Origin: Streptococcus mitis B6
Lineage (GTDB): Bacteria > Bacillota > Bacilli > Lactobacillales > Streptococcaceae
DNA: 64,000 bases
Reading direction: 5' to 3'
Assembly: GCF_000027165.1 (NCBI RefSeq)
Contig: NC_013853.1
Span: 1,364,001-1,428,000 of the forward strand
Numbering within the stretch: position 1 is the stretch's first letter; every line of letters begins with the position of its first letter. Below are positions 1 to 64,000 of this stretch, in pieces. Both the position numbers and the translations under genes were made by a program. The notes below the pieces were generated by a model. That model worked only from the letters and a program-made list of their open reading frames with translations, searched no databases and had not been told where the DNA came from.

Positions 1-379
1 CTTCTGCAGTCAAACTAGACAAAATAGCTTTCAATTCTTCTAACTGGGCTGGTTCGACAGTTGGACCCGTTCCGTTGATTTCTGTCTCTTGGTCTGCTTT
101 GATTTTAACATTGATACGAGTATCTTCTGCCACTTGGACAAAACGTGTCTCGATTGCTTCATCAGCCAAAGTATCTGTGATAAATTTACCAGTAAAACCT
201 CCGATAAATCCAGCCGCTGTATTTGGAATATCTAATCGCTTCAAGACACGACTGACATTGATTCCTTTCCCACCAGCAAACTTATCATCACTGTCCATAC
301 GATTGACACTACCGACTTGGACTTGGTCCAAACGAACGATATAGTCAATGGATGGATTGAGTGTGACTGTATAAATCAT
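1..379 (-). CDS. fruK: 1-phosphofructokinase, N-terminal part (runs off the window)
   Basis: The reverse strand encodes MIYTVTLNPSIDYIVRLDQV followed by a GGKGINVSR motif, the N-terminal sugar-binding region of PfkB-family 1-phosphofructokinases, which phosphorylate fructose 1-phosphate to fructose 1,6-bisphosphate in the cytoplasm. About 126 codons are present; the C-terminal ATP-binding half lies outside the window. The ATG overlaps the fruR stop codon (ATGA arrangement), so the two genes are translationally coupled in a fructose-uptake operon whose PTS permease is probably the next gene out of view. Regulation should follow the fruR promoter, with a FruR-type operator and a cre site upstream. 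Confidence 0.9.
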   Translation of the reverse strand, partial: MIYTVTLNPSIDYIVRLDQVQVGSVNRMDSDDKFAGGKGINVSRVLKRLDIPNTAAGFIGGFTGKFITDTLADEAIETRFVQVAEDTRINVKIKADQETEINGTGPTVEPAQLEELKAILSSLTAE

Positions 380-1116
380 ACTTCTATTACCTCCGTTTTC
401 TCCTTAATAGCCCACAAGAGCTCATGCCCTTGACTTGTGATAACAATAGCGCGTTTGAGTGGTGCTACCTTGGCAAAGCAAGTTTGTCCAATCTTAGACG
501 AATCCACCAAGACATAGGTCTGTTTGGCATTCTCCAAAATAGCACGCTTCACAGCTCCCTCTTCCATATCAGGAGTCGTATAATAACCATCGTCCACACC
601 ATTCATCCCGATAAAGGCACGGTCAAAGTGCAATTGGTTAATCTGGTTAAGAGCAACGCCCCCGATGCTAGCATCTGTGGCCATCTTGACACTTCCTCCA
701 ACCATGACAGTTGGAATCTGCTTTTCAACCAACTGCGCGGCATGGTGAATAGAGTTGGTCACGACTGTAATATTCTTATTGACCAATTCATGAATCAAAA
801 AGGCAGTTGTTGTTCCTGCATCGATAAAGATGACATCTTGTTCCTTGATGAGAGAGGCTGCTTTCTGAGCTAACAACTTCTTCTCTTGAAGGTTTTTGAC
901 AGATTTTTCTTGAATGGTTTCTTCTTCCTGCAAAGAGTGGGGCAATTCTGCTCCACCATGCACGCGACGAAGCTTGTTTTCTGCTTCCAACTCATCCAAG
1001 TCTCTTCGCACCGTTGATTCTGACGTTTCTAACAAATTAACTAATTTCTCTAGAGAAACTACGTGATGTTGATTTAACTCCTCTAAAATCAGTTGTTTCC
1101 GCTCTGTTTTTAACAC
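376..1116 (-). CDS. fruR: DeoR-family fructose operon repressor FruR
   Basis: A 246-residue DeoR/GlpR-type regulator. Residues 1-55 form the winged helix-turn-helix (SESTVRRDLDELE recognition helix and RRVHGG turn). Residues from about 75 on form the sugar-phosphate sensing domain, with the DAGTTT motif typical of the family (fructose 1-phosphate is the usual inducer). It is the first gene of an operon with fruK. The leader carries three direct repeats and a perfect cre site, so autoregulation plus CcpA control is the likely scheme. The family and operon context make the assignment firm; the inducer is inferred from homologues. Confidence 0.9.
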   Translation of the reverse strand: MLKTERKQLILEELNQHHVVSLEKLVNLLETSESTVRRDLDELEAENKLRRVHGGAELPHSLQEEETIQEKSVKNLQEKKLLAQKAASLIKEQDVIFIDAGTTTAFLIHELVNKNITVVTNSIHHAAQLVEKQIPTVMVGGSVKMATDASIGGVALNQINQLHFDRAFIGMNGVDDGYYTTPDMEEGAVKRAILENAKQTYVLVDSSKIGQTCFAKVAPLKRAIVITSQGHELLWAIKEKTEVIEV

Positions 1117-1128
1117 CGAACCACCTCC

Positions 1129-1142
1129 TGTTATCGTTTACA
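1129..1142. promoter_or_regulatory. cre site (CcpA binding) in the fruR leader
   Basis: On the reverse strand TGTAAACGATAACA fits the catabolite-responsive element consensus TGWAANCGNTNWCA at every position. It lies between the fruR promoter and its ribosome binding site, a position where CcpA acts as a roadblock, so the fructose operon should be repressed when glucose is present. Confidence 0.75.
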
Positions 1143-1148
1143 CTATTC

Positions 1149-1217
1149 ATTCTATCACACTTTCTTTCAAAGTCAAGCATTTTTTATCATTTTCTTTCAA
1201 AATCTATCATTTTTCTT
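1149..1217 (-). promoter_or_regulatory. fruR promoter with three direct-repeat operators
   Basis: Reverse-strand promoter TTGACT (1171-1176), 16-bp spacer, TAGAAT (1149-1154). Three direct repeats with the core TATCAnnnTTTCTTTCAAA (plus strand) occur at 1153-1171, 1185-1201 and, truncated, 1205-1217. They cover and precede the promoter as expected for FruR-type DeoR operators. Their binding by FruR is inferred from position. Confidence 0.6.
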
Positions 1218-1277
1218 ATTTCTAGAATTTTTATTGCAAGATAAGAGCCTTTATGGTAGACTATTTGAGTAAGTATT

Positions 1278-1365
1278 GGAAGATTACTCAAGAGGCTTAA
1301 GAGGCCGTGTTGGAAACGCGGTAGGCGTGTAACAGCGTGCGTGGGTTCGAATCCCATGTCTTCCG
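1278..1365 (+). tRNA. tRNA-Ser (anticodon GGA)
   Basis: An 88-nt cloverleaf with acceptor arms GGAAGAT and GTCTTCC plus discriminator G. The anticodon arm is CCGTG/CGCGG around loop TTGGAAA (anticodon GGA at 1312-1314), followed by a long class II variable arm and the GGTTCGAATCC T-arm. CCA is not encoded. The class II arm and the anticodon both specify serine (UCC/UCU codons). Confidence 0.95.
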
Positions 1366-3113
1366 TAGAAAAGAAAAATTATTTCTAGGATGCGACAAAT
1401 GTTGTATCCTTTTTTGCTAATAAAACGAAATAAAGAGGCTGGGCAAAAACTAGCTTCTAAATAAAACCACACAGTGATTCCAGTCTTGAATCCAATCAAG
1501 CTGAAAGAAATACTGTGTGGTTTTTGAATAGTGGATGTTTTAGAGGCTAGATTCTTGGCCAACTTGGTGAGATTCATGCTCATAAAGATGAATCCTATTT
1601 CTGTTGAGACAGCTTGTTTCCCTCTGACATGCACTCTGCGCACGCCAAAAACACTCTTCAATCTACCAAAAACGGGTTCAACATCGATTTTCCGTTTGGC
1701 ATAGATTCGAGAGCCTTCTTCACTATGTAATGTTTGCTTAAGGAGTTCCTTAAAGTAATTCCAAGTTGGATTATAATGGATTTGTTTCTGGTTTCCACTA
1801 TCTGTTTTAGCCAACTGTTCTAACTCTGGAGTGTCTTGAACTTTATCAGCCTCATAAATCTTGAAATCACGTTGAAAGCCATACTTGTCAGTTCGACTAG
1901 AGTAGTTCTTAAAAGAATAAACTACGCCGTCGGGCTTTATAAACTGGTCCGTGTCCTCAAGATATTCCCAGTTCATTGGATTATCTGTGCTCGTCTGGTA
2001 CTTTTTAGTCAATTCCTTCTGATACATGGTGTAGGGAATAAGCGGTATTTTTTCCAATTCATCAATGATAAAACGATAATTTTCTTCGCTACCATAACCA
2101 GCATCTGCTACGATATAGTTGAATAAGTCTAGGGTTTGAATCGATTGGAGGAAAGGTTTCAGAGTGCGAGTGTCTGTTGGATTTGGAAAGATATCAAAAT
2201 CAAGGACATACTGACCATTGGTAGCCGCTTGGACATTATAACCAGGTTTCAGTTGCCCATTTTGCATATGGTCTTCCTTCATTCGCATAAAGGTGGCATC
2301 ATGATCCGTTTTTGAGAAAGAGTTGCGGTCTTCTAAAATTTTTCTAGCTTCTTCATATCGCTGTTTACGAGGAAGGAAATCATCCTTTAATTGCTTACGG
2401 ATTTTCTTTATCCGACGGCGTTTTTGTCTATTGGCAGACCCACCCTTTATCACTTTAGGCTCTTCTTCAATAGCTTGTTCTATTTCAACTAAGGTAGCCT
2501 CCGTTTTTTCTAGTAGCTCCTCCAAACCCTGACTGGTTTCCCGTTCTTCTTTAGATAAGGCGAGATTTACTCCTTCTTGAATCAGCTGGTCATAGAGCTG
2601 GGAAATTTTCCCATTCAAGGCTGCTTCATATTTGTCAATAGCTCTTTTCCAAGTGAAAGAATAGAGGTTGGCATCAGCTTCTAGTTTTGTTCCATCAATG
2701 AACAAGGCATCATCCTCAATCATCCCATTCTCACGCATGAGTAAAGTGAAGTAAATAAAAGCAGTTTTGATTAGGTTGTTGGCATGTTTACTGGAGCGGA
2801 AGTTATTAATCGTTTTATAGCTAACATAGGTATCTTGGCTCAACCATTTCATGGGAATGACTTCTGAGTTCATTTGAACGATTTTACGTCCAGAGAACAC
2901 TTGACGAGCGTAAGCGAACAGGGTCATCTTCATGAGCATGGCTGGATGAAAGGCAGGGCGACCAGTGTGAGAGGTCTCTTCCAATAGAACTTGACTAGGG
3001 ATACTGTCTACAAAGAGGCTAATCATTCTTGCTTCGTGATTTGATGGAATATCGTAGGCAAGATTTACTTCCAAACTTAACTGATTTGTGTTATAATCTT
3101 TATACATTGTCAT
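1284..3113 (-). CDS. IS1182-family transposase, reading out of the element
   Basis: The predicted 609-residue DDE transposase begins with a typical IS1182 N-terminus (HTGRPAFHPAMLMKM, then DALFIDGTKLEADANLYSF). No stop codon occurs before the left inverted repeat, so roughly 561 residues are element-encoded. The frame then crosses the repeat and continues 49 codons through host DNA, antisense to tRNA-Ser, giving the tail GRHGIRTHARCYTPTAFPTR that commonly arises when tRNA genes are translated on the wrong strand. The stop at 1284 lies inside the tRNA. The transposase core looks intact; the C-terminal tail is an artefact of the insertion site. Confidence 0.85.
   Translation of the reverse strand: MTMYKDYNTNQLSLEVNLAYDIPSNHEARMISLFVDSIPSQVLLEETSHTGRPAFHPAMLMKMTLFAYARQVFSGRKIVQMNSEVIPMKWLSQDTYVSYKTINNFRSSKHANNLIKTAFIYFTLLMRENGMIEDDALFIDGTKLEADANLYSFTWKRAIDKYEAALNGKISQLYDQLIQEGVNLALSKEERETSQGLEELLEKTEATLVEIEQAIEEEPKVIKGGSANRQKRRRIKKIRKQLKDDFLPRKQRYEEARKILEDRNSFSKTDHDATFMRMKEDHMQNGQLKPGYNVQAATNGQYVLDFDIFPNPTDTRTLKPFLQSIQTLDLFNYIVADAGYGSEENYRFIIDELEKIPLIPYTMYQKELTKKYQTSTDNPMNWEYLEDTDQFIKPDGVVYSFKNYSSRTDKYGFQRDFKIYEADKVQDTPELEQLAKTDSGNQKQIHYNPTWNYFKELLKQTLHSEEGSRIYAKRKIDVEPVFGRLKSVFGVRRVHVRGKQAVSTEIGFIFMSMNLTKLAKNLASKTSTIQKPHSISFSLIGFKTGITVWFYLEASFCPASLFRFISKKGYNICRILEIIFLFYGRHGIRTHARCYTPTAFPTRPLKPLE
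1387..1417 (+). terminator. Rho-independent terminator after tRNA-Ser(GGA)
   Basis: An imperfect hairpin (AGGAT/ATCCT and ACAA/TTGT with a 3-nt bulge) followed by TTTTTT, about 20 nt after the tRNA. Confidence 0.65.
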
Positions 3114-3236
3114 GGCTTTCTAATTGTTTTGTTGTTATTTTAATTATAAACCATGACATAAGAAAACGAGCATCTCCAACTACGGAAATGCTCGTTTTTT
3201 TAATAGTTAGAAGCGAGTTTTTGCCCAGCCTCTTTA
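1431..3236 (-). mobile_element. IS1182-family insertion sequence
   Basis: The element is bounded by 30-bp inverted repeats (1431-1460 and 3207-3236) that differ at one position; both begin TAAAGAGGCTGGGCAAAAAC when read inward. One transposase lies on the reverse strand. A hairpin followed by a T-run (about 3163-3200) sits between the transposase start and the right end. No convincing target duplication is visible in the flanks. It separates tRNA-Ser(GGA) from the lipoprotein gene. Confidence 0.85.
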
Positions 3237-3252
3237 CTTTTTAAACTAATTA

Positions 3253-4176
3253 TCAGATACTACTTTTATCTTTTTTATCTGAGGATTTGTCTGTTGAGTT
3301 GTCTGTCGATTTATCACTAGATTTGCCTTTGTCGTTAGATTTTGAAACATTACTTCGGACAACAGTATCATAACCTTCTGTATTATCAATTAACTCGGTT
3401 GCTAGAGTACGATAATCCTCTTGAGAGATAAGCCAGTTGCCATCCTTATCTTTGGTTAATTTGATTTCAGTATCAAAATCTCCAGTAGTAAATGGTGTAT
3501 ACGCTAAGTTAGGGTCGACATCGTTATAGATAGTAAAATCATGCCTAAACAGATGCTCAAAAATCCAGTATGAAATCAATGTTTGGTATCGTTTAATATC
3601 AACATTTGATCCCGCAGTATTGTACTTACCTAAGTTGTCAATCCCTCCAATTAGAGTTGTTAAAACGTTTCTTGTTGAAGAAGCCAAACCCTTAGAATGC
3701 AACTTTTTAGATGTAAAAGTTACAGTAGCTGAACTCCCTGATTCGTCTAACTTAACATCTTTAATAGAGTAATAACCAATCTCTTGGAACATTTTTCGTC
3801 TTACTTTTAAGAAGCCAGTAATTGTTTCTTCTGGTGTTTCAATAGGGAAATCAGCATGCCATTGAACAGAATAGGTAGAGGCTGGTGTAAGACCATCATC
3901 TTTTACCTTTTCACTAGTTTGAACCGCAAATACTGCCTCAGTCCATTTTTCATAGGTTTCGCCGTAAATCTTTTTAAACTTAGCAATATCAGTAGTCAAA
4001 ACTGCATCTAATAAAGTTTCAGCATCTTTTGTAACTTTTTCTTTGACTGATTCTTCTTTCTTATCAGTTTGTTCGGTTTTGTCAGAATTCGACCCTGACT
4101 GAGTCGGAAGTGAAGAACAAGCACCTAAGACAACTGCTGAGAGCGCTAAAATACCAAGCAACTTAACTTTTTTCAT
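3253..4176 (-). CDS. Putative lipoprotein of unknown function
   Basis: A 307-residue protein with a type II signal peptide: positive MKKVK, a hydrophobic stretch and lipobox LGAC (Cys20). It should therefore be lipid-anchored outside the membrane. A Lys/Glu/Ser-rich linker (about 21-50) leads into a mixed alpha/beta domain (about 50-265) that I do not recognise. The last 35 residues are a low-complexity Ser/Asp/Lys tail (SSDKSTDNSTDKSSDKK). It is monocistronic, lying between the IS1182 element and tRNA-Ser(GCT). The streptococcal lipoprotein identity is firm; no function can be assigned. Confidence 0.8.
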   Translation of the reverse strand: MKKVKLLGILALSAVVLGACSSLPTQSGSNSDKTEQTDKKEESVKEKVTKDAETLLDAVLTTDIAKFKKIYGETYEKWTEAVFAVQTSEKVKDDGLTPASTYSVQWHADFPIETPEETITGFLKVRRKMFQEIGYYSIKDVKLDESGSSATVTFTSKKLHSKGLASSTRNVLTTLIGGIDNLGKYNTAGSNVDIKRYQTLISYWIFEHLFRHDFTIYNDVDPNLAYTPFTTGDFDTEIKLTKDKDGNWLISQEDYRTLATELIDNTEGYDTVVRSNVSKSNDKGKSSDKSTDNSTDKSSDKKDKSSI

Positions 4177-4254
4177 AATACACCTCTTTATAAAATTTAC
4201 TCTTGGAAAAAGTCCCTAAGAGTGTTTCTTTAGAAAATCTCAAGATTATTCTAA

Positions 4255-4342
4255 CGGAGAATGAGGGATTCAAACCCTCGCGCCAGTTACCCGACCTAAC
4301 GATTTAGCAAACCGTCCTCTTCAGCCTCTTGAGTAATTCTCC
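4255..4342 (-). tRNA. tRNA-Ser (anticodon GCT)
   Basis: The reverse strand gives acceptor arms GGAGAAT/ATTCTCC with discriminator G, an anticodon loop TTGCTAA (GCT complementary to 4306-4308), a long class II variable arm and a GGTTTGAATCC T-arm. CCA is not encoded. It reads AGC/AGU serine codons. Its first 20 bases closely resemble those of the tRNA-Ser(GGA) at 1278. Confidence 0.95.
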
Positions 4343-4740
4343 AAAAATAAAAATACTAGAACGATTGGATTTATCAAACCTAACATCACGAATAAACATC
4401 ATTTTTTGTTTATTTAATTTTTAACCGCTTACCCTTGTATTTTAAAGTAAATACTCTATCAACCAAGATAAAGTATCTAAGTCTATATTCAAAAATTTTT
4501 TAAACATCGTACTCAATTATACCCAATGTTCAAATTCAAAAATCATTTCAAGATGTTACATATCCTCTTTTCCTGGGTAATTGTTCTCTTTGAAAATCAA
4601 ACACAATTTTACAATAAACCTACAATATACAATCATTATATCATTCAAGGAAATAAAAATCGGTATATTTTTTAATTTGTTATATCTAATTTTTGAACAT
4701 TAAGTTCATTTTTTTAGTTTTTATAAAGAACTTCAAAATA
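4343..4740. other. AT-rich stretch without a recognisable gene
   Basis: About 400 bases with no open frame that has a start and ribosome binding site, and no clear terminator. It lies between tRNA-Ser(GCT) and the IS3-type element and may be the eroded left edge of the prophage-like island. Confidence 0.5.
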
Positions 4741-4755
4741 AAAAACGTTGATTTA
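4741..4755 (+). repeat. 15-bp direct repeat, left copy
   Basis: AAAAACGTTGATTTA matches exactly the sequence at 11832-11846 beside the integrase and ssrA. The IS3-type element starts on the next base. The pair brackets the prophage-like island and could be attachment-site remnants. Confidence 0.4.
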
Positions 4756-4811
4756 TGTACTGCACCCCAAAAGTTAGACAGAAAAAATCTAACTTTTGGG
4801 ATATTTTTATT

Positions 4812-5330
4812 ATGAAATTAACTTATGATGATAAAGTTCAGATCTATGAACTTAGAAAACAAGGATATAGCTTAGAGAAGCTTTCAAATAAATTTGGGAT
4901 AAACAATTCTAATATTAGGTACATGATTAAATTGATTGATCGTTACGGAATGGAGTTCGTCAAAAAAGGAAAAAATCGTTACTATTCTCCTGATTTAAAA
5001 CAAGAAATGATTCATAAAGTCTTACATGAAGGTTGGACTAAAGATAGAGTTTCTCTTGAATACGGCCTCCCAAGTCGTACGATACTTCTTAATTGGCTAG
5101 CACAATACAAGAAAAATGGGTATACTATTGTTGAGAAAACAAGAGGGAGACCACCTAAAATGGGACGTAAGCCAAAGAAGAGATTTGAAGATATGACAGA
5201 ATTAGAACGTCTTCAAGCAGAAAATGAGTACTTGAGAGCGGAGAATGCTATTCTAAAAAAGTTGAGAGAACTCCGATTGAGGGACGAAAAGGAGCAAGAA
5301 GAAAAACGGAAATTGTTCAAGGACTGGTAA
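4812..5330 (+). CDS. IS3-family transposase OrfA
   Basis: A 172-residue OrfA starting [20 protein letters not shown]. It carries two helix-turn-helix segments (about residues 10-50 and 60-100), a basic [14 protein letters not shown] linker, and a leucine-zipper-like coiled coil ([21 protein letters not shown]) used for multimerisation. The ATG at 4812 is chosen because the region upstream is terminal repeat. The frame ends at KRKLFKDW just after an A-rich GAAAAAC heptamer where -1 slippage would fuse it to OrfB. Confidence 0.88.
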
Positions 5331-6160
5331 CAGAGTTTTCTTTAGATATCCTTCTAAAGATTATTAAGCTTGCCCGTTCAACCTATTATTACCACTTAAA
5401 ACAGCTGGATCAAAGCGATAAAGATTATGATATTAAAGCTGAAATTCAGTCAATTTATACTGAGCATAAAGGAAATTACGACTATCGTCGCATGACTCTA
5501 GAATTACGAAATCGTGGCTTCGTAGTGAACCATAAGAAGGTGCAACGTCTGATGAAAGTACTTGGTTTAACGGCTCGAATTCGCCGTAAACGAAAGTATT
5601 CTTCCTACCAAGGAGAGGTTGGCAAGAAAGCAGATAATCTTATTCAACGTCAATTTGAAGCAACCAAACCAATGCAAAAGTGCTACACAGATGTGACAGA
5701 ATTTGCCATTCCAGCAAGTAGCCAAAAGCTTTATTTATCACCAGTTTTAGATGGCTTTAACAGCGAAATTATCTCCTACAATCTTTCTACTTCGCCGAAC
5801 TTAGTACAAATGAAAGCTATGCTAGAACAAGCCTTTACAGAGAACCATTACGAAAATACAATTCTCCATAGTGATCAAGGATGGCAATACCAACACGATT
5901 TCTATCATCATTTTTTAAAGAATAAGGGAATCCAACCATCTATGTCACGTAAGGGAAATAGCCCAGATAACGGTATGATGGAATCTTTCTTTGGCATTCT
6001 TAAGTTTGAAATGTTTTATGGTTATGAGAATACGTTTCAGTCACTTGAACACTTGGAACAAGCTATTGTAGACTATATTGATTACTACAACAATAAACGA
6101 ATTAAGGTAAAACTAAAAGGACTTAGCCCTGTACAATACAGAACTAAATCCTTTGCTTAA
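5306..6160 (+). CDS. IS3-family transposase OrfB, made by -1 frameshift from OrfA
   Basis: The -1 frame is open across the OrfA end and has no ATG before 5492, so it is probably translated only as an OrfAB fusion by slippage near 5302-5308. It carries the HTH_21 region ([16 protein letters not shown]) and a complete rve catalytic core: YTDVTEF (first D), HSDQGWQYQ (second D) and [12 protein letters not shown] (E). The element therefore looks potentially active. The start given is the slippage region, not a start codon. Confidence 0.82.
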
Positions 6161-6169
6161 ATTAATTGT

Positions 6170-6304
6170 CTAACTTTTTGGGGTCAGTACAGGAACTTGT
6201 GAATCGTTCAAAGAAATCTTAGAATCTAACTCATCCACTTTCTCAGCAATATATGTCACGGTCCTCAATATCTCGTTGAGGGCTGTTCTTTCTAGTTCGT
6301 TCAT
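6170..6304 (-). pseudogene. Small phage gene truncated by the IS3-type element
   Basis: ATG at 6302-6304 with an AGGAG site starts MNELERTALNEILRTVTYIA. After about 37 native codons the frame runs into the IS right inverted repeat and stops at 6170-6172. The 3' part of the gene is missing. It is the third gene of a leftward cluster and is likely a small coiled-coil phage protein. Function unknown. Confidence 0.6.
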
Positions 6305-6308
6305 TTCC

Positions 6309-6413
6309 CTACTCCTTATCTTTTTTATCACTTTGGTACTTCACTATTTGACGAATAGTAAAAGATACAATCACAAATCCTGCTAGGATTATCAATCCAG
6401 TTTCTTCACTCAT
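6309..6413 (-). CDS. Small single-pass membrane protein, prophage-type
   Basis: A 34-residue protein MSEETGLIILAGFVIVSFTI followed by a basic tail. One hydrophobic segment (about residues 6-20) predicts a membrane anchor. It lies between two other small leftward genes, 4 bp upstream of the next start. No function can be assigned. The coding assignment rests on operon spacing. Confidence 0.5.
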   Translation of the reverse strand: MSEETGLIILAGFVIVSFTIRQIVKYQSDKKDKE

Positions 6414-6474
6414 TGCTTTTCACGGCAAATGATGGTACACTATCAAGTAGAGGTTGGGGCTTCTGCCCCTTTCT

Positions 6475-6618
6475 CTACTTTTTCTTAAGCTCTTTGTCTT
6501 TGAGCTTGTATGCTAAGTACTGCTTATGCCAAAGACGAGCTTCTCTGACTAAGCCTAGTGCCAAGATGACGGTTGCAGTGTCCTTTGTTCCTAGGCTTTT
6601 TATGATGTGTTCCATCAT
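6475..6618 (-). CDS. Small phage protein, first gene of the leftward cluster
   Basis: A 47-residue protein MMEHIIKSLGTKDTATVILA ending KLKDKELKKK. It has a strong AGGAGG site 6-8 nt before the ATG at 6616-6618. It is divergent from the repressor gene, across an operator region, where the cro/early side of a phage switch is usually found. It lacks a recognisable helix-turn-helix, so it is not a clear Cro. A GC-rich hairpin follows its stop (6450-6475). Confidence 0.55.
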   Translation of the reverse strand: MMEHIIKSLGTKDTATVILALGLVREARLWHKQYLAYKLKDKELKKK

Positions 6619-6658
6619 TTGCCTTACCTCCTTTTCCTTAAGCTTGATTTAATTGTAC

Positions 6659-6750
6659 TACGAATTAAATCGTATATTAATACTTTTTTAGAATTTTTCC
6701 GTATTTTTTTCGTATTTTTTATTTACAAATACGAAAATAAGCGTTATTAT
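6659..6750. promoter_or_regulatory. Divergent phage operator/promoter region
   Basis: The region contains two dyads built on TCGTA/TACGA: TACGAATTAAATCGTA at 6659-6674, and a second at about 6708-6736 with arms TTTCGTATT/AATACGAAA. A rightward promoter TTTACA (6722-6727), 17 bp, TATTAT (6745-6750) precedes the repressor gene. A leftward -10 TACAAT overlaps the first dyad. The layout suggests repressor control of both directions. Confidence 0.55.
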
Positions 6751-6777
6751 ATAGTAAAAGACAAAAGGAGAAAAAGA

Positions 6778-7566
6778 ATGGCCAGAGGACGAGGAAAATT
6801 AACTCCTCAAGATAAAGAGGATATGAAGGTCTTTTCCGCAAATCTAAATGCTATTTTGTCGGATAGGAATTGTAAGCAAGTTGAATTGTCCAGAGCGACA
6901 GGTATACCTGCTAGCACTTTAACGGGCTATGTAAAAGGAACTTCTTTGCCTATACCTGGTAATGTACAAAAAATAGCTGATCATTTTGGAGTATTAAAAT
7001 CGACTTTAGATCCGAGGTTTGCAAGTGAAGATTCATCTATTGAAATTACTCCTACCGCTTCCCAAATCCAATCAATCTACGACCAACTAGCACCGCCTAG
7101 ACAAGGCAAAGTCCTAACCTATGCCGAGAGGCAACTAGACGAGCAAAAAAATGAAGATAAAACGAAGATAAACGAAGTATCAGAGAAAATTGTTCAACTC
7201 TATGGTTACGACTACTACGACCACGCTGCTTCTGCTGGTACTGGGCAGTATTTGAATGATATACGAGTGGAACGGATTGAGTTGCCAGTGGATGTTGATG
7301 CCGACTTTGTTATTCCGATTAAAGGTGACTCCATGGAACCTGATTATCATGATGGCGACCTAGTATTTATCCAGACAAGTGTTGATTTGAATGATGGTGT
7401 TATCGGAGTGTTTAACTACAACGGAGAGGCATATATCAAGCAACTAGTCATTGATACAGAACAATCCTACCTACATAGCTTGAATCCTGCATACAAGGAT
7501 ATGCCAATCACACCAGAAACAGACTTCCGAATCATTGGAGAAGTCGTGGATTTATATAGGAATTAA
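6778..7566 (+). CDS. Prophage repressor, XRE helix-turn-helix plus S24 peptidase domain
   Basis: The ATG at 6778 with AAAGGAG six bases upstream gives a 262-residue protein starting MARGRGKLTPQDKEDMKVF. Residues about 15-75 are an XRE helix-turn-helix (QVELSRATGIPASTLTGYVKG). Residues about 160-262 are a LexA/CI-type S24 domain. It has the probable Ala-Gly self-cleavage site in HAASAGTGQYL, catalytic Ser in KGDSMEPDYHDGD, and catalytic Lys in EAYIKQL. It should hold lysogeny and be cleaved on RecA activation. It appears intact although the prophage around it is not. An upstream extension of the frame lacks a ribosome binding site. Confidence 0.9.
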   Translation: MARGRGKLTPQDKEDMKVFSANLNAILSDRNCKQVELSRATGIPASTLTGYVKGTSLPIPGNVQKIADHFGVLKSTLDPRFASEDSSIEITPTASQIQSIYDQLAPPRQGKVLTYAERQLDEQKNEDKTKINEVSEKIVQLYGYDYYDHAASAGTGQYLNDIRVERIELPVDVDADFVIPIKGDSMEPDYHDGDLVFIQTSVDLNDGVIGVFNYNGEAYIKQLVIDTEQSYLHSLNPAYKDMPITPETDFRIIGEVVDLYRN

Positions 7567-7579
7567 ACGAGGTAGACCG

Positions 7580-8662
7580 ATGGAAAATACAATAGAATTA
7601 AAAGAAATTATAGAAAATATAAAAAAAGAAATCCCTGTTTTAGATTCTTCTAGTGATTATTGGCTAGTGCGTGCTAACTCTGGAGAATATTATACGGATT
7701 TTAATCTAAATGGCTATATAGGTATTGGATGGAATGAGATTACCCTTGAAGATATTAGACGAGCAGATAATAACTCCAATATATTAAAAGAAATTTTAAA
7801 AGAAAAACTAACATTTCAAGATGACTTAGAACCATCTGAAAACAAATATGGTATCACTGCAGGCCAACTGCTTCGCTTTGTAAATAACATTAAGAAAAAC
7901 GATATAGTTGTTGTCCCATCTGAAGGATCTGAACGATTTTTAGTTGGTAAAGTTACTGGACCACTTTACGAACTCGATCAATATGAGCTTGAACAATACA
8001 AAAGTGAAGAGTTGACGCATAGTCGATCTGACTTTGCAAAAAGGTGGAAAGTACATTGGTTAGGATGGTTTAATCGTTCCGATGCAGACAGCGCATTGTA
8101 TAAAATGATTTATTCTCATGCAACACTATCAAATATAAATGATTATAAACCGTTCATTAACCGCGCACTTTTCCCTTGCTATATTGAAGACGAAAAACTA
8201 TATATTAGCTACCATGTAACAGAAGAAAAAGATATTCAAGGGGTTTATTTGGGTCAATTTGTTTATCAATATTCTCTATTAACAAGGTTGCTTTTCCCTG
8301 AAACACGAGTAGATTCAAAAATAAATGTACAGTCCGAGGGTATTATAGAACTTATTACGCATACTGTAAACTATGGACTTATAATTTCAATGATACTTGG
8401 TGGAGCAATTGTTCTGACAAGTGGGGGGAAACTAAAGGTTATGGGATTAGAACTTGAAGTCCCAGGATTAATAAATACGTATCAAGACTATCAAAAAAAC
8501 AAACTCGACCGGATTAAGCAAGCAAAAGAACTAGCTGATGAACTCGGTGTACCAATATCTGAATTAGGAATTCGTATTCCGAGAAAACTAACAGCTGCTA
8601 TAGAAAACAAAACAGTTGTACAACAGGCTACTAGTAATCCACCAGGTAAGTTTGAGGAATAA
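7580..8662 (+). CDS. Hypothetical protein with EVE/PUA-like N-terminal domain and a hydrophobic segment
   Basis: ATG at 7580 preceded by GAGGT gives 360 residues. Residues about 25-165 (YWLVRANSGEYYTDF, GYIGIGWNE, GQLLRFVNNIKKNDIVVVP, RWKVHWLG) follow the pattern of the PUA/EVE-like modules found at the N-terminus of modification-sensing restriction proteins; this is pattern recognition, not a search result. Residues about 264-280 (YGLIISMILGGAIVLT) form one hydrophobic segment, followed by a charged tail. It starts 13 bp after the repressor and probably shares its promoter. A lysogenic-conversion or phage-exclusion gene is the best guess; the function is not known. Confidence 0.6.
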   Translation: MENTIELKEIIENIKKEIPVLDSSSDYWLVRANSGEYYTDFNLNGYIGIGWNEITLEDIRRADNNSNILKEILKEKLTFQDDLEPSENKYGITAGQLLRFVNNIKKNDIVVVPSEGSERFLVGKVTGPLYELDQYELEQYKSEELTHSRSDFAKRWKVHWLGWFNRSDADSALYKMIYSHATLSNINDYKPFINRALFPCYIEDEKLYISYHVTEEKDIQGVYLGQFVYQYSLLTRLLFPETRVDSKINVQSEGIIELITHTVNYGLIISMILGGAIVLTSGGKLKVMGLELEVPGLINTYQDYQKNKLDRIKQAKELADELGVPISELGIRIPRKLTAAIENKTVVQQATSNPPGKFEE

Positions 8663-8685
8663 AAAAAGTCTAACATCAGTTAGAC
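8661..8685 (-). terminator. Terminator shared by two convergent genes
   Basis: A perfect 8-bp stem AGTCTAAC/GTTAGACT with a 4-nt loop. On the reverse strand it is followed at once by a T-run, so it terminates the leftward small gene. On the plus strand the T-run is 12 nt away. The leftward stop codon lies inside the stem. Confidence 0.65.
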
Positions 8686-8849
8686 TCGAAAGAAATAATT
8701 TTTTTTAATAAAAATGTGACAAGTGTAGTTATCGCTATTGAAAGATAGCTATTTGTGATGTAAATCGTAGTTATTGAGAAAAAAATCTTGAAAATTAAGA
8801 GAAATATAAATGTCGATACAATAAAATTTTTTAACTCTTTTTTTAACAT
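8679..8849 (-). CDS. Small membrane protein, 56 residues
   Basis: ATG at 8847-8849 with GAGAGGAG upstream encodes MLKKELKNFIVSTFIFLLIF and a second hydrophobic stretch (SYLSIAITTLVTFLL), ending in KKNYFFRV. Two membrane helices are predicted. A TATAAT -10 lies about 30 bp upstream, and a 27-bp palindrome covers the -35 region. It is convergent with the EVE-like gene and divergent from the type III toxin-antitoxin locus. Function unknown; size and basic N-terminus resemble small membrane toxins or holin-like proteins, but that is speculation. Confidence 0.5.
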
Positions 8850-8900
8850 ATTTTTTTCTCCTCTCTCTTTTTAAATAATTATAACATAAACAAGTAAAAA

Positions 8901-8927
8901 CAACTGTTTCCAAAATGGAAATAGTTG
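8901..8927. repeat. 27-bp palindrome, left copy
   Basis: Arms CAACTGTTTCC and GGAAATAGTTG around a 5-nt centre. A near-identical palindrome lies at 9681-9707. This copy overlaps the -35 region of the leftward 56-residue gene and sits 30 bp upstream of the antitoxin promoter, so it is either an operator or the edge of a mobile module. Confidence 0.6.
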
Positions 8928-8957
8928 ACAATAATAAAAATAAATTTAACAAAAAAC

Positions 8958-8986
8958 TTGACAAAAAGTTAAAAAAGCAGTACACT
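8958..8986 (+). promoter_or_regulatory. Promoter of the type III toxin-antitoxin locus
   Basis: Consensus TTGACA (8958-8963), 17-bp spacer, TACACT (8981-8986). It would start transcription near 8993, just before the first antitoxin repeat. Confidence 0.75.
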
Positions 8987-8992
8987 GATAAT

Positions 8993-9070
8993 GTCAAAAG
9001 CCTTGTTCGTCAAGGATACGATATTTACTTATAAAGCCTTGTTCGTCAAGGACAAAACGGTCTGGTGTAC
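8993..9070 (+). ncRNA. Type III antitoxin RNA (CptI/ToxI-like), two tandem repeats
   Basis: A 20-nt sequence is exactly repeated at 8997-9016 and 9033-9052, a period of 36 nt. Each copy contains a hairpin CCTTG-TTCGT-CAAGG. The array lies between a strong promoter and a terminator hairpin, upstream of a MazF-fold-like toxin gene: the defining layout of type III systems, where repeat RNA units are cut out by the toxin and inhibit it. Two short repeats fit the CptIN-type arrangement better than the longer ToxI arrays. Assignment is from architecture. Confidence 0.7.
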
Positions 9071-9095
9071 TTCTAATAGGTACACCTGATTTTAT
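9064..9095 (+). terminator. Leaky terminator between antitoxin RNA and toxin gene
   Basis: A 7-bp stem GGTGTAC/GTACACC (9064-9070, 9080-9086) followed by a T-rich stretch, 25 bp before the toxin start. In type III systems such a terminator sets the excess of antitoxin RNA over toxin mRNA. Confidence 0.65.
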
Positions 9096-9110
9096 TATCT
9101 GGAGCATTAT

Positions 9111-9544
9111 ATGAAATTTCAACAAGGCGAAGTTTATCTAATCAACTTCCCACAAAAAAGTGGGAATGAATTTTACGGAAAACACTACGCTATCATCTTA
9201 ACACCTCCTGACAAAGCTGATGGGACACTCCTAGTAGCACCTTTAACTGGTAAAAATCAGGAAAGAAATATCGTGGTGGTATCACGATTGAAAATAGTAA
9301 ATATCAAAACACTCCTTCCAAGCCAAAAGCTTATGCTTATATCCGAAAAATCCAAGAAATAGACAAACGGAAAATCGTCTATAAAACAAAGAAAAAGACT
9401 GATAGCGATGGACAAGTAATGATAGATTCAGAGGGAAAAGAGTTATATGATAAAGTTTATAGACCAGCTTACAAGCTAGATACAAACGACCATAAAAAAC
9501 TACTAGACAAGATAAAAGAAGTTCTTGGACTAGATTTATATTAA
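9111..9544 (+). pseudogene. Type III toxin (CptN/ToxN-like endoribonuclease), frameshifted
   Basis: The first frame starts MKFQQGEVYLINFPQKSGNE and contains GKHYAIILTPPDKADGTLLVAPLTGKNQ, the MazF/PemK-like fold of type III toxins, then leaves frame near 9262-9268. The -1 frame (relative) continues KYRGGITIENSKYQNTPSKP, KAYAYIRKIQEIDKRKIVYK and ends with KEVLGLDLY at 9544. Restoring one base in the A-rich run gives one 144-residue protein, the normal size for this family. As it stands a truncated 83-residue product is expected, so the toxin is probably inactive. A sequencing error or phase variation at the A-run cannot be excluded. Confidence 0.72.
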
Positions 9545-9552
9545 ATAAAAAA

Positions 9553-9581
9553 TTGACTTTTTTTAAAATTAGGGTTAGAAT
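9553..9581 (+). promoter_or_regulatory. Promoter of a candidate small RNA
   Basis: TTGACT (9553-9558), 17-bp spacer, TAGAAT (9576-9581), directly after the toxin gene. Confidence 0.6.
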
Positions 9582-9587
9582 TAAATC

Positions 9588-9676
9588 ATAAAGTCGCTTG
9601 ACGACAAAATAGATGATACTGTCCCAAGAGGACATCTCTAGCCCTACTCTTATGAGGTGGGCTTTTAATTTTTTAT
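9588..9676 (+). ncRNA. Candidate small RNA, about 90 nt, unassigned
   Basis: It lies between a promoter with 17-bp spacing and an intrinsic terminator. Three hairpins can be drawn: GTCG/CGAC (9593-9605), TGTCC/GGACA (9620-9634, extendable by AGATG/CATCT), and the terminator AGCCC-CTC/GAG-GGGCT (9640-9663) with a T-rich tail. No open frame with a ribosome binding site is present. I do not recognise the family; it sits in the lysogeny module beside the toxin-antitoxin locus. Confidence 0.5.
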
Positions 9677-9680
9677 TTAA

Positions 9681-9707
9681 CAACTATTCCCATTTTGGAA
9701 ATAGTTG
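9681..9707. repeat. 27-bp palindrome, right copy
   Basis: Arms CAACTATTCC and GGAAATAGTTG. It shares the whole right arm and most of the left arm with the palindrome at 8901-8927. The two copies bracket the toxin-antitoxin and small-RNA units exactly. It also lies upstream of the membrane protein gene at 9773. Confidence 0.6.
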
Positions 9708-9772
9708 CGTAAAACGGAAATAAAAAAATGTGCAATAACTGAACCACATTAAAAGCTGGGAGAGGTTTCATT

Positions 9773-10369
9773 ATGAATGAAGAACGCAAAGTTTTAGGTA
9801 TTTTGGCTATTATTTTTGGAGCAATTGCTCTATTTGGGTCTTGGATGCCTATTATTAACAATCTATCTTTTGTTATTGCTATCTTAGCGCTTATATTAGG
9901 CTTGATAGGTCTAGCTATCAACAGAAAAAGACCAAAAATGTTGGCTATCATTGGTACAGTTTTAGCAGTTGTGTCAATGGTTATTGTTATCGCTACGCAA
10001 TTGATGTATGCCCGTGCTTTGAATAACGCTGCTAAAAACGTTGAAGAAACTGTCAGCTCAGTAAGTTCTTCTATCGAATCATCACAAAAAGAAGAGGATG
10101 CTAAATTTAACTGGACAAAAGAACAGTTTGACGCTCTTCAGATGGGTGACATCACGAATTATGGAGCTGGTGGAACTAACTACGATGATATTGTTAGTGT
10201 TCATGGAGAACCAAATAGTATAAACACTACTACTGTCAATGATCACGAAAGCAGAACAGTTTCATATTCTTCAGCAGGGACAAAAATCCGAAGCGTTACT
10301 TTGACATTTAGCAAACAAGAAAATGGTGCTTATTTATTGACTGCTAAAGTCGGCATCGGATTGGAATAA
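9773..10369 (+). CDS. Prophage-associated membrane protein with DUF3862-like C-terminus
   Basis: 198 residues, starting MNEERKVLGILAIIFGAIAL after a GGGAGAGG site. Three hydrophobic segments (about 7-25, 29-48, 58-77) form the N-terminal membrane domain. A Ser/Glu-rich linker leads to a C-terminal domain (about 115-198) containing FDALQMGDI and VSVHGEPNS. That pattern resembles DUF3862/SmpA-like modules of streptococcal small surface proteins. Such proteins are often found between repressor and integrase in streptococcal prophages. Function unknown. Confidence 0.65.
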   Translation: MNEERKVLGILAIIFGAIALFGSWMPIINNLSFVIAILALILGLIGLAINRKRPKMLAIIGTVLAVVSMVIVIATQLMYARALNNAAKNVEETVSSVSSSIESSQKEEDAKFNWTKEQFDALQMGDITNYGAGGTNYDDIVSVHGEPNSINTTTVNDHESRTVSYSSAGTKIRSVTLTFSKQENGAYLLTAKVGIGLE

Positions 10370-10390
10370 ATTTATTTTCATGATAGAATT

Positions 10391-10526
10391 AAGTTACTTA
10401 GAGGCAAGCCCTCATAATTTTAGACTTTGCACCTTAGCGTGCCAGGGAAAGTAACTTAACGGTTGCTTCCCTTTTTAAAACCAAAAAAAGTCACTTGCTG
10501 AAAGTTTGGCGACAGTAGCAAGTGAC
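10391..10526 (+). ncRNA. Candidate structured RNA upstream of the integrase
   Basis: A perfect 9-bp helix AAGTTACTT (10391-10399)/AAGTAACTT (10449-10457) encloses two small hairpins (GAGG/CCTC and GCAC/GTGC), forming a three-way junction. It is followed by AGGGAA/TTCCCT and a T-run (10445-10476) that could act as a terminator competing with the helix. A second perfect 10-bp stem GTCACTTGCT/AGCAAGTGAC lies at 10490-10526. There is no gene in 10370-10661. The switch-like layout is inferred; the family is not recognised. Confidence 0.4.
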
Positions 10527-10661
10527 TAGACGGAGATTTTCAAAGACAATTTCTACTAGCAGGCAAGCAATTAGAAAAGGTTTTGAATATCTATATAAAA
10601 AACGACCATTAAAAAGGTAGTTTTCTTGTACCCATTTTATCAAGAAATGAGGTGAAAATCA

Positions 10662-11744
10662 ATGGAAATTAGATCTTATAAAAAGAAAAACGGAGAAACA
10701 GCTTATATGTTTCGTGCGTATATCGGTAAAGTGAACGGATATAGTCAATATGCTACCCGCCATGGTTTTGCTACAAAAGCTAAAGCAAGAGCAGCACTGC
10801 TTCAACTTCAGGATGATATTGAGAGTGGCGAGCAAACTAAGAAAGAAATAACGGTTGAGGAAATTTCTAAAAAATGGCTTAATGATTATTCTGAGACAGT
10901 ACAAGAGAGCACTTATATCAAGACCTCTAGGAATTTTAAGAATCACATCTATCCAGCTTTCGGCAATAGGAAAATAGCTAGTATCACTCCTCTTCAAATG
11001 CAAGAGCAGGCCAATGAATGGTCTAGAAAATTAGTCTATGGTCGTAAGTTAAAGGGTTTGATGAATAATGTTTTCAAATATGCAATCCGACATGGATACA
11101 TAGAAATCAATCCAGTTGATAGCGTGATTACCTCAACAAGAAAGAAATCTGATATCAAAAGCGACTTTTACAACAAAAACGAACTTCAAAAGTTTTTGAA
11201 ACTTGTTGCTAAAACAAAGGATCTAGATAAGATAACTCTATTTCGCCTTCTAGCCTTCACAGGGGCTCGGAAAGGTGAGATTTTAGCTCTCGAATGGAGT
11301 GACTGAAATGATAATACTCTGGACATAAACAAGGCCATTACAAGAGGTTTTGCAGGCGAAGAGATAGGAAACACAAAAACGGTCAGCAGCAATCGACTAA
11401 TCAGTCTAGACAAAAAGACAAAAAGTATTTTGAAAAAATGGAGAAAGCAAAATACAGATACCAAATACATTTTTGAGAATGAGTTTAAAAAGCCAATTCC
11501 AAGTACATTGTCCAGAAAGTGGCTTATCAAAATTGTGGAAGGTAGCGACCTGCGTCCGATTAAAATCCACGGCTTCAGACATACACATGCCAGCCTTTGT
11601 TTTGATGCTGGTATGACTTTGAAGCAAGTCCAACATCGCTTAGGACATTCTGACTTGAAGACGACCATGAACGTTTATACACACATAACTAAGCAAGCAA
11701 AAGACGACATCGGAGAACGATTTGCGAAGTATATTAATTTTTAA
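10662..11744 (+). pseudogene. Tyrosine-recombinase integrase with an in-frame stop
   Basis: A phage/ICE integrase of about 360 codons starting MEIRSYKKKNGETAYMFRAY. The N-terminal part is an AP2-like arm-binding domain (about 1-50), followed by the SAM-like core-binding domain. The catalytic domain has Arg in TGARKGEILAL, then HGFRHTHAS, LGHSDLKTT and the nucleophile Tyr in NVYTHI. A TGA at 11304-11306 after LEWSD splits the gene within the catalytic domain, separating the first catalytic Arg from the His-Arg-His-Tyr residues. The frame is otherwise intact on both sides, so a single nonsense mutation disabled it. Its position beside ssrA suggests insertion at the tmRNA 3' end. Confidence 0.88.
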
Positions 11745-11749
11745 ACACG

Positions 11750-11780
11750 ACAGACCTTCTTCAAAAAGAGGGTCTGTTTT
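11750..11780 (+). terminator. Integrase terminator
   Basis: Stem ACAGACC/GGTCTGT (11750-11756, 11771-11777) followed by TTT, a few bases after the integrase stop. Confidence 0.65.
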
Positions 11781-11800
11781 AGGGTCTGCCTTTTTCGCAA

Positions 11801-11890
11801 AAGAATACCAAGGAATACCAAACTCAAAAATAAAAACGTTGATTTAACAACGTTTTACCAAGGAATGCAAAAGAATGCAAAGGAATAATG
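11801..11890 (+). repeat. Probable attachment region with arm-type repeats
   Basis: Short direct repeats of the type AAGAATACC/AGGAATACC (11801-11820) and AGGAATGCA/AAGAATGCA (11861-11886) flank a dyad AAAACGTTG/CAACGTTTT (11833-11855). The right edge is the 3' end of ssrA. The arrangement resembles integrase arm sites around an att core; it is inferred from sequence only. Confidence 0.45.
11832..11846 (+). repeat. 15-bp direct repeat, right copy
   Basis: An exact match to 4741-4755, at the other edge of the island. It is the left arm of a small dyad. Confidence 0.4.
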
Positions 11891-12233
11891 GAGCCGGTGG
11901 GAGTCGAACCCACGTCCAAACACCTGCCAACATATTTGTCTACAACCATAGGTTATGTATTAATTTAACAGTCCCTCGACACATAACTCAAGCCTAGAAA
12001 CTGCGAGTCTATCAATCTCTTATCAAGCCGCTAGACAAGACTTGATCGTATCTCGCTAATAATAAGACCTGTCATTGAACACGAGCAATCCAAATCGGGT
12101 CACGCCTGCTGGTTTTTAGGCAGCTAGAGCGTAAGAAGTGTTATTTTTTGCAGTTATATTTAACTGAGCGTTTACGTCGCCACACGAGTCGCAAAATATG
12201 CCTCATAATGCCTGTCGAATCCGTAACGACCCC
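11889..12233 (-). ncRNA. ssrA: tmRNA (ssrA)
   Basis: The reverse strand begins GGGGTCGTTACGGATTCGAC and ends with the tRNA-like T-arm GGTTCGACTCCC and an encoded CCA at 11889. The tag reading frame encodes AKNNTSYALAA followed by TAA (complement of about 12115-12150), the streptococcal tag. Length is 345 nt. It rescues stalled ribosomes with SmpB. The 3' end borders the integrase remnant, a common phage attachment site. Confidence 0.97.
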
Positions 12234-12249
12234 AAAAGACAGTAAAACC

Positions 12250-12278
12250 ATTATACCTTATCTAACACAAAAATGCAA
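12250..12278 (-). promoter_or_regulatory. ssrA promoter
   Basis: Reverse-strand TTGCAT (12273-12278), 17-bp spacer, TATAAT (12250-12255). Confidence 0.7.
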
Positions 12279-12294
12279 AAAGGAAATCAACTAA

Positions 12295-12930
12295 CTAGAA
12301 AAGATAGTCTTTCAAAGCTTTGGTCAAAACCTGATAACCAGTAACACTGAGATGCAGTCCATCAGTTGTATAATCTTTTTTGAGTTGACCTGCTTGGTCT
12401 GTCAAACTATCAAAAACTGGCACAAATTCTACCTGCATATAGGCAGAAGCAAGCTCTTGATAGGCTTGATTCCATTTCTGAATTTTTTCATTCGTGCGGA
12501 TATAGACTGTCTGCTTGTACTCATCTCCCTCATTGACTGGCAAAATAGAAAGCAATTTTATCTCTGTCAGTGGATAATCGCGAGCAATGGATTGAATGAT
12601 AGCTTCAAGATTATTGAGAGCCTCATTCACAGGTACATCTTTTCCGATATCATTTGTCCCAATCAGAAGGACAATTTTATCTACCTCTCCACCGTAAAGA
12701 TGCGCATCTAGATTCTCTAGTAAAAGCCCTGTTTTATAACCTCGAATACCTCGATTGACAATCGTCTTTGAAGTTCCAAATAACTCCTGCAAAGGGTAAT
12801 ACTCAACAATGGAATCGCCAATAAAGAGAATATCTGACTCTAGAACAGAAACCTGATTTAAGTGACGATACTTGGTTTGGATTTTTTCTTGTTCCTTTAG
12901 TAACCAATTTTCTAATAACTGTACTGCCAC
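12295..12930 (-). CDS. SGNH/GDSL-family esterase
   Basis: 211 residues with the SGNH blocks: FIGDSIVEY (nucleophile Ser), GIRGYKT (Gly), LLIGTNDIG (Asn) and DGLHLSVTGY (Asp-His). There is no signal peptide, so it should be cytoplasmic. Homologues in streptococci are often labelled platelet-activating-factor acetylhydrolase-like; the substrate is unknown. It follows the HAD phosphatase gene by 1 bp, so the two are co-transcribed. Confidence 0.85.
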   Translation of the reverse strand: MAVQLLENWLLKEQEKIQTKYRHLNQVSVLESDILFIGDSIVEYYPLQELFGTSKTIVNRGIRGYKTGLLLENLDAHLYGGEVDKIVLLIGTNDIGKDVPVNEALNNLEAIIQSIARDYPLTEIKLLSILPVNEGDEYKQTVYIRTNEKIQKWNQAYQELASAYMQVEFVPVFDSLTDQAGQLKKDYTTDGLHLSVTGYQVLTKALKDYLF

Positions 12931-12931
12931 T

Positions 12932-13759
12932 TCATTCTCCTTTTTCTAACCAGTTTTCCAAGATTTTATAAACTCCTCCTTGGCTATTGGCTGGCGCTAG
13001 AGCAGTCGCCACAGCTTTGGCTTTATCATCAGCATTTTCCATCGCATAAGCAATTCCAGCCATTTCAAGCATTTCAACATCATTTTCACTATCGCCAAAA
13101 GCCATGATTTGTTGGGCTTTCAAGTTCCAACGTTTGAGTAATTCTTCCAAGCCCCATGCTTTATGAATTCCAGCTTGAAGGATATCAATGCAACCATAGC
13201 CACTCGATACAGCCCGAACACGGCCATCAAAGAGGTCATTGATTTCTTCCAAGACCGAATTCAAACGTTCCTCACCAACAACCATACTCATCTTGAGCAC
13301 ACCACCAAAGAGGTCAGAGGTTAATTCGTCCACAAATTGCATCCGTTGGTAGAATTTTTCAATCATTTCTGGAGTCATAAAACTTTCAAGGTCTGTAAAA
13401 ATCGTACCTTCTTTGACGAAACCACCCTTCATAGCCGTCACAACAAACTGATCCTGACACGCTCGACCCTTGAAATGAGCCAAAGCCTTATCGACAATGG
13501 CATCATCCCAAGTCTGTGCCTGAATCAATTCATTGTTTTCAAAAATACGAGCACCGTTTGCAACAACCAGAACCACTCGATCAACCAAGTGCTCCAGCAG
13601 TTGCCTCATGCGGTGAATTTCATTCCCCGTCGCGATGACAAAACGAATACCCCTTTGATCCAACTGATCTAAAATCTTTTCCAAGCGTGGAAGATCAAGC
13701 TGGCCTCTAGCATCCAGCAAGGTCCCATCCATATCTGTCGCAATTATTTTAATCGTCAT
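12932..13759 (-). CDS. Cof-type HAD-family phosphatase
   Basis: 275 residues. HAD motif I is DMDGTLLD (residues 8-15), motif II VIATGN, and motif IV MAFGDSENDVEML near residue 220; the C2 cap lies between. Cof-type enzymes dephosphorylate sugar phosphates, flavin mononucleotide or related small substrates in the cytoplasm; the specific substrate cannot be read from the sequence. It lies between the CapA-like gene (21 bp upstream) and the SGNH esterase. Confidence 0.88.
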   Translation of the reverse strand: MTIKIIATDMDGTLLDARGQLDLPRLEKILDQLDQRGIRFVIATGNEIHRMRQLLEHLVDRVVLVVANGARIFENNELIQAQTWDDAIVDKALAHFKGRACQDQFVVTAMKGGFVKEGTIFTDLESFMTPEMIEKFYQRMQFVDELTSDLFGGVLKMSMVVGEERLNSVLEEINDLFDGRVRAVSSGYGCIDILQAGIHKAWGLEELLKRWNLKAQQIMAFGDSENDVEMLEMAGIAYAMENADDKAKAVATALAPANSQGGVYKILENWLEKGE

Positions 13760-13780
13760 TTACTTCCCTCTGGATTCAAG

Positions 13781-15100
13781 CTAATCCCACTTCAATCCTA
13801 CATGTTCGTTCATTTCTTTATAGGCTGTATCAATTCGTTCCTTAGTCGCTTCATCTAACTGGTCACGATGACTACCACCCTCGATAAAATCTTCTAAGAT
13901 ATAGGTTTGGTAAAGGAAGAGTGGATAACCTTCTGGAGAATAGGTTCCTTTCGGTGTACGATTTACCCAAGAAGGATGTGCTTTAGCAGTTTCGATTGTC
14001 GTCTTGCCATCCTTTTTCTTAATGGTCACATCCATAAGAACACCACGCTCTGTCCACTTAGCATTCTCTTCATCTTGCATGGTTTCAATTCGTTGATTGG
14101 AAATGAAGTTCCCCATTGAATAGATAATGAGTTTCTTGTCTCCATCTTTTTCAACCGTTTCAGATGGTTCAACTACGTGAGGGTGCCCTCCAAAGATAAT
14201 ATCAGCTCCCCAATCGATCATTTTGTGATAAAGAACCTTTTGTTCTTCAGTTGGTTCCAAGCGATACTCCACACCCATCTGAGGCATGATAATGGTGATA
14301 TCTGCTTCCTTCTCTGCTCGTTCAATTTCAGCCTTCATCTTGTCTTCATTTAGGTCTGAAAGATAGCGATTATAATCTTCCTGAGAAATACTTTGCTCAA
14401 TTCCATTAAAACCATAAGAATAAGCCAAAAGTGCAACCTTGATACCATTCACTTCCTTGATAACCAGTGGAGCTTGATCACGGGACTCATGCGTATACAC
14501 TCCAATAGGCGTCATACCTGCCTTTTCAATTGCATCTGCTGTTGAAACGACACCTTCTATTTGTGAATCTAGGATATGGTTATGCGCCAAGTCTAGCACT
14601 TGATAACCGGCATCCTTGATGGCATCCATGACTTCGCCAGGTGCATTAAAGAGAGGATAACCTGCCAAATAGTGGTCCTTGTTCACAGTACCTTCAAAAT
14701 CACCTAAAATCAAGTCTGCTTGTTTGAGCCATGGTTTCACATACTCAAAATTCTCATGAAAATCATACGTTCCATCATCCTTTTTTGCTGAAAAGTAAAG
14801 AATATCATGATAAAGCAAATCCCCGTGGGCCATAATTCTGGCAGTTTTTTCCTCTTCCTGCTCCTGAGACTTTTGCTTAGTCCCCTCTTGAGAAATAGTA
14901 TCTCGTTTTTGACTGGTTAAAGGGTTTCCTTGGAAACTTTCAAACAACAAGACCAAGCCCATTGATAAAGCAACTGCTAGCAAGAGTACCGCCACAAATC
15001 CTTTATTGCTCCACTTGCGATAACTCCTAAAAAAGTTTACCAAGCCCCTCATAAAACGAAAAGCTGAACCACGCTGATATCGATCTTGTCTTCTTTGCAT
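13781..15100 (-). CDS. CapA-family (poly-gamma-glutamate synthesis type) membrane-anchored metallophosphatase-like protein
   Basis: 439 residues from the ATG at 15098-15100, preferred because AGGGAG lies seven bases upstream; an upstream start at 15169 lacks a site. A basic N-terminus and one transmembrane segment (about 28-48, VAVLLLAVALSMGLVLLF) anchor it. The extracellular domain (about 85-400) is PGA_cap/calcineurin-like: AHGDLLYHD, GDFEGTV, LAHNHILD, MGVEYRLEPT, GGHPHVVEP, YSMGNFISNQR. Members act in poly-gamma-glutamate capsule retention or in cell-wall metabolism. No capBC genes are nearby, so the role here is unknown. Confidence 0.85.
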   Translation of the reverse strand: MQRRQDRYQRGSAFRFMRGLVNFFRSYRKWSNKGFVAVLLLAVALSMGLVLLFESFQGNPLTSQKRDTISQEGTKQKSQEQEEEKTARIMAHGDLLYHDILYFSAKKDDGTYDFHENFEYVKPWLKQADLILGDFEGTVNKDHYLAGYPLFNAPGEVMDAIKDAGYQVLDLAHNHILDSQIEGVVSTADAIEKAGMTPIGVYTHESRDQAPLVIKEVNGIKVALLAYSYGFNGIEQSISQEDYNRYLSDLNEDKMKAEIERAEKEADITIIMPQMGVEYRLEPTEEQKVLYHKMIDWGADIIFGGHPHVVEPSETVEKDGDKKLIIYSMGNFISNQRIETMQDEENAKWTERGVLMDVTIKKKDGKTTIETAKAHPSWVNRTPKGTYSPEGYPLFLYQTYILEDFIEGGSHRDQLDEATKERIDTAYKEMNEHVGLKWD

Positions 15101-15174
15101 CTTCATTCTCCCTACTTTCTTATTCAAGCCTTTTCTTTTTATTATATCACAGATAAGGATTTCTTTCACAATTG

Positions 15175-15415
15175 ATACTCTTCGAAAATCAAATTCAAAC
15201 CACGTCAGCGTCGCCTTACCGTATATATGTAACTGACTTCGTCAGTTCTATCCACAACCTCAAAACAGTGTTTTGAGCTGACTTCGTCAGTTCTATCCAC
15301 AACCTCAAAGCAGTGCTTTGAGCTGACTTCGTCAGTTCTATCTACAACCTCAAAGCAGTGCTTTGAGCAACCTGCGGCTAGCTTCCTAGTTTGCTCTTTG
15401 ATTTTCATTGAGTAT
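15175..15415 (+). repeat. BOX element (boxA, three boxB, boxC)
   Basis: It starts ATACTCTTCGAAAATC and ends GATTTTCATTGAGTAT, as BOX elements do. BoxA contains CACGTCAGCGTCGCCTTACC. Three tandem boxB units each contain CTGACTTCGTCAGTTCTATC, and boxC carries the TTGCTCTTTGATTTTCATTG end. Length 241 bp. It lies between the CapA-like gene and def, upstream of both. The 67-codon open frame inside it is a by-product of the repeats. Confidence 0.93.
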
Positions 15416-15516
15416 GAATTGAACTTCGTATCTATTTTCTATAAATCCTAAAGTCTGTAATACTTTCAATCCTTGTCATTTTGTGATATCATGTAGAGGT
15501 AATGAAAGGAGAGAAA

Positions 15517-16128
15517 ATGTCTGCTATAGAACGTATTACAAAAGCTGCTCACTTAATTGATATGAACGATATTATCCGCGAAGGGAATCCTACTCTACGC
15601 GCGGTTGCTGAGGAAGTCACTTTCCCCCTATCTGATCAGGAAATCATTCTTGGCGAAAAGATGATGCAATTCCTGAAACATTCCCAAGATCCTGTCATGG
15701 CTGAAAAAATGGGGCTCCGAGGTGGTGTTGGACTTGCTGCTCCTCAATTAGATATCTCAAAACGTATTATCGCTGTTTTGGTGCCAAACATTGTCGAAGA
15801 AGGCGAAACTCCACAGGAAGCTTACGACTTGCAAGCTATTATGTACAATCCAAAAATCGTCTCTCACTCTGTTCAAGATGCTGCTCTTGGCGAAGGAGAA
15901 GGTTGTCTGTCTGTTGACCGTAACGTGCCTGGCTACGTAGTTCGCCATGCTCGCGTTACTGTTGACTACTTTGACAAGGATGGGGAAAAACACCGCATCA
16001 AACTTAAAGGTTATAACTCCATCGTTGTTCAGCATGAAATTGACCACATAAACGGTATCATGTTTTACGATCGTATCAATGAAAAAGACCCATTTGCAGT
16101 TAAAGATGGTTTACTGATTCTAGAATAA
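15517..16128 (+). CDS. def: Peptide deformylase
   Basis: 203 residues from the ATG at 15517, five codons inside a longer frame, with GAAAGGAG upstream. It removes the formyl group from nascent proteins. Motifs: GVGLAAPQ (residues 70-77), EGCLS with metal-ligand Cys130, and QHEIDHING with His173, Glu174 and His177. The size and the long insertion before EGCLS mark a type 2 deformylase of Gram-positive bacteria. Monocistronic, with its own terminator. Confidence 0.96.
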
Positions 16129-16130
16129 AG

Positions 16131-16156
16131 AAAATCCCGTTGCAAGACGGGGTTTT
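16131..16156 (+). terminator. def terminator
   Basis: Stem AAAATCCCGT/ACGGGGTTTT with a short loop, four bases after the def stop. The same region includes a TATAAT (16161-16166) that likely serves rlmB. Confidence 0.65.
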
Positions 16157-16172
16157 GTGTTATAATAGAGGC

Positions 16173-16901
16173 ATGAAAACAAATGATATTGTCTATGGCG
16201 TTCACGCCGTTACCGAAGCCCTCCTTGCAAATACTGGCAATAAACTCTACCTCCAAGAAGATCTCCGAGGTAAGAATGTTGAGAAAGTCAAGGAACTGGC
16301 TACAGAAAAGAAGGTGTCCATTTCTTGGACCTCAAAAAAATCCCTTTCTGAGATGACTGAAGGTGCTGTCCACCAAGGTTTTGTTCTACGAGTATCTGAA
16401 TTTGCCTATAGCGAGCTAGATCACATTCTTGAAAAAACACACCAAGAAGAAAATCCTTTGCTATTGATTCTGGACGGGTTAACTGATCCTCACAACTTAG
16501 GCTCCATCTTAAGAACCGCTGATGCGACCAATGTTTCAGGAGTCATCATTCCCAAGCACCGTGCTGTCGGAGTTACTCCTGTTGTTGCCAAAACGGCCAC
16601 AGGTGCTATCGAGCACGTTCCCATCGCCCGAGTGACCAATCTAAGCCAAACTCTGGACAAACTCAAGGATGAAGGATTCTGGACCTTTGGAACGGATATG
16701 AATGGGACTCCTTGCCACAAGTGGAATACAAAAGGGAAAATTGCCCTCATCATCGGAAATGAAGGAAAAGGCATCTCTAGCAACATCAAAAAACAGGTCG
16801 ATGAAATGATTACCATTCCTATGAATGGACATGTTCAAAGCCTTAATGCCAGTGTGGCTGCAGCCATTCTCATGTACGAAGTTTTTCGAAATAGACTATA
16901 A
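16173..16901 (+). CDS. rlmB: 23S rRNA 2'-O-methyltransferase, TrmH/SpoU family (RlmB-like)
   Basis: 242 residues from the ATG at 16173 (MKTNDIVYGVHAVTEALLAN). An N-terminal SpoU substrate-binding domain (about 1-80) precedes the SPOUT domain with motif 1 DGLTDPHNLGSILRTADA, motif 2 LIIGNEGKGIS and motif 3 IPMNGHVQSLNASVAAAIL, which form the knotted SAM site. RlmB methylates G2251 of 23S rRNA in E. coli; the exact target here is inferred. Confidence 0.9.
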   Translation: MKTNDIVYGVHAVTEALLANTGNKLYLQEDLRGKNVEKVKELATEKKVSISWTSKKSLSEMTEGAVHQGFVLRVSEFAYSELDHILEKTHQEENPLLLILDGLTDPHNLGSILRTADATNVSGVIIPKHRAVGVTPVVAKTATGAIEHVPIARVTNLSQTLDKLKDEGFWTFGTDMNGTPCHKWNTKGKIALIIGNEGKGISSNIKKQVDEMITIPMNGHVQSLNASVAAAILMYEVFRNRL

Positions 16902-16936
16902 AAAAAGTTTCCAGTCATCTGATTGGAAACTTTTTT
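16901..16936. terminator. Bidirectional terminator between rlmB and trxB
   Basis: A 12-bp perfect stem AAAAAAGTTTCC/GGAAACTTTTTT serves the convergent genes on both sides. Confidence 0.85.
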
Positions 16937-16940
16937 ATGA

Positions 16941-17852
16941 TTAACAATGTTCTGTAATAAATTTGTAGGCTTCTTGACCAGCGATAGCGCCATCTCCAAC
17001 TGCTGTTGCTACTTGGCGAAGGTCTTTTTGGCGAACATCTCCAACTGCAAAGATACCATCAACTGCAGTTTTCATGTGGTTGTCTGTCACAATCCAGCCA
17101 GCCTGATCTTGGATATTCAATTCTTTAACAAAATCGCTAAGAGGGTCCAAGCCAACATAGATAAAGACGCCACCGAAGGCTTGCTCTGTCACTTGACCTG
17201 TTTTTACGTTTTCAAAAACGACAGATTCTACTCGGTTTTCACCCTTGATTTCCTTGACTACAGAATCCCAGATAAAGCTGATTTTCTCATTCGCAAAGGC
17301 GCGGTCTTGTAAAACCTTTTGAGCACGAAGTTGGTCACGACGGTGAACAATGGTAACAGTCTTAGCAAAACGAGTCAAGAAGAGGGCTTCTTCAACAGCT
17401 GAATCTCCACCACCAACTACCAACAAATCTTGGTCACGGAAGAAAGCACCATCACACACGGCACAGTAAGAAACACCACGACTGTTCAGTTCTTCTTCTC
17501 CAGGTACTCCCAAAGGACGGTGTTTAGAACCAGTCGCTACGATAACGGTACGTGTTTCATATGTTTGGTCATCAGTCATCACTTTCTTAAAATGACCATG
17601 GTCTTCTACATTTTCAACATAACCATAAATGTGCTCAACACCAAGATTTTCAAGCGGTTCAAACATTTTTTCTGCCAATTCTGGCCCACTAATATTAGCG
17701 TATCCAGGATAATTTTCAATATCAGATGTATTATTCATCTGACCACCTGGCAGACCACCTTCAATCAAGGCTACTTTCAGATTGCTTCGAGCAGCATACA
17801 AGGCTGCAGTCATACCTGCAGGTCCAGCACCGATAATAATAGTATCGTACAT
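16941..17852 (-). CDS. trxB: Thioredoxin reductase
   Basis: 303 residues. FAD-binding IIIGAGPAGMTAALYAAR at the N-terminus, redox-active CAVC at Cys130-Cys133 followed by DG, NADPH-binding VVGGGDSAVEEA, and the C-terminal FAVGDVRQKDLRQVATAVGDG. It reduces thioredoxin with NADPH in the cytoplasm. A small DUF4059 gene lies 66 bp upstream and may be co-transcribed. Confidence 0.95.
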   Translation of the reverse strand: MYDTIIIGAGPAGMTAALYAARSNLKVALIEGGLPGGQMNNTSDIENYPGYANISGPELAEKMFEPLENLGVEHIYGYVENVEDHGHFKKVMTDDQTYETRTVIVATGSKHRPLGVPGEEELNSRGVSYCAVCDGAFFRDQDLLVVGGGDSAVEEALFLTRFAKTVTIVHRRDQLRAQKVLQDRAFANEKISFIWDSVVKEIKGENRVESVVFENVKTGQVTEQAFGGVFIYVGLDPLSDFVKELNIQDQAGWIVTDNHMKTAVDGIFAVGDVRQKDLRQVATAVGDGAIAGQEAYKFITEHC

Positions 17853-17917
17853 ATAGATTCCTTCTTTCTTGTTGTAACTATCTTTATTCTAACTCTTTCT
17901 TGTCAATCAAGCAAGGA

Positions 17918-18142
17918 TTATGCCTTGAAGACAAGAATTAAACTCATAACCGCAAAGGATAATACTGGAACAACCAAGACTCCAATCATAATCATATCAT
18001 AGAGATGGGCTTGGCGAGCCTTGGCTGTCTTATCCACTCCCGACATGGCTCTCAGTCCAATCCAAATCCCTAAAAAAATCAGGACGAGGATGGTGGTCAA
18101 GATCAAACTCTCGAAATATAAAGAAAATAGTTGCAGTAGCAT
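17918..18142 (-). CDS. DUF4059-family small membrane protein
   Basis: 74 residues from the second possible ATG (MLLQLFSLYFESLILTTILV), chosen because GAGAG precedes it; an ATG four codons upstream has no visible site. Two transmembrane helices (about 9-30 and 50-70) flank a charged loop (DKTAKARQAHLYD). It lies between the amino-acid transporter and trxB. No function is known. Confidence 0.7.
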   Translation of the reverse strand: MLLQLFSLYFESLILTTILVLIFLGIWIGLRAMSGVDKTAKARQAHLYDMIMIGVLVVPVLSFAVMSLILVFKA

Positions 18143-18176
18143 GATTTCTCTCATTTCTATCTTTTTTAAAGAGTAA

Positions 18177-18203
18177 ACTCAGCTAGTCCAGCTAACTGAG
18201 TTT
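18177..18203 (-). terminator. Terminator of the amino-acid ABC transporter
   Basis: Stem AACTCAG/CTGAGTT downstream of the ATP-binding gene, with inner pairing TTAGCT/AGCTA; the T-run is short. Confidence 0.5.
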
Positions 18204-18219
18204 TCCTTTATCTATTATA

Positions 18220-18963
18220 TCAAATATAAGTCCGTTTGTAACTAGCGAAGAATTCTTTTGTTCGTTCTTCTTTAGGATGGTGGATAATCTCATCCGGTGT
18301 TCCAGACTCAATGATTTTCCCCTTATCTAAGAAGAGAATCTTATCAGCAACTTGGGCTACAAAGGACATGTCATGACTAACCAAAATCATGGTTTGACCT
18401 GACTTAGCAGCATCTGCAATAGACTTCTCTACTTCACCAACCAATTCTGGGTCAAGGGCTGAAGTTGGTTCATCTAAAAGCAAGACATCTGGTTTCATAG
18501 CAAGGGCACGCGCTAGAGCAACTCGTTGCTTTTGTCCACCTGATAAATGGCGAGGGTAATGGTTTTCACGGTCAGAAAGCCCAACCTTAGCCAACTCTTC
18601 CTTGGCAATCTTAGTCGCTTCTTGGTCAGATAATTTCTTGACGACAACCAAGCCTTCTTTCACATTATCAAGTGCTGTGCGGCGTTCAAACAAATTAAAC
18701 TGCTGAAAAACCATAGACAACTTACGACGAAGGGCGAGGATTTCTTCTTGAGTGATTTTAGAAAAATCAACTGAAAAATCATCAATTTGAATAGAGCCAC
18801 TGTCAGGTGTTTCAAGATAATTGAGACTACGAAGGAAAGTTGATTTTCCAGCTCCTGAAGAACCAATCAAGGCTACAACTTCCCCTTTTTGAATATCCAA
18901 GTTCAGATGATCCAAGACAGTCTGTCCTGAAAAGGATTTGCTTAAATTCGAAATCTTAATCAT
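18220..18963 (-). CDS. Polar amino acid ABC transporter, ATP-binding protein
   Basis: 247 residues. Walker A GSSGAGKST (residues 34-42), Q-loop FQQFNLF, signature LSGGQKQRVALARAL, Walker B VLLLDEPTSALDP, H-loop VSHDMSF. It is of the GlnQ/TcyC subfamily. Its start overlaps the end of the permease gene, so the two are translated together. No substrate-binding protein gene is adjacent, so one encoded elsewhere must supply the substrate; cystine or another polar amino acid is likely. Confidence 0.92.
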   Translation of the reverse strand: MIKISNLSKSFSGQTVLDHLNLDIQKGEVVALIGSSGAGKSTFLRSLNYLETPDSGSIQIDDFSVDFSKITQEEILALRRKLSMVFQQFNLFERRTALDNVKEGLVVVKKLSDQEATKIAKEELAKVGLSDRENHYPRHLSGGQKQRVALARALAMKPDVLLLDEPTSALDPELVGEVEKSIADAAKSGQTMILVSHDMSFVAQVADKILFLDKGKIIESGTPDEIIHHPKEERTKEFFASYKRTYI

Positions 18964-19763
18964 TAACGAAGGTCTCCTTTCACATCTGTTTGCACTGTAT
19001 CGGGTGCAGAAATAGCCATTTTTCTCTCAATGAAACGACCAAGACTTTCAATTCCGATATTGACTACCCAATAAACAAGGGCTACAGAGATGAATCTCTC
19101 AAAGTAACGATAATCAGCTCCACCTAGAATCTGAGCTTGGGCAAAGACTTCCACAACACCCGCACTGAAGGCTAGGGAAGTTCCCTTGGTCAAACCGATT
19201 AGGGAATTGATTAAGGTTGGAGTCGCCACAACGGCTGCATTTGGAATAATCACTCGACGATAAACTTGCGCTCGAGTCATACCCAAACTACGTGCCGCCT
19301 CAATCTCACCAGGATTGACTGAGAGAATGGCTGCACGAATGGTTTCACTGGCATAAGCCGCCTCATTAAAAGCAAAGGCAACAATCGCAAAAGCTGCAGC
19401 TGGAATAGCATTGATATTGAGACCAGTCCCCCATTGCTGATTGAGAGCTTTTAGAGCCAAAGGAATTCCGTAGTAGGTCAACATAAGTTGCACCAAAATC
19501 GGTGTCCCTTTTAAGAAGCTAACAAAGAAGGCCTGCAAGGGATATAAAATCTTGACACGATTGATTTTCACAATGGCAAAAAGAAGCGCCAAAACCAAGC
19601 CAAAAAGGGCACCACCAATTGTCAACATAATCGTTGTTGGCAGTTGTTGGACAATTCTAGGGATTCCATCAAAGACCGAACGCAGGCTAAACAGCTTGCC
19701 ATCTGGAATCAATTGCATCAAGTTTTGGTACCAATCTGATGCTAAAATCGTTGTAACATTCAT
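18963..19763 (-). CDS. Polar amino acid ABC transporter, permease
   Basis: 266 residues of the HisM/TcyB type. An N-terminal segment of about 40 residues precedes five or so membrane helices (about 42-65, 77-100, 120-140, 190-215, 230-245). The EAA loop is EIEAARSLGMTRAQVYRRVIIPNA, where the ATPase docks. First gene of a two-gene operon. The substrate is not determinable from the sequence. Confidence 0.9.
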   Translation of the reverse strand: MNVTTILASDWYQNLMQLIPDGKLFSLRSVFDGIPRIVQQLPTTIMLTIGGALFGLVLALLFAIVKINRVKILYPLQAFFVSFLKGTPILVQLMLTYYGIPLALKALNQQWGTGLNINAIPAAAFAIVAFAFNEAAYASETIRAAILSVNPGEIEAARSLGMTRAQVYRRVIIPNAAVVATPTLINSLIGLTKGTSLAFSAGVVEVFAQAQILGGADYRYFERFISVALVYWVVNIGIESLGRFIERKMAISAPDTVQTDVKGDLR

Positions 19764-19920
19764 AAAAACATCCTCTCCTGATAATGATTCATTCTACCAT
19801 ACTTCTGCCGTCAATGAAATTATTTGCTACGGTCAGATACAGACTTTGTCTACCTACTAGTTTATCATACTTTGAAACAGGGAGGCTATATATTTTATCT
19901 ATCAAAGAGATAAGTAAAAA

Positions 19921-20277
19921 CTATCTCAATCCCAATTCTTCGTAAGCTTTTCGATAACCGATTTGCTTAACAGTTCCATTTTCTACTAAAATCGGTCGTT
20001 TTAACAACATACCGTCACTTGCTAGCAACTCAGCTGCTTCTTGGTTTGACAGACTTCCTACCTTATCTTTCAGCCCCAATTCACGGTATTTGATTCCACT
20101 GGTGTTGAAAAATTGCTTTAGCTCGAACCCTGAGGTTTCTAGCCAGTTTAAAATGACTTCTTGACTAGGTGTTTCTTCTACGATATGGACGACTTTATAG
20201 TCCACACCGAGTTGATTTAATTCTTGTTTTGCTTTTTTACAAGTTGAACATTTTGGGTATTCGATAAATTCTAACAT
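19921..20277 (-). CDS. ArsC/Spx-family thioredoxin-fold protein
   Basis: 118 residues from the ATG at 20275-20277 (MLEFIEYPKCSTCKKAKQEL); a GTG three codons upstream overlaps the preceding stop codon but lacks a better site. It has a Cys-x-x-Cys at 10-13 and the RPILVENGTVKQIGYR segment of ArsC-like proteins. Annotated members include arsenate reductase-like and Spx/MgsR-like regulators; the CxxC and lack of an ars operon leave the role open. It follows ogt closely in a three-gene cluster. Confidence 0.8.
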   Translation of the reverse strand: MLEFIEYPKCSTCKKAKQELNQLGVDYKVVHIVEETPSQEVILNWLETSGFELKQFFNTSGIKYRELGLKDKVGSLSNQEAAELLASDGMLLKRPILVENGTVKQIGYRKAYEELGLR

Positions 20278-20282
20278 GTCTT

Positions 20283-20801
20283 TCACTTTCTATTATTTAT
20301 ATCTTTAAAACCTACGCCTTCATGCTCCAAGAGCCAGGCTTTCTTTTCCACTCCTGCAGCATAACCTGTCAGACGCTTGCCAGCTCCTAGCACCCGATGA
20401 CAAGGTACTAGGATGGACCAAGGATTTCGTCCTACAGCTCCACCAATTGCTTGAGCAGAAGCCACTTGCAGGTCTTGAGCTATTTGTCCATAGGTCACTG
20501 TCTGACCATAAGGAATTCCCTGTAAATAGGACCAAACTCGCTTTTCAAAATCCGTACCGATTGGAGCCAAAGGTAAGTTGGATAAATCCTGATACCTGCC
20601 TTTAAAGTAATCATCTAAGCAAGCAATAACGGAGTCTAAAATAGGATGGCTAGCAACTTCTTCTATCGTTTCATCTCCTAGCCCCCTCTCAAAATGCTTC
20701 TGGTCCTGTACCCAAATTCCATACAGATATTGGTCATCAGCTACGAGAGAAAGGAAGCCAATTGGCGAAGAATAGAGCATTTTGGCATACTTCTTTTGCA
20801 T
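20283..20801 (-). CDS. ogt: Methylated-DNA-protein cysteine S-methyltransferase
   Basis: 172 residues. The C-terminal domain holds the acceptor motif LVPCHRVLG (Cys134), preceded by the helix-turn-helix YGQTVTYGQIAQDL and the Asn-containing GGAVGRNPW. It transfers O6-alkyl groups from guanine to itself, a one-time DNA repair event. The start overlaps the stop of the upstream acetyltransferase gene. Confidence 0.93.
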   Translation of the reverse strand: MQKKYAKMLYSSPIGFLSLVADDQYLYGIWVQDQKHFERGLGDETIEEVASHPILDSVIACLDDYFKGRYQDLSNLPLAPIGTDFEKRVWSYLQGIPYGQTVTYGQIAQDLQVASAQAIGGAVGRNPWSILVPCHRVLGAGKRLTGYAAGVEKKAWLLEHEGVGFKDINNRK

Positions 20802-21295
20802 TATTTCTTTAATTTTTGATAGGCCAAGCGTTCACCATCTACTGGTACCTTACCGACCTGTTTAAAACCAAGTTTTTCAAAAATATGTTGCATGGCCTTG
20901 TTTGCAACATGCGTATCTGAGCGAAAATCTAGATAATCAAAACCTTCAATCAAGCCCTCTAAAAAGGTTTGAGCCACTCCTTGTCCCTGGACATCTGCTG
21001 CCACAGCGATACGATGAAAGACTAGGTACTCTGACTCTCCAGCTTGCCAGTTGCCCTCATAAATGGCTTCATAGGCCTCCTCTGGACTCTTGGTCACAGC
21101 AGCATAGGCTAGTAGTTCTCCCTCTTCCAAGGCTACGTATGCTTGTCCTGAGATTATATCCTCAATAATAATATCAGCATTTGGATAACCATTTTGCCAC
21201 TGGTCACTACCAGCTTCTGCTAAACATTTCTTAGCATCCTCCATCACCTGCATAATAGCATCTACTTCATTTGGAAAAGCTAAACGAATCTCCAT
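20801..21295 (-). CDS. GNAT-family N-acetyltransferase
   Basis: 164 residues. The acetyl-CoA motif A is IAVAADVQGQGVAQTFLEGLI, and the C-terminal NKAMQHIFEKLGFKQVG completes the fold. The substrate is unknown. RBS AGGAG precedes the ATG. First gene of the cluster GNAT-ogt-ArsC-like, all overlapping or nearly so. Confidence 0.85.
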   Translation of the reverse strand: MEIRLAFPNEVDAIMQVMEDAKKCLAEAGSDQWQNGYPNADIIIEDIISGQAYVALEEGELLAYAAVTKSPEEAYEAIYEGNWQAGESEYLVFHRIAVAADVQGQGVAQTFLEGLIEGFDYLDFRSDTHVANKAMQHIFEKLGFKQVGKVPVDGERLAYQKLKK

Positions 21296-21429
21296 CTTTT
21301 CTCCTCATTTCTGACTAGTTTCTCCCATCATAGCATAATTTAAGTCTTTCTACAAGCAGTTAAAACTTGACTTTCTGTTTTTATTATTTTATAATCTAGT
21401 TATTAAAACTAGATAAAAAGGAGTTGAAA

Positions 21430-21876
21430 ATGAAAGCTACCTTTTCCTACCCAAAATGGGCAGAAATTCCAAACATTGACCTCTATCTGGACCAGGTTTT
21501 ACTATATGTCAATCAGGTCTGCGCCCCTGTCTCTCCAGATAAGGACAAGGGCCTAACAGCATCTATGGTTAACAATTATGTTAAACATGGTTACCTGACA
21601 AAGCCTGACAAGAAAAAATACCAACGCCAACAGATTGCCCGTTTGATTGCTATCACAACCCTCAAGTCGGTATTCTCTATTCAAGAAATAGCTCAGACAC
21701 TGAATACTCTGCAAAGTCAAGCAAGTTCAGACCAACTCTATGATGCTTTTGTGGACTACATGAACCAAGGAATTGACCCAGCTAACCCCATTATCCAAAC
21801 CAGCTGCCAAACCGTTAAACTCTTTCATCAAGCTCTAGACTTAATCCATCATACTCAAGAGGAGGTAATCCGATGA
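21430..21876 (+). CDS. DUF1836-family protein, MerR-like DNA-binding fold
   Basis: 148 residues from the ATG at 21430 (AAGGAG upstream; a TTG two codons earlier is less likely). The segment TASMVNNYVKHGYLTKPDKKKYQRQQIARLIAI looks like a helix-turn-helix that places it in DUF1836, whose members are putative regulators. The stop overlaps the start of the hemolysin III gene by 4 bp, so it may regulate or accompany that protein. Confidence 0.8.
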   Translation: MKATFSYPKWAEIPNIDLYLDQVLLYVNQVCAPVSPDKDKGLTASMVNNYVKHGYLTKPDKKKYQRQQIARLIAITTLKSVFSIQEIAQTLNTLQSQASSDQLYDAFVDYMNQGIDPANPIIQTSCQTVKLFHQALDLIHHTQEEVIR

Positions 21877-22520
21877 ACACTAGTCTTAAACTCAGCAAAC
21901 AACTCAGTTTTGGAGAGGAAATTGCTAATAGCGTGACCCATGCTGTGGGTGCCGTCATCATGCTTATCTTGCTGCCTATTTCATCCACCTATAGTTATGA
22001 GACACACGGATTTTTATCATCTATCGGCGTTTCCATTTTCGTTATTAGTCTCTTTCTCATGTTTCTATCATCCACCATTTATCACTCTATGGCTTATGGT
22101 TCGACCCATAAATATGTCTTGCGGATCATCGACCATTCTATGATTTATGTTGCTATTGCAGGCTCATACACGCCCGTCGTCTTAACCTTGATGAATAACT
22201 GGTTTGGCTATCTAATTATTGCCATCCAGTGGGGAACGACCATCTTTGGTATTCTCTATAAAATCTTTGCTAAAAAAGTCAATGAGAAATTTAGCCTTGC
22301 TCTTTACCTGATTATGGGCTGGTTGGTTTTAGCTATCATTCCTGCCATTATCAGTCAAACAACGCCAATTTTCTGGAGTCTCATGGTAACTGGCGGACTT
22401 TGTTATACAGTTGGAGCTGGATTTTACGCCAAGAAGAAACCTTATTTCCACATGATTTGGCATCTTTTTATCCTAGCCGCATCTGCCCTCCAATACATCG
22501 CCATTGTTTATTACATGTAA
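21873..22520 (+). CDS. Hemolysin III / PAQR-family membrane protein
   Basis: 215 residues with seven predicted membrane helices. Signature residues: Glu in SFGEEIANSVTHAVGA, SSTIYHSMAY, RIIDHSMIYVAIAGSYTPV and the C-terminal HMIWHLFILAASALQY, which hold the metal-binding His/Asp residues of the PAQR fold. Called hemolysin III by family; lytic activity is not established for most members. Co-transcribed with the DUF1836 gene. Confidence 0.88.
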   Translation: MNTSLKLSKQLSFGEEIANSVTHAVGAVIMLILLPISSTYSYETHGFLSSIGVSIFVISLFLMFLSSTIYHSMAYGSTHKYVLRIIDHSMIYVAIAGSYTPVVLTLMNNWFGYLIIAIQWGTTIFGILYKIFAKKVNEKFSLALYLIMGWLVLAIIPAIISQTTPIFWSLMVTGGLCYTVGAGFYAKKKPYFHMIWHLFILAASALQYIAIVYYM

Positions 22521-22553
22521 AAAAGTTGAGAAACTCAGTCTCAACTTTTTTCT
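22520..22553. terminator. Bidirectional terminator between hemolysin III and pdxT genes
   Basis: Stem AAAAAAGTTGAGA/TCTCAACTTTTTT between convergent genes. Confidence 0.85.
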
Positions 22554-23122
22554 TTACACATATTGATAAAGTACTGGTGCAAACGCACATCATCAGTCAA
22601 TTCCGGATGAAAAGAGGTTACCAGCATATTTTTTTCTTGGGCTGCAACGATTTGATTATCAACTCTTGCTAAAATTTCTACACCCTGCCCAACACTGCTG
22701 ATAATCGGACCGCGAATAAAAGTCATTGGAATCTGACCGACTCCCTTACATTCTGCTTCCGTGTAGAAACTTCCTAATTGGCGCCCATAGGCATTGCGCT
22801 CGACCACCATATCCATAGTTCCAAGATGACTTTCTTTCTGAGAAGAAATTTCTTTAGCTAAGAGAATTAAGCCCGCGCAGGTTCCAAAGGCTGGTAAACC
22901 AGATAGAATGGCTTCTCGAATGGGAATCATCATGTCCTGCTCACGTAAGAGCTTGCCCATGGTTGTAGATTCCCCACCAGGCAAAATCAAACCCGACAAG
23001 TCACTCTGATGTTTCTGAAAATCATCTAGATTTCTGATTTCAACACTCTCAACACCTAATTGCTCTAGTACTTTTGCATGCTCTGCAAAGGCACCTTGCA
23101 AGGCCAATATTCCAATTTTCAT
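22541..23122 (-). CDS. pdxT: Pyridoxal 5'-phosphate synthase glutaminase subunit
   Basis: 193 residues. Class I-like glutaminase with [13 protein letters not shown], nucleophile Cys in [15 protein letters not shown] and the His-x-Glu dyad in [10 protein letters not shown]. It supplies ammonia to PdxS for vitamin B6 synthesis. Directly follows pdxS with no gap. Its 3' end overlaps the terminator shared with the convergent gene. Confidence 0.95.
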
Positions 23123-23998
23123 CTATTTTCCTCGCTCAGCCATGAGGATTTGGATTTCATTTTCATTGATACCAACCATGGCTTCTCCTAAATCTTCAGA
23201 GATTTGAGCTAGGATTTTAGGATTACGGAAGTTAGTCACAGCCTTAACAATGGCACTCGCTCGTTTAACAGGATCTTCTGATTTGAAAATACCTGAACCG
23301 ACAAATACACCTTCTGCCCCTAATTGCATCATCAGCGCAGCATCTGCTGGCGTTGCAACACCTCCAGCCGCAAAGTTTACAACTGGCAATTTTCCATGTT
23401 CATGGACATATTGAACCAATTCTACAGGGACTTGCAAGTCCTTGGCAGCAACATAAAGTTCGTCCTCGCGTAGATTTTGAATGCGGCGAATTTCCTGATT
23501 CATCATGCGCATATGGCGAACGGCTTGGACGATATCCCCTGTACCCGGTTCTCCTTTGGTACGAATCATGGAAGCACCTTCAGCGATACGACGCAAGGCT
23601 TCACCCAAGTCCTTAGCCCCACAGACAAAAGGAACTTGGAATTCTTTCTTGTCCACATGGAAACGGTCGTCAGCTGGCGATAGAACTTCACTCTCGTCGA
23701 TATAGTCAATTTCAATAGCCTCTAAAATCTGAGCTTCCACAAAATGCCCGATTCTGACCTTAGCCATTACTGGAATACTAACCGCTTCTTGGATTTCCTT
23801 AATCATCTTTGGATCACTCATGCGGGAAACTCCACCAGCCGCACGAATATCAGCCGGAATTCGTTCCAAGGCCATCACAGCTGCCGCACCAGCAGCCTCT
23901 GCAATACGGGCTTGTTCAGGGTTCTGAACGTCCATGATAACACCGCCCTTGAGCATCTGTGCCAAGTTTTTATTTAATTCATAACGATTTTCAGTCAT
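23123..23998 (-). CDS. pdxS: Pyridoxal 5'-phosphate synthase synthase subunit
   Basis: 291 residues, the (beta/alpha)8 subunit that condenses ribose 5-phosphate, glyceraldehyde 3-phosphate and ammonia. Motifs: [20 protein letters not shown], catalytic Lys in [14 protein letters not shown], Lys in [15 protein letters not shown], and GEPGTGD. First gene of the pdxST operon. No regulator gene is adjacent. Confidence 0.96.
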
Positions 23999-24109
23999 TT
24001 CTTTATCCTCATTATTTGTATTGGTAGCTACCTTTTCATTTTAAGTTAGAACAGAATGAATCACAAGATAAAAAAATCATAATTGTATGGGTACACATTG
24101 ACTAAAAAA

Positions 24110-24142
24110 ACTATCTGACCTTAACTTAAGGCCAGATAGTTC
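24110..24142 (-). terminator. nox terminator
   Basis: Stem AACTATCTG/CAGATAGTT with inner pairing, followed on the reverse strand by a run of T. Confidence 0.75.
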
Positions 24143-24149
24143 ATCATTT

Positions 24150-25526
24150 TTATTTTTCAGCTGTAAGGGCAGCCATTGTGATGTAGTTGTATGGTTTGTT
24201 GAAGTGTGGCAAGAAGAATAGGTCTGTAAGGCCATTTATCAATTGTACATGCTCTTGGATAGCAAGTGAGAACATGTGGATTCCCATGCTGATTGCAGAA
24301 TCGTGTGAAACCATTTGTGCACCAAGAATTTCACGGCTATCTTTGTCAAAGACAATCTTGATGGCAACTTCATGGTTGTCATGCTTCATGAATTCTGGTT
24401 TTTGAAGATCGTTAAAGCCTGTTTCAGTTGCATTGTAACCAGCAGCTTTCGCTTTTTCAAGAGTCAAACCAGTTGAAACCATGTGAAGACCGTAGATAGA
24501 GATACCGTTTGAACCTTGAACACCGATACCTTCCAATTCATGTCCACAAGCATTGTAGGCACCAACGATACCAGTACGAACAGCGTTTGAAGCAAGCGCG
24601 ATGTAGCTAGTGTCTTTACGAGCGTTGTCATAAACAGTCGCACAATCACCAACAGCAAATACACCAGGAAGTGAAGTTTCTTGTTTCTTGTCTACAAGGA
24701 AGGCACCGTTGCGGAAGAGTTCAATCTTGCCGTCAGCAAGAGCTGTGTTTGGACGGAAACCAACTGCAAGGATAACCATATCCACATCGAAAGTTTCTTT
24801 ATCAGTAATCAAACGTTCTACTTTACCGTCACCCTCAATTGCTTTAACAGTTTGACCAAGCGCCAAGCGGATGTTGTGGTCTTCCAAGTTCTTCGCCATC
24901 ATTTGTGTGAAGTCTTTGTCATAGTAACCGTTCAAGACAGTATCAACAATATCAACAAGGACAACTTCTTTTCCAAGACGTTCAAAGGCTTCAGCAAGTT
25001 CAACACCGATGTAACCACCACCAACAACGGCGATACGGTCAAGGTGCTGGCTCTTGTCAGCAAGTTTATTGATAACTTCTTCAGCGTTTTGGTACAATTT
25101 AACGAATTGTACATTTTCAAGAGTTGCTTTAAATTCGCGGTTTCCTTTAACAATTTCAACACCTTCGATTGGTGGCAAGATTGGTGTAGAACCTGTAGCG
25201 AAAATCAATTTCTCGTATGATTCTTTGTGCTCTTTCCCTTCAACTTCTGCTGTAACTACTTTGTTATCATAGTCGATTGAAAGAACTGGTGAGTTCATGT
25301 AAACCTTAGCACCTTTAGCTTCCAATTTTTCTTTATCAGAATAGAACAAGCCTTCAGCACCGTCGATTTGTTCACCAATCCAAAGGGCCATTCCACATCC
25401 TAGGAAAGAGATGTTAGAGTTTTGGTCAAATACAACGATTTCGTTCTCATTGCCAAAATTATCCAACATAGTATTAATACATGCTGTACCAGCGTGGTTA
25501 GCACCAACTACAACGATTTTACTCAT
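24150..25526 (-). CDS. nox: NADH oxidase, H2O-forming
   Basis: 458 residues. FAD-binding [11 protein letters not shown] (His11), redox-active Cys44 in [16 protein letters not shown]-binding [16 protein letters not shown] and FAD-binding [12 protein letters not shown]. It reduces O2 to water in four electrons, regenerating NAD+ and limiting oxidative stress in streptococci. Monocistronic; a perfect cre overlaps its -35 region. Confidence 0.95.
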
Positions 25527-25573
25527 AGAAAAATTCCTACCTTCATTTTTAAATTTACTCTTCTAGTATAACA

Positions 25574-25603
25574 TTTACTGTTAGCGTTTACAAGAGTTTG
25601 GCT
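25574..25603 (-). promoter_or_regulatory. nox promoter with overlapping cre site
   Basis: The reverse strand shows TTGTAA, 17 bp, TATACT (about 25566-25593). TGTAAACGCTAACA (25579-25592) matches the CcpA consensus at all fixed positions and covers the -35 hexamer, so nox should respond to carbon source. Confidence 0.6.
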
Positions 25604-25701
25604 GATTTTTCCTATTTTTTTGTAAAAAATTGTAAATAATCTGTATCTTAACACGGATTCTTGCAATTTTTCTTCATTTCTTGAGCATACTTCTTGACAT
25701 C

Positions 25702-25744
25702 TTTACAAATTTTATTTGTGAAAACGCTGACTTTATGGTATGCT
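25702..25744 (+). promoter_or_regulatory. apbE operon promoter with dyad
   Basis: TTGTGA (25716-25721), 17-bp spacer, TATGCT (25739-25744). A 21-bp dyad with arms TTTACAAAT/ATTTGTGAA (25702-25722) covers the -35. It resembles a repressor operator but is not the Rex arrangement (TTGTGA first); the protein is not known. Confidence 0.5.
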
Positions 25745-25833
25745 AGTATCATGGAAAGAAAATGTAAGGGGTTCATTTTTCATAAATTTACTATATTTCA
25801 ACCTTCTTTTCATAAGAGAAAGGAGTTGGTAGC

Positions 25834-26757
25834 TTGCCTCTTAGTTCACATTCTGAACGCCTAATGGGAACCACTATCACTATTTCATTAGTGGATGAGC
25901 GAGCTGATATCTTGCTCCAAAAATCCTTTGATTTGCTTAAAGAGCTTGAATACCGCTTCAATGCCAATAGTCAAGAATCAGAGTTGATGGAAATCAATTA
26001 TCAAGCTGGAATAGCTCCAGTCAAAGTTCATCCTGATTTGTTTGAATTGATTTCACTTGGATTAGAGCATAGCCTAGCGCCCTCTAGTCATCTCAACATC
26101 AGCATTGGTCCCTTGATTCAGACCTGGCGCATCGGTTTTTCAGACGCCAAAGTGGCCCAACCTCAAGAAATTGAATCGGTGCTCCCTTTAATCAATCCTC
26201 ATGATATCGAGTTAGACTCTTCTGCTTCCACTGTGTTCTTGAAACAGAAAGGAATGAAGATCGATCTTGGTTGTTTAGCCAAGGGTTATAGTGCGGATAA
26301 GGTTGCCCAATTTCTTAGAGAAGAGGGGGTGACATCTGCCTTGATCAATCTGGGAGGGAATATCCTGACCATTGGAAAAAATCAGGCAAGAGGGGATCAA
26401 GATTGGCAAATCGGGATTCAAGACCCAGCCAATCCGAGGGGAAATCACTTAATGACAATCCCCGTTGTCAATCAATCTGTCGTAACTTCAGGCATTTATG
26501 AACGTCACCTGACTGTCGATGGAAAAGATTACCATCATATTTTTGACAGCCAAACAGGATATCCTGTTGAAACGGAACTCGCTAGTCTTACAATCATCTC
26601 TGATAAGTCAGTTGATGGTGAAATCTGGACAACTCGTTTATTTGGAGAAAGACCTGCTTCTATCCTCTGGCAAGTCGAAAGTTTGGAGGGCATCGAAGCA
26701 ATTCTGATTGATAAAGAAGGTCACCTCAGTTGTTCTTCAGGAATTCCTACTCTATAG
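25834..26757 (+). CDS. apbE: FAD:protein FMN transferase (cytoplasmic ApbE)
   Basis: 307 residues starting at TTG 25834, eight bases after AAAGGAG; no ATG is better placed. It transfers FMN from FAD onto Thr/Ser of target proteins. Motifs: RLMGTTITI, IDLGCLAKGYSADKVAQFL, ALINLGGNILTIG, and the C-terminal HHIFDSQTGYPVE. There is no signal peptide or lipobox, unlike the usual exported ApbE, so the target must be cytoplasmic. The two genes downstream, on the same strand, encode flavoproteins; the second has candidate attachment motifs. Confidence 0.9.
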   Translation: MPLSSHSERLMGTTITISLVDERADILLQKSFDLLKELEYRFNANSQESELMEINYQAGIAPVKVHPDLFELISLGLEHSLAPSSHLNISIGPLIQTWRIGFSDAKVAQPQEIESVLPLINPHDIELDSSASTVFLKQKGMKIDLGCLAKGYSADKVAQFLREEGVTSALINLGGNILTIGKNQARGDQDWQIGIQDPANPRGNHLMTIPVVNQSVVTSGIYERHLTVDGKDYHHIFDSQTGYPVETELASLTIISDKSVDGEIWTTRLFGERPASILWQVESLEGIEAILIDKEGHLSCSSGIPTL

Positions 26758-26816
26758 AGACAACTGTTTCAATGGAGTTTTAAAATCGTATTATGTAAAA
26801 AGAGAAAGGAAATCTC

Positions 26817-27422
26817 ATGTCAAAACTTATTGCTATTGTTGGAACAAATTCAAAACGTTCTACAAACCGCCAATTGCTTCAATACATGCAAAAACACTTT
26901 GCTGAAAAAGCTGAAATTGAACTTGTTGAAATTAAGGACATTCCTGTCTTCAATAAACCAGCTGATAAGCAAGTACCTGCTGAAATTCTAGAAATTGCTG
27001 CCAAAATTGAAGAGGCTGATGGCGTTATTATCGGTACTCCTGAGTATGACCACTCTATTCCAGCTGTTTTGATGAGCGCTCTTGCTTGGTTGTCTTACGG
27101 TATTTACCCACTCTTGAACAAACCAATCATGATTACAGGTGCTTCTTACGGTACGCTTGGTTCATCACGTGCCCAATTACAACTTCGCCAAATCTTGAAT
27201 GCTCCAGAAATCAAAGCAAGTGTCCTTCCTGATGAATTCTTGCTTTCACATTCACTTCAAGCCTTCAACCCAAGTGGTGATCTAGTAGATCTTGATGTTA
27301 TCAAAAAACTGGATGCTACTTTTGACGACTTCCGTATCTTTGTAAAAATCACAGAAAAATTGCGTAACGCACAAGCACTACTTCGCAAAGATGCTGAAGA
27401 CTTTGACTGGGAAAATTTGTAA
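26817..27422 (+). CDS. NAD(P)H-dependent FMN reductase
   Basis: 201 residues with the flavodoxin-like fold: GTNSKRSTNRQLLQYM (phosphate loop) and the family motif GTPEYDHSIPAVLMSALAWLS, GASYGTLGSSRAQLQLRQIL. It probably supplies reduced FMN or reduces quinone-like acceptors in the cytoplasm. AAAGGA precedes the ATG. Paralogous to the N-terminal half of the next gene (18 bp apart), suggesting local duplication. Confidence 0.88.
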   Translation: MSKLIAIVGTNSKRSTNRQLLQYMQKHFAEKAEIELVEIKDIPVFNKPADKQVPAEILEIAAKIEEADGVIIGTPEYDHSIPAVLMSALAWLSYGIYPLLNKPIMITGASYGTLGSSRAQLQLRQILNAPEIKASVLPDEFLLSHSLQAFNPSGDLVDLDVIKKLDATFDDFRIFVKITEKLRNAQALLRKDAEDFDWENL

Positions 27423-27440
27423 GATAGGAGACCAAAAAGA

Positions 27441-28685
27441 ATGAAATTTGTTGGACTTGTAGGATCAAACTACGATCAATCATATAACCGTAAACTCTTG
27501 GAATTCATCCGTCGTCACTTCAAACTCAAATTTGAATTAGAAGTCCTTGAAATTGACGAAGTTCCAATGTTTAACCAGGACGAAAAATGGGACGAAAGCT
27601 TCCAATTGCGTCTCTTGTATAACAGAATTACGCGTGCTGATGGTGTCATTATTGCTACTCCTGAGCACAACCACACAATCTCAGCTTCTCTTAAATCAGT
27701 TCTTGAATGGCTTTCATACGAGGTTCATCCATTTGAAAACAAACCAGTTATGATTGTGGGAGCTTCTTACTATGATCAAGGTACTTCTCGTGCCCAAGTT
27801 CACCTTCGTAAGATTCTTGACGCTCCAGGTGTCAATGCCTATACACTTCCTGGAAACGAATTCCTTCTTGGTAAAGCTAAGGAAGCCTTTGATGTTGATG
27901 GGAATATTACAAATGACGGAACAGTTAAATTCCTCGAAACTTGCTTGGATAATTTTGTAAAATATGTAGGAGTTGTTTCAAAATTGAAAAAACCAAAACC
28001 AATTGAACCAGAAGATTTGGATTGTGGCAGACCAATTGCTACCACAATCACAGAAGTTGATCCCGATGATCCAGAATGGGTTGAAAAAGTTGCTGAAATT
28101 ACTGGTGCGGTTTCAGGTGATACCTATGTCAAACTAGATCATGGTATCTTAACTGTTAACCAAATCGATATGTTCTTGAAAGCAATGCCATTTGAGTTGA
28201 CATTTGCAGATGATAACAACCAATTCTTATACTACAATAATGTTCACCAAGATCCAAACACCATGTTTGCTAAACGTGTACCATCTCAATCTGGTAACCG
28301 TCTCTCAACTGTCCATAACTCACTTCCCGGTGGACGTATGAAAAATGTTGAATGGGTTGTCGGTGTACTGCGTAATGGTGATCAAGAATATGTTCGTACA
28401 ATCGTTCCTGGATCTCCTGCAGGGGTTATCAATACTCACAACTATCAAGCTATGTACTATCCTGATGGATCATACGCTGGTATCAATGAAATAGTCTTCA
28501 ACTTCCAACCATGGCTTGATTGGTACCTCAATACAACTGGTCAACGTCTAGTTGGTGGAAATGCTGCAGCTCCTGCTGGCGGACATGGTCACGGTGATGC
28601 AGATGCTACATCTGGAGCTTCTGATGCAGGTGAGGCTGGAGGCCACGGTGGTGGTGCAGACGCTACATCTGGAGCAAGCAACTAA
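27441..28685 (+). CDS. Flavin reductase fused to a PAS-like domain and a flavinylation-motif tail
   Basis: 414 residues. Residues 1-185 are an NADPH-dependent FMN reductase domain (TPEHNHTISASLKSVLEWLS, GASYYDQGTSRAQVHLRKIL). Residues about 225-370 resemble the PAS/DUF438 module (MPFELTFADDNNQFLYYNN, RLSTVHNSLPGG). The last 35 residues are a Gly/His/Ala-rich tail carrying DATSGAS twice, at 388-394 and 407-413. These fit the D-x-x-(S/T)-G-A-(T/S) motif that ApbE modifies with FMN, and apbE is two genes upstream. The tail can carry one or two covalent flavins; the final electron acceptor is unknown. Confidence 0.82.
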   Translation: MKFVGLVGSNYDQSYNRKLLEFIRRHFKLKFELEVLEIDEVPMFNQDEKWDESFQLRLLYNRITRADGVIIATPEHNHTISASLKSVLEWLSYEVHPFENKPVMIVGASYYDQGTSRAQVHLRKILDAPGVNAYTLPGNEFLLGKAKEAFDVDGNITNDGTVKFLETCLDNFVKYVGVVSKLKKPKPIEPEDLDCGRPIATTITEVDPDDPEWVEKVAEITGAVSGDTYVKLDHGILTVNQIDMFLKAMPFELTFADDNNQFLYYNNVHQDPNTMFAKRVPSQSGNRLSTVHNSLPGGRMKNVEWVVGVLRNGDQEYVRTIVPGSPAGVINTHNYQAMYYPDGSYAGINEIVFNFQPWLDWYLNTTGQRLVGGNAAAPAGGHGHGDADATSGASDAGEAGGHGGGADATSGASN

Positions 28686-28699
28686 TAACAGTTTTAGGA

Positions 28700-28722
28700 A
28701 CCATTTTGGTTCCTTTTTTAGT
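28700..28722 (+). terminator. Terminator of the apbE operon
   Basis: Stem AGGAACC/GGTTCCT followed by TTTTT, 12 bases after the stop. Confidence 0.8.
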
Positions 28723-28726
28723 GACA

Positions 28727-28758
28727 AAAGACTAGCAGTTTGTGTCTGCTAGTCTTTT
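28727..28758 (-). terminator. Terminator of the DUF896 gene
   Basis: A 13-bp stem AAAAGACTAGCAG/CTGCTAGTCTTTT. On the reverse strand it is followed by the U-rich arm and lies downstream of the leftward gene. Confidence 0.7.
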
Positions 28759-28800
28759 GATTATGATTTCATCTATCTTTGTTAAAAGAAAGAATACTTA

Positions 28801-29058
28801 TTATGAATTTGGATCATCGAGACTACGGCCATGTAACCCTTTTTCACGTTGTACTTGGCGTAATTTTTCTGGTGTAACATCGTTTCCTTCTTCGTCAACA
28901 ATTTTGATTCCTTCAATGTGGTGACGAACAGCGCGACGATAACCTTCGATGTACTCCTCACGTAGTTTGGCTTGTTCCACTTTCTCTTCCGGTGTCAAGC
29001 CTTCTGCTTTTTTCTTTTTAGCTAGCTCATTGATACGAGCAATTTTTTTCGGATCCAT
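28801..29058 (-). CDS. DUF896-family (YnzC-like) protein
   Basis: 85 residues beginning [20 protein letters not shown] with [21 protein letters not shown], the helical hairpin of the YnzC family. The role is unknown; in Bacillus it is an SOS-linked small protein. It is 41 bp downstream of glyS and may be in the same transcript. Confidence 0.9.
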
Positions 29059-29099
29059 TTCTTCTCCTTTGTGATAAGATAAAGTCCGTTTATCAAATT

Positions 29100-31136
29100 T
29101 TATTTAGTATTAATTTGGTTAAAACGAGCAAGCTTAGCTGCTTTTTGAGTTAAATGAGACAAGATTGCCAAACGATTTTGACGGACTGCCTCGTCTTCAG
29201 CCATAACCATAGTATTCTCAAAGAAGGCATCAATGACTGGGCTAAGAGCAAAGAGGTGGTTCAATTGTTGATTTGCAGTACCTGATAAAACAAGTGACTC
29301 TACAACTTCTGCCAAAGCTTTCTCTTGGTCATTTTCAAATAGTGACGAATCAACTGTAGCAACTCCTTCTGCCTTCTCAGCCAAGTTAAAGGCACGAGAA
29401 AGTGATTCAACAGATGGTTTGAAGTCTTCTTCCTTGCTTGCTTCTACGAGAGCACTTGCTGCTTCCAACATTTCCGCCACAACAAAGTTTGAACCTGCAA
29501 GTACCGCTTCCTTGATATCTTTTGGAGTTGAGCCCATCATCTTATCAACACGAGCCTTGATAAAGTCCATAACCTCTGTCTTATTTTCATAAGTCAAGCT
29601 GTCAAATGTCAAAGCATAAAGGCTATCAATCAGCTCATCCATAGCAATGTGCCAACCAAAGGCATCCAAGATACGAACTACACCTTGGGTTGCACGACGA
29701 AGGGCATAAGGGTCATTAGAACCTGATGGAATCAAACCTACTGAGAAGAAACTCAAAATCGTATCCAATTTGTCTGCAATAGCTAGAACTGCGCCAACCT
29801 TGCTCTCTGGAAGTTCGCCTTCGGCTGATGTAGGCATGTAGTGTTCACGAATAGCAGCTGCAACTGCTGGAGTTTCCCCAGCAAGAAGGGCATATTTTTC
29901 ACCCATAATTCCTTGTAGTTCATCAAACTCACCAACCATACCTGTCAACAAGTCAAACTTGTAAATAGCAGCTGCACGGGCTAGGTCAATCGTTTCATCA
30001 GCTGACAAACCAGCTTTTTCTGCCAGGAGAATAGCAATCTGACCCGTACGAATCATGTGTTCACGAAGGGAACCAATCTTCTCATGGAAGGTGACATTGT
30101 TTAATTTTTCAACAAGGTCAGAAATAACCAATTTTTGGTCTTCACGCCAGAAGAATTCTCCGTCTTCCAAACGGGCTACCAAGACTTTTTCATTTCCTTT
30201 GATAACATTTTCCAAATACTCTGCGTTTCCGTTACGAACAGAAATGAAGTTTGGCAAGAGTTTACCGTCTTGATCACGAACAACAAAGTAACGTTGGTGT
30301 TCCTTCATTGAAGTCACCAAAACTTCTTCCGGTACTTCAAGGTATTTGGCATCAAAACTTCCCATAAAGGCAGTTGGGTATTCAACCAAGTTCAAGACTT
30401 CATTAAGCAAATCCGCATCAATTTCAATACGTACACCATGTTTTGCCTCAATTTCCTTGATTTGGTCAACAATCATTTGCTCACGTTCACGTGGATCTGC
30501 GATTACAAACTGTGAACGAAGGTCTTCTTCATAGCTCAAGGCTGACTGAATTTTGGTTTCTTTCCCCAAGAAACGATGACCACGGCTCACACGACCTCCC
30601 TTGATATCAAGGAAATCCAAATCAAACTCTTCTTCATCTAAAAGAACAGTTAAAGTGTGAACAGGACGAATGTATTCAAAGCTATTTCCAGCCCAGTGCA
30701 TGCTGACAGGGAAAGTCAGTGACTTCAAGACATCCACAACACCTGGAACAATGGCTTCAACTGCTTGACCAATTTCTTCCTTAGTGACATAGACATATTC
30801 TTCACCCTTGATTTCACGGAATTCGATATCTTCAACCGTCAAACCTTTGCCACGGACAAATCCTTGAGCAGCTTTGGTGAAGTTTCCATCACTATCCAAT
30901 GCAATTTTCTTTGCTGGCCCCTTGAAATCTTCTGTCAAATCAGACTGTTTGTCTGCAAGACCAGTTACACGAACAGCCAAACGACGTGGTGTTGAGAAGG
31001 TTTGAATGGCTTCAAAAGACAGGCGGTTTTCCTTGAGGAAGGCGGCCATTTTTTCGCCTAGTTGTTTTTCACTTGGCGTAACAACATAGGCTGGTAATTC
31101 TTCAAGACCGAGTTCTACTAATAAGTTTTTTGTCAT
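29100..31136 (-). CDS. glyS: Glycyl-tRNA synthetase beta subunit
   Basis: 678 residues, starting [19 protein letters not shown] with the GlyS signature [11 protein letters not shown] and the HD-like domain containing [13 protein letters not shown]. It binds tRNA-Gly together with GlyQ. Full length for the family. Separated from glyQ by 211 bp, so the two may be co-transcribed from the upstream T-box. Confidence 0.96.
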
Positions 31137-31347
31137 GTTTTTTCTCCGAAAAGTATCTTTTTATTTTCCAGTTTGCCTTATGTGATTGGCACGCAAGCAA
31201 CCAACTTCGTTGTTTCATTGCTAAAATTGGAGCCAAAAGTCTCCAATTTTGCCTAGCATCCTTAGCCTCACTAAGGATACCTTCATCACTGAGGCAACTG
31301 GTTCAGGGCTCACACTGTTCGCCCATTTTCGTAATTTGTCACTTTCT
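31137..31347 (-). other. Spacer between glyQ and glyS with hairpins
   Basis: Two inverted repeats: AAAATTGGAG/CTCCAATTTT (about 31223-31250) and ATCCTTAG/CTAAGGAT (about 31256-31276). A short reverse-strand frame [20 protein letters not shown] could start near 31222 and run into glyS out of frame; no ribosome binding site supports it. Probably an inserted structured element in the operon. Confidence 0.4.
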
Positions 31348-32265
31348 TTATTCCGCGTCTTCTGCTAAGAGTTTAGCTCGGGTTTCTTCATCCAAAAGTG
31401 GGTAGCCTAGGCGTTTGCGCTCTGCGACAAAGGTTTTGGCTACGACACGGGCTAGGTTACGAATACGAGCGATATAGCCTGCACGCTCTGTTACAGATAC
31501 GGCACCACGCGCATCAAGCAGGTTAAAGGTGTGTGAACATTTGAGAACATAGTCATAGGCAGGGTGTACCAAGCCTTCTTCCAAGGCACGACCAGCTTCT
31601 TTTTCAAACTTATCAAAGTTTTCAAGCAACATCTCTTGGTCTGAAATTTCAAATGAATATTTTGAATGCTCGTACTCAGGCTGAATAAAGATTTCTCCGT
31701 ATTTTACACCATCAGCCCACTCAATATCGTAAACAGAGTCTACTTCTTGGATGTAAGAAGCCAAACGCTCCAAACCATAGGTAACTTCCGCAGTCACAGG
31801 GCCAGTTGCCAATCCACCAACTTGTTGGAAATAAGTGAACTGAGTGATTTCCATACCGTCAAGCCAAACTTCCCAACCAAGACCAGCTGAACCAGTTGAT
31901 GGATTTTCCCAGTTGTCCTCAACAAAACGAATATCATGTTCCAAAGGATTGATACCCAATTTTTCCAAAGACTTAAGGTAAAGTTCTTGGATGTTTGATG
32001 GAGATGGCTTCATGACAACCTGGAATTGGTGGTGTTGGTAGAGACGGTTAGGATTTTCTCCGTAACGACCGTCAGCTGGACGACGTGATGGCTCTACATA
32101 CGCTGCATTCCATGGCTCAGGTCCGATAGCACGAAGAAAAGTGTAAGGACTCATGGTTCCCGCACCTTTTTCATTGTCATAAGCCTGCATAAGCATACAA
32201 CCTTGGTCATTCCAAAATTGTTGCAAGGTAAGGATGATTTCCTGGAAAGTCAATTTTTTAGACAT
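31348..32265 (-). CDS. glyQ: Glycyl-tRNA synthetase alpha subunit
   Basis: 305 residues, beginning [20 protein letters not shown], the class II catalytic subunit. Motifs: [30 protein letters not shown] and [43 protein letters not shown] overlaps the stop of the upstream broken gene. Expression should depend on the upstream glycine T-box. Confidence 0.96.
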
Positions 32266-32276
32266 TGTTTTCTCCT

Positions 32277-33122
32277 TTAGTTAAAAAAATTTGTATTTTT
32301 TATTTCATTTTCTTTTAGGACTTTTATTGAGAAATTATTTCTCTTTTCTTGTATATTTGCTAATTTCTTAACATCACGAAAATTTTTATCTGTCGTTACA
32401 AGTATTAATTTTTTATATGGAATCCTATTGGTTTCTATCGAATAGTTATTCTACAATTCATATAATTTCATAATAGACCTATCTAACAATTGTTTCGAAA
32501 TATTATTTTGGAAATATTTAATTTCAAAGATAATATCTTTATCAAACTTATCTTGCCCCATCGCTATTACGTCGTACAAAAATCTATTTAGAATACTATC
32601 CGAAACTATTTTGTAGTTCGCTGGCGAGGTCTCATAGATTCTTCTAACTACACTGTCTTCAATAGATTGATAAGATTTTATTCTTGTTTCGCAGGTTCTG
32701 TCGGTAAATTGTTCTAATGTCAAATCACTTTTTATACTTTCTTCAATATTTTGGGAAGTCGCCTTAGTCATTTTTTTATAAATTTCAGAGATTTTTAAAG
32801 CCTTTTCTTCATAATCTAAATTTTCAAATTTTGTCCAAACACTTAACCCATCATAAATTAGATAAATTCCTATTAATACACAGGACACCAGCAAAAATAA
32901 TGAAAAATAAAAAGTAAATTCATAATTATGCTGTAGCTTATCAACTATAGATTGTGATTCCTTTGTAAAATTATTATACTGTTCACTAGTAAGTAGTATC
33001 TTATCTTTATCAATACTAAAAATATGGATAATGAAAACAAATGGTAAAATAATAAACAACGTACCCAAAGAAACTTGAAATTTATATTTTGTGTCAAATG
33101 ATATTTGAGAAATTTCTTTCAA
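32277..33122 (-). pseudogene. Membrane-anchored PD-(D/E)XK nuclease-like protein with an in-frame stop
   Basis: TTG start at 33120-33122, eight bases after GGAGG. The first 223 codons end with TAG at 32451, yet the same frame continues open for 57 codons (NNYSIETNRIPYKKLILVTT... ending IKNTNFFN) and stops at 32277, right before the glyQ ribosome binding site. Full length would be about 281 residues: two membrane helices (about 18-36 and 70-92), a coiled segment, then FLYDVIAMG...KDIIFEIKYFQ, which fits the D...ExK core of PD-(D/E)XK nucleases. The stop separates the catalytic core from the C-terminal strands. The nuclease reading is pattern-based. Confidence 0.6.
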
Positions 33123-33149
33123 TACAATTACCTCCTTGATAAATTCTAT

Positions 33150-33348
33150 ATAGTATAAAATTCAAAAGAACCGCATCCGACAATCCTAGGTTGATTTGAC
33201 CTAGGGGCGTCAGAAACGCGGTTCCACCCTAATTTATTACTTCATTACTTTTGAAAATACTACAGAAAGCGCCAGTTCTTTATTTTGCCCTACTTGGCTC
33301 CCACTATCCCAAGCTCGCTTGAAGAACGCCATAAGACTTTCTTTCCTG
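33150..33348 (-). promoter_or_regulatory. Glycine T-box riboswitch
   Basis: The reverse-strand T-box motif AGGGTGGAACCGCG is at 33217-33230. A specifier triplet GGC (glycine) lies at 33271-33273 within a stem I whose strands include GAAAG and CTTTC. The terminator GAACCGC/GCGGTTC with a U-rich tail spans about 33160-33224, enclosing CCTAGG/CCTAGG. Uncharged tRNA-Gly should promote antitermination. The gene immediately downstream is the broken nuclease-like gene, then glyQ. Confidence 0.88.
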
Positions 33349-33354
33349 CTGACT

Positions 33355-33383
33355 ATTATATCAGAATTGTAACATACTGTAAA
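33355..33383 (-). promoter_or_regulatory. Promoter of the T-box transcript
   Basis: Reverse-strand TTTACA (33378-33383), 17-bp spacer, TATAAT (33355-33360). Confidence 0.75.
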
Positions 33384-33414
33384 TCAAAAACTATAGAAAG
33401 ATGTATAGGATTCT

Positions 33415-36400
33415 CTACTCACTTTTTGAAAATGTTGCAAGTCCAATAACTGACAACAAGAGAGAAATTCCTGAAATACTTAGAATAATAGAAATCATGT
33501 TATTCTCACCAGTAGCTGGTAATTGTTTTCCTTCTTTGTTGACTGTAGCTAAAAGCACTTGTTGACCACTTCCAGCTAGTGTTTTATTCTCATGCTTAGC
33601 TTCTATATTGGAATGATGTATTACAATTGATGTAGCTTTCTCAATTTTATCATTGCTAATTGAAGACTTAATAGTTGAGACTTGTCTATTGTGACTTACT
33701 AATTTAACAGGTTGCACTTGAGAAACTGGTTTGGTTGGAATAACTGGATTAAGCGTTACAACTGGTTTAGCTGGAATAACTGGCTTGATCGTTACAACTG
33801 GTTTAGTTGGAGTAACTGGCTTGATCACTACAACTGGTTTAGCTGGAGTAACTGGCTTAACCGTTACAACTGGTTTAGTTGGAGTAACTGGCTTAATCGT
33901 TACAACTGGTTTAGCTGGAGTAACTGGCTTAACCGTTACAACTGGTTTAGCTGGAGTAACTGGCTTGATCGATGCAACTGGTTTAGTTGGAGTAACTGGC
34001 TTAATCGTTACAACTGGTTTAGTTGGAGTAACTGGTTTAATCGTTACAACTGGTTTAGCTGGAATAACTGGCTTAACTGGTGCAACTGCTTTAGTTGGAT
34101 CAACCGGCTTAACTGGTGCAACTGGTTTGGTTGGAATCTCTACTTTATTAGCCTTAAGTTTTACAGCCGTCTCTTTTAGAGCATTGATTACTGCATTAAT
34201 TTCTTCTTGACTAGCTTCTGCATTTTCCAAAAGTAGCTTAGCTTTGTTGAAAATAAGATTATATGCATCTTTCTCCTCTTTGCTAGCTGTCAAAAATCTT
34301 GGATCTTTGTCTTGGAACTTCACTTCATCCACGATAACATTTTTTAGGCTCATGAAATCTGTTTCTTTCCCATTCAGCTGGTCTTGTGCTTTCAAGAAAG
34401 CGGTCAATAGACGGTCGATTTCATCTTGAGTTATCAAATCTTTTGTAATTAATAATGCCAAGAGTTTAAATTCACGATCATATTGACCTTTGCGTTCTTG
34501 ATCAGAATTTATATATTTACCTTTTTTAACTGTCTCAGCATATGCTTTAATAGCATTCTTCAATGATGTGATATCAGATTCCTTACCATCCAATGTTTGC
34601 ATAGCAGACTCTAAAGCCTTAACAATTTGGTCAATTTTATCTTGGTTAAGTTTACTTCCCAATGCTAGTTGCGCATCTTTGACACTTTGATCAAAAATCT
34701 CTTTCAACTTCTGTTTTGTATTATAATATCTCGGAGTTTTAACTACTTCCATTTGTTTATTTAAAGCTGCAATCAAAGCTAACTTAGAAACAACTGAAAG
34801 TGACAAAACATTATTTTTACCAAACAAAACTTTAAATGGTTGAAGATTATCGAGTAATTCATAACCGTTGGATAGATTTACAAGAACTTTATATTCACCA
34901 GTAACCACTTTCTTACCATAAGAATGTTTACCATATGTTTCAGCTGGCAAGACTTGACTCTGACCGTCTTCACCTACTAAAGTAATCGTTGTAGTTCCAG
35001 GAACAGCTTGATTAAAGCCAACCGTTATTGAGGCATATTTCATTTTGTTAGCCAAGAAGGTAATAGTTTGAAAACTATTTTCTTTCGTTAAATCAAATTC
35101 CTTAGATAGAGCACTCACAAATTTCAACTCTGTACGGTCATAGCTAAAAATTTCTGCAACATAATGCCCAAATTTCAAGAAATTAATATCTTTTGACTTA
35201 TCAACGGTTACATATTGACCTTCGCTATTTTTAATGCGATAAACATAAGTTGTATCAATCTCATCCTTGGTTTTATTGTTTAGTATAGCAATTTTTACAC
35301 GACCACTATTTTCTTCACCTACAAGATCTTTGAGAGATATAAAATCTACATTTCCCGCAAAGTCTTCTACATAATAGAAGATTTTCGATTTATCAACGTT
35401 CTTAGGAAGTGTATAACTACCATCTTCATTTTGTTTGATAATTTGATACTGTTCGATTTCTGAATCTGTCGCCTCTCTATTTTCAGAAGGACGAATATAA
35501 AAGACTTTTTCTAGAAGAATTCCACCATTTCCTACATCCTGAGGTTTGCGAGCTATAAATTGTTCTTGATCTTCTTGAGAACGAATATATCCCGAAGTAA
35601 TCAGAGGTTTTTGTGTATCGATTTGAATTTTAAATGTTGTATATTGTTCCTCAGCTCCAGGGACATCTGGCTTATAACTAATAACATAGTCATAAATTCC
35701 ATCAGAGACTCGATTTCCATTAGAATCCTGTCCTCCCCAAGCTGTTTTATCTACAATGTAACTTCTTGGATTTCTAGTATCACCATCAAAATAATTTTTT
35801 ACAAGGTCTGTTGGACGACTTTGCCAAATAGGATGACTGTGTGTTGTATCCGAAGAATCATAAACAGTCGCACGAAGATTTACCAAGTTTCTATAGACAA
35901 GAGTTTTAAATTGAACAGAATCTTTATTACCATCCTCATTTGGCGAGATAGCAAGGCGGATGTTCCCTTTTTCATCTAATTGAAGATGGTATTTTCCTTC
36001 AGCATCTTGTTTCACTCCGAGTACAGTCACTCGATTTCCTTGACGCTCTGCTTTTAAAACATTTACATCATTTTCAGAACTTGTTAAATAAGTTGCATCG
36101 TCTGAAGGTGAAATTCCTGGATTATCTTTATCAATTTCAGAGTAAAATCCACTGTTTCCTTCCTTAATCAATTGATAAATTGGTTTTTCAATTGCAGGTA
36201 GATTTTGGAATTCTCCCTTAAATCCCATAAATGGTAAACCAATAACAGAACCATCATCTGCAGGATTGACAAATCTAACAAATCCTTCTAGAAAATATCC
36301 ATTTGGCATTATTTTGCTAAGTTCTTCAGTAAACTTACTTGTATCTACACTAACTGTTACCGTCTTCGTACTATGAGCTTTCACAGTTACTTCAGGCCAG

Positions 36401-38514
36401 ACTGTTTCAGTTAATTTTCGTGGACGGAGAGTGAATTTCCCTTCTTCAACTTCGTCCGTATTTGTATTTACAATCATCTTCAATGTTTGGTCTTTATCTG
36501 AAATATTATGAATTGTAACTTCAAAGGTAAATTTATCACCAACATTGCCAAGAGTAACACTTGGATATTTATTTGCACCTGTTACAAATAAATCTGTGCT
36601 TGTTGCCGCCATCGTGTCAACTACGCCAGCACCTTGCTGACGTGGAGAAGTATAGGCTCCAGTTTGTTTATTAAAATGTGGTTTTGCAGTAGACATAATT
36701 AAAGCTTTTACAATCTCTGAAATTTGACTAGCTGATAATTCAGGATGTTTTTTCGCTAAATATTCTTTGACTAATGCTGCGACACCAGCTACATGAGGAG
36801 CCGCCATACTTGTTCCACTGATACTTCCATAGCTATTGTCGTTAAATGATGAATAGATATTTCCACCAGGTGCAGTAACATCTGGTTTCAATTGTCCATC
36901 AGTTGTAACTCCCCAACTTGAAAAATCTGATAATTGGTCTGCAACGTCTGATTTACGATTATCCATCTTGTGATTAAAGACAATTTTATACTGACCAGAC
37001 TTAAGAATTTCACCATAATGTTTTGAAATAAAGACAGATGGGATTTTCTTAGCATCACCTGTAACAGACATACTAACATTTGCACCTTCAACGTTGTTAT
37101 AAATTAAAACTCCAGCTGCACCGTGTTGAAGAGCATTTTTAATCTTATCAGAAAAATTAATTTTACCACGTTGAATCAGTGCTAACTTGCCTCTTACATC
37201 AATATTAGCAAAATCTTCTTCACGACCAATACCTGCTGCTACATATTCGTATTCTTTCCCTTTTTCAAAATCTTTTTCTGTTTCAGGTCTATTAAAATCA
37301 AACTTACCATAATCAAGGGTAGCGTCATTTTCTAAACCTTTTACTTCAAAGACTTCAGTAGTTAGAATTTTATTATTAATCGAAGCAACAGAAATTGAAT
37401 CTTCTACTGTAGAAGGATTTCCTACGAGACCATAATCAGGATTTGCTGCCAATGGTTGTGAAAAACCTCTACCGAAAGTATTACTATTACCTGCAGCAAT
37501 AACAACAGATACTCCTTTAGCGCGTGCTCTTTTTACTGCATCAATGATATCTGAACCTGCATCTACCGTTGAACCCGCACCTGCACCCAAACTCATATTG
37601 ATCACATCTGCACCTAGTGCAACTGCATCATCAATAGCTTTTACATAGAGGGCAGATGCTGTAGTTTTATCTCTGTCTGAAAAAACTCTCATAAACATAA
37701 TTTGAGCTTCTGGCGCCACCCCATAAACCTTCTCAGAATTCGGGGCTTTATTAACAGGATTTCCAGCTACAATCCCAGTAACATGCATTCCATGAGACTC
37801 TTTTTCAGCTTCTTTTATATTATCAGTTCCATCAAAGTAATCATAAGCATATACTACTTTATCACTGTACCATTTCCCATAGTCAATACCAGCAGCCTTT
37901 TTAGCTTTTTCGATATCATCCTGATTTTTAAATTTCGCCTTTGACGGATCAGAAATACGCAAAACCTCATGATTCAAATCAAGCCCTGAATCTATAACAG
38001 CGACTACAGTTCCTTGTCCTTTATGTCCTGCTTCCCAGGTTTTAGGGACAGTAATAATTTCATTACTGGAGATACTGTTTGGCTTTTCTTTATGTCCACC
38101 TTGAGATAACGACTGTGATTGTAAGCTTTCTGAAGAAGAATTACTTTTCACTGCTGATTCTTCCTTCTTCTCTTCACTTTTTATAGCAGTCGTTTCTTTC
38201 TGTGTGGTTACGGCTTTGTCTGACTTATTATCTCTATACTCTATAGAATCATCTTGTTTTAATGACTCTGTCACTTCTGTTTTTTCCTTCGAAGAAGAAT
38301 TTAGAGCATTCTTGTCAGCCGTGACTGGCGGTGCGAGCTTATTTGAATCATCTAATTTATTAGTCATTACAGCATGTGTAACTTGATTGGATGCTTCAAA
38401 TTTTCCCTCATCGGCACTAACCTGTGCGAAAGCAAATCCGAATGCAAAGACCGTTAGCAGAAAAATCGTTGCTACTTGGTACTTTTTATGACAAAAATCT
38501 TTGCAATCTCCCAT
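33415..38514 (-). CDS. Cell-wall-anchored S8 subtilisin-like protease
   Basis: 1,699 residues. A signal peptide (about 1-34) leads to a Ser/Lys-rich pro-region. The S8 domain has catalytic Asp175 (AVIDSGLD), His241 (HGMHVTGIVAG) and Ser569 (GTSMAAPHVAG), with a PA domain inserted at about 420-510. Fn3-like C5a-peptidase/lactocepin domains follow, then three FIVAR-like helical repeats (about 1290-1480), about 11 copies of a 12-residue KPVVTIKPVTPT-type repeat, and the sortase signal LPATG (1665-1669). It should sit on the wall and degrade host or milk/serum proteins. A CodY box lies in its promoter region. Substrate unknown. Confidence 0.92.
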   Translation of the reverse strand: MGDCKDFCHKKYQVATIFLLTVFAFGFAFAQVSADEGKFEASNQVTHAVMTNKLDDSNKLAPPVTADKNALNSSSKEKTEVTESLKQDDSIEYRDNKSDKAVTTQKETTAIKSEEKKEESAVKSNSSSESLQSQSLSQGGHKEKPNSISSNEIITVPKTWEAGHKGQGTVVAVIDSGLDLNHEVLRISDPSKAKFKNQDDIEKAKKAAGIDYGKWYSDKVVYAYDYFDGTDNIKEAEKESHGMHVTGIVAGNPVNKAPNSEKVYGVAPEAQIMFMRVFSDRDKTTASALYVKAIDDAVALGADVINMSLGAGAGSTVDAGSDIIDAVKRARAKGVSVVIAAGNSNTFGRGFSQPLAANPDYGLVGNPSTVEDSISVASINNKILTTEVFEVKGLENDATLDYGKFDFNRPETEKDFEKGKEYEYVAAGIGREEDFANIDVRGKLALIQRGKINFSDKIKNALQHGAAGVLIYNNVEGANVSMSVTGDAKKIPSVFISKHYGEILKSGQYKIVFNHKMDNRKSDVADQLSDFSSWGVTTDGQLKPDVTAPGGNIYSSFNDNSYGSISGTSMAAPHVAGVAALVKEYLAKKHPELSASQISEIVKALIMSTAKPHFNKQTGAYTSPRQQGAGVVDTMAATSTDLFVTGANKYPSVTLGNVGDKFTFEVTIHNISDKDQTLKMIVNTNTDEVEEGKFTLRPRKLTETVWPEVTVKAHSTKTVTVSVDTSKFTEELSKIMPNGYFLEGFVRFVNPADDGSVIGLPFMGFKGEFQNLPAIEKPIYQLIKEGNSGFYSEIDKDNPGISPSDDATYLTSSENDVNVLKAERQGNRVTVLGVKQDAEGKYHLQLDEKGNIRLAISPNEDGNKDSVQFKTLVYRNLVNLRATVYDSSDTTHSHPIWQSRPTDLVKNYFDGDTRNPRSYIVDKTAWGGQDSNGNRVSDGIYDYVISYKPDVPGAEEQYTTFKIQIDTQKPLITSGYIRSQEDQEQFIARKPQDVGNGGILLEKVFYIRPSENREATDSEIEQYQIIKQNEDGSYTLPKNVDKSKIFYYVEDFAGNVDFISLKDLVGEENSGRVKIAILNNKTKDEIDTTYVYRIKNSEGQYVTVDKSKDINFLKFGHYVAEIFSYDRTELKFVSALSKEFDLTKENSFQTITFLANKMKYASITVGFNQAVPGTTTITLVGEDGQSQVLPAETYGKHSYGKKVVTGEYKVLVNLSNGYELLDNLQPFKVLFGKNNVLSLSVVSKLALIAALNKQMEVVKTPRYYNTKQKLKEIFDQSVKDAQLALGSKLNQDKIDQIVKALESAMQTLDGKESDITSLKNAIKAYAETVKKGKYINSDQERKGQYDREFKLLALLITKDLITQDEIDRLLTAFLKAQDQLNGKETDFMSLKNVIVDEVKFQDKDPRFLTASKEEKDAYNLIFNKAKLLLENAEASQEEINAVINALKETAVKLKANKVEIPTKPVAPVKPVDPTKAVAPVKPVIPAKPVVTIKPVTPTKPVVTIKPVTPTKPVASIKPVTPAKPVVTVKPVTPAKPVVTIKPVTPTKPVVTVKPVTPAKPVVVIKPVTPTKPVVTIKPVIPAKPVVTLNPVIPTKPVSQVQPVKLVSHNRQVSTIKSSISNDKIEKATSIVIHHSNIEAKHENKTLAGSGQQVLLATVNKEGKQLPATGENNMISIILSISGISLLLSVIGLATFSKSE
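33730..34130 (-). repeat. 36-bp coding repeats in the protease gene
   Basis: About 11 imperfect tandem 36-bp units encode the Pro-rich wall-spanning region KPVxPxKPVVTI. They are coding and lack the even spacers of a CRISPR array. Copy number is likely to vary among strains. Confidence 0.85.
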
Positions 38515-38556
38515 AAAATCACTCCTTTTTATTTAAATTAAAAGTATTATATACTA

Positions 38557-38571
38557 AATTATCTGAAAATT
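38557..38571. promoter_or_regulatory. CodY box upstream of the S8 protease gene
   Basis: The reverse strand AATTTTCAGATAATT matches the CodY consensus AATTTTCWGAAAATT at 14 of 15 positions. It lies between TTGATA and TATAAT-like promoter elements of the protease gene, so the protease should be repressed when branched-chain amino acids are plentiful. Confidence 0.65.
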
Positions 38572-38638
38572 CTATCAAAAACTTATTTTGTAACAAAATT
38601 GTAATATTAACCAATCCTATCATGAGATTTAAACATAA

Positions 38639-38672
38639 AAAAATTTAGCCTCGATTAATACAAGACTAAATT
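38639..38672 (-). terminator. pgdA terminator
   Basis: Stem AAATTTAG/CTAAATTT followed on the reverse strand by a T-run, downstream of pgdA. Confidence 0.7.
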
Positions 38673-38721
38673 TATTTATTGAAAAATTACTTACGATTTA
38701 ATTAGTTATTCAGCAAAAATC

Positions 38722-40113
38722 TTACTGATCACGGTCATAGAATAGTTCATGTGCTTTTAATCGTGAATTAAGCATTTCAGGAACTGTGACAAAGTGATAT
38801 CCTTGCTCTTTTAGATAATCTATAATCTTTGGTAAAGCATTCACTGTTTCAGCATGGATATCATGCATTAAGATAATCGAACCATTACGAACTTGACGTT
38901 GAATCTCTGTCAAAATAGATGCTTCATTTTTACTCTTCCAGTCCAGACTATCGACATCCCACATAATAAAGCTCAAATCGAGGCTATTGCGAATGTCGTC
39001 TGTAATGGCTCCATAAGGGGGGCGCATAAGTTTGGAGCTAGACCCCAACACTTTAGTTAGCGCATCTTCAGTATCAGTAATCTGTTTTTTAGCTTCATCA
39101 AGCGAAAGTTTTGAAAGCACTGGATGGCTCCAACTATGGTTTCCAATGACATGGCCATCTGCTTTCATGCGTTTCAAAATCTCTTCATTGCCAGAAACAT
39201 TCTTACCTAAAACAAAGAAAGTAGCCTTAACTCCATATTTAGAGAGAGTATCTAATGCTTGAATTGTCGTTGTAGGATTTGGTCCATCATCAAAAGTCAA
39301 GGCTACTACTTTACGATTTTTCTTTTCATAATAAGCCTTATAAAGTTCCGCATCCTTATCTAGCAAATATGAGGACTGAATAAGATCAAAGAAACTAGAT
39401 ACTGGCAAGGCAATCTCATCCAAATTTTCAACTGCCTGACTTGGATAAAGGATAATTTGACTATCCTTATAATCAAAATTCCATGCAGACAAGTCTTGGT
39501 CAGAGAAGCCTTTAACAACTTGATCGACCTTTTCTTGCTCCAATTTCTTATCCTGTAAGAAAAAGGTAATTTCTTTTAACAGCTGCTCTTTGGCCTTACT
39601 CGGATCTGAAAATAATTGATCAAGTGTAAAAGGTTTACCATCTTCTGTCAAATGTACTTTCGCCAGACTAGTTTTTTCAGTCTCTTCAACTTTTGACGAA
39701 GTTAAATCATAGACTTGTTTCATCACAGTTCGGTTGACAATCCCTTTTAAAGTCGAATCCTGTTTCTCCGTATAATAAAAAACCAGATTTTCCTTATCCT
39801 CTAGATTGTCTTTAATATCCTGTGTCATGATTCCCTTTATAGACGAAATTACTTGCTCCCCTTGGAGAGGATAATAGGTAATCACTTCGGCTTGTCCTTT
39901 ACGAAAATGATCCTTCTGATTCCCCTCACTCAATTGATCATCTTTCTCTTTTTTGAGCGATTCAATCTTTTGCTCAAAACTTTGCTTTGTATAGACTTTG
40001 TAACCAATCATCGATCCAAGGACACAAATGCTAACTGAAAAGATAGCTACTAGGGCTATTAAACCGATTCTCTTTTTATCGTGCTCAACACGATTTGCTC
40101 TACTTTTATCCAT
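38722..40113 (-). CDS. pgdA: Peptidoglycan N-acetylglucosamine deacetylase
   Basis: 463 residues. One membrane anchor (about 16-38), an extracellular helical/DUF3298-like region (about 60-260), then a polysaccharide deacetylase domain with [10 protein letters not shown] (Asp-Asp), HSWSHP (metal His), RPPYGAIT and MHDIHAET. It deacetylates wall glucosamine and confers lysozyme resistance in streptococci. Monocistronic, divergent from nothing nearby; metK lies 90 bp upstream on the same strand. Confidence 0.93.
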
Positions 40114-40178
40114 AGAACCATCATATCAAATTCAGGCTATAATTTCAATGATTTTAGAGGAAACAGTATATTAAAAAG

Positions 40179-40200
40179 AGAGGAAATTCCCCTCTCAAGA
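40179..40200 (-). terminator. metK terminator
   Basis: Stem GAGAGG(GG)/CCCCTCTC-type hairpin immediately after the metK stop; the reverse-strand tail is TTTTTAATA. Confidence 0.6.
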
Positions 40201-40202
40201 TT

Positions 40203-41393
40203 TTATTTGACTGCTTCTTTCAAAGCGTCTACCTTGTCCAAACGTTCCCATGGAAGGTCAATATCTGTACGTCCCATGTGTCCATAAGCTGCTGTTTGAC
40301 GGTAAATTGGACGCTTAAGATCCAGCATTTGGATAATTCCTGCAGGGCGAAGGTCAAAAATTTGACGAGCTGCTTTTTCAAGCTTACTTTCAGCTACTGT
40401 TCCTGTACCAAAGGTATCGATACGGACAGAAACAGGCTGGGCAACACCGATAGCGTAAGCCAATTGTACTTCCGCCTTCTTAGCAAGACCCGCTGCAACA
40501 ATATTCTTGGCAATATAACGAGCTGCATATGACGCAGAACGGTCCACCTTAGTCGCATCCTTACCAGAGAAGGCACCACCACCGTGACGAGAGTAGCCAC
40601 CATAAGTATCTACGATGATTTTACGACCAGTCAAGCCTGAGTCCCCTTGAGGCCCACCGATTACAAAACGTCCAGTTGGATTGATGAAGAATTTTGTTTG
40701 CGCATCCAAGTAAGAGGCTGGAATAACCTCTTTGATAACCTTGTTAATGACATCATTGTGAATTTGTTCATTGCTGACTTCTGGATCGTGCTGAGTTGAA
40801 ATAACGACTGTGTCCACACGTACTGGACGGTCATTTTCACCATACTCAACTGTAACTTGTGATTTAGCATCTGGACGAAGATAGCTGATTTCACCAGACT
40901 TGCGAAGTTCTGCTAAACGGCGAACCAACTTGTGGCTTAGTGAAATTGGCAACGGCATGAGCTCTTCTGTTTCATCCACTGCAAATCCAAACATGAGCCC
41001 TTGGTCTCCAGCTCCAATCAAGTCCAGTGAATCTTGCTCTGCATCCCCACGGACCTCCAAGGCTTCATTAACCCCTTGGGCAATGTCTGGTGACTGCTCA
41101 ACAAGTGACGGATGGACTCCCACCGTCTCAGCAGAAAAACCATACTCTGTATTGGTGTAGCCAATTTCCGCAATGGTATCACGAACCACACGGTTAATAT
41201 CCACATAGGCATTTGTAGATATTTCACCAAAAACATGGACGGAACCAGTATATACAGCTGTCTCAGCAGCAACGTGCGCATCTGGATCCTTAGCTAAAAT
41301 AGCATCCAAAATCGCATCTGAAATTTGGTCTGCAATCTTATCTGGATGCCCCTCAGATACAGATTCAGACGTGAATAATTTACGTTCTGACAT
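40203..41393 (-). CDS. metK: S-adenosylmethionine synthetase
   Basis: 396 residues. Motifs: [42 protein letters not shown] and the central [24 protein letters not shown]. It makes SAM from methionine and ATP. The strong GGGGGG ribosome binding site eight bases before the ATG is the target of the SMK riboswitch, which is interrupted here by an insertion. Confidence 0.97.
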
Positions 41394-41399
41394 AAAAAT

Positions 41400-41784
41400 G
41401 TCCCCCCTTAAAAATAGTGTTATAGAGTTACAAAGTACTGATAGATATTTTCATTTTCTAAGAATTATGACGCGTAAGAAATAAAAACGATACTTTTTTA
41501 TTTCTAAAGCTAGTAAGGCGCATAGGATGTCCACCCTATAGCGGTAACCGTAGAATGACGAGCGACTTTGGAGCCGTCAGTCTTTGCGAGTTACGACGCG
41601 TAAGAAATAAAAACGATACTTTTTTATTTCTAAAGCTAGTAAGGCGCATAGGATGTCCGCCCTATAGCGGTAACCGTAGAATGACGAGCGACTACTTTGG
41701 AGCCGTCATTCTTTGCGAATTACAAAGTACTGATAGGAAAACTCTTAGTGATAAATGCCTACCATCTTATCGGGACTATATAAC
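41400..41784 (-). promoter_or_regulatory. SMK (SAM-III) riboswitch of metK, split by an insertion
   Basis: The 5' half lies at about 41761-41778 (reverse strand GTCCCGATAAGATGGT, containing anti-SD GTCCC). The 3' half with CTTTGTAACTC and GGGGGGAC (SD) is adjacent to the start codon at 41400-41444. The five bases GTCCC pair exactly with GGGAC. Between the halves sits a 292-bp insertion. A TATAAT (41791-41796) would start transcription near 41784. Without the insert the order and motifs match the known SMK box that hides the ribosome binding site when SAM is bound. Confidence 0.72.
41425..41736. repeat. 292-bp insertion made of two tandem structured repeats
   Basis: Copies start at 41469 and 41595 (126-bp period, a few differences). 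Each contains GAAATAAAAA/TTTTTTATTTC and CCTATAG-type stems; the second has the perfect 9-bp AGAATGACG/CGTCATTCT. The insertion is bracketed by 20-bp direct repeats at 41425-41444 and 41717-41736 with one mismatch. No coding frame fits. I do not recognise the family. Confidence 0.7.
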
Positions 41785-41865
41785 TTTATCATTATACCAT
41801 TTTTTAGCGCAATTTGCAGTCTTTAATGTAGTGTTTCTGTTTAGATAGTTCATTCTCATAAATAA

Positions 41866-41892
41866 AAAAGTTGGAGCTCAGTACTCCAACAA
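41866..41892 (-). terminator. cshB terminator
   Basis: Stem GTTGGAG/CTCCAAC followed on the reverse strand by TTTTTT. Confidence 0.75.
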
Positions 41893-41898
41893 TTGCTA

Positions 41899-43242
41899 TT
41901 AAAATGTTTGGCGTTTTGCTTTACGCTCTGCACGACCTCGAGCGCGATTTTCCGCACGCTTGGTTTTGCGACGTTTTTCATCAACCGCCCATTGAATTTT
42001 CTTCTTATAACCTGGTTTGACTTTTTTCTTTTTCTTTTTGACCAAGCCAATCATTTCAATATCAAGCTTGTCCTGCTTCTTTTCACGGTTAGCACGACGA
42101 TCACGGTCATAAGTATCTTGAAATTCTCCGTCTTTGACCATCTTAGGAGTAAACTTAATTCCTAATTTCTCCAACTCACGGATATCCGAGTCATCGCTTG
42201 GCTGATAAAGGGTAATAGCTATACCTGGTAGGCCGTTTCGTCCAGTTCGACCAACACGGTGCACAAAGAAAGATAAGTCTTGCGGAATAGCATCATTGAT
42301 GACATGGCTGACACCTTCAATATCAATTCCACGCGCTGCCAAATCTGTTGCGACAATATACTCAAAATCCAGATTTTTCACCTGATTCATGATACGTTTG
42401 CGCTCACGAGGGGCAATATCCCCATGAATCTTTGCCACCTTCAAACCTTGAGCAGTCAGGTAAGAATGCAATTCATCAGCACGCGTTTTAGTGTTCACAA
42501 AAATCATTGCCAAATACGGTTGCATCAACTGAGTCAACTGGTAAATTTGAGCATTCTTGTCACGTCCCTTAGTAGAAATCAACCAATTATCAATGGTATC
42601 AGAAATGACCGTTTTGGTTTTGATTTTCTCCATAACAGGATTTGATAAGTATTTTTTCAAGAATGGTTGCAACTTTTGTGGAATAGTCGCTGAGAAGACC
42701 ATGAATTGCAGATCTTTTGGAAGGCTTCCAGCAATCTTATCAACAGTTTCTAAGAATCCCATATCCAAGGTCATGTCTGCCTCATCGACAACAAAGGTCT
42801 TAGCCTTGTGAATAGCTAGGTCACCAGACTTAACTAAGTCATAAATACGGCCAGGTGTTCCGATAACAATATGAGGCTGGTTACTTGCCAATTTGTCAAT
42901 CTGGCGAGCCTTATCTGTCCCCCCCACATAATTAACCACACGAACTTCCACTTCTGAGTGGGCTGCAATCTGACGAGCTGCTTGGTAAATTTGAGTAGCT
43001 AATTCACGGCTCGGTGCAGTAATAACTGCCTGTACACTATCACTAGTTTCATCTAATTGCTGGAAAATCGGCAATAGGAAAGTATGAGTCTTACCCGAAC
43101 CTGTTTTTGATTCACCAACAAGGTCACGACCTGCCAAAACAATCGGAATCAACTTATCTTGAACCTCTGTAGGAGCTTTAAATTTTAACTCCTCCAAGGC
43201 TTCTCTAATATAGTTTTTAAATTGAAATTTCGTAAATGACAT
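41899..43242 (-). CDS. cshB: DEAD-box RNA helicase
   Basis: 447 residues. Q motif FQFKNYIREALEELKFKAPTEVQ, Walker A ESKTGSGKT, motif Ia, DEAD in FVVDEADMTLD, SAT in VFSATIP, and the C-terminal HRVGRTGR. A basic Lys/Arg-rich tail (about 380-447) suits RNA binding. Probably acts in ribosome assembly or mRNA turnover at low temperature. Monocistronic. Confidence 0.92.
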   Translation of the reverse strand: MSFTKFQFKNYIREALEELKFKAPTEVQDKLIPIVLAGRDLVGESKTGSGKTHTFLLPIFQQLDETSDSVQAVITAPSRELATQIYQAARQIAAHSEVEVRVVNYVGGTDKARQIDKLASNQPHIVIGTPGRIYDLVKSGDLAIHKAKTFVVDEADMTLDMGFLETVDKIAGSLPKDLQFMVFSATIPQKLQPFLKKYLSNPVMEKIKTKTVISDTIDNWLISTKGRDKNAQIYQLTQLMQPYLAMIFVNTKTRADELHSYLTAQGLKVAKIHGDIAPRERKRIMNQVKNLDFEYIVATDLAARGIDIEGVSHVINDAIPQDLSFFVHRVGRTGRNGLPGIAITLYQPSDDSDIRELEKLGIKFTPKMVKDGEFQDTYDRDRRANREKKQDKLDIEMIGLVKKKKKKVKPGYKKKIQWAVDEKRRKTKRAENRARGRAERKAKRQTF

Positions 43243-43377
43243 AATATCCTCGATTCTATCTATCCTATCAATTATACCATATTTTATTCCATTTCAGTAG
43301 CCTCACTTATTTAGGCTATTTCCAGTAGCTTTTCTAGTCAGAAAAAGGCTGGAATTTTATAATCCCAACCTCTTTTC

Positions 43378-43528
43378 ATACTCAATGAAAATCAAAGAGC
43401 AAACTAGGAAACTAGCCGCAGGTTGCTCACAACACTGTTTTGAGGTTGCAGATAGAACTGACGAAGTCAGTAACATCTATACGGCAAGGCAACGTTGACG
43501 TGGTTTGAATTTGATTTTCGAAGAGTAT
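43378..43528 (-). repeat. BOX element (boxA, one boxB, boxC), reverse orientation
   Basis: It starts ATACTCAATGAAAATCAAAG and ends GATTTTCGAAGAGTAT. BoxA contains CTATACGGCAAGGCAACGTT in reverse. A single boxB is present (GAACTGACGAAGTC). Length 151 bp. It lies between the helicase gene and the nuclease-like gene. Confidence 0.93.
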
Positions 43529-43534
43529 CAGTTA

Positions 43535-44350
43535 TTATTTCCAGCTTAAAATAGCACTCAAGCCATAGTGATCACTAACTTGTGGACTCTTGTTGCCATC
43601 AAATACGACATGTAATTTTTCCACCGCTAACTCTTTGGTAGTAAAAACATAGTCGATTCGAAGGGGTTCTGTGTTCCCCTTCCAGCCATCAATTTCTGGT
43701 GGAACAGTATAGCTACCACTTTTCTCTTGAGCAACTTCAAATGCGTCTTGTAAGCCTAATGGACTAGCTAAAATAGCTTGGTAACCTTCCTGACCAGCTG
43801 GGTTGTTGAAATCTCCAGCAAGCAAAAGCGGCTTGTTCAATTCTTTCAAGACAGCCTCAAATCGTGCCCATTCTTCTTGAAAACCTTTATCCCACCAAGA
43901 AAGGTGGACACTGGCAACGGCAAGTTCCTTACCATCAACTACAGTTTCAGCCAGGGCAACACGACGAGTATGATAGTCTGTTGGATCATCCACATCTGAA
44001 ACCAAAATTTCTCTTGCTTCAATAGGTGTTTTAGACAAGATAGCCACACCTTCATGGTAGCGGTCATAACCGATATGGTTATAGGCCCAAGTCCAGTAGT
44101 AATTTTTTCCTTGCTCTGACAACTTTTCAACTAAAAGTCTTACATAATGGTCTTGGTGAATAGGCTCAGCTGCTGGTAAAGCTTGATAAAAGTCATTAAC
44201 CTCCACCTCTGGAGAGGTGATCTCCTGATTGATTTCTTGGAAACAAATCAAATCATAGTCCTTTTCAAGAATATCCTCAAGCAAAAATTGGAATTTTTCC
44301 TCAGCTTCTTTTTCCATCCAACTGTGAGTATTGAGTGTTAAAAATTTCAT
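43535..44350 (-). CDS. Endonuclease/exonuclease/phosphatase-family protein
   Basis: 271 residues of the EEP fold: MKFLTLNTHSWM (first Asn), CFQEINQE (Glu), VASVHLSWWD, LLAGDFNNPAG (Asp-x-Asn) and RIDYVFTTKEL, VSDHYGLSA (Asp-His). No signal peptide. The substrate is unknown; sphingomyelinase-like or nucleic-acid phosphodiesterase roles are possible. It lies 52 bp downstream of the PTS gene, with a GGGAGA site, and may share its transcript. Confidence 0.85.
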   Translation of the reverse strand: MKFLTLNTHSWMEKEAEEKFQFLLEDILEKDYDLICFQEINQEITSPEVEVNDFYQALPAAEPIHQDHYVRLLVEKLSEQGKNYYWTWAYNHIGYDRYHEGVAILSKTPIEAREILVSDVDDPTDYHTRRVALAETVVDGKELAVASVHLSWWDKGFQEEWARFEAVLKELNKPLLLAGDFNNPAGQEGYQAILASPLGLQDAFEVAQEKSGSYTVPPEIDGWKGNTEPLRIDYVFTTKELAVEKLHVVFDGNKSPQVSDHYGLSAILSWK

Positions 44351-44369
44351 TCTTTTCTCCCAAAATAAG

Positions 44370-44395
44370 AGGTTGGAATACAGCTTCCAACCTCA
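44370..44395 (-). terminator. Hairpin between ptsG and the EEP gene
   Basis: Stem GAGGTTGGAA/TTCCAACCTC, followed by TTATTTT on the reverse strand. It is a leaky terminator or a processing site. Confidence 0.55.
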
Positions 44396-44401
44396 AGTAT
44401 A

Positions 44402-46582
44402 TTACAATTCTACTTTAGCAACTGCTGTTTTAGCTGCAAGAGAACCTGTTTGTTCTAATTTAACTGATTTAATTGCATCACCATTTGTGAAGACAACCAC
44501 TGTTGAAGTTTCACGACCTGCTGCACGGATAGCATCCAAGTCAGCTGTGACAAGAAGATCACCTGCTGCAACTTTTTGTCCTTCAGCAACATGAACTGTA
44601 AATGGTTTTCCTTCGAGACTTACTGTGTCCAAACCAATGTGAACCAATACTTCAAGACCTGCTTCAGTCACAAGACCAAGAGCATGTTTTGTAGGGAAGA
44701 TGCTTGATACAGTACCTGAAACTGGAGATACAATGTTCCCATTTGCAGGTTCTACCGCAAATCCATCACCCATCATTTTTTGAGCAAATACTGGATCTTT
44801 TACTTGTTCCAAAGCAATAACTTGACCGTCTGCTACTGAGTAAACTTCCTCAGTAAGACCTTTGAATTGAACAGTATTTTGTTGCGCTTCAGTCATTTGA
44901 CTTGGAAGAGTTTCAGGAATGATTTCACCTGAATCAAGGATATCTTGGATATCAGATTTCAATACATCTGCTTTTGGACCGTAGATAGCTTGAACTCCTT
45001 GTCCTTTCATGACAAGACCCATAGCTCCTTCTGCTTTCCATTGTTCTGCATCACCGACTTTGTCAGCATCTTTTACAGTTACACGAAGACGAGTCATACA
45101 TGCATCCACATCAACGATGTTTGCACGTCCACCAAGAAGGTTGATAATGTTTACAGCTTGAGAACCTGCTGCAACTTTCACTTCGCTGCCAGCTTCTTCT
45201 GAACCTTCAGCAGTTTCGTAGTTTCCGTTACGTCCTGGAGTTGCGTAGTTGAATTTTTGAATCATGAAGTTTGCGATAAAGTACATGATTACGGCAAAGA
45301 GAACAGTTACCCAGATAAAGTTAACAATATCCATACCGATACCAGCGCTAATCGCAATAGGTGTACGAGTCAAGAACTCGATTGAACCGAATGAGTGCAT
45401 ACGTAGGTTTACTACGTCAGCCATAGCGAAGGCAGCACCTTGAACAAGTGAGTAAACAAGATACATAGGTGTTGCTACAAACATGAACATGTATTCGATT
45501 GGTTCAGTAACCCCTGTCAAGAATGTTGCAAGAGCTGTCGCAATCATCATACCTTTGTATTTATGTTTCTTGTCAGCATCAACATTACGGTAGATAGCCA
45601 CAATCACACCCATCAAGATACCGAATGAACCGATCATTTGTCCAACTTTGAAACGAGCTGGGTGAACAGTATCTAACAAGTGTTGGTATTGAGTAGCATC
45701 AGTACCTTTAAGGTTTACAAGGTCTGTTACCCATGCAAGCCAAAGTGGATCTTGACCAAATACTTGGCTACCTTTTGCTGCACCAGTTAAGACCTCATAA
45801 GTACCACCAAGAGCTGTGTAGTTCATTGGGATAGTCAACATGTGGTGAAGACCAAATGGTAAGAGCAAACGTTCCAATGTACCATACAAGAATGGTGCAA
45901 GGATTGGAGCAGTTTCTTGTGAGTTAGCAATCCAGATACCAAAGCTATTGATACCTGTTTGAACTACTGGCCAGAAAGCAGCAAGTACAATTGCAGCAAT
46001 TATTGAACGAAGAATAACTACAAACGGTACAAAACGTTTTCCGTTAAAGAATGAAAGTGCATCAGGAAGCTTACGGAAGTTGTAGTATTTGTTGTAAGCA
46101 GTTGCTCCAATAAAACCTGAAATAATCCCTACGAACACACCCATGTTAAGTGCTGGGGCTTCCATAACACTAATGAAGTAATCAGCAACTTTGATTGATC
46201 CACCAAAGAGAGTTGTTACCATAGCATCTGGATTTTTCAACATATCGCCTGATACGCCAAAGATTGTACCAGTGATACGGTTAATCAAGATGAAGGCAAG
46301 ACCAGCGGCGAAAGCACCACCAGCACGTTCTTTAGCCCAGCTACCTCCAATGGCTAGGGCGAACAAGATATGAAGGTTAACGATAACCCCCCAACCGATT
46401 TGTTCTAGTACACCACCAGTAATAACAAGTGGTGCAAAGGTTGGGTTAATCATCACGATAGACTTACCGATTGAAATCATCAAACCAGCAGCCGGCATAA
46501 CAGCGATAACCACCATCAAAGCCTTACCGAATTTTTGCCAAAACTCGAAAGACAAGACATTTTTGAATGTATCTTTCATCAT
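44402..46582 (-). CDS. ptsG: PTS glucose-type enzyme IICBA
   Basis: 726 residues. The IIC membrane domain (about 1-440) has GFHHM-type GLHHMLTIPMN and many helices. The IIB domain (about 485-560) has the phospho-Cys motif DACMTRLRVTV. The IIA domain (about 590-726) carries VLVHIGLDTVSLEG with the phospho-His. This C-B-A order and the family resemblance support glucose transport, though related sugars are possible. AAGGAG precedes the ATG; a cre-like palindrome lies in the leader. Confidence 0.92.
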   Translation of the reverse strand: MMKDTFKNVLSFEFWQKFGKALMVVIAVMPAAGLMISIGKSIVMINPTFAPLVITGGVLEQIGWGVIVNLHILFALAIGGSWAKERAGGAFAAGLAFILINRITGTIFGVSGDMLKNPDAMVTTLFGGSIKVADYFISVMEAPALNMGVFVGIISGFIGATAYNKYYNFRKLPDALSFFNGKRFVPFVVILRSIIAAIVLAAFWPVVQTGINSFGIWIANSQETAPILAPFLYGTLERLLLPFGLHHMLTIPMNYTALGGTYEVLTGAAKGSQVFGQDPLWLAWVTDLVNLKGTDATQYQHLLDTVHPARFKVGQMIGSFGILMGVIVAIYRNVDADKKHKYKGMMIATALATFLTGVTEPIEYMFMFVATPMYLVYSLVQGAAFAMADVVNLRMHSFGSIEFLTRTPIAISAGIGMDIVNFIWVTVLFAVIMYFIANFMIQKFNYATPGRNGNYETAEGSEEAGSEVKVAAGSQAVNIINLLGGRANIVDVDACMTRLRVTVKDADKVGDAEQWKAEGAMGLVMKGQGVQAIYGPKADVLKSDIQDILDSGEIIPETLPSQMTEAQQNTVQFKGLTEEVYSVADGQVIALEQVKDPVFAQKMMGDGFAVEPANGNIVSPVSGTVSSIFPTKHALGLVTEAGLEVLVHIGLDTVSLEGKPFTVHVAEGQKVAAGDLLVTADLDAIRAAGRETSTVVVFTNGDAIKSVKLEQTGSLAAKTAVAKVEL

Positions 46583-46607
46583 TCAAATCTCCTTTATTTT
46601 TATTTAG

Positions 46608-46676
46608 GCAAACGTTTTACGAAAACGTTTGCACTTAACTATGTATTCATTATACCACTTTAATTTTTTTTGTAAA
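46608..46676 (-). promoter_or_regulatory. ptsG promoter and cre-like palindrome
   Basis: Reverse strand TTTACA (46671-46676), 16 bp, TATAAT (46649-46654). Downstream lies a 25-bp palindrome with arms GCAAACGTTTT/AAAACGTTTGC (46608-46632), two overlapping cre-like sequences, between promoter and start. Confidence 0.65.
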
Positions 46677-46711
46677 GGCTTTTATAAAAAAAATAGAGTT
46701 TTTTCTAAAAT

Positions 46712-48254
46712 CGTAACTTCTCAAAGTAACTTCCATCTCTCTCCCAAAACTGGAAGTTAGTCTCAGACGATGAATTATGCTAGAATTAAGTCTGAGACTT
46801 TTCGTGAGGAGGTACCTCATGACGAAAAAACAAAAACATCTCACTCTAGAAGACCGTATTGACATCCAAACTGGAATCAGCCAACAGGAGACTTTCCGTT
46901 CCATCGCTGAGAAGATGGGGAAAGACCCGTCAACGATTTCAAAGGAAATCAAGCGCAATCGCATCATGCATCCAACATCCGTCAAATCTGATTGCACGGA
47001 TTGCCCTCTTCTCAAAAAAGCTCCTTATGTCTGTAACAACTGTCCAAAAAAGAGGACGGATTGTGGGTTTAACCGCTATCTTTACTACGCGAAAAAGGCA
47101 CAGGAGCAGTACGAGACTATGTTGAGGGAATCCAGACAGGGAATTCCCCTAAACAAGGAAAGTTTTTATCAGATGGACAAGGTCTTAACCCAAGGCATCC
47201 AGAAGAAACAAAGCATCTACCATATCATTCAGACACATAACCTACCTGTGTCGAAAGCTACGGTGTATCGGCATGCCAAGCTGGGCTATCTGACAGCCAA
47301 GCCCATTGATTTCCCTCGGATGGTCACGTTCAAGGAACGCAGAAAATCCAGAAAAGTAGCTATTCCCAAAGAGCTGAAAATTGGGCGGACCTATCAAGAT
47401 TTCCAAGAGTTACGAGAAACAGATGATTTCTTCAAATGGTTGGAAATGGACACGGTCATCGGCAGACCTGGTGGAAAGCTACTGCTCACCTTCAACGTTT
47501 CCTTCTGCAACTTCCTCTTCGCCCTGCTTTTGAACAACAAGACCGCTCTGGAGGTCGCCACTAAATTCGCAGCTTTGAAAGAAAGAGTCATGGACGGAGG
47601 GTGTGCGTTCCATCAGCTGTTCCCTGTCATTCTCACAGACAACGGATCTGAGTTCGCCTATGTGGAGGAGCTTGAGCGAGACATTGATGGGAAGTCTCAC
47701 CTCTACTTCTGCGACCCTAGCCGTCCTGACCAGAAGGGGCGGATTGAGAAGAACCATACGGTTTTGCGAGCCATTCTTCCCAAGGGCACTTCCTTTGACC
47801 AGCTGACTCAGAAAGACGTCAATCTAGTCATTTCCCATGTCAATTCCTTGAAACGAGAAGAGTTTCAAGGAAAATCTGCTTACGACATCTTCACCTTCAC
47901 CTTTGGCGAGGACATCGCTGCTCTTCTGGGTTGCCAATTTGTCAAACCAGAAGACACACACCTATCACCTGATTTATTGAAATAAAGGGAATTTTCCCCT
48001 CTAACTACACATCTTATCACCATCGAAAAGTCTCACACTAAACGCTAGCAACTGGAATTTACTCTAAGACGACTCTGTTTTAGGGCTATTTGTCGTGCAC
48101 TTTTTTCTGAGTCTTTTCGCTTTTGAACCCTTATATATCAAGAAAAAGAAAACCAGTGGAAGTTAGTCTAAGACGGATTTCCACTGATTTCACGCGTTTT
48201 TCTCATACTAAAAGCTAGGTTGTGGGAAACTGGAAGTTAGTTTTAGAAGTTACC
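46712..48254 (+). mobile_element. IS30-family element, copy 1
   Basis: 1,543 bp, bounded by 13-bp direct repeats TTTTTTCTAAAAT (46699-46711 and 48255-48267). Both ends begin with imperfect inverted repeats GTAACTTCT.AAA..TAACTTCCA. It contains one transposase and about 270 bp of non-coding sequence at the right end with repeated TGGAAGTTAGTCTAAGAC motifs. It lies between ptsG and ftsX. Confidence 0.9.
46819..47985 (+). CDS. IS30-family transposase, copy 1
   Basis: 388 residues from the ATG at 46819 (AGGAGGTACCTC upstream); an in-frame start 42 bp earlier lacks a site. N-terminal helix-turn-helix (SIAEKMGKDPSTISKEIKRN), a Cys-rich segment (CTDCPLLKKAPYVCNNCPKK), and the rve domain with LEMDTVIG, LTDNGSEF and GRIEKNH as the DDE triad. 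Intact, so potentially active. Copies 2 and 3 differ at only a few positions. Confidence 0.92.
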   Translation: MTKKQKHLTLEDRIDIQTGISQQETFRSIAEKMGKDPSTISKEIKRNRIMHPTSVKSDCTDCPLLKKAPYVCNNCPKKRTDCGFNRYLYYAKKAQEQYETMLRESRQGIPLNKESFYQMDKVLTQGIQKKQSIYHIIQTHNLPVSKATVYRHAKLGYLTAKPIDFPRMVTFKERRKSRKVAIPKELKIGRTYQDFQELRETDDFFKWLEMDTVIGRPGGKLLLTFNVSFCNFLFALLLNNKTALEVATKFAALKERVMDGGCAFHQLFPVILTDNGSEFAYVEELERDIDGKSHLYFCDPSRPDQKGRIEKNHTVLRAILPKGTSFDQLTQKDVNLVISHVNSLKREEFQGKSAYDIFTFTFGEDIAALLGCQFVKPEDTHLSPDLLK

Positions 48255-48279
48255 TTTTTTCTAAAATTTTGTAGTAAAA

Positions 48280-48301
48280 AAGGAGATATTAAAATCTCCT
48301 T
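48280..48301 (-). terminator. ftsX terminator
   Basis: Stem AAGGAGAT/ATCTCCTT followed on the reverse strand by TTTTT. The IS30 copy 1 lies directly downstream. Confidence 0.75.
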
Positions 48302-48321
48302 AAATATACTTCTATTCTATT

Positions 48322-49248
48322 TTAGATTTTCAGGAATCGGCGCATAGAAATTCCAGATCCAATTGAACCGATAAAAATTCCAATCACAAATAATAAGACA
48401 ATCATCAGTGGACTGAATACTTCTGGTGATATCATTGAAAGGTTCTGACCAACCAATGACTTATTAACCGATTGGTAAACCATTTTATAAACAATAAGTA
48501 CCAGAACTGATGGAAGTGTTGCTCCAAGCAAACCGATGAAGGCACCTTCAAGCAAGAAAGGTCCGCGGATATAGCCGTTCTTAGCACCTACTAAACGCAT
48601 GATTTGAATTTCACGGCTTCGTGAAATGATGGTGATACGTATAGTATTAGAAATCAAGAACACTGCAATGAAAATCAATAATCCAGCGATAACTAGTCCC
48701 CAGACACGAATAAATGAGGCTAACTTAAACAAGCGTTCCGTATTAGCTCCACCATCTTGAACTTCTGATACACCTTCGATTTTTTTAGCCTCTTCTGCTA
48801 CTGTCTTTACATCACTTGGTGTATTGGTATCAACAATATATGCATCATAGAGAGGATTGGCGTCGCCTTCAAAGATTTTCCAGTTGTCCCCCATTGTCTC
48901 GGTTAATTTTTCGTATTGTTCTTCTTTACTTGAAAAAGTAACACTCTTAACAGTAGACATTCCCTTCAAAGCATTGTATACCTTGTGGTAGTCATTATTT
49001 GTAACAGTTTGACCTTCTTTTTCAATGGTCTCGCTATTATCAGCTACATCCTTACGAATATAAACCATCACTCGAACATTATTTTCAATATCTGTAGCTA
49101 GCTTCGCTGTATTGAAAATAACAGAAGCAAATATGGCAACCAAGGTCAAAGTAATCATGACTGAGCTGACAGCAGCCACTGTCATCCAACCATTTCGTTT
49201 CAAACTTTTTAGTGATTCAAATAAATGGCGAAAAAATCTACTAATCAT
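48322..49248 (-). CDS. ftsX: Cell-division ABC-type protein FtsX
   Basis: 308 residues from the ATG at 49246-49248 (MISRFFRHLFESLKSLKRNG), whose start overlaps the ftsE stop; longer in-frame starts lie inside ftsE. Four membrane helices: one near 22-45 and three in the last third, with a large extracellular domain (about 50-170) that in pneumococci activates the amidase PcsB. It forms a complex with FtsE to couple division with wall hydrolysis. Confidence 0.93.
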   Translation of the reverse strand: MISRFFRHLFESLKSLKRNGWMTVAAVSSVMITLTLVAIFASVIFNTAKLATDIENNVRVMVYIRKDVADNSETIEKEGQTVTNNDYHKVYNALKGMSTVKSVTFSSKEEQYEKLTETMGDNWKIFEGDANPLYDAYIVDTNTPSDVKTVAEEAKKIEGVSEVQDGGANTERLFKLASFIRVWGLVIAGLLIFIAVFLISNTIRITIISRSREIQIMRLVGAKNGYIRGPFLLEGAFIGLLGATLPSVLVLIVYKMVYQSVNKSLVGQNLSMISPEVFSPLMIVLLFVIGIFIGSIGSGISMRRFLKI

Positions 49249-49933
49249 CGTATCCATACTCTCCTTTTGATTCGTCACGAACGACACGGCCATTTTCAAT
49301 GGCAATGACACGGTGGCGCAAGGTATTTACAATCTGGCTATTATGAGTCGCCATTAAAATAGTTGTCCCTTGTAGGTTAATCCGTTCCAAGAGATTCATA
49401 ATTTCCCATGAATTATCCGGGTCCAGGTTTCCTGTTGGTTCATCGGCTATCAATACTTTGGGATTATTTACAATGGCACGTGCAATCGCAATCCGCTGTT
49501 GCTCTCCACCTGAGAGCTCATTTGGGAAAGAACGAACCTTGTGCTTCAACCCAACCAAGTCTAAAACTTCCATCACACGTTTTTTGATATTACGGCGATT
49601 TTCCCCGATTACTTCCATAGCGTAAGCAATATTTTCATAGACCGTTTTCTTTGGCAACAATTTATAATCCTGGAAGACAACCCCAACACTACGACGTAGA
49701 AGCGGGACGTCTTTCTTTTTGATCTTAACCAGATTAAAACCAGCAACTGATAGGCTTCCTTTATCGATTTTTACTTCACGATATAGAGAACGAATGAAGG
49801 TTGACTTCCCTGCTCCTGAAGGTCCTACAATGTAAGCAAATTCTCCCGGTTGAACGCTGACCGAAACACCGCGTAGGGCAGTCGTTCCGTTGTCGTATTT
49901 TTTGACGACATCTCTCATTTCAATGATTGACAT
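49241..49933 (-). CDS. ftsE: Cell-division ATPase FtsE
   Basis: 230 residues. Walker A GPSGAGKST, Q-loop FQDYKLL, signature LSGGEQQRIAIARA, Walker B LIADEPTGNLDPD, H-loop ATHNSQIV. The ATP-binding partner of FtsX; essential in pneumococci. Follows prfB by 17 bp, so prfB-ftsE-ftsX form one operon. Confidence 0.95.
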   Translation of the reverse strand: MSIIEMRDVVKKYDNGTTALRGVSVSVQPGEFAYIVGPSGAGKSTFIRSLYREVKIDKGSLSVAGFNLVKIKKKDVPLLRRSVGVVFQDYKLLPKKTVYENIAYAMEVIGENRRNIKKRVMEVLDLVGLKHKVRSFPNELSGGEQQRIAIARAIVNNPKVLIADEPTGNLDPDNSWEIMNLLERINLQGTTILMATHNSQIVNTLRHRVIAIENGRVVRDESKGEYGYDD

Positions 49934-49950
49934 GTGAGTTCCTTTCTATC

Positions 49951-51046
49951 TTAGCTGATTCGCCACTTGAGGTAGGCATCGATAAAACCATCTAGGTCCC
50001 CATCCATAACCTTATCTACCTGCGCAACTTCAAAGCTAGTTCGATGATCTTTTACCATAGTATAAGGTGTGAAGACATAAGAACGGATTTGGCTTCCCCA
50101 TGTGATTTCCTTTTTCTCACCTTTGAGGGAATCTACTTCCGCAGCTTTCTTTTCTTGCTCCATTTGATAGAGCTTAGCCTGTAACATCTTCATAGCTCGA
50201 TCTCTATTTCCATACTGGGTACGATCGACCGTTGACTGGACAACAGTCCCAGTAGGAATGTGTGTCAAACGCACTCCTGTTGAAACTTTATTGACGTTTT
50301 GTCCACCAGCACCACCTGAACGGAAGGTGTCCATCTTGATATCATCTTCACGGATTTCCACTTCAATGGTATCATCCAATTCTGGCATTACTTCTACAGA
50401 TGTGAAAGAGGTATGGCGACGTTTAGCAGAGTCAAATGGCGAGATTCGCACCAAACGGTGCACACCCATTTCTGACTTGAGGAGACCATAGGCATTAGGT
50501 CCTTCAAATGATAAGGTTACTGACTTGATACCAGCTTCATCTCCTGCTTGGTAATCCAATACTTCCACTTTAAAGCCTTTAGCATTTCCATAGCGAGTGT
50601 ACATACGAAGCAACATATCACCCCAGTCCTGAGCCTCAGTACCACCGGATCCTGGATGGATTTCCAAAATCGCATTATTATGGTCATAAGGTTCTGACAA
50701 GAGCAAGGTCATCTCGTAACTGGTCATCATCTTATCAAGTTCGGATAACTGCGTTACCAATTCTTCATGTACCGACTCATCTTCAGCTAAAAAGTCCAAT
50801 AAAATTTCAACTTCATCCTGCAACTCTTCCATTTTGTGGAAGGTGTTATAGGTGTTTTTTAATTCATTTAATTCTTGCGACGTTTTTTGGGCCGCGATAT
50901 TATCGTTCCAAAAATCAGGTTCTGTCATCTTGTTTTCCAAGATGGCAATCTCTTCCTCTAAACCTTCGAGGTCAAAGAGACCCCCTGAAAGAAGCTAATT
51001 TTTCACGATTTGCGTCAATTTTTTGACGAATTTCTGAAATGTCCAT
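49951..51046 (-). CDS. prfB: Peptide chain release factor 2 with programmed +1 frameshift
   Basis: The ATG at 51044-51046 (AAAGGAG upstream) starts [20 protein letters not shown]; after 24 codons TGA (50972-50974) ends the first frame. The site AGGGGGTCT CTT TGA C is the classical autoregulatory shift: an internal SD-like AGGGGG followed by CTT-TGA. A +1 shift reads [13 protein letters not shown] into the main frame. Total 364 residues, with GGQNVNK for peptidyl hydrolysis and the SPF recognition motif ([11 protein letters not shown]). Recognises UGA/UAA. Confidence 0.95.
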
Positions 51047-51135
51047 AAATACTCCTTTTTTATATCGTTTCATTATACCATAATCTATCATTTCTTTCCA
51101 TCTTTTGCTCTAATCCCTTATTAAACACAAAAAGA

Positions 51136-52678
51136 CGTAACTTCTCAAAGTAACTTCCATCTCTCTCCCAAAACTGGAAGTTAGTCTCAGACGATGAATT
51201 ATGCTAGAATTAAGTCTGAGACTTTTCGTGAGGAGGTACCTCATGACGAAAAAACAAAAACATCTCACTCTAGAAGACCGTATTGACATCCAAACTGGAA
51301 TCAGCCAACAGGAGACTTTCCGTTCCATCGCTGAGAAGATGGGGAAAGACCCGTCAACGATTTCAAAGGAAATCAAGCGCAATCGCATCATGCATCCAAC
51401 ATCCGTCAAATCTGATTGCACGGATTGCCCTCTTCTCAAAAAAGCTCCTTATGTCTGTAACAACTGTCCAAAAAAGAGGACGGATTGTGGGTTTAACCGC
51501 TATCTTTACTACGCGAAAAAGGCACAGGAGCAGTACGAGACTATGTTGAGGGAATCCAGACAGGGAATTCCCCTAAACAAGGAAAGTTTTTATCAGATGG
51601 ACAAGGTCTTAACCCAAGGCATCCAGAAGAAACAAAGCATCTACCATATCATTCAGACACATAACCTACCTGTGTCGAAAGCTACGGTGTATCGGCATGC
51701 CAAGCTGGGCTATCTGACAGCCAAGCCCATTGATTTCCCTCGGATGGTCACGTTCAAGGAACGCAGAAAATCCAGAAAAGTAGCTATTCCTAAAGAGCTG
51801 AAAATTGGGCGGACCTATCAAGATTTCCAAGAGTTACGAGAAACAGATGATTTCTTCAAATGGTTGGAAATGGACACGGTCATCGGCAGACCTGGTGGAA
51901 AGCTACTGCTCACCTTCAACGTTTCCTTCTGCAACTTCCTCTTCGCCCTGCTTTTGAACAACAAGACCGCTCTGGAGGTCGCCACTAAATTCGCAGCTTT
52001 GAAAGAAAGAGTCATGGACGGAGGGTGTGCGTTCCATCAGCTGTTCCCTGTCATTCTCACAGACAACGGATCTGAGTTCGCCTATGTGGAGGAGCTTGAG
52101 CGAGACATTGATGGGAAGTCTCACCTCTACTTCTGCGACCCTAGCCGTCCTGACCAGAAGGGGCGGATTGAGAAGAACCATACGGTTTTGCGAGCCATTC
52201 TTCCCAAGGGCACTTCCTTTGACCAGCTGACTCAGAAAGACGTCAATCTAGTCATTTCCCATGTCAATTCCTTGAAACGAGAAGAGTTTCAAGGAAAATC
52301 TGCTTACGACGTCTTCACCTTCACCTTTGGCGAGGACATCGCTGCTCTTCTGGGTTGCCAATTTGTCAAACCAGAAGACACACACTTATCACCTGATTTA
52401 TTGAAATAAAGGGAATTTTCCCCTCTAACTACACATCTTATCACCATCGAAAAGTCTCACACTAAACGCTAGCAACTGGAATTTACTCTAAGACGACTCT
52501 GTTTTAGGGCTATTTGTCGTGCACTTTTTTCTGAGTCTTTTCGCTTTTGAACCCTTATATATCAAGAAAAAGAAAACCAGTGGAAGTTAGTCTAAGACGG
52601 ATTTCCACTGATTTCACGCATTTTTCTCATACTAAAAGCTAGGTTGTGGGAAACTGGAAGTTAGTTTTAGAAGTTACC
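51136..52678 (+). mobile_element. IS30-family element, copy 2
   Basis: 1,543 bp with 13-bp direct repeats AAACACAAAAAGA (51123-51135 and 52679-52691). It sits between the prfB promoter and the terminator of the CBS-domain gene, antisense to both. Nearly identical to copies 1 and 3. Confidence 0.92.
51243..52409 (+). CDS. IS30-family transposase, copy 2
   Basis: 388 residues, the same as copy 1 except for one visible change (Ile to Val in SAYDVFTF). Its DDE residues and the helix-turn-helix are intact. See copy 1 for domains. Confidence 0.92.
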   Translation: MTKKQKHLTLEDRIDIQTGISQQETFRSIAEKMGKDPSTISKEIKRNRIMHPTSVKSDCTDCPLLKKAPYVCNNCPKKRTDCGFNRYLYYAKKAQEQYETMLRESRQGIPLNKESFYQMDKVLTQGIQKKQSIYHIIQTHNLPVSKATVYRHAKLGYLTAKPIDFPRMVTFKERRKSRKVAIPKELKIGRTYQDFQELRETDDFFKWLEMDTVIGRPGGKLLLTFNVSFCNFLFALLLNNKTALEVATKFAALKERVMDGGCAFHQLFPVILTDNGSEFAYVEELERDIDGKSHLYFCDPSRPDQKGRIEKNHTVLRAILPKGTSFDQLTQKDVNLVISHVNSLKREEFQGKSAYDVFTFTFGEDIAALLGCQFVKPEDTHLSPDLLK

Positions 52679-52679
52679 A

Positions 52680-52711
52680 AACACAAAAAGAAGCCTTTCG
52701 GCCTCCCTTCT
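52680..52711 (-). terminator. Terminator of the CBS-domain gene
   Basis: Reverse strand GAGGCCGAAAGGCTTC hairpin followed by TTTTTG. Its T-run is part of the IS30 copy 2 target duplication. Confidence 0.6.
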
Positions 52712-53367
52712 TACAAAACTTTTGCTGAAGTACGAGTAATCTCTTCTACTTGAATATTCTCTGACTCAAATTTTTCTTTCAAGGCTGGTAAATCAATTGA
52801 TCCTTCGATTTGAACTTCGATAATCACCTTACCATCTTTACGCGGAATATTAACTGTATGGGAAATATTCAAATTTTCTTCAACGATTAGAGAAACAATC
52901 TTACCAAGAACACCGACTTCATTTTCCGTAACAAAGCGTACACGAATTCCCTCTTCTCCATAACCAGCAATTTCAAGAAAGGCTTGGAAAACGTCACGGT
53001 CCGTAATAACCCCATAAACTTGATGGTTATCTACTACAGGAAGAATACCAATCTTATTTTTTAACATCAGATAAGTTGCATCCTCTAGACTCGCATAGCC
53101 TGAAACAGTAACAACATCGCGAATCATCACATCTTTTACTTTTGTCTTATTTAGAAGATAATTCATCTCATAGATAGAAAGACTGGTTGCTTTTGATGGA
53201 CTAGCTTGGGCAATGGTTCCTTCAGTTACCAAACCAACCAATTGATCATTTTCGATAACAGGCAAGCGGTGTAACCCTTGCTCTCTCATCAAATCTGCTG
53301 CGTGAGATACTGTTGTATCTGGACTAATATACACTACCTTGCGGGTCATAAAATCTTTAACTGCCAT
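52711..53367 (-). CDS. CBS-domain protein with C-terminal ACT-like domain
   Basis: 218 residues. Two CBS motifs (about 1-60 and 75-130: FMTRKVVYISPDTTVSHAADL, DVMIRDVVTVSGYASLEDATYL), then a region FVTENEVGVLGKIVSLIVEENLNISHTVNI with ACT-like character. It resembles AcuB-type proteins that sense adenine nucleotides. Function unknown. Follows the liv operon on the same strand. Confidence 0.85.
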   Translation of the reverse strand: MAVKDFMTRKVVYISPDTTVSHAADLMREQGLHRLPVIENDQLVGLVTEGTIAQASPSKATSLSIYEMNYLLNKTKVKDVMIRDVVTVSGYASLEDATYLMLKNKIGILPVVDNHQVYGVITDRDVFQAFLEIAGYGEEGIRVRFVTENEVGVLGKIVSLIVEENLNISHTVNIPRKDGKVIIEVQIEGSIDLPALKEKFESENIQVEEITRTSAKVL

Positions 53368-53478
53368 GAGACTTCTCCTTTTCTATTCTTATCCCTATTA
53401 TACAATCTTTTTGTAAAACTATCAAACGCTTACATTTCTTTTTCAAAATTCAGAAAAGTATGAATAAGCTAGTAAAAA

Positions 53479-53497
53479 GAGCTCTAAAATCGAGCTC
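53479..53497 (-). terminator. liv operon terminator
   Basis: Stem GAGCTC/GAGCTC followed by TTTTT on the reverse strand. Confidence 0.65.
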
Positions 53498-53499
53498 TG

Positions 53500-53671
53500 T
53501 GAATGACGGTAAGAAACGTTTCATTCGATTTTTTCAATTATTAGAAATTCATCTTTCAGTGTAGATGTAGATTTGTTTGCAATCTAAATATGCTGACTTA
53601 AACAATCCACTGTATTCTGATGATTGCTTCGCAATCTCCATCCGCAACCTAAACTAGTCTCCCAGACTAGT
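53500..53671. other. Intergenic stretch downstream of livF
   Basis: No gene. Two hairpins are visible: GATTGC/GCAATC (about 53613-53638) and AACTAGTCT/AGACTAGTT (about 53652-53674, overlapping the livF stop). Confidence 0.4.
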
Positions 53672-54382
53672 TTAGCCACCTAGGTATGCTTTTCTGACTT
53701 CTTCTGATGATGCGAGTTCTTTTCCTGTTCCTGATAGAACGATTTTTCCTGTTTCCAATACATATCCTCGGTCAGAGATTGCGAGTGCCTTATTGGCATT
53801 TTGTTCAATCAAGAGGACAGTTGTCCCTTGCTTCTGGATATCTTGAATGATATCAAAAATCTCTTGAATAAAGATTGGGGCAAGTCCCATTGATGGTTCA
53901 TCTAAAAGAAGAAGTTTTGGTGTTGACATAAGAGCGCGTCCCATGGCAAGCATTTGTTGTTCTCCTCCTGAAAGAGTAGCTGCGTCCTGGTTCTTCCGTT
54001 CTTCAAGACGAGGAAAGCGTGAGAAAACCTTCTTCAAGTTAGCTTGATTTTCTTCACGATTTTTCTTTAAGAAAGCTCCCATTTCAAGATTTTCCATAAC
54101 AGTCAAGCCAGGAAAGACGTGGCGTCCTTCTGGAACTTGTGAAAGACCACCTGCTACGATTTTCTGAGCCGGCATTTTTTGGATTTCTTGACCTAAAAAT
54201 TCAATCTTTCCTGAACTCGGTTTAACCAAACCAGACAAGGTACGGAGAATGGTTGTCTTACCAGCACCATTAGCACCGATAAGGGAAACTACCTCTCCTT
54301 CATTCACTTCAAAGCTTACATCACGGACTGCTTGGATCATACCGTAATGCACAGAAAGATTTTCAACTTTTAACATCGACAT
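53672..54382 (-). CDS. livF: Branched-chain amino acid ABC transporter ATPase LivF
   Basis: 236 residues. Walker A GANGAGKTT, signature LSGGEQQMLAMGRAL, Walker B LLLLDEPSMGLAP with EQNA in place of the H-loop Asp-rich motif. Last gene of livJHMGF; start abuts livG. It powers import of Leu/Ile/Val. Confidence 0.95.
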   Translation of the reverse strand: MSMLKVENLSVHYGMIQAVRDVSFEVNEGEVVSLIGANGAGKTTILRTLSGLVKPSSGKIEFLGQEIQKMPAQKIVAGGLSQVPEGRHVFPGLTVMENLEMGAFLKKNREENQANLKKVFSRFPRLEERKNQDAATLSGGEQQMLAMGRALMSTPKLLLLDEPSMGLAPIFIQEIFDIIQDIQKQGTTVLLIEQNANKALAISDRGYVLETGKIVLSGTGKELASSEEVRKAYLGG

Positions 54383-55146
54383 TAGGCTTCACCTCCTAGA
54401 TAAGCTTCGATAACACGTTTATTGGTCTTAATTTCGTCCGGAGTTCCTTGAGCAATCAAACGACCATATTCAAGTACGTAGATACGTTCTGTAACATCCA
54501 TGACCAGATTCATATCGTGTTCAATCAGCATGATCGTAATCTTAAATTCATCTTTGATACGACGAATTAACTCAGTCAATTCCGCTGTTTCCTGTGGGTT
54601 CATACCTGCTGCTGGTTCATCTAAAAAGAGAATCTTAGGTTCCGTAGCAAGGGCACGAACAATTTCCAAACGACGTTGTTGTCCATAGGCGAGGTTTTTA
54701 GCAAGCGTTTCTGCATCACCATCTAAATCAAAGATTTTAAGCAATTCCAAGGCTTTAGCCTTTAATTCTTTTTCACTCTTGTAAAAAGCTGGTAAGCGTA
54801 AGAAACTAGCAAAAACATGTTGTTTGTGATGGTTGCCAAAAGCAATCAAAACATTATCCAAAACCGTTAAATCTTTAAAGAGACGGATATTTTGGAATGT
54901 ACGTCCAAGTCCCAAAGAAGCAATCTTATAAGGTGACTTTCCATTCAAAAGGTGACCATCTAAGGTTACTGTTCCCTCACTTGGCTCATAAACACCCGTC
55001 AAGAGGTTGAAAAGGGTCGTTTTCCCAGCTCCATTTGGACCGATTAGTCCAACCAGTTCTCCTTCGTTCAATTCAAGAGTCACATCTCCAACAGCTGTTA
55101 GACCGCCAAAATGTTTGGTTAACTGTTTTACTTCAAGTAATGCCAT
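54382..55146 (-). CDS. livG: Branched-chain amino acid ABC transporter ATPase LivG
   Basis: 254 residues. Walker A GPNGAGKTT, signature LAYGQQRRLEIVRAL, Walker B ILFLDEPAAGMNP, H-loop EHDMNLV. Characteristic LivG insertion FQNIRLFKDLTVLDNVLIAF. Overlaps livM and livF by one base. Confidence 0.95.
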   Translation of the reverse strand: MALLEVKQLTKHFGGLTAVGDVTLELNEGELVGLIGPNGAGKTTLFNLLTGVYEPSEGTVTLDGHLLNGKSPYKIASLGLGRTFQNIRLFKDLTVLDNVLIAFGNHHKQHVFASFLRLPAFYKSEKELKAKALELLKIFDLDGDAETLAKNLAYGQQRRLEIVRALATEPKILFLDEPAAGMNPQETAELTELIRRIKDEFKITIMLIEHDMNLVMDVTERIYVLEYGRLIAQGTPDEIKTNKRVIEAYLGGEA

Positions 55147-56102
55147 TAGTTTTGTTCCTCCTTCTTAGATTTTTTAAAGAAACGTGATAGGCTCAATTCC
55201 CATGTACCAAGGAGTCCACCTGGTCTGAAAATCATTACCAATACCAAGGCCAAAGCGTAGATAATCATACGCACGCTAGCAACATCTTGGAGAAGCATAT
55301 TCAAAATTCCAAGAACAATAGCTGAAACAATGGCACCTGTAATGGAACCAAGGCCACCAAAGACAACAATGATCAAAACGTTGATTGAGTTGATAAAGGT
55401 GTAATCTTTCGGTACAACTGAACCGATAAATCCTGCCTGAAGAGACCCTGCAATACTTGCAGTAATAGCACCAAAGACAAAGGCGATGATTTTAATTTTT
55501 GTCGTATTAACCCCAACTGACTCAGCAGCGATTTCATCTTCACGAACAGAGAGGGTTGAACGACCAATTGGACTACGCAAGAAGTTCAAGGTTGCAATGG
55601 TTGTAATCACGACAAAGAAGTATACCATTTGCCAAGTTGTAAAGTTAGGAATTCCCAAGATACCTGCCGCACCATTTGTAAGGCTTCCACCATTGATGAT
55701 AAAGATACGGATAATTTCAGAAACACCGAGAGTTGCTACCGCAAGATAGTCCCCCTTCAAGCGCAGGGTTGGAATTCCGACAAGTAAGGCAACTGCTCCT
55801 GAAAGCAAAACACCTATAAGCATGGCTCCAAAGAAGGCACCGTAGGTTGGTGATTTAGAACCAATAATAGCAGCGGCATAAGCACCAATCGCCATGAAAC
55901 CAGCATGCCCAAGTGAAAATTGTCCTGAAAAACCGACGATTAGGTTAAGACCCACAGCTAGAATAATATTAATTCCAATTTGTTGTAAAACCTGTACATA
56001 GAATAGATTGAGTACTCCGACTGAAACCAATACACTAATCAAGCCATAGCCAGCTAACAAAAGGAGTAACCATAGAATATTAACTTTTAAATTTTCCTTC
56101 AT
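55146..56102 (-). CDS. livM: Branched-chain amino acid ABC transporter permease LivM
   Basis: 318 residues with about eight to ten membrane helices and the family motifs NLIVGFSGQFSLGHAGFMAIGAYAAA and FGGLGSITGAIVSAIVLGIL. Pairs with LivH. Start overlaps livH end by few bases. Confidence 0.94.
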   Translation of the reverse strand: MKENLKVNILWLLLLLAGYGLISVLVSVGVLNLFYVQVLQQIGINIILAVGLNLIVGFSGQFSLGHAGFMAIGAYAAAIIGSKSPTYGAFFGAMLIGVLLSGAVALLVGIPTLRLKGDYLAVATLGVSEIIRIFIINGGSLTNGAAGILGIPNFTTWQMVYFFVVITTIATLNFLRSPIGRSTLSVREDEIAAESVGVNTTKIKIIAFVFGAITASIAGSLQAGFIGSVVPKDYTFINSINVLIIVVFGGLGSITGAIVSAIVLGILNMLLQDVASVRMIIYALALVLVMIFRPGGLLGTWELSLSRFFKKSKKEEQN

Positions 56103-56105
56103 TGT

Positions 56106-56984
56106 TTACACCTTCTCTTTCACATTTTTACCAAGGATACCAGCTGGGCGGACAATCAAGATCAACAACAAGATTCCATAAACAATTGCATCACGGAAGT
56201 CTGACATCCCAAAGGCTGTTGCAAAGGTTTCCAATAGACCAATCACAAAGCCACCAAGAGCTGCACCAGGAATGATTCCGATACCACCAAGTACCGCGGC
56301 AACGAAAGACTTAAGACCTGGAGTAACCCCCATCAAAGGCTCAAGAGAGTTATAATAGAGGGCAATCAGAACACCAGCTGCACCAGCAAGAGCTGAACCT
56401 AAAGCAAAGGTAAAGCTGATAGTACGGTTCACATTAATCCCCATCAATTGCGCTGCATCACTATCTACGGATACTGCACGCATGGCTTTCCCCATCTTGG
56501 TCTTTTGGACAATGACTTGTAACAAAATCATCAAAATCAAGGAAATGGCCAAGATCATTAACTGCACGTTTGTTAGGCTAACTGGTCCCAAATCATAGCG
56601 AACTGTTTGAATCGCTTGAGGGAAGGCACGAGTATTGGCCCCAACCAGATAGACCATGCCATACTCCAATAGGAAAGAAACCCCAATAGCTGTAATCAAA
56701 ACAGCAATACGAGTAGAGTGACGCAAAGGTCGGTAAGCAAGGAACTCAATCACGACACCAAGAATAGCTGTCGCTAGCATCGCTACAATAAGCGCTACAA
56801 AGAAATTCATTTGGAAAGAATTAATCAAGAAATAACCGATAAAGGCTCCCATCATATAAATATCACCGTGGGCGAAGTTGATGAGCTTGATAATTCCGTA
56901 AACCATGGTATATCCTAGGGCTAACAGCGCATAAACACTACCTAGAATCAAACCATTTACTAGTTGTTGGAGCATAAGATTCAC
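56106..56984 (-). CDS. livH: Branched-chain amino acid ABC transporter permease LivH
   Basis: 292 residues. Starts MNLMLQQLVNGLILGSVYAL; family motif INFAHGDIYMMGAFIGYF; VLGGIGIIPGAALGGFVIGLLE. Forms the channel with LivM. 113 bp separate it from livJ, including a hairpin. Confidence 0.94.
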   Translation of the reverse strand: MNLMLQQLVNGLILGSVYALLALGYTMVYGIIKLINFAHGDIYMMGAFIGYFLINSFQMNFFVALIVAMLATAILGVVIEFLAYRPLRHSTRIAVLITAIGVSFLLEYGMVYLVGANTRAFPQAIQTVRYDLGPVSLTNVQLMILAISLILMILLQVIVQKTKMGKAMRAVSVDSDAAQLMGINVNRTISFTFALGSALAGAAGVLIALYYNSLEPLMGVTPGLKSFVAAVLGGIGIIPGAALGGFVIGLLETFATAFGMSDFRDAIVYGILLLILIVRPAGILGKNVKEKV

Positions 56985-57046
56985 TCTTTCTAATTCTATT
57001 TTTGAGGTTTTTTACGACTTTTTATTGGTTCTTAAACATCGAAACA

Positions 57047-57073
57047 GGGGAATGAGGCAAAAGCCCATTCCCC
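57047..57073 (-). promoter_or_regulatory. Intercistronic hairpin after livJ
   Basis: A perfect 8-bp stem GGGGAATG/CATTCCCC without a T-run between livJ and livH. Such hairpins usually stabilise the upstream mRNA or allow partial read-through, giving more binding protein than permease. Confidence 0.6.
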
Positions 57074-57097
57074 ATTTCAACATTTTTCTGTTTTCTA

Positions 57098-58258
57098 CTA
57101 TGGTTTTACAACTTCTGCTGCTTCAACCTTACCATTGTTCATGGTCATCATATAGGCAGTTTTAACTGTGTTGTGGTCTGCATCGAAGCTTGTTTGACCA
57201 GTTACACCTTCAAAAGCTTTTGTTTTAGCAAGATTATCCTTGATTTCACCAGAATTTTTAGCACCTTTTGCTGCATTTGCTACAAGGTGAACTGAGTCAT
57301 AAGCCAAGGCTGCAAATGTTGAAGGCTCTTCATTGTACTTAGCACGGTATGCATCAAGAAAGGCTTTTGCTTTAGCTGAAACTTCTACAGTAGTTGAGAA
57401 GCCTGAGATAAAGTAGATGTTTGATGCTTTTTCAGGAGTTGCTTGTTGTACAAACTCTTCACCGTTGAATCCATCACCACCAACGATTGGTTTGTCAATT
57501 CCCATACCGCGTGCTTGGTTTACAATTTTACCAGCTTCAGTGTAGTAACCAGGGACAATAATAGCATCAAAGTCTTTCTCTTTCATTTTTGTAAGGGCTG
57601 CTTGGAAGTCTGTGTCACCTGCTACGAAAGTTTCATCTGCAACGATTTCACCCTTGTATGACTCGCGGAAAGATTTGGCAATCCCTTTAGCATAGTCACT
57701 GGCATTGTCAGTGTAAAGAACAACTTTCTTAGCGTTTAATTTTTCAGAAACATAGTTTGAGATAATTTTTCCTTGGAAGCTATCTTGGAAAGTTCCAATA
57801 AAGAGGTAATCTTGACCTTTAGTCAATCCATCTTGAGTCGCACTTGGTGAGATCAATGGAACACCTGCTTTTGTAGCGTTCGCTACCGCAGCTGCAGTCG
57901 CACCAGATGTCGCAGGTCCTACGACTGCTGATACTTTAGATTGGGTTACAAGGTTAGTTGTAACTGAAGCAGCCTCAGCTGTTTCAGACTTATTATCTTT
58001 ATCGACTACTTCGATTTGTTTTCCATCGATACCACCTGCGGCATTGATTTCATCAACAGCCAATTGGGCACCTTTTTGTTCAGCTGTTCCGTATGCAGCT
58101 AAAGAACCTGATTCTTCAAAGTTAAACCCGATTTTAATTGTCTTTTCCTCTACTGAGTTACCAGCAGTGTTGACTGCTCCAGACTTCACTTCTCCACAGG
58201 CTGCAAGAAGTGCTACACTTGCAAGCGCCACAAACGATAGGGCAAATTTTTTCTTCAT
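57098..58258 (-). CDS. livJ: Branched-chain amino acid-binding lipoprotein LivJ
   Basis: 386 residues. Signal peptide with lipobox LLAACGE (Cys21), so lipid-anchored outside. Periplasmic-binding fold type I: IKIGFNFEESGSLAAYG, AQLAVDEINAAGGIDGK, VSAVVGPATSGATAAA. It captures Leu/Ile/Val for LivHMGF. CodY control is predicted from the promoter. Confidence 0.95.
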   Translation of the reverse strand: MKKKFALSFVALASVALLAACGEVKSGAVNTAGNSVEEKTIKIGFNFEESGSLAAYGTAEQKGAQLAVDEINAAGGIDGKQIEVVDKDNKSETAEAASVTTNLVTQSKVSAVVGPATSGATAAAVANATKAGVPLISPSATQDGLTKGQDYLFIGTFQDSFQGKIISNYVSEKLNAKKVVLYTDNASDYAKGIAKSFRESYKGEIVADETFVAGDTDFQAALTKMKEKDFDAIIVPGYYTEAGKIVNQARGMGIDKPIVGGDGFNGEEFVQQATPEKASNIYFISGFSTTVEVSAKAKAFLDAYRAKYNEEPSTFAALAYDSVHLVANAAKGAKNSGEIKDNLAKTKAFEGVTGQTSFDADHNTVKTAYMMTMNNGKVEAAEVVKP

Positions 58259-58295
58259 CTTTTTTGTCTCCTTATTTCTTAAATAGTCTGTTAAG

Positions 58296-58324
58296 AATAT
58301 ACCGAATTATCAGAAAATTGTCAA
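58296..58324 (-). promoter_or_regulatory. livJ promoter with CodY box in the spacer
   Basis: Reverse strand TTGACA (58319-58324), 17 bp, TATATT (58296-58301). AATTTTCTGATAATT at 58305-58319 matches the CodY consensus at 14 of 15 positions. CodY bound with branched-chain amino acids would block the promoter. Confidence 0.75.
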
Positions 58325-58332
58325 CACTTTTC

Positions 58333-58608
58333 TTAAATTTTTCCGATGATAACGTTTTCCTCTCGATAAAGATTGCCCACAAAGGGTGTTTCCAACTCTT
58401 GGATATGACAAACTCTAACTTTTTTAATAAATTTTTCCTTGCTCAAGCGCCCAATCAATTGCTCTACTTCTTGAGTTGGAACATAGAGTTGTAAGTAACG
58501 ATGTTTCTTGGAATGATAGGTAATATCTCCATAATCCTGCAGTTTTTTGGCATCACGATTATAGTAAAGATAGATAATCAAGCCAGATCGATTGACTTTT
58601 TCAAACAT
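58333..58608 (-). CDS. YlbG-family (DUF2129) protein
   Basis: 91 residues. [20 protein letters not shown] with the DUF2129 pattern [18 protein letters not shown]. Small cytoplasmic protein conserved in Firmicutes; function unknown. It lies between clpP and livJ. Confidence 0.88.
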
Positions 58609-58649
58609 GATGAATCCTCTTTCTAAGAAATCTCTCCCTATTATACCAA

Positions 58650-58678
58650 AAAAAGCAAACCCAGTCGAGTTTGCCTTT
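58650..58678 (-). terminator. clpP terminator
   Basis: Stem AAAAAGCAAAC/GTTTGCCTTTTT with a short loop; reverse strand ends in T-run. Confidence 0.8.
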
Positions 58679-58686
58679 TTTGATCA

Positions 58687-59277
58687 TTAGTTCAATGAAT
58701 TGTTAGCCATGATTTCATCAATAAAGCCATATTCGAGTGTTTCTTGGGCGCTCATCCAGTTATCGCGTTCTGCATCTGCGTGGACTTTTTCGATTGACTG
58801 ACCTGAATTTTCAGCCAAGATTTTTTCCAAGGTTTTACGAGTTTTAAGCAAATGTTCTGCAGCAATCGCCATATCGGTTTGTTGAGTACCACCACCTGTA
58901 CCACCCATTGGTTGGTGGATCATATACTCTGCATTTGGAAGCATGAAACGTTTGCCTTTTGCTCCACTTGATGCAATGACTGTACCCATAGATGCAGCCA
59001 TTCCCATAACGATGGTTTGGACATCTGCCTTGATAAAGTTCATGGTATCAACGATTGCCAAACCAGCTGAAACGGAACCACCAGGTGTATTGACATAAAG
59101 GTAAATATCTTTTGTACTATCTTGGGCATCCAAGAAAAGCAACTGGGCAATAACAGAGTTAGCCATATTGTCTTCAACGGGACCTGTCAGCATAATGATG
59201 CGGTCTTTGAGAAGACGTGAGTATATATCGTAAGAACGTTCTCCACGGCTTGTTTGTTCAATAACTACAGGAATCAT
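58687..59277 (-). CDS. clpP: ATP-dependent Clp protease proteolytic subunit
   Basis: 196 residues. Catalytic Ser96 (GMAASMG), His121 (YMIHQPMGG) and Asp in the C-terminal third complete the triad. Forms the tetradecameric barrel used by ClpC/ClpE/ClpX. CtsR controls it. Confidence 0.96.
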
Positions 59278-59331
59278 TCATTTCTCCTTTTGAGTTTTAT
59301 TTTTGTTGGTCAAATGACTAAAGATAAAACT

Positions 59332-59361
59332 ATTATAATACATTGGTCAAAAAAGGTCAAA
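59332..59361 (-). promoter_or_regulatory. clpP promoter with CtsR operator
   Basis: GGTCAAAAAAGGTCAAA (59345-59361) is a perfect CtsR heptad direct repeat. The reverse strand TTGACC, 17 bp, TATAAT promoter overlaps it. A weaker GGTCAAATGAC lies nearer the gene at about 59308. Confidence 0.85.
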
Positions 59362-59450
59362 TTTTTGCTCTGTTTTCATTAGACAGAAACAAAAATTCAA
59401 CCTCCTTTCACGACTGGAAATCCTTTTCCAAGTCAATCTTCTTTTAGATT

Positions 59451-60080
59451 TTATTTCGTACCGAACAAGCGGTCACCAGCATCTCCAAGACCTGGAACGA
59501 TATAACCGTGTTCGTTCAAGCGTTCATCCAAGGCTGCTGTAAAGATTTCTACATCCGGATGAGCTTCTTGAAGGGCTTTTACACCTTCTGGAGCAGATAC
59601 AAGGCAGACAAATTTGATATTTGATGCTCCACGTTTTTTAAGTGAGTCAACAGCCAAGATTGCTGAACCACCTGTTGCCAACATTGGGTCTACTACAAAA
59701 ATTTGACGTTGGTCAATATCTTCAGGCAATTTCACCAAGTATTCAACTGGTTGAAGTGTTTCTTCATCACGGTACATACCGATGTGGCCAACTTTAGCAG
59801 CTGGAACTAAGCTCAAGAGCCCATCAACCATCCCGATACCTGCACGCAAGATTGGAACGATGGCCAATTTCTTACCTGCCAATTGTTTTTGAACTGTTTT
59901 TGTAATTGGTGTTTCGATTTCCACATCTTCTAGTGGAAGATCACGAAGTACTTCATACCCCATCAACATTGCAATCTCATCTACTAGCTCACGAAAAGCT
60001 TTTGTAGAAGTATCTGTACGACGCAAGATTGACAATTTGTGTTGAATCAGCGGGTGATTAATAACTTCAATTTTTCCCAT
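59451..60080 (-). CDS. upp: Uracil phosphoribosyltransferase
   Basis: 209 residues from the ATG at 60078-60080 (AGAAGGA upstream; an ATG 21 bp earlier is less supported). PRPP loop [18 protein letters not shown] and [13 protein letters not shown] at the C-terminus. It salvages uracil to UMP. Monocistronic; the IS30 copy 3 lies upstream. Confidence 0.95.
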
Positions 60081-60177
60081 TTTTGGAATTCCTTCTTTCA
60101 ATTTATTCTTCTTATTATACCAAAAAACGGTTTAAAAATCTTTCTAAACCATTTATTTTTGATAATTTTTACATTAG

Positions 60178-61720
60178 CGTAACTTCTCAAAGTAACTTCC
60201 ATCTCTCTCCCAAAACTGGAAGTTAGTCTCAGACGATGAATTATGCTAGAATTAAGTCTGAGACTTTTCGTGAGGAGGCACCTCATGACGAAAAAACAAA
60301 AACATCTCACTCTAGAAGACCGTATTGACATCCAAACTGGAATCAGCCAACAGGAGACTTTCCGTTCCATCGCTGAGAAGATGGGGAAAGACCCGTCAAC
60401 GATTTCAAAGGAAATCAAGCGCAATCGCATCATGCATCCAACATCCGTCAAATCTGATTGCACGGATTGCCCTCTTCTCAAAAAAGCTCCTTATGTCTGT
60501 AACAACTGTCCAAAAAAGAGGACGGATTGTGGGTTTAACCGCTATCTTTACTACGCGAAAAAGGCACAGGAGCAGTACGAGACTATGTTGAGGGAATCCA
60601 GACAGGGCATTCCCCTAAACAAGGAAAGTTTTTATCAGATGGACAAGGTCTTAACCCAAGGCATCCAGAAGAAACAAAGCATCTACCATATCATTCAGAC
60701 ACATAACCTACCTGTGTCGAAAGCTACGGTGTATCGGCATGCCAAGCTGGGCTATCTGACAGCCAAGCCCATTGATTTCCCTCGGATGGTCACGTTCAAG
60801 GAACGCAGAAAATCCAGAAAAGTAGCTATTCCTAAAGAGCTGAAAATTGGGCGGACCTATCAAGATTTCCAAGAGTTACGAGAAACAGATGATTTCTTCA
60901 AATGGTTGGAAATGGACACGGTCATCGGCAGACCTGGTGGAAAGCTACTGCTCACCTTCAACGTTTCCTTCTGCAACTTCCTCTTCGCCCTGCTTTTGAA
61001 CAACAAGACCGCTCTGGAGGTCGCCACTAAATTCGCAGCTTTGAAAGAAAGAGTCATGGACGGAGGGTGTGCGTTCCATCAGCTGTTCCCTGTCATTCTC
61101 ACAGACAACGGATCTGAGTTCGCCTATGTGGAGGAGCTTGAGCGAGACATTGATGGGAAGTCTCACCTCTACTTCTGCGACCCTAGCCGTCCTGACCAGA
61201 AGGGGCGGATTGAGAAGAACCATACGGTTTTGCGAGCCATTCTTCCCAAGGGCACTTCCTTTGACCAGCTGACTCAGAAAGACGTCAATCTAGTCATTTC
61301 CCATGTCAATTCCTTGAAACGAGAAGAGTTTCAAGGAAAATCTGCTTACGACATCTTCACCTTCACCTTTGGCGAGGACATCGCTGCTCTTCTGGGTTGC
61401 CAATTTGTCAAACCAGAAGACACACACCTATCACCTGATTTATTGAAATAAAGGGAATTTTCCCCTCTAACTACACATCTTATCACCATCGAAAAGTCTC
61501 ACACTAAACGCTAGCAACTGGAATTTACTCTAAGACGACTCTGTTTTAGGGCTATTTGTCGTGCACTTTTTTCTGAGTCTTTTCGCTTTTGAACCCTTAT
61601 ATATCAAGAAAAAGAAAACCAGTGGAAGTTAGTCTAAGACGGATTTCCACTGATTTCACGCGTTTTTCTCATACTAAAAGCTAGGTTGTGGGAAACTGGA
61701 AGTTAGTTTTAGAAGTTACC
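60178..61720 (+). mobile_element. IS30-family element, copy 3
   Basis: 1,543 bp with 13-bp direct repeats ATTTTTACATTAG (60165-60177 and 61721-61733). The right duplication contains the stop codon of comEB. The element separates comEB from a hairpin (about 60123-60150) that looks like its original terminator. The ends and repeats match copies 1 and 2. Confidence 0.92.
60285..61451 (+). CDS. IS30-family transposase, copy 3
   Basis: 388 residues. AGGAGGCACCTC precedes the ATG (one base differs from copies 1 and 2). DDE residues are intact. Essentially the same protein as copy 1. Confidence 0.92.
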   Translation: MTKKQKHLTLEDRIDIQTGISQQETFRSIAEKMGKDPSTISKEIKRNRIMHPTSVKSDCTDCPLLKKAPYVCNNCPKKRTDCGFNRYLYYAKKAQEQYETMLRESRQGIPLNKESFYQMDKVLTQGIQKKQSIYHIIQTHNLPVSKATVYRHAKLGYLTAKPIDFPRMVTFKERRKSRKVAIPKELKIGRTYQDFQELRETDDFFKWLEMDTVIGRPGGKLLLTFNVSFCNFLFALLLNNKTALEVATKFAALKERVMDGGCAFHQLFPVILTDNGSEFAYVEELERDIDGKSHLYFCDPSRPDQKGRIEKNHTVLRAILPKGTSFDQLTQKDVNLVISHVNSLKREEFQGKSAYDIFTFTFGEDIAALLGCQFVKPEDTHLSPDLLK

Positions 61721-61724
61721 ATTT

Positions 61725-62192
61725 TTACATTAGATCAGCCTCTTTAAGAGCAGCCTGTACTGTCTCAAGTGGTAAATGAGTCAATTCTGTTCCCTTTTCT
61801 TGATAAAGGTATTGGGCATAGTCGTCCATTCGGTACTGGTTGATATAAACCACGCGCTTGCAACCGACCTGCAGCAATTGTTTTGTACAGTTCAGACAAG
61901 GAAAATGGGTCACATAGGCTGTAAATCCTTTAGGAACACCACGTTCTGCACCTTGAAGGATAGCATTGACCTCAGCGTGAAGGGTGCGAACACAATGGCC
62001 TTCAATGACCAAACATTCGTGATCAATACAATGCTCGGTCCCTGACACCGAACCATTGTAACCAGTAGAAATAACCTTATTGTCCTTTACCAGAATCGCA
62101 CCCACTTTGGCACGTTTACAAGTGGAACGATTGGCAATTAGTAAGGCTTGGGCTGCAAAATACTCATCCCATGCTAGTCTTTTTTCAGTCAT
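61725..62192 (-). CDS. comEB: dCMP deaminase (ComEB)
   Basis: 155 residues. Zinc motifs HAEVNAILQ and PCLNCTKQL, plus C-terminal region; deaminates dCMP to dUMP for thymidylate synthesis. ComEB is the name for the late-competence operon paralogue, but competence function is not demonstrated. The stop lies 4 bases inside the IS30 copy 3 duplication. Confidence 0.9.
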   Translation of the reverse strand: MTEKRLAWDEYFAAQALLIANRSTCKRAKVGAILVKDNKVISTGYNGSVSGTEHCIDHECLVIEGHCVRTLHAEVNAILQGAERGVPKGFTAYVTHFPCLNCTKQLLQVGCKRVVYINQYRMDDYAQYLYQEKGTELTHLPLETVQAALKEADLM

Positions 62193-62210
62193 CTCTTTTC
62201 TCCTTTTTCT

Positions 62211-62768
62211 CTATTTTTTAAAAAATGGTAACCGTAAATCCGCAATCTTTTCAGCAGGTATCTTCATGCCATCCTTGATCCATTTTAGAAGGACAGAGAC
62301 GATGGCCGAGCTCCAGAAAGAATGAAGATAAGAGCTGACACCTTTTGATTTTCCATGGTATTTTTCTAGAAATTCCTGCATGGCTTGGACAAAGATTTTT
62401 TCCAGATGGTAATCCAAGGCCAGTTGAATCACTCTGGCTTCCTTTCTTGCTTCTCGGAAAAGGTGAACCCAGACCAGATAAAGGTCTGTCTTTAAATCAT
62501 AATGATGCAACTGTTCCATAATATTGTGAACAGTTCGTTTAAAGACGCTTTCTAAAATCTCCTCTTTGGAATCATAATTACGGTAAAAGGCTGCACGAGA
62601 AACTCCTGCACGTTTGACCAATTCAGAAATACTAATCTTGGTCAGGTCCTTTTTTTCCAAGAGTTGCAAGAGGGCAGTTTCAATAGCTTCTCTAGTCAAT
62701 AAATTAGATTCTTGGTTTGATTTTCTGAGATTTTCAAGAGACTTTTCAGAGATTCTACGTTCAGACAT
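62211..62768 (-). CDS. TetR-family transcriptional regulator
   Basis: 185 residues. The helix-turn-helix ISISELVKRAGVSRAAFYRNYDSKEEILESVF lies at about 40-75. The ligand-binding part is not assigned. Lies 18 bp from comEB on the same strand and divergent from degV at 62893, whose region it may regulate. Confidence 0.9.
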   Translation of the reverse strand: MSERRISEKSLENLRKSNQESNLLTREAIETALLQLLEKKDLTKISISELVKRAGVSRAAFYRNYDSKEEILESVFKRTVHNIMEQLHHYDLKTDLYLVWVHLFREARKEARVIQLALDYHLEKIFVQAMQEFLEKYHGKSKGVSSYLHSFWSSAIVSVLLKWIKDGMKIPAEKIADLRLPFFKK

Positions 62769-62892
62769 AACATTTTCTTTCTACTTGTCACAACAGACGG
62801 ATGAGGCTTTTGTTTCAAGGGCTTTCATGATATAATTGTAAAAAAAGACAGAACCTTTGTCAATGTATAACTGACAAAGATGGAGAATTTCT

Positions 62893-63738
62893 ATGACTTG
62901 GAAGATTATTGCTGACTCTGGTTGTGATTATCGTCAACTGGCAAAACCAGCTATTGACACAACCTTTGTAAGTGTCCCCTTAACCATTCAAGTAGCTGAT
63001 CAGATCTTTGTTGATGATTCCAGTCTTGACATTGATCAAATGATGGAAACCATGTATGCAACTGCAGAAGCTTCAAAATCAGCTTGTCCAAGCCCAGATG
63101 ATTATTTGCGAGCATTTGAAGGAGCCAAAAACATTTTTCTAGTAACCATCACTGGTACTCTTTCTGGCAGCCACAATAGTGCTCAACTGGCCAAGAATAT
63201 TTATCTGGAAGACCATCCTGACACTAAGATTCATGTAATTGATAGTTTGTCTGCTGGTGGGGAAGTTGACTTGCTCCTAGAAAAATTGAATGACTTGATT
63301 GACCAGGGCTTATCTTTTGAAGAAGTGGTTGAAGCTATCACTGCCTATCAAGAAAAAACCAAGTTGCTCTTTGTCCTAGCCAAAGTCGATAACTTGGTGA
63401 AGAACGGCCGTTTGAGCAAGCTTATCGGTACAGTCGTTGGCCTTCTCAACATTCGTATGGTCGGAGAAGCTAGTGAAACTGGAACCCTTGAATTGCTACA
63501 AAAAGCACGAGGACCAAAGAAAGCAGTTCAGGCAGCCTATGAGGAGTTAGTAAAAGCAGGATATGCTGGTGGTCGTATTGTCATGGCTCAACGCAATAAC
63601 GAGAAATGTTGCCAACAGCTTTCAGACCGAATCCGTGAAAATTTCCCACAGGCGGATATTAAAATTCTCCCAACATCTGGTCTCTGCAGTTTCTATGCAG
63701 AAGATGGTGGTTTGCTAATGGGATATGAAATTGATTAA
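62893..63738 (+). CDS. DegV-family fatty-acid-binding protein
   Basis: 281 residues. MTWKIIADSGCDYRQL and the SPDDYLRAF/TGTLSGSHNSAQLA fatty-acid-binding region; C-terminal domain with GGRIVMAQRNNE. Members (FakB) present fatty acids to the kinase FakA. No fakA is adjacent. Divergent from the TetR gene. Confidence 0.9.
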   Translation: MTWKIIADSGCDYRQLAKPAIDTTFVSVPLTIQVADQIFVDDSSLDIDQMMETMYATAEASKSACPSPDDYLRAFEGAKNIFLVTITGTLSGSHNSAQLAKNIYLEDHPDTKIHVIDSLSAGGEVDLLLEKLNDLIDQGLSFEEVVEAITAYQEKTKLLFVLAKVDNLVKNGRLSKLIGTVVGLLNIRMVGEASETGTLELLQKARGPKKAVQAAYEELVKAGYAGGRIVMAQRNNEKCCQQLSDRIRENFPQADIKILPTSGLCSFYAEDGGLLMGYEID

Positions 63739-63749
63739 TTGCATTCTTG

Positions 63750-64000
<251 letters not shown>

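What the first reader, a model, noticed from the sequence alone, without database searches (positions are those of the whole stretch)
8958..9544. Type III toxin-antitoxin locus (CptIN/ToxIN-like) in a streptococcal prophage remnant, with a frameshifted toxin
Seen directly: a consensus promoter, two exact 20-nt RNA repeats at a 36-nt period each forming CCTTG-TTCGT-CAAGG, a hairpin terminator, then a gene whose two frames join into a 144-residue MazF/PemK-like protein if one base is restored near 9262-9268. Known: this order defines type III systems, which often act as phage abortive-infection systems. Inferred: the locus was the prophage's own defence or stability module and has been inactivated here, perhaps because the antitoxin RNA still protects against invading relatives.
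Basis: partly seen in the sequence, partly recalled or inferred. Interest (0 to 1): 0.82.

Follow-up and report, generated by a model that had tools for sequence, protein, structure and literature searches.

The report
MazF-type toxin with hairpin RNA antitoxin
A decaying virus remnant in a streptococcus holds a toxin gene, broken here, paired with a tiny repeated RNA that probably neutralises it; the same RNA sits before intact toxin genes in many other bacterial viruses, and some viruses keep the RNA without any toxin, perhaps as an antidote.

Summary
In detail: promoter-like site, two identical 20-nt repeats 36 nt apart, terminator, then a toxin gene split by a frameshift. Nine of the 11 toxin-bearing genomes among 284 of the genus have an open toxin frame. 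The toxin did not match the ToxN, CptIN or TenpIN models; it matches PemK/MazF (PF02452), and the model of an intact relative is closest to S. aureus MazF. All 11 toxin-bearing genomes carry the exact 20-mer, and 23 of 26 distinct upstream regions of near and distant relatives carry the hairpin CCUU(G/A)-loop-(C/U)AAGG. A 64-nt RNA block is identical between mitis-type and suis-type loci although toxin synonymous sites are saturated. Best reading: a type III-like (protein-RNA) toxin-antitoxin with a MazF-family toxin and a hairpin antitoxin, outside the three described families, carried by prophages and satellites near the integrase. Unexpectedly, 10 of 30 phage records with the cassette, and 5 of 16 genomes with the exact 20-mer, lack the toxin. 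Seven distinct toxin-less promoter-hairpin-terminator cassettes are candidate RNA antidotes. The window's element (broken toxin, intact RNA, integrase with a stop) may be on that path or simply decaying. Neutralisation itself is untested.

The parts
8958..8986 (+). promoter-like site of the RNA
   Evidence: recurs in relatives
8997..9016 (+). first hairpin repeat of the putative RNA antitoxin
9033..9052 (+). second hairpin repeat
9064..9086 (+). terminator-like hairpin between RNA and toxin
   Evidence: similar hairpin in relatives
9111..9544 (+). MazF/PemK-family toxin gene, broken by a frameshift (first frame ends at 9362, the remainder is in another frame)
8901..8927 (.). 27-nt palindrome left of the module
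9681..9707 (.). related palindrome right of the module
6607..7566 (+). CI-like repressor with S24 peptidase domain (setting)
7535..8662 (+). phrog_10226 protein, similar to candidate defence protein PDC-S02 (setting)
9773..10369 (+). phrog_11491 protein of unknown function (setting)
10662..11744 (+). tyrosine integrase with one in-frame stop (setting)
11886..12233 (-). tmRNA gene beside the integrase (probable insertion site)

Best explanation
The locus is a type III-like (protein-RNA) toxin-antitoxin module: a MazF/PemK-family endoribonuclease toxin paired with a short RNA of one or two 5-bp hairpins (consensus AAAGCCUU[G/A]-UUNGU-[C/U]AAGGA). The promoter makes the RNA, most transcripts end at the terminator, and read-through makes toxin mRNA. 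The RNA binds the toxin and blocks it; if RNA synthesis stops (phage infection, loss of the element) the stable toxin is freed and cuts cellular RNA. It is an accessory of the lysogeny region of streptococcal prophages and satellites. In this genome the toxin is frameshifted, so only the RNA part can still work, if anything does. SHOWN: anatomy, broken toxin, conserved hairpin and its association with the toxin, constraint on RNA and toxin, MazF fold of a predicted model, toxin-less cassettes. INFERRED: transcription, RNA-toxin binding and neutralisation, RNase activity, a defence or stability role, an antidote role for toxin-less RNAs.
Against: No experiment. L215/L217, with a toxin 66% identical to that of L214, has no hairpin in 260 nt upstream. 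Only one stem pair varies, and one old change could explain it; the number of pairs changed on both sides is no higher than in shuffles (479 of 500 reach it). The pseudoknot typical of solved type III antitoxins is not supported (longest loop match 3.75 against 3.47 shuffled). Single repeats do not fold unusually well (z -1.34 and -0.57), and with both present the best fold pairs the repeats with each other. Three distinct upstream regions before a toxin have one repeat only, one of them (L189 group) before an intact toxin.
Confidence: 0.75

Rival explanations
1. The repeats are DNA operators (15-bp palindromes) through which the MazF-like protein or a phage repressor controls the promoter; there is no RNA antitoxin.
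For: CCTTG-N5-CAAGG is a dyad just downstream of the promoter, and matched changes of the inner pair are also expected of a palindromic operator.
Against: The centre is conserved but not symmetric: the two central steps are complementary in 0 of 20 repeats, and the conserved 5' A's have no 3' counterpart. Toxin-less units keep promoter, hairpin and terminator with no gene behind them in the same unit.
Confidence: 0.08
2. The repeats encode a small peptide antitoxin (KALFVKD units), as in a type II system.
For: In the window an ATG frame of 32 codons reads through both repeats, and the G-to-A and C-to-T changes of the inner pair are silent in that frame.
Against: No in-frame ATG, GTG or TTG in 5 of 13 distinct first repeats and in 10 of 10 toxin-less copies; second repeat out of frame with the first in 6 of 11. 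Silent positions in the 64-nt block do not vary between mitis and suis types although those of the toxin are saturated.
Confidence: 0.06
3. The RNA is a cis-acting leader that only tunes toxin expression (attenuator), and the real antitoxin lies elsewhere.
For: RNA and terminator lie in the 5' region of the toxin transcript.
Against: Free-standing cassettes without toxin. Neighbouring genes differ between carriers, so no constant partner gene was seen.
Confidence: 0.08
4. On the window itself: the remaining RNA, and toxin-less cassettes in general, are dead remnants rather than antidotes. (Separate question from the three above; the confidence is for this statement alone.)
For: Toxins are lost repeatedly: window frameshift, G028 stop, L094, P0019 with an early, different C-terminus. 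The integrase is broken here. L028 and L032 have a mutated hairpin and no terminator.
Against: Seven distinct toxin-less cassettes keep promoter, unchanged 20-nt hairpin and terminator hairpin; no remnant of this toxin within 1.5 kb. The four phage records inspected are annotated as complete genomes with an uninterrupted integrase. The cassettes are close relatives, so their sameness is only weak evidence of selection.
Confidence: 0.45

Closest known systems
CptIN type III toxin-antitoxin of Eubacterium rectale (PMC4627078: abstract, introduction, RNA section and passages read)
   Same: tandem RNA repeats before an RNase toxin of the Kid/MazF-like fold; a single 45-nt unit is the bound RNA
   Different: toxin outside the CptIN model; 36-nt period; conserved hairpin with no supported pseudoknot
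ToxIN / AbiQ type III systems (PMC5086642: section 7 and passages; PMC8860590: passages)
   Same: repeat array, terminator, toxin order; 36-nt repeats in ToxI of Pectobacterium
   Different: toxin matches PF02452, not PF13958; usually more repeats; antitoxin is a pseudoknot there
MazF/PemK toxins of type II systems (closest solved: S. aureus MazF)
   Same: sequence family and predicted fold; the invariant Thr-46 aligns with the MazF Thr
   Different: no protein antitoxin gene; the MazF Arg is replaced by His-25 (15 of 16); a hairpin RNA instead
pseudo-ToxI of phage phiTE (PMC3475682: passages read)
   Same: antitoxin-like RNA carried by a phage without the toxin
   Different: phiTE is lytic, its wild-type copy did not protect and had to expand; here temperate phages hold promoter-hairpin-terminator units near the integrase, where other phages hold the full module

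Membership tests
Type III toxin-antitoxin (general) | tandem non-coding repeats upstream of the toxin gene | tested here: met
   two exact repeats; 20 of 26 distinct upstream regions have two, 3 have one, 3 none
Type III toxin-antitoxin (general) | terminator-like palindrome between repeats and toxin | tested here: met
   for the window; similar hairpins read in relatives
Type III toxin-antitoxin (general) | toxin of the Kid/MazF-like fold | tested here: met
Type III toxin-antitoxin (general) | RNA binds and neutralises the toxin | not testable with these tools
   needs expression or binding tests
Type III toxin-antitoxin (general) | toxin cuts its RNA into single repeats | not testable with these tools
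   needs RNA end mapping
Type III toxin-antitoxin (general) | antitoxin is a pseudoknot (in the structures solved so far) | tested here: inconclusive
   loop-to-tail match 3.75 against 3.47 in shuffles over 20 repeats; first repeats 3.91 against 3.25
ToxIN | toxin of PF13958 (ToxN_toxin) | tested here: not met
   no match for the window's two pieces (E up to 10) or for 8 relatives (E up to 1); the model exists
CptIN | toxin of NF047359 (CptIN) | tested here: not met
   no match up to E 10 for the window's pieces and relatives; the model exists
TenpIN | toxin of NF047358 (TenpIN) | tested here: not met
   same scans; the model exists
Type II MazEF/PemIK | toxin of the PemK/MazF family (PF02452) | tested here: met
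   piece 1 at 4.6e-7; 8 of 8 relatives above the cut-off
Type II MazEF/PemIK | adjacent gene for a protein antitoxin | tested here: not met
   no plus-strand ORF over 39 aa between 8875 and the toxin start; the only frame through the repeats is the 32-codon one, which is not kept in relatives; upstream genes differ between carriers

The most novel reading that the evidence does not exclude
A fourth, undescribed family of type III toxin-antitoxin in which a MazF/PemK enzyme is held by a minimal hairpin RNA instead of a protein. It is spread over phages of Streptococcus, other Lactobacillales and hosts I could not name, and phages have turned the RNA into a free-standing antidote carried without toxin, so that related phages and satellites compete through one conserved 20-nt hairpin.
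Probability: 0.5. Interest if true: 0.82.

Novelty: new variant of a known kind. Interest (0 to 1): 0.7.

Why it matters
MazF toxins are the textbook type II toxins. If a branch of them is controlled by RNA, the border between type II and type III blurs, and PemK/MazF genes without a known partner may have one that annotation overlooks: in mitis-type loci an open frame can run through the RNA into the toxin (L014; protein P0022). Toxin-less cassettes in pneumococcal and mitis phages make competition by RNA antidote directly testable. The hairpin is short enough to dissect base by base, and phages with and without the toxin near the integrase are a natural comparison.

Tried and rejected
Rfam at gathering score and at E up to 10: no antitoxin RNA family. 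PADLOC: no match for four toxin relatives. Plasmids: no match for two toxin queries. Phylum sample at E 1e-6: 1 of 398 genomes, the window's own. Order sample at E 1e-3: 14 of 395, several of them weak matches to other PemK-like genes; the two of these whose upstream was scanned had no hairpin. Pseudoknot: inconclusive. The genus pattern with up to 2 mismatches included chance: 10 of the 26 genomes have no exact match, and the reversed control pattern rang in 3 genomes. Of 150 segments with the 15-mer among fetched loci, 54 lacked a toxin: 9 mitis-type toxin-less cassettes, 2 of another type (L021, L036), one contig end (L108); the other 42 look unrelated by eye. ToxN and CptN chains are not among the 50 rows shown by either structural search; that proves no absence. 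I did not compare profiles with ToxN, CptN or TenpN sequences. Literature: ten searches of open-access papers were answered; no listed title or abstract start described a MazF/PemK toxin with an RNA antitoxin. Searches held 153 and 265 papers of which 20 each were listed; my term ToxIN was matched as the plain word toxin; one search found none. Subscription papers and preprints are not covered.

Full report
What is there. The window lies in a single-contig genome of 2,146,611 bases (G000). The nearest named loci are S. mitis SK608, S. pneumoniae SMRU824 and unnamed Streptococcus, so I take it for a mitis-group streptococcus. The two repeats are the only matches of this 20-mer in the window at up to 3 mismatches, where 0.02 are expected. 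The toxin gene is split by a frameshift: its first frame ends at 9362, the remainder is read in another frame to 9544. I searched the pieces apart and mended nothing.

The setting. Around the module lie a CI-like repressor (6607-7566), a phrog_10226 protein similar to the candidate defence protein PDC-S02 (7535-8662; PADLOC E 4.4e-17), a phrog_11491 protein (9773-10369) and a tyrosine integrase with one in-frame stop (10662-11744) next to the tmRNA gene. With 6607-11900 as query, 80 of 50,697 phage records match and none covers 80% of it; the best piece, window 7588-9675, is 98.6% identical to two mitis satellite phages, Javan325 and Javan339. So this is a mosaic phage remnant.

Relatives. The second toxin piece matches in 11 of 284 genomes of the genus, this one included. 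Nine have an open toxin frame, the window is frameshifted, and G028 has an internal stop (probably S. cuniculi, from protein P0054 on a contig of the same length). In viral contigs 30 of 31 loci found with the first alignment have an intact frame; L094 is broken. Among annotated phages 20 of 50,697 records carry the toxin over its whole length, all streptococcal, two of them satellites; they are named PemK- or MazF-like or hypothetical. In the five records I opened (Javan339, V22, Javan336, Javan578, Javan325) the toxin precedes the integrase directly or with one gene between, and a repressor or DNA-binding protein lies one to three genes upstream.

The RNA. Among 149 fetched loci with a toxin N-terminus (many are repeat fetches of one contig) there are 26 distinct 150-nt upstream sequences; 23 carry the hairpin, 20 of them twice. 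Those without are L052 and L062, distant PemK-like genes, and L215/L217, a closer relative, which is a result against a strict pairing. The set includes L051 and L049 from other families of the order, with toxins of about 42% and 58% identity to the best query, and phage contigs L210-L214 whose hosts I could not name. Fusobacterium proteins belong to the same sequence family, but their upstream DNA was not seen. Twenty distinct repeats form the 5-bp stem in 100 of 100 cells; the inner pair is G-C in 8 and A-U in 12, never mixed, the other four pairs never vary. A DNA palindrome would behave the same way, so I tested symmetry: the two central steps are complementary in 0 of 20 repeats and the conserved 5' A's have no 3' counterpart. 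Between mitis-type L013 and suis-type L010 a 64-nt block with both repeats is identical (the window differs from it inside the spacer), although in mitis-suis pairs the toxin differs at 78-84% of synonymous and about 16% of nonsynonymous sites; within clades dN/dS is 0.10-0.19. Both partners are under constraint. Folding alone adds little: the 117-nt region with the terminator has z -2.39, single repeats -1.34 and -0.57. A peptide reading (KALFVKD) is open in the window but has no in-frame start in 5 of 13 distinct first repeats and in 10 of 10 toxin-less copies, and the second repeat is out of frame with the first in 6 of 11.

RNA without toxin. The exact 20-mer is in 16 of 284 genus genomes: the 11 with toxin and 5 without, G035, G104, G199, G227 and G245. 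Among annotated phages 30 records hold the cassette; 10 of them are not among the 20 toxin records: MissF, IPP26, IPP50, 109751, Spn1, phiARI0131-1 (two records), IPP38, IPP40 and IPP61. I opened four of the ten (MissF, IPP26, Spn1, phiARI0131-1): the unit is unannotated and lies between the repressor side and the integrase. Thirteen toxin-less loci collapse to 7 distinct promoter-hairpin-terminator units (one locus is cut by a contig end). Within 1.5 kb the only protein-level match to the toxin is a different, longer PemK-like gene in IPP26 and L119; DNA matches are of 15-23 nt at E 0.05 or worse. L028 and L032 have a mutated hairpin and no terminator, so decay happens too.

Mechanism (inference). 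By analogy with ToxIN and CptIN the RNA should occupy the RNA-binding groove of the toxin; terminator read-through would set the toxin level; loss of RNA synthesis would free the toxin. A toxin-less unit could neutralise toxin made by another resident element, as pseudo-ToxI of phiTE does after expansion (PMC3475682, passages read). In this genome, with the toxin broken, only that role or none remains.

Known or not. A 2016 review (PMC5086642, section 7 and passages) describes three type III families defined by toxin sequence, found through ToxN-like structure plus terminator plus repeats, and mentions one prophage locus. The present system meets that layout but matched none of the three toxin models tested. 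Ten literature searches showed no description of it in what was listed (see Tried and rejected). I call it a new variant, probably a new family, of a known kind.

Noticed in passing
8901-8927 and 9681-9707: A 27-nt palindrome (CAACTGTTTCCAAAATGGAAATAGTTG and a variant) brackets the module; at up to 3 mismatches these are its only two places in the genome. Of 28 loci examined, 8 (two of them the same locus) have it on both sides; suis-type, L012, L051 and L210-L214 have none. It occurs in 6 of 98 related genomes, twice beside integrases: a possible cassette border.
   Followed up: partly
7535-8662: Gene before the module resembles the candidate defence protein PDC-S02 and travels with the module in satellites Javan325 and Javan339.
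   Followed up: partly
L224 2105-2869 (phage IPP26): A longer PemK-like gene lies just upstream of a toxin-less RNA cassette; whether the RNA acts on it is open.
   Followed up: no
4733-4755 and 11824-11846: 23-nt direct repeat, 91% identical, one copy near the tmRNA and one beside an insertion sequence (inverted arms 4756-4780 and 6167-6191): possible attachment sites of the remnant.
   Followed up: no
L176 3838-3854: Another single hairpin of the A-U type with a hairpin behind it and no toxin recognised, in a viral contig of unknown host.
   Followed up: no
15205-15408: Minus-strand ORF with three copies of a 15-residue unit (SKHCFEVVDRTDEVS), that is, a tandem DNA repeat between genes.
   Followed up: no
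1277-1366: ARAGORN calls a plus-strand tRNA-Ser that the Rfam scan at gathering score does not list.
   Followed up: no
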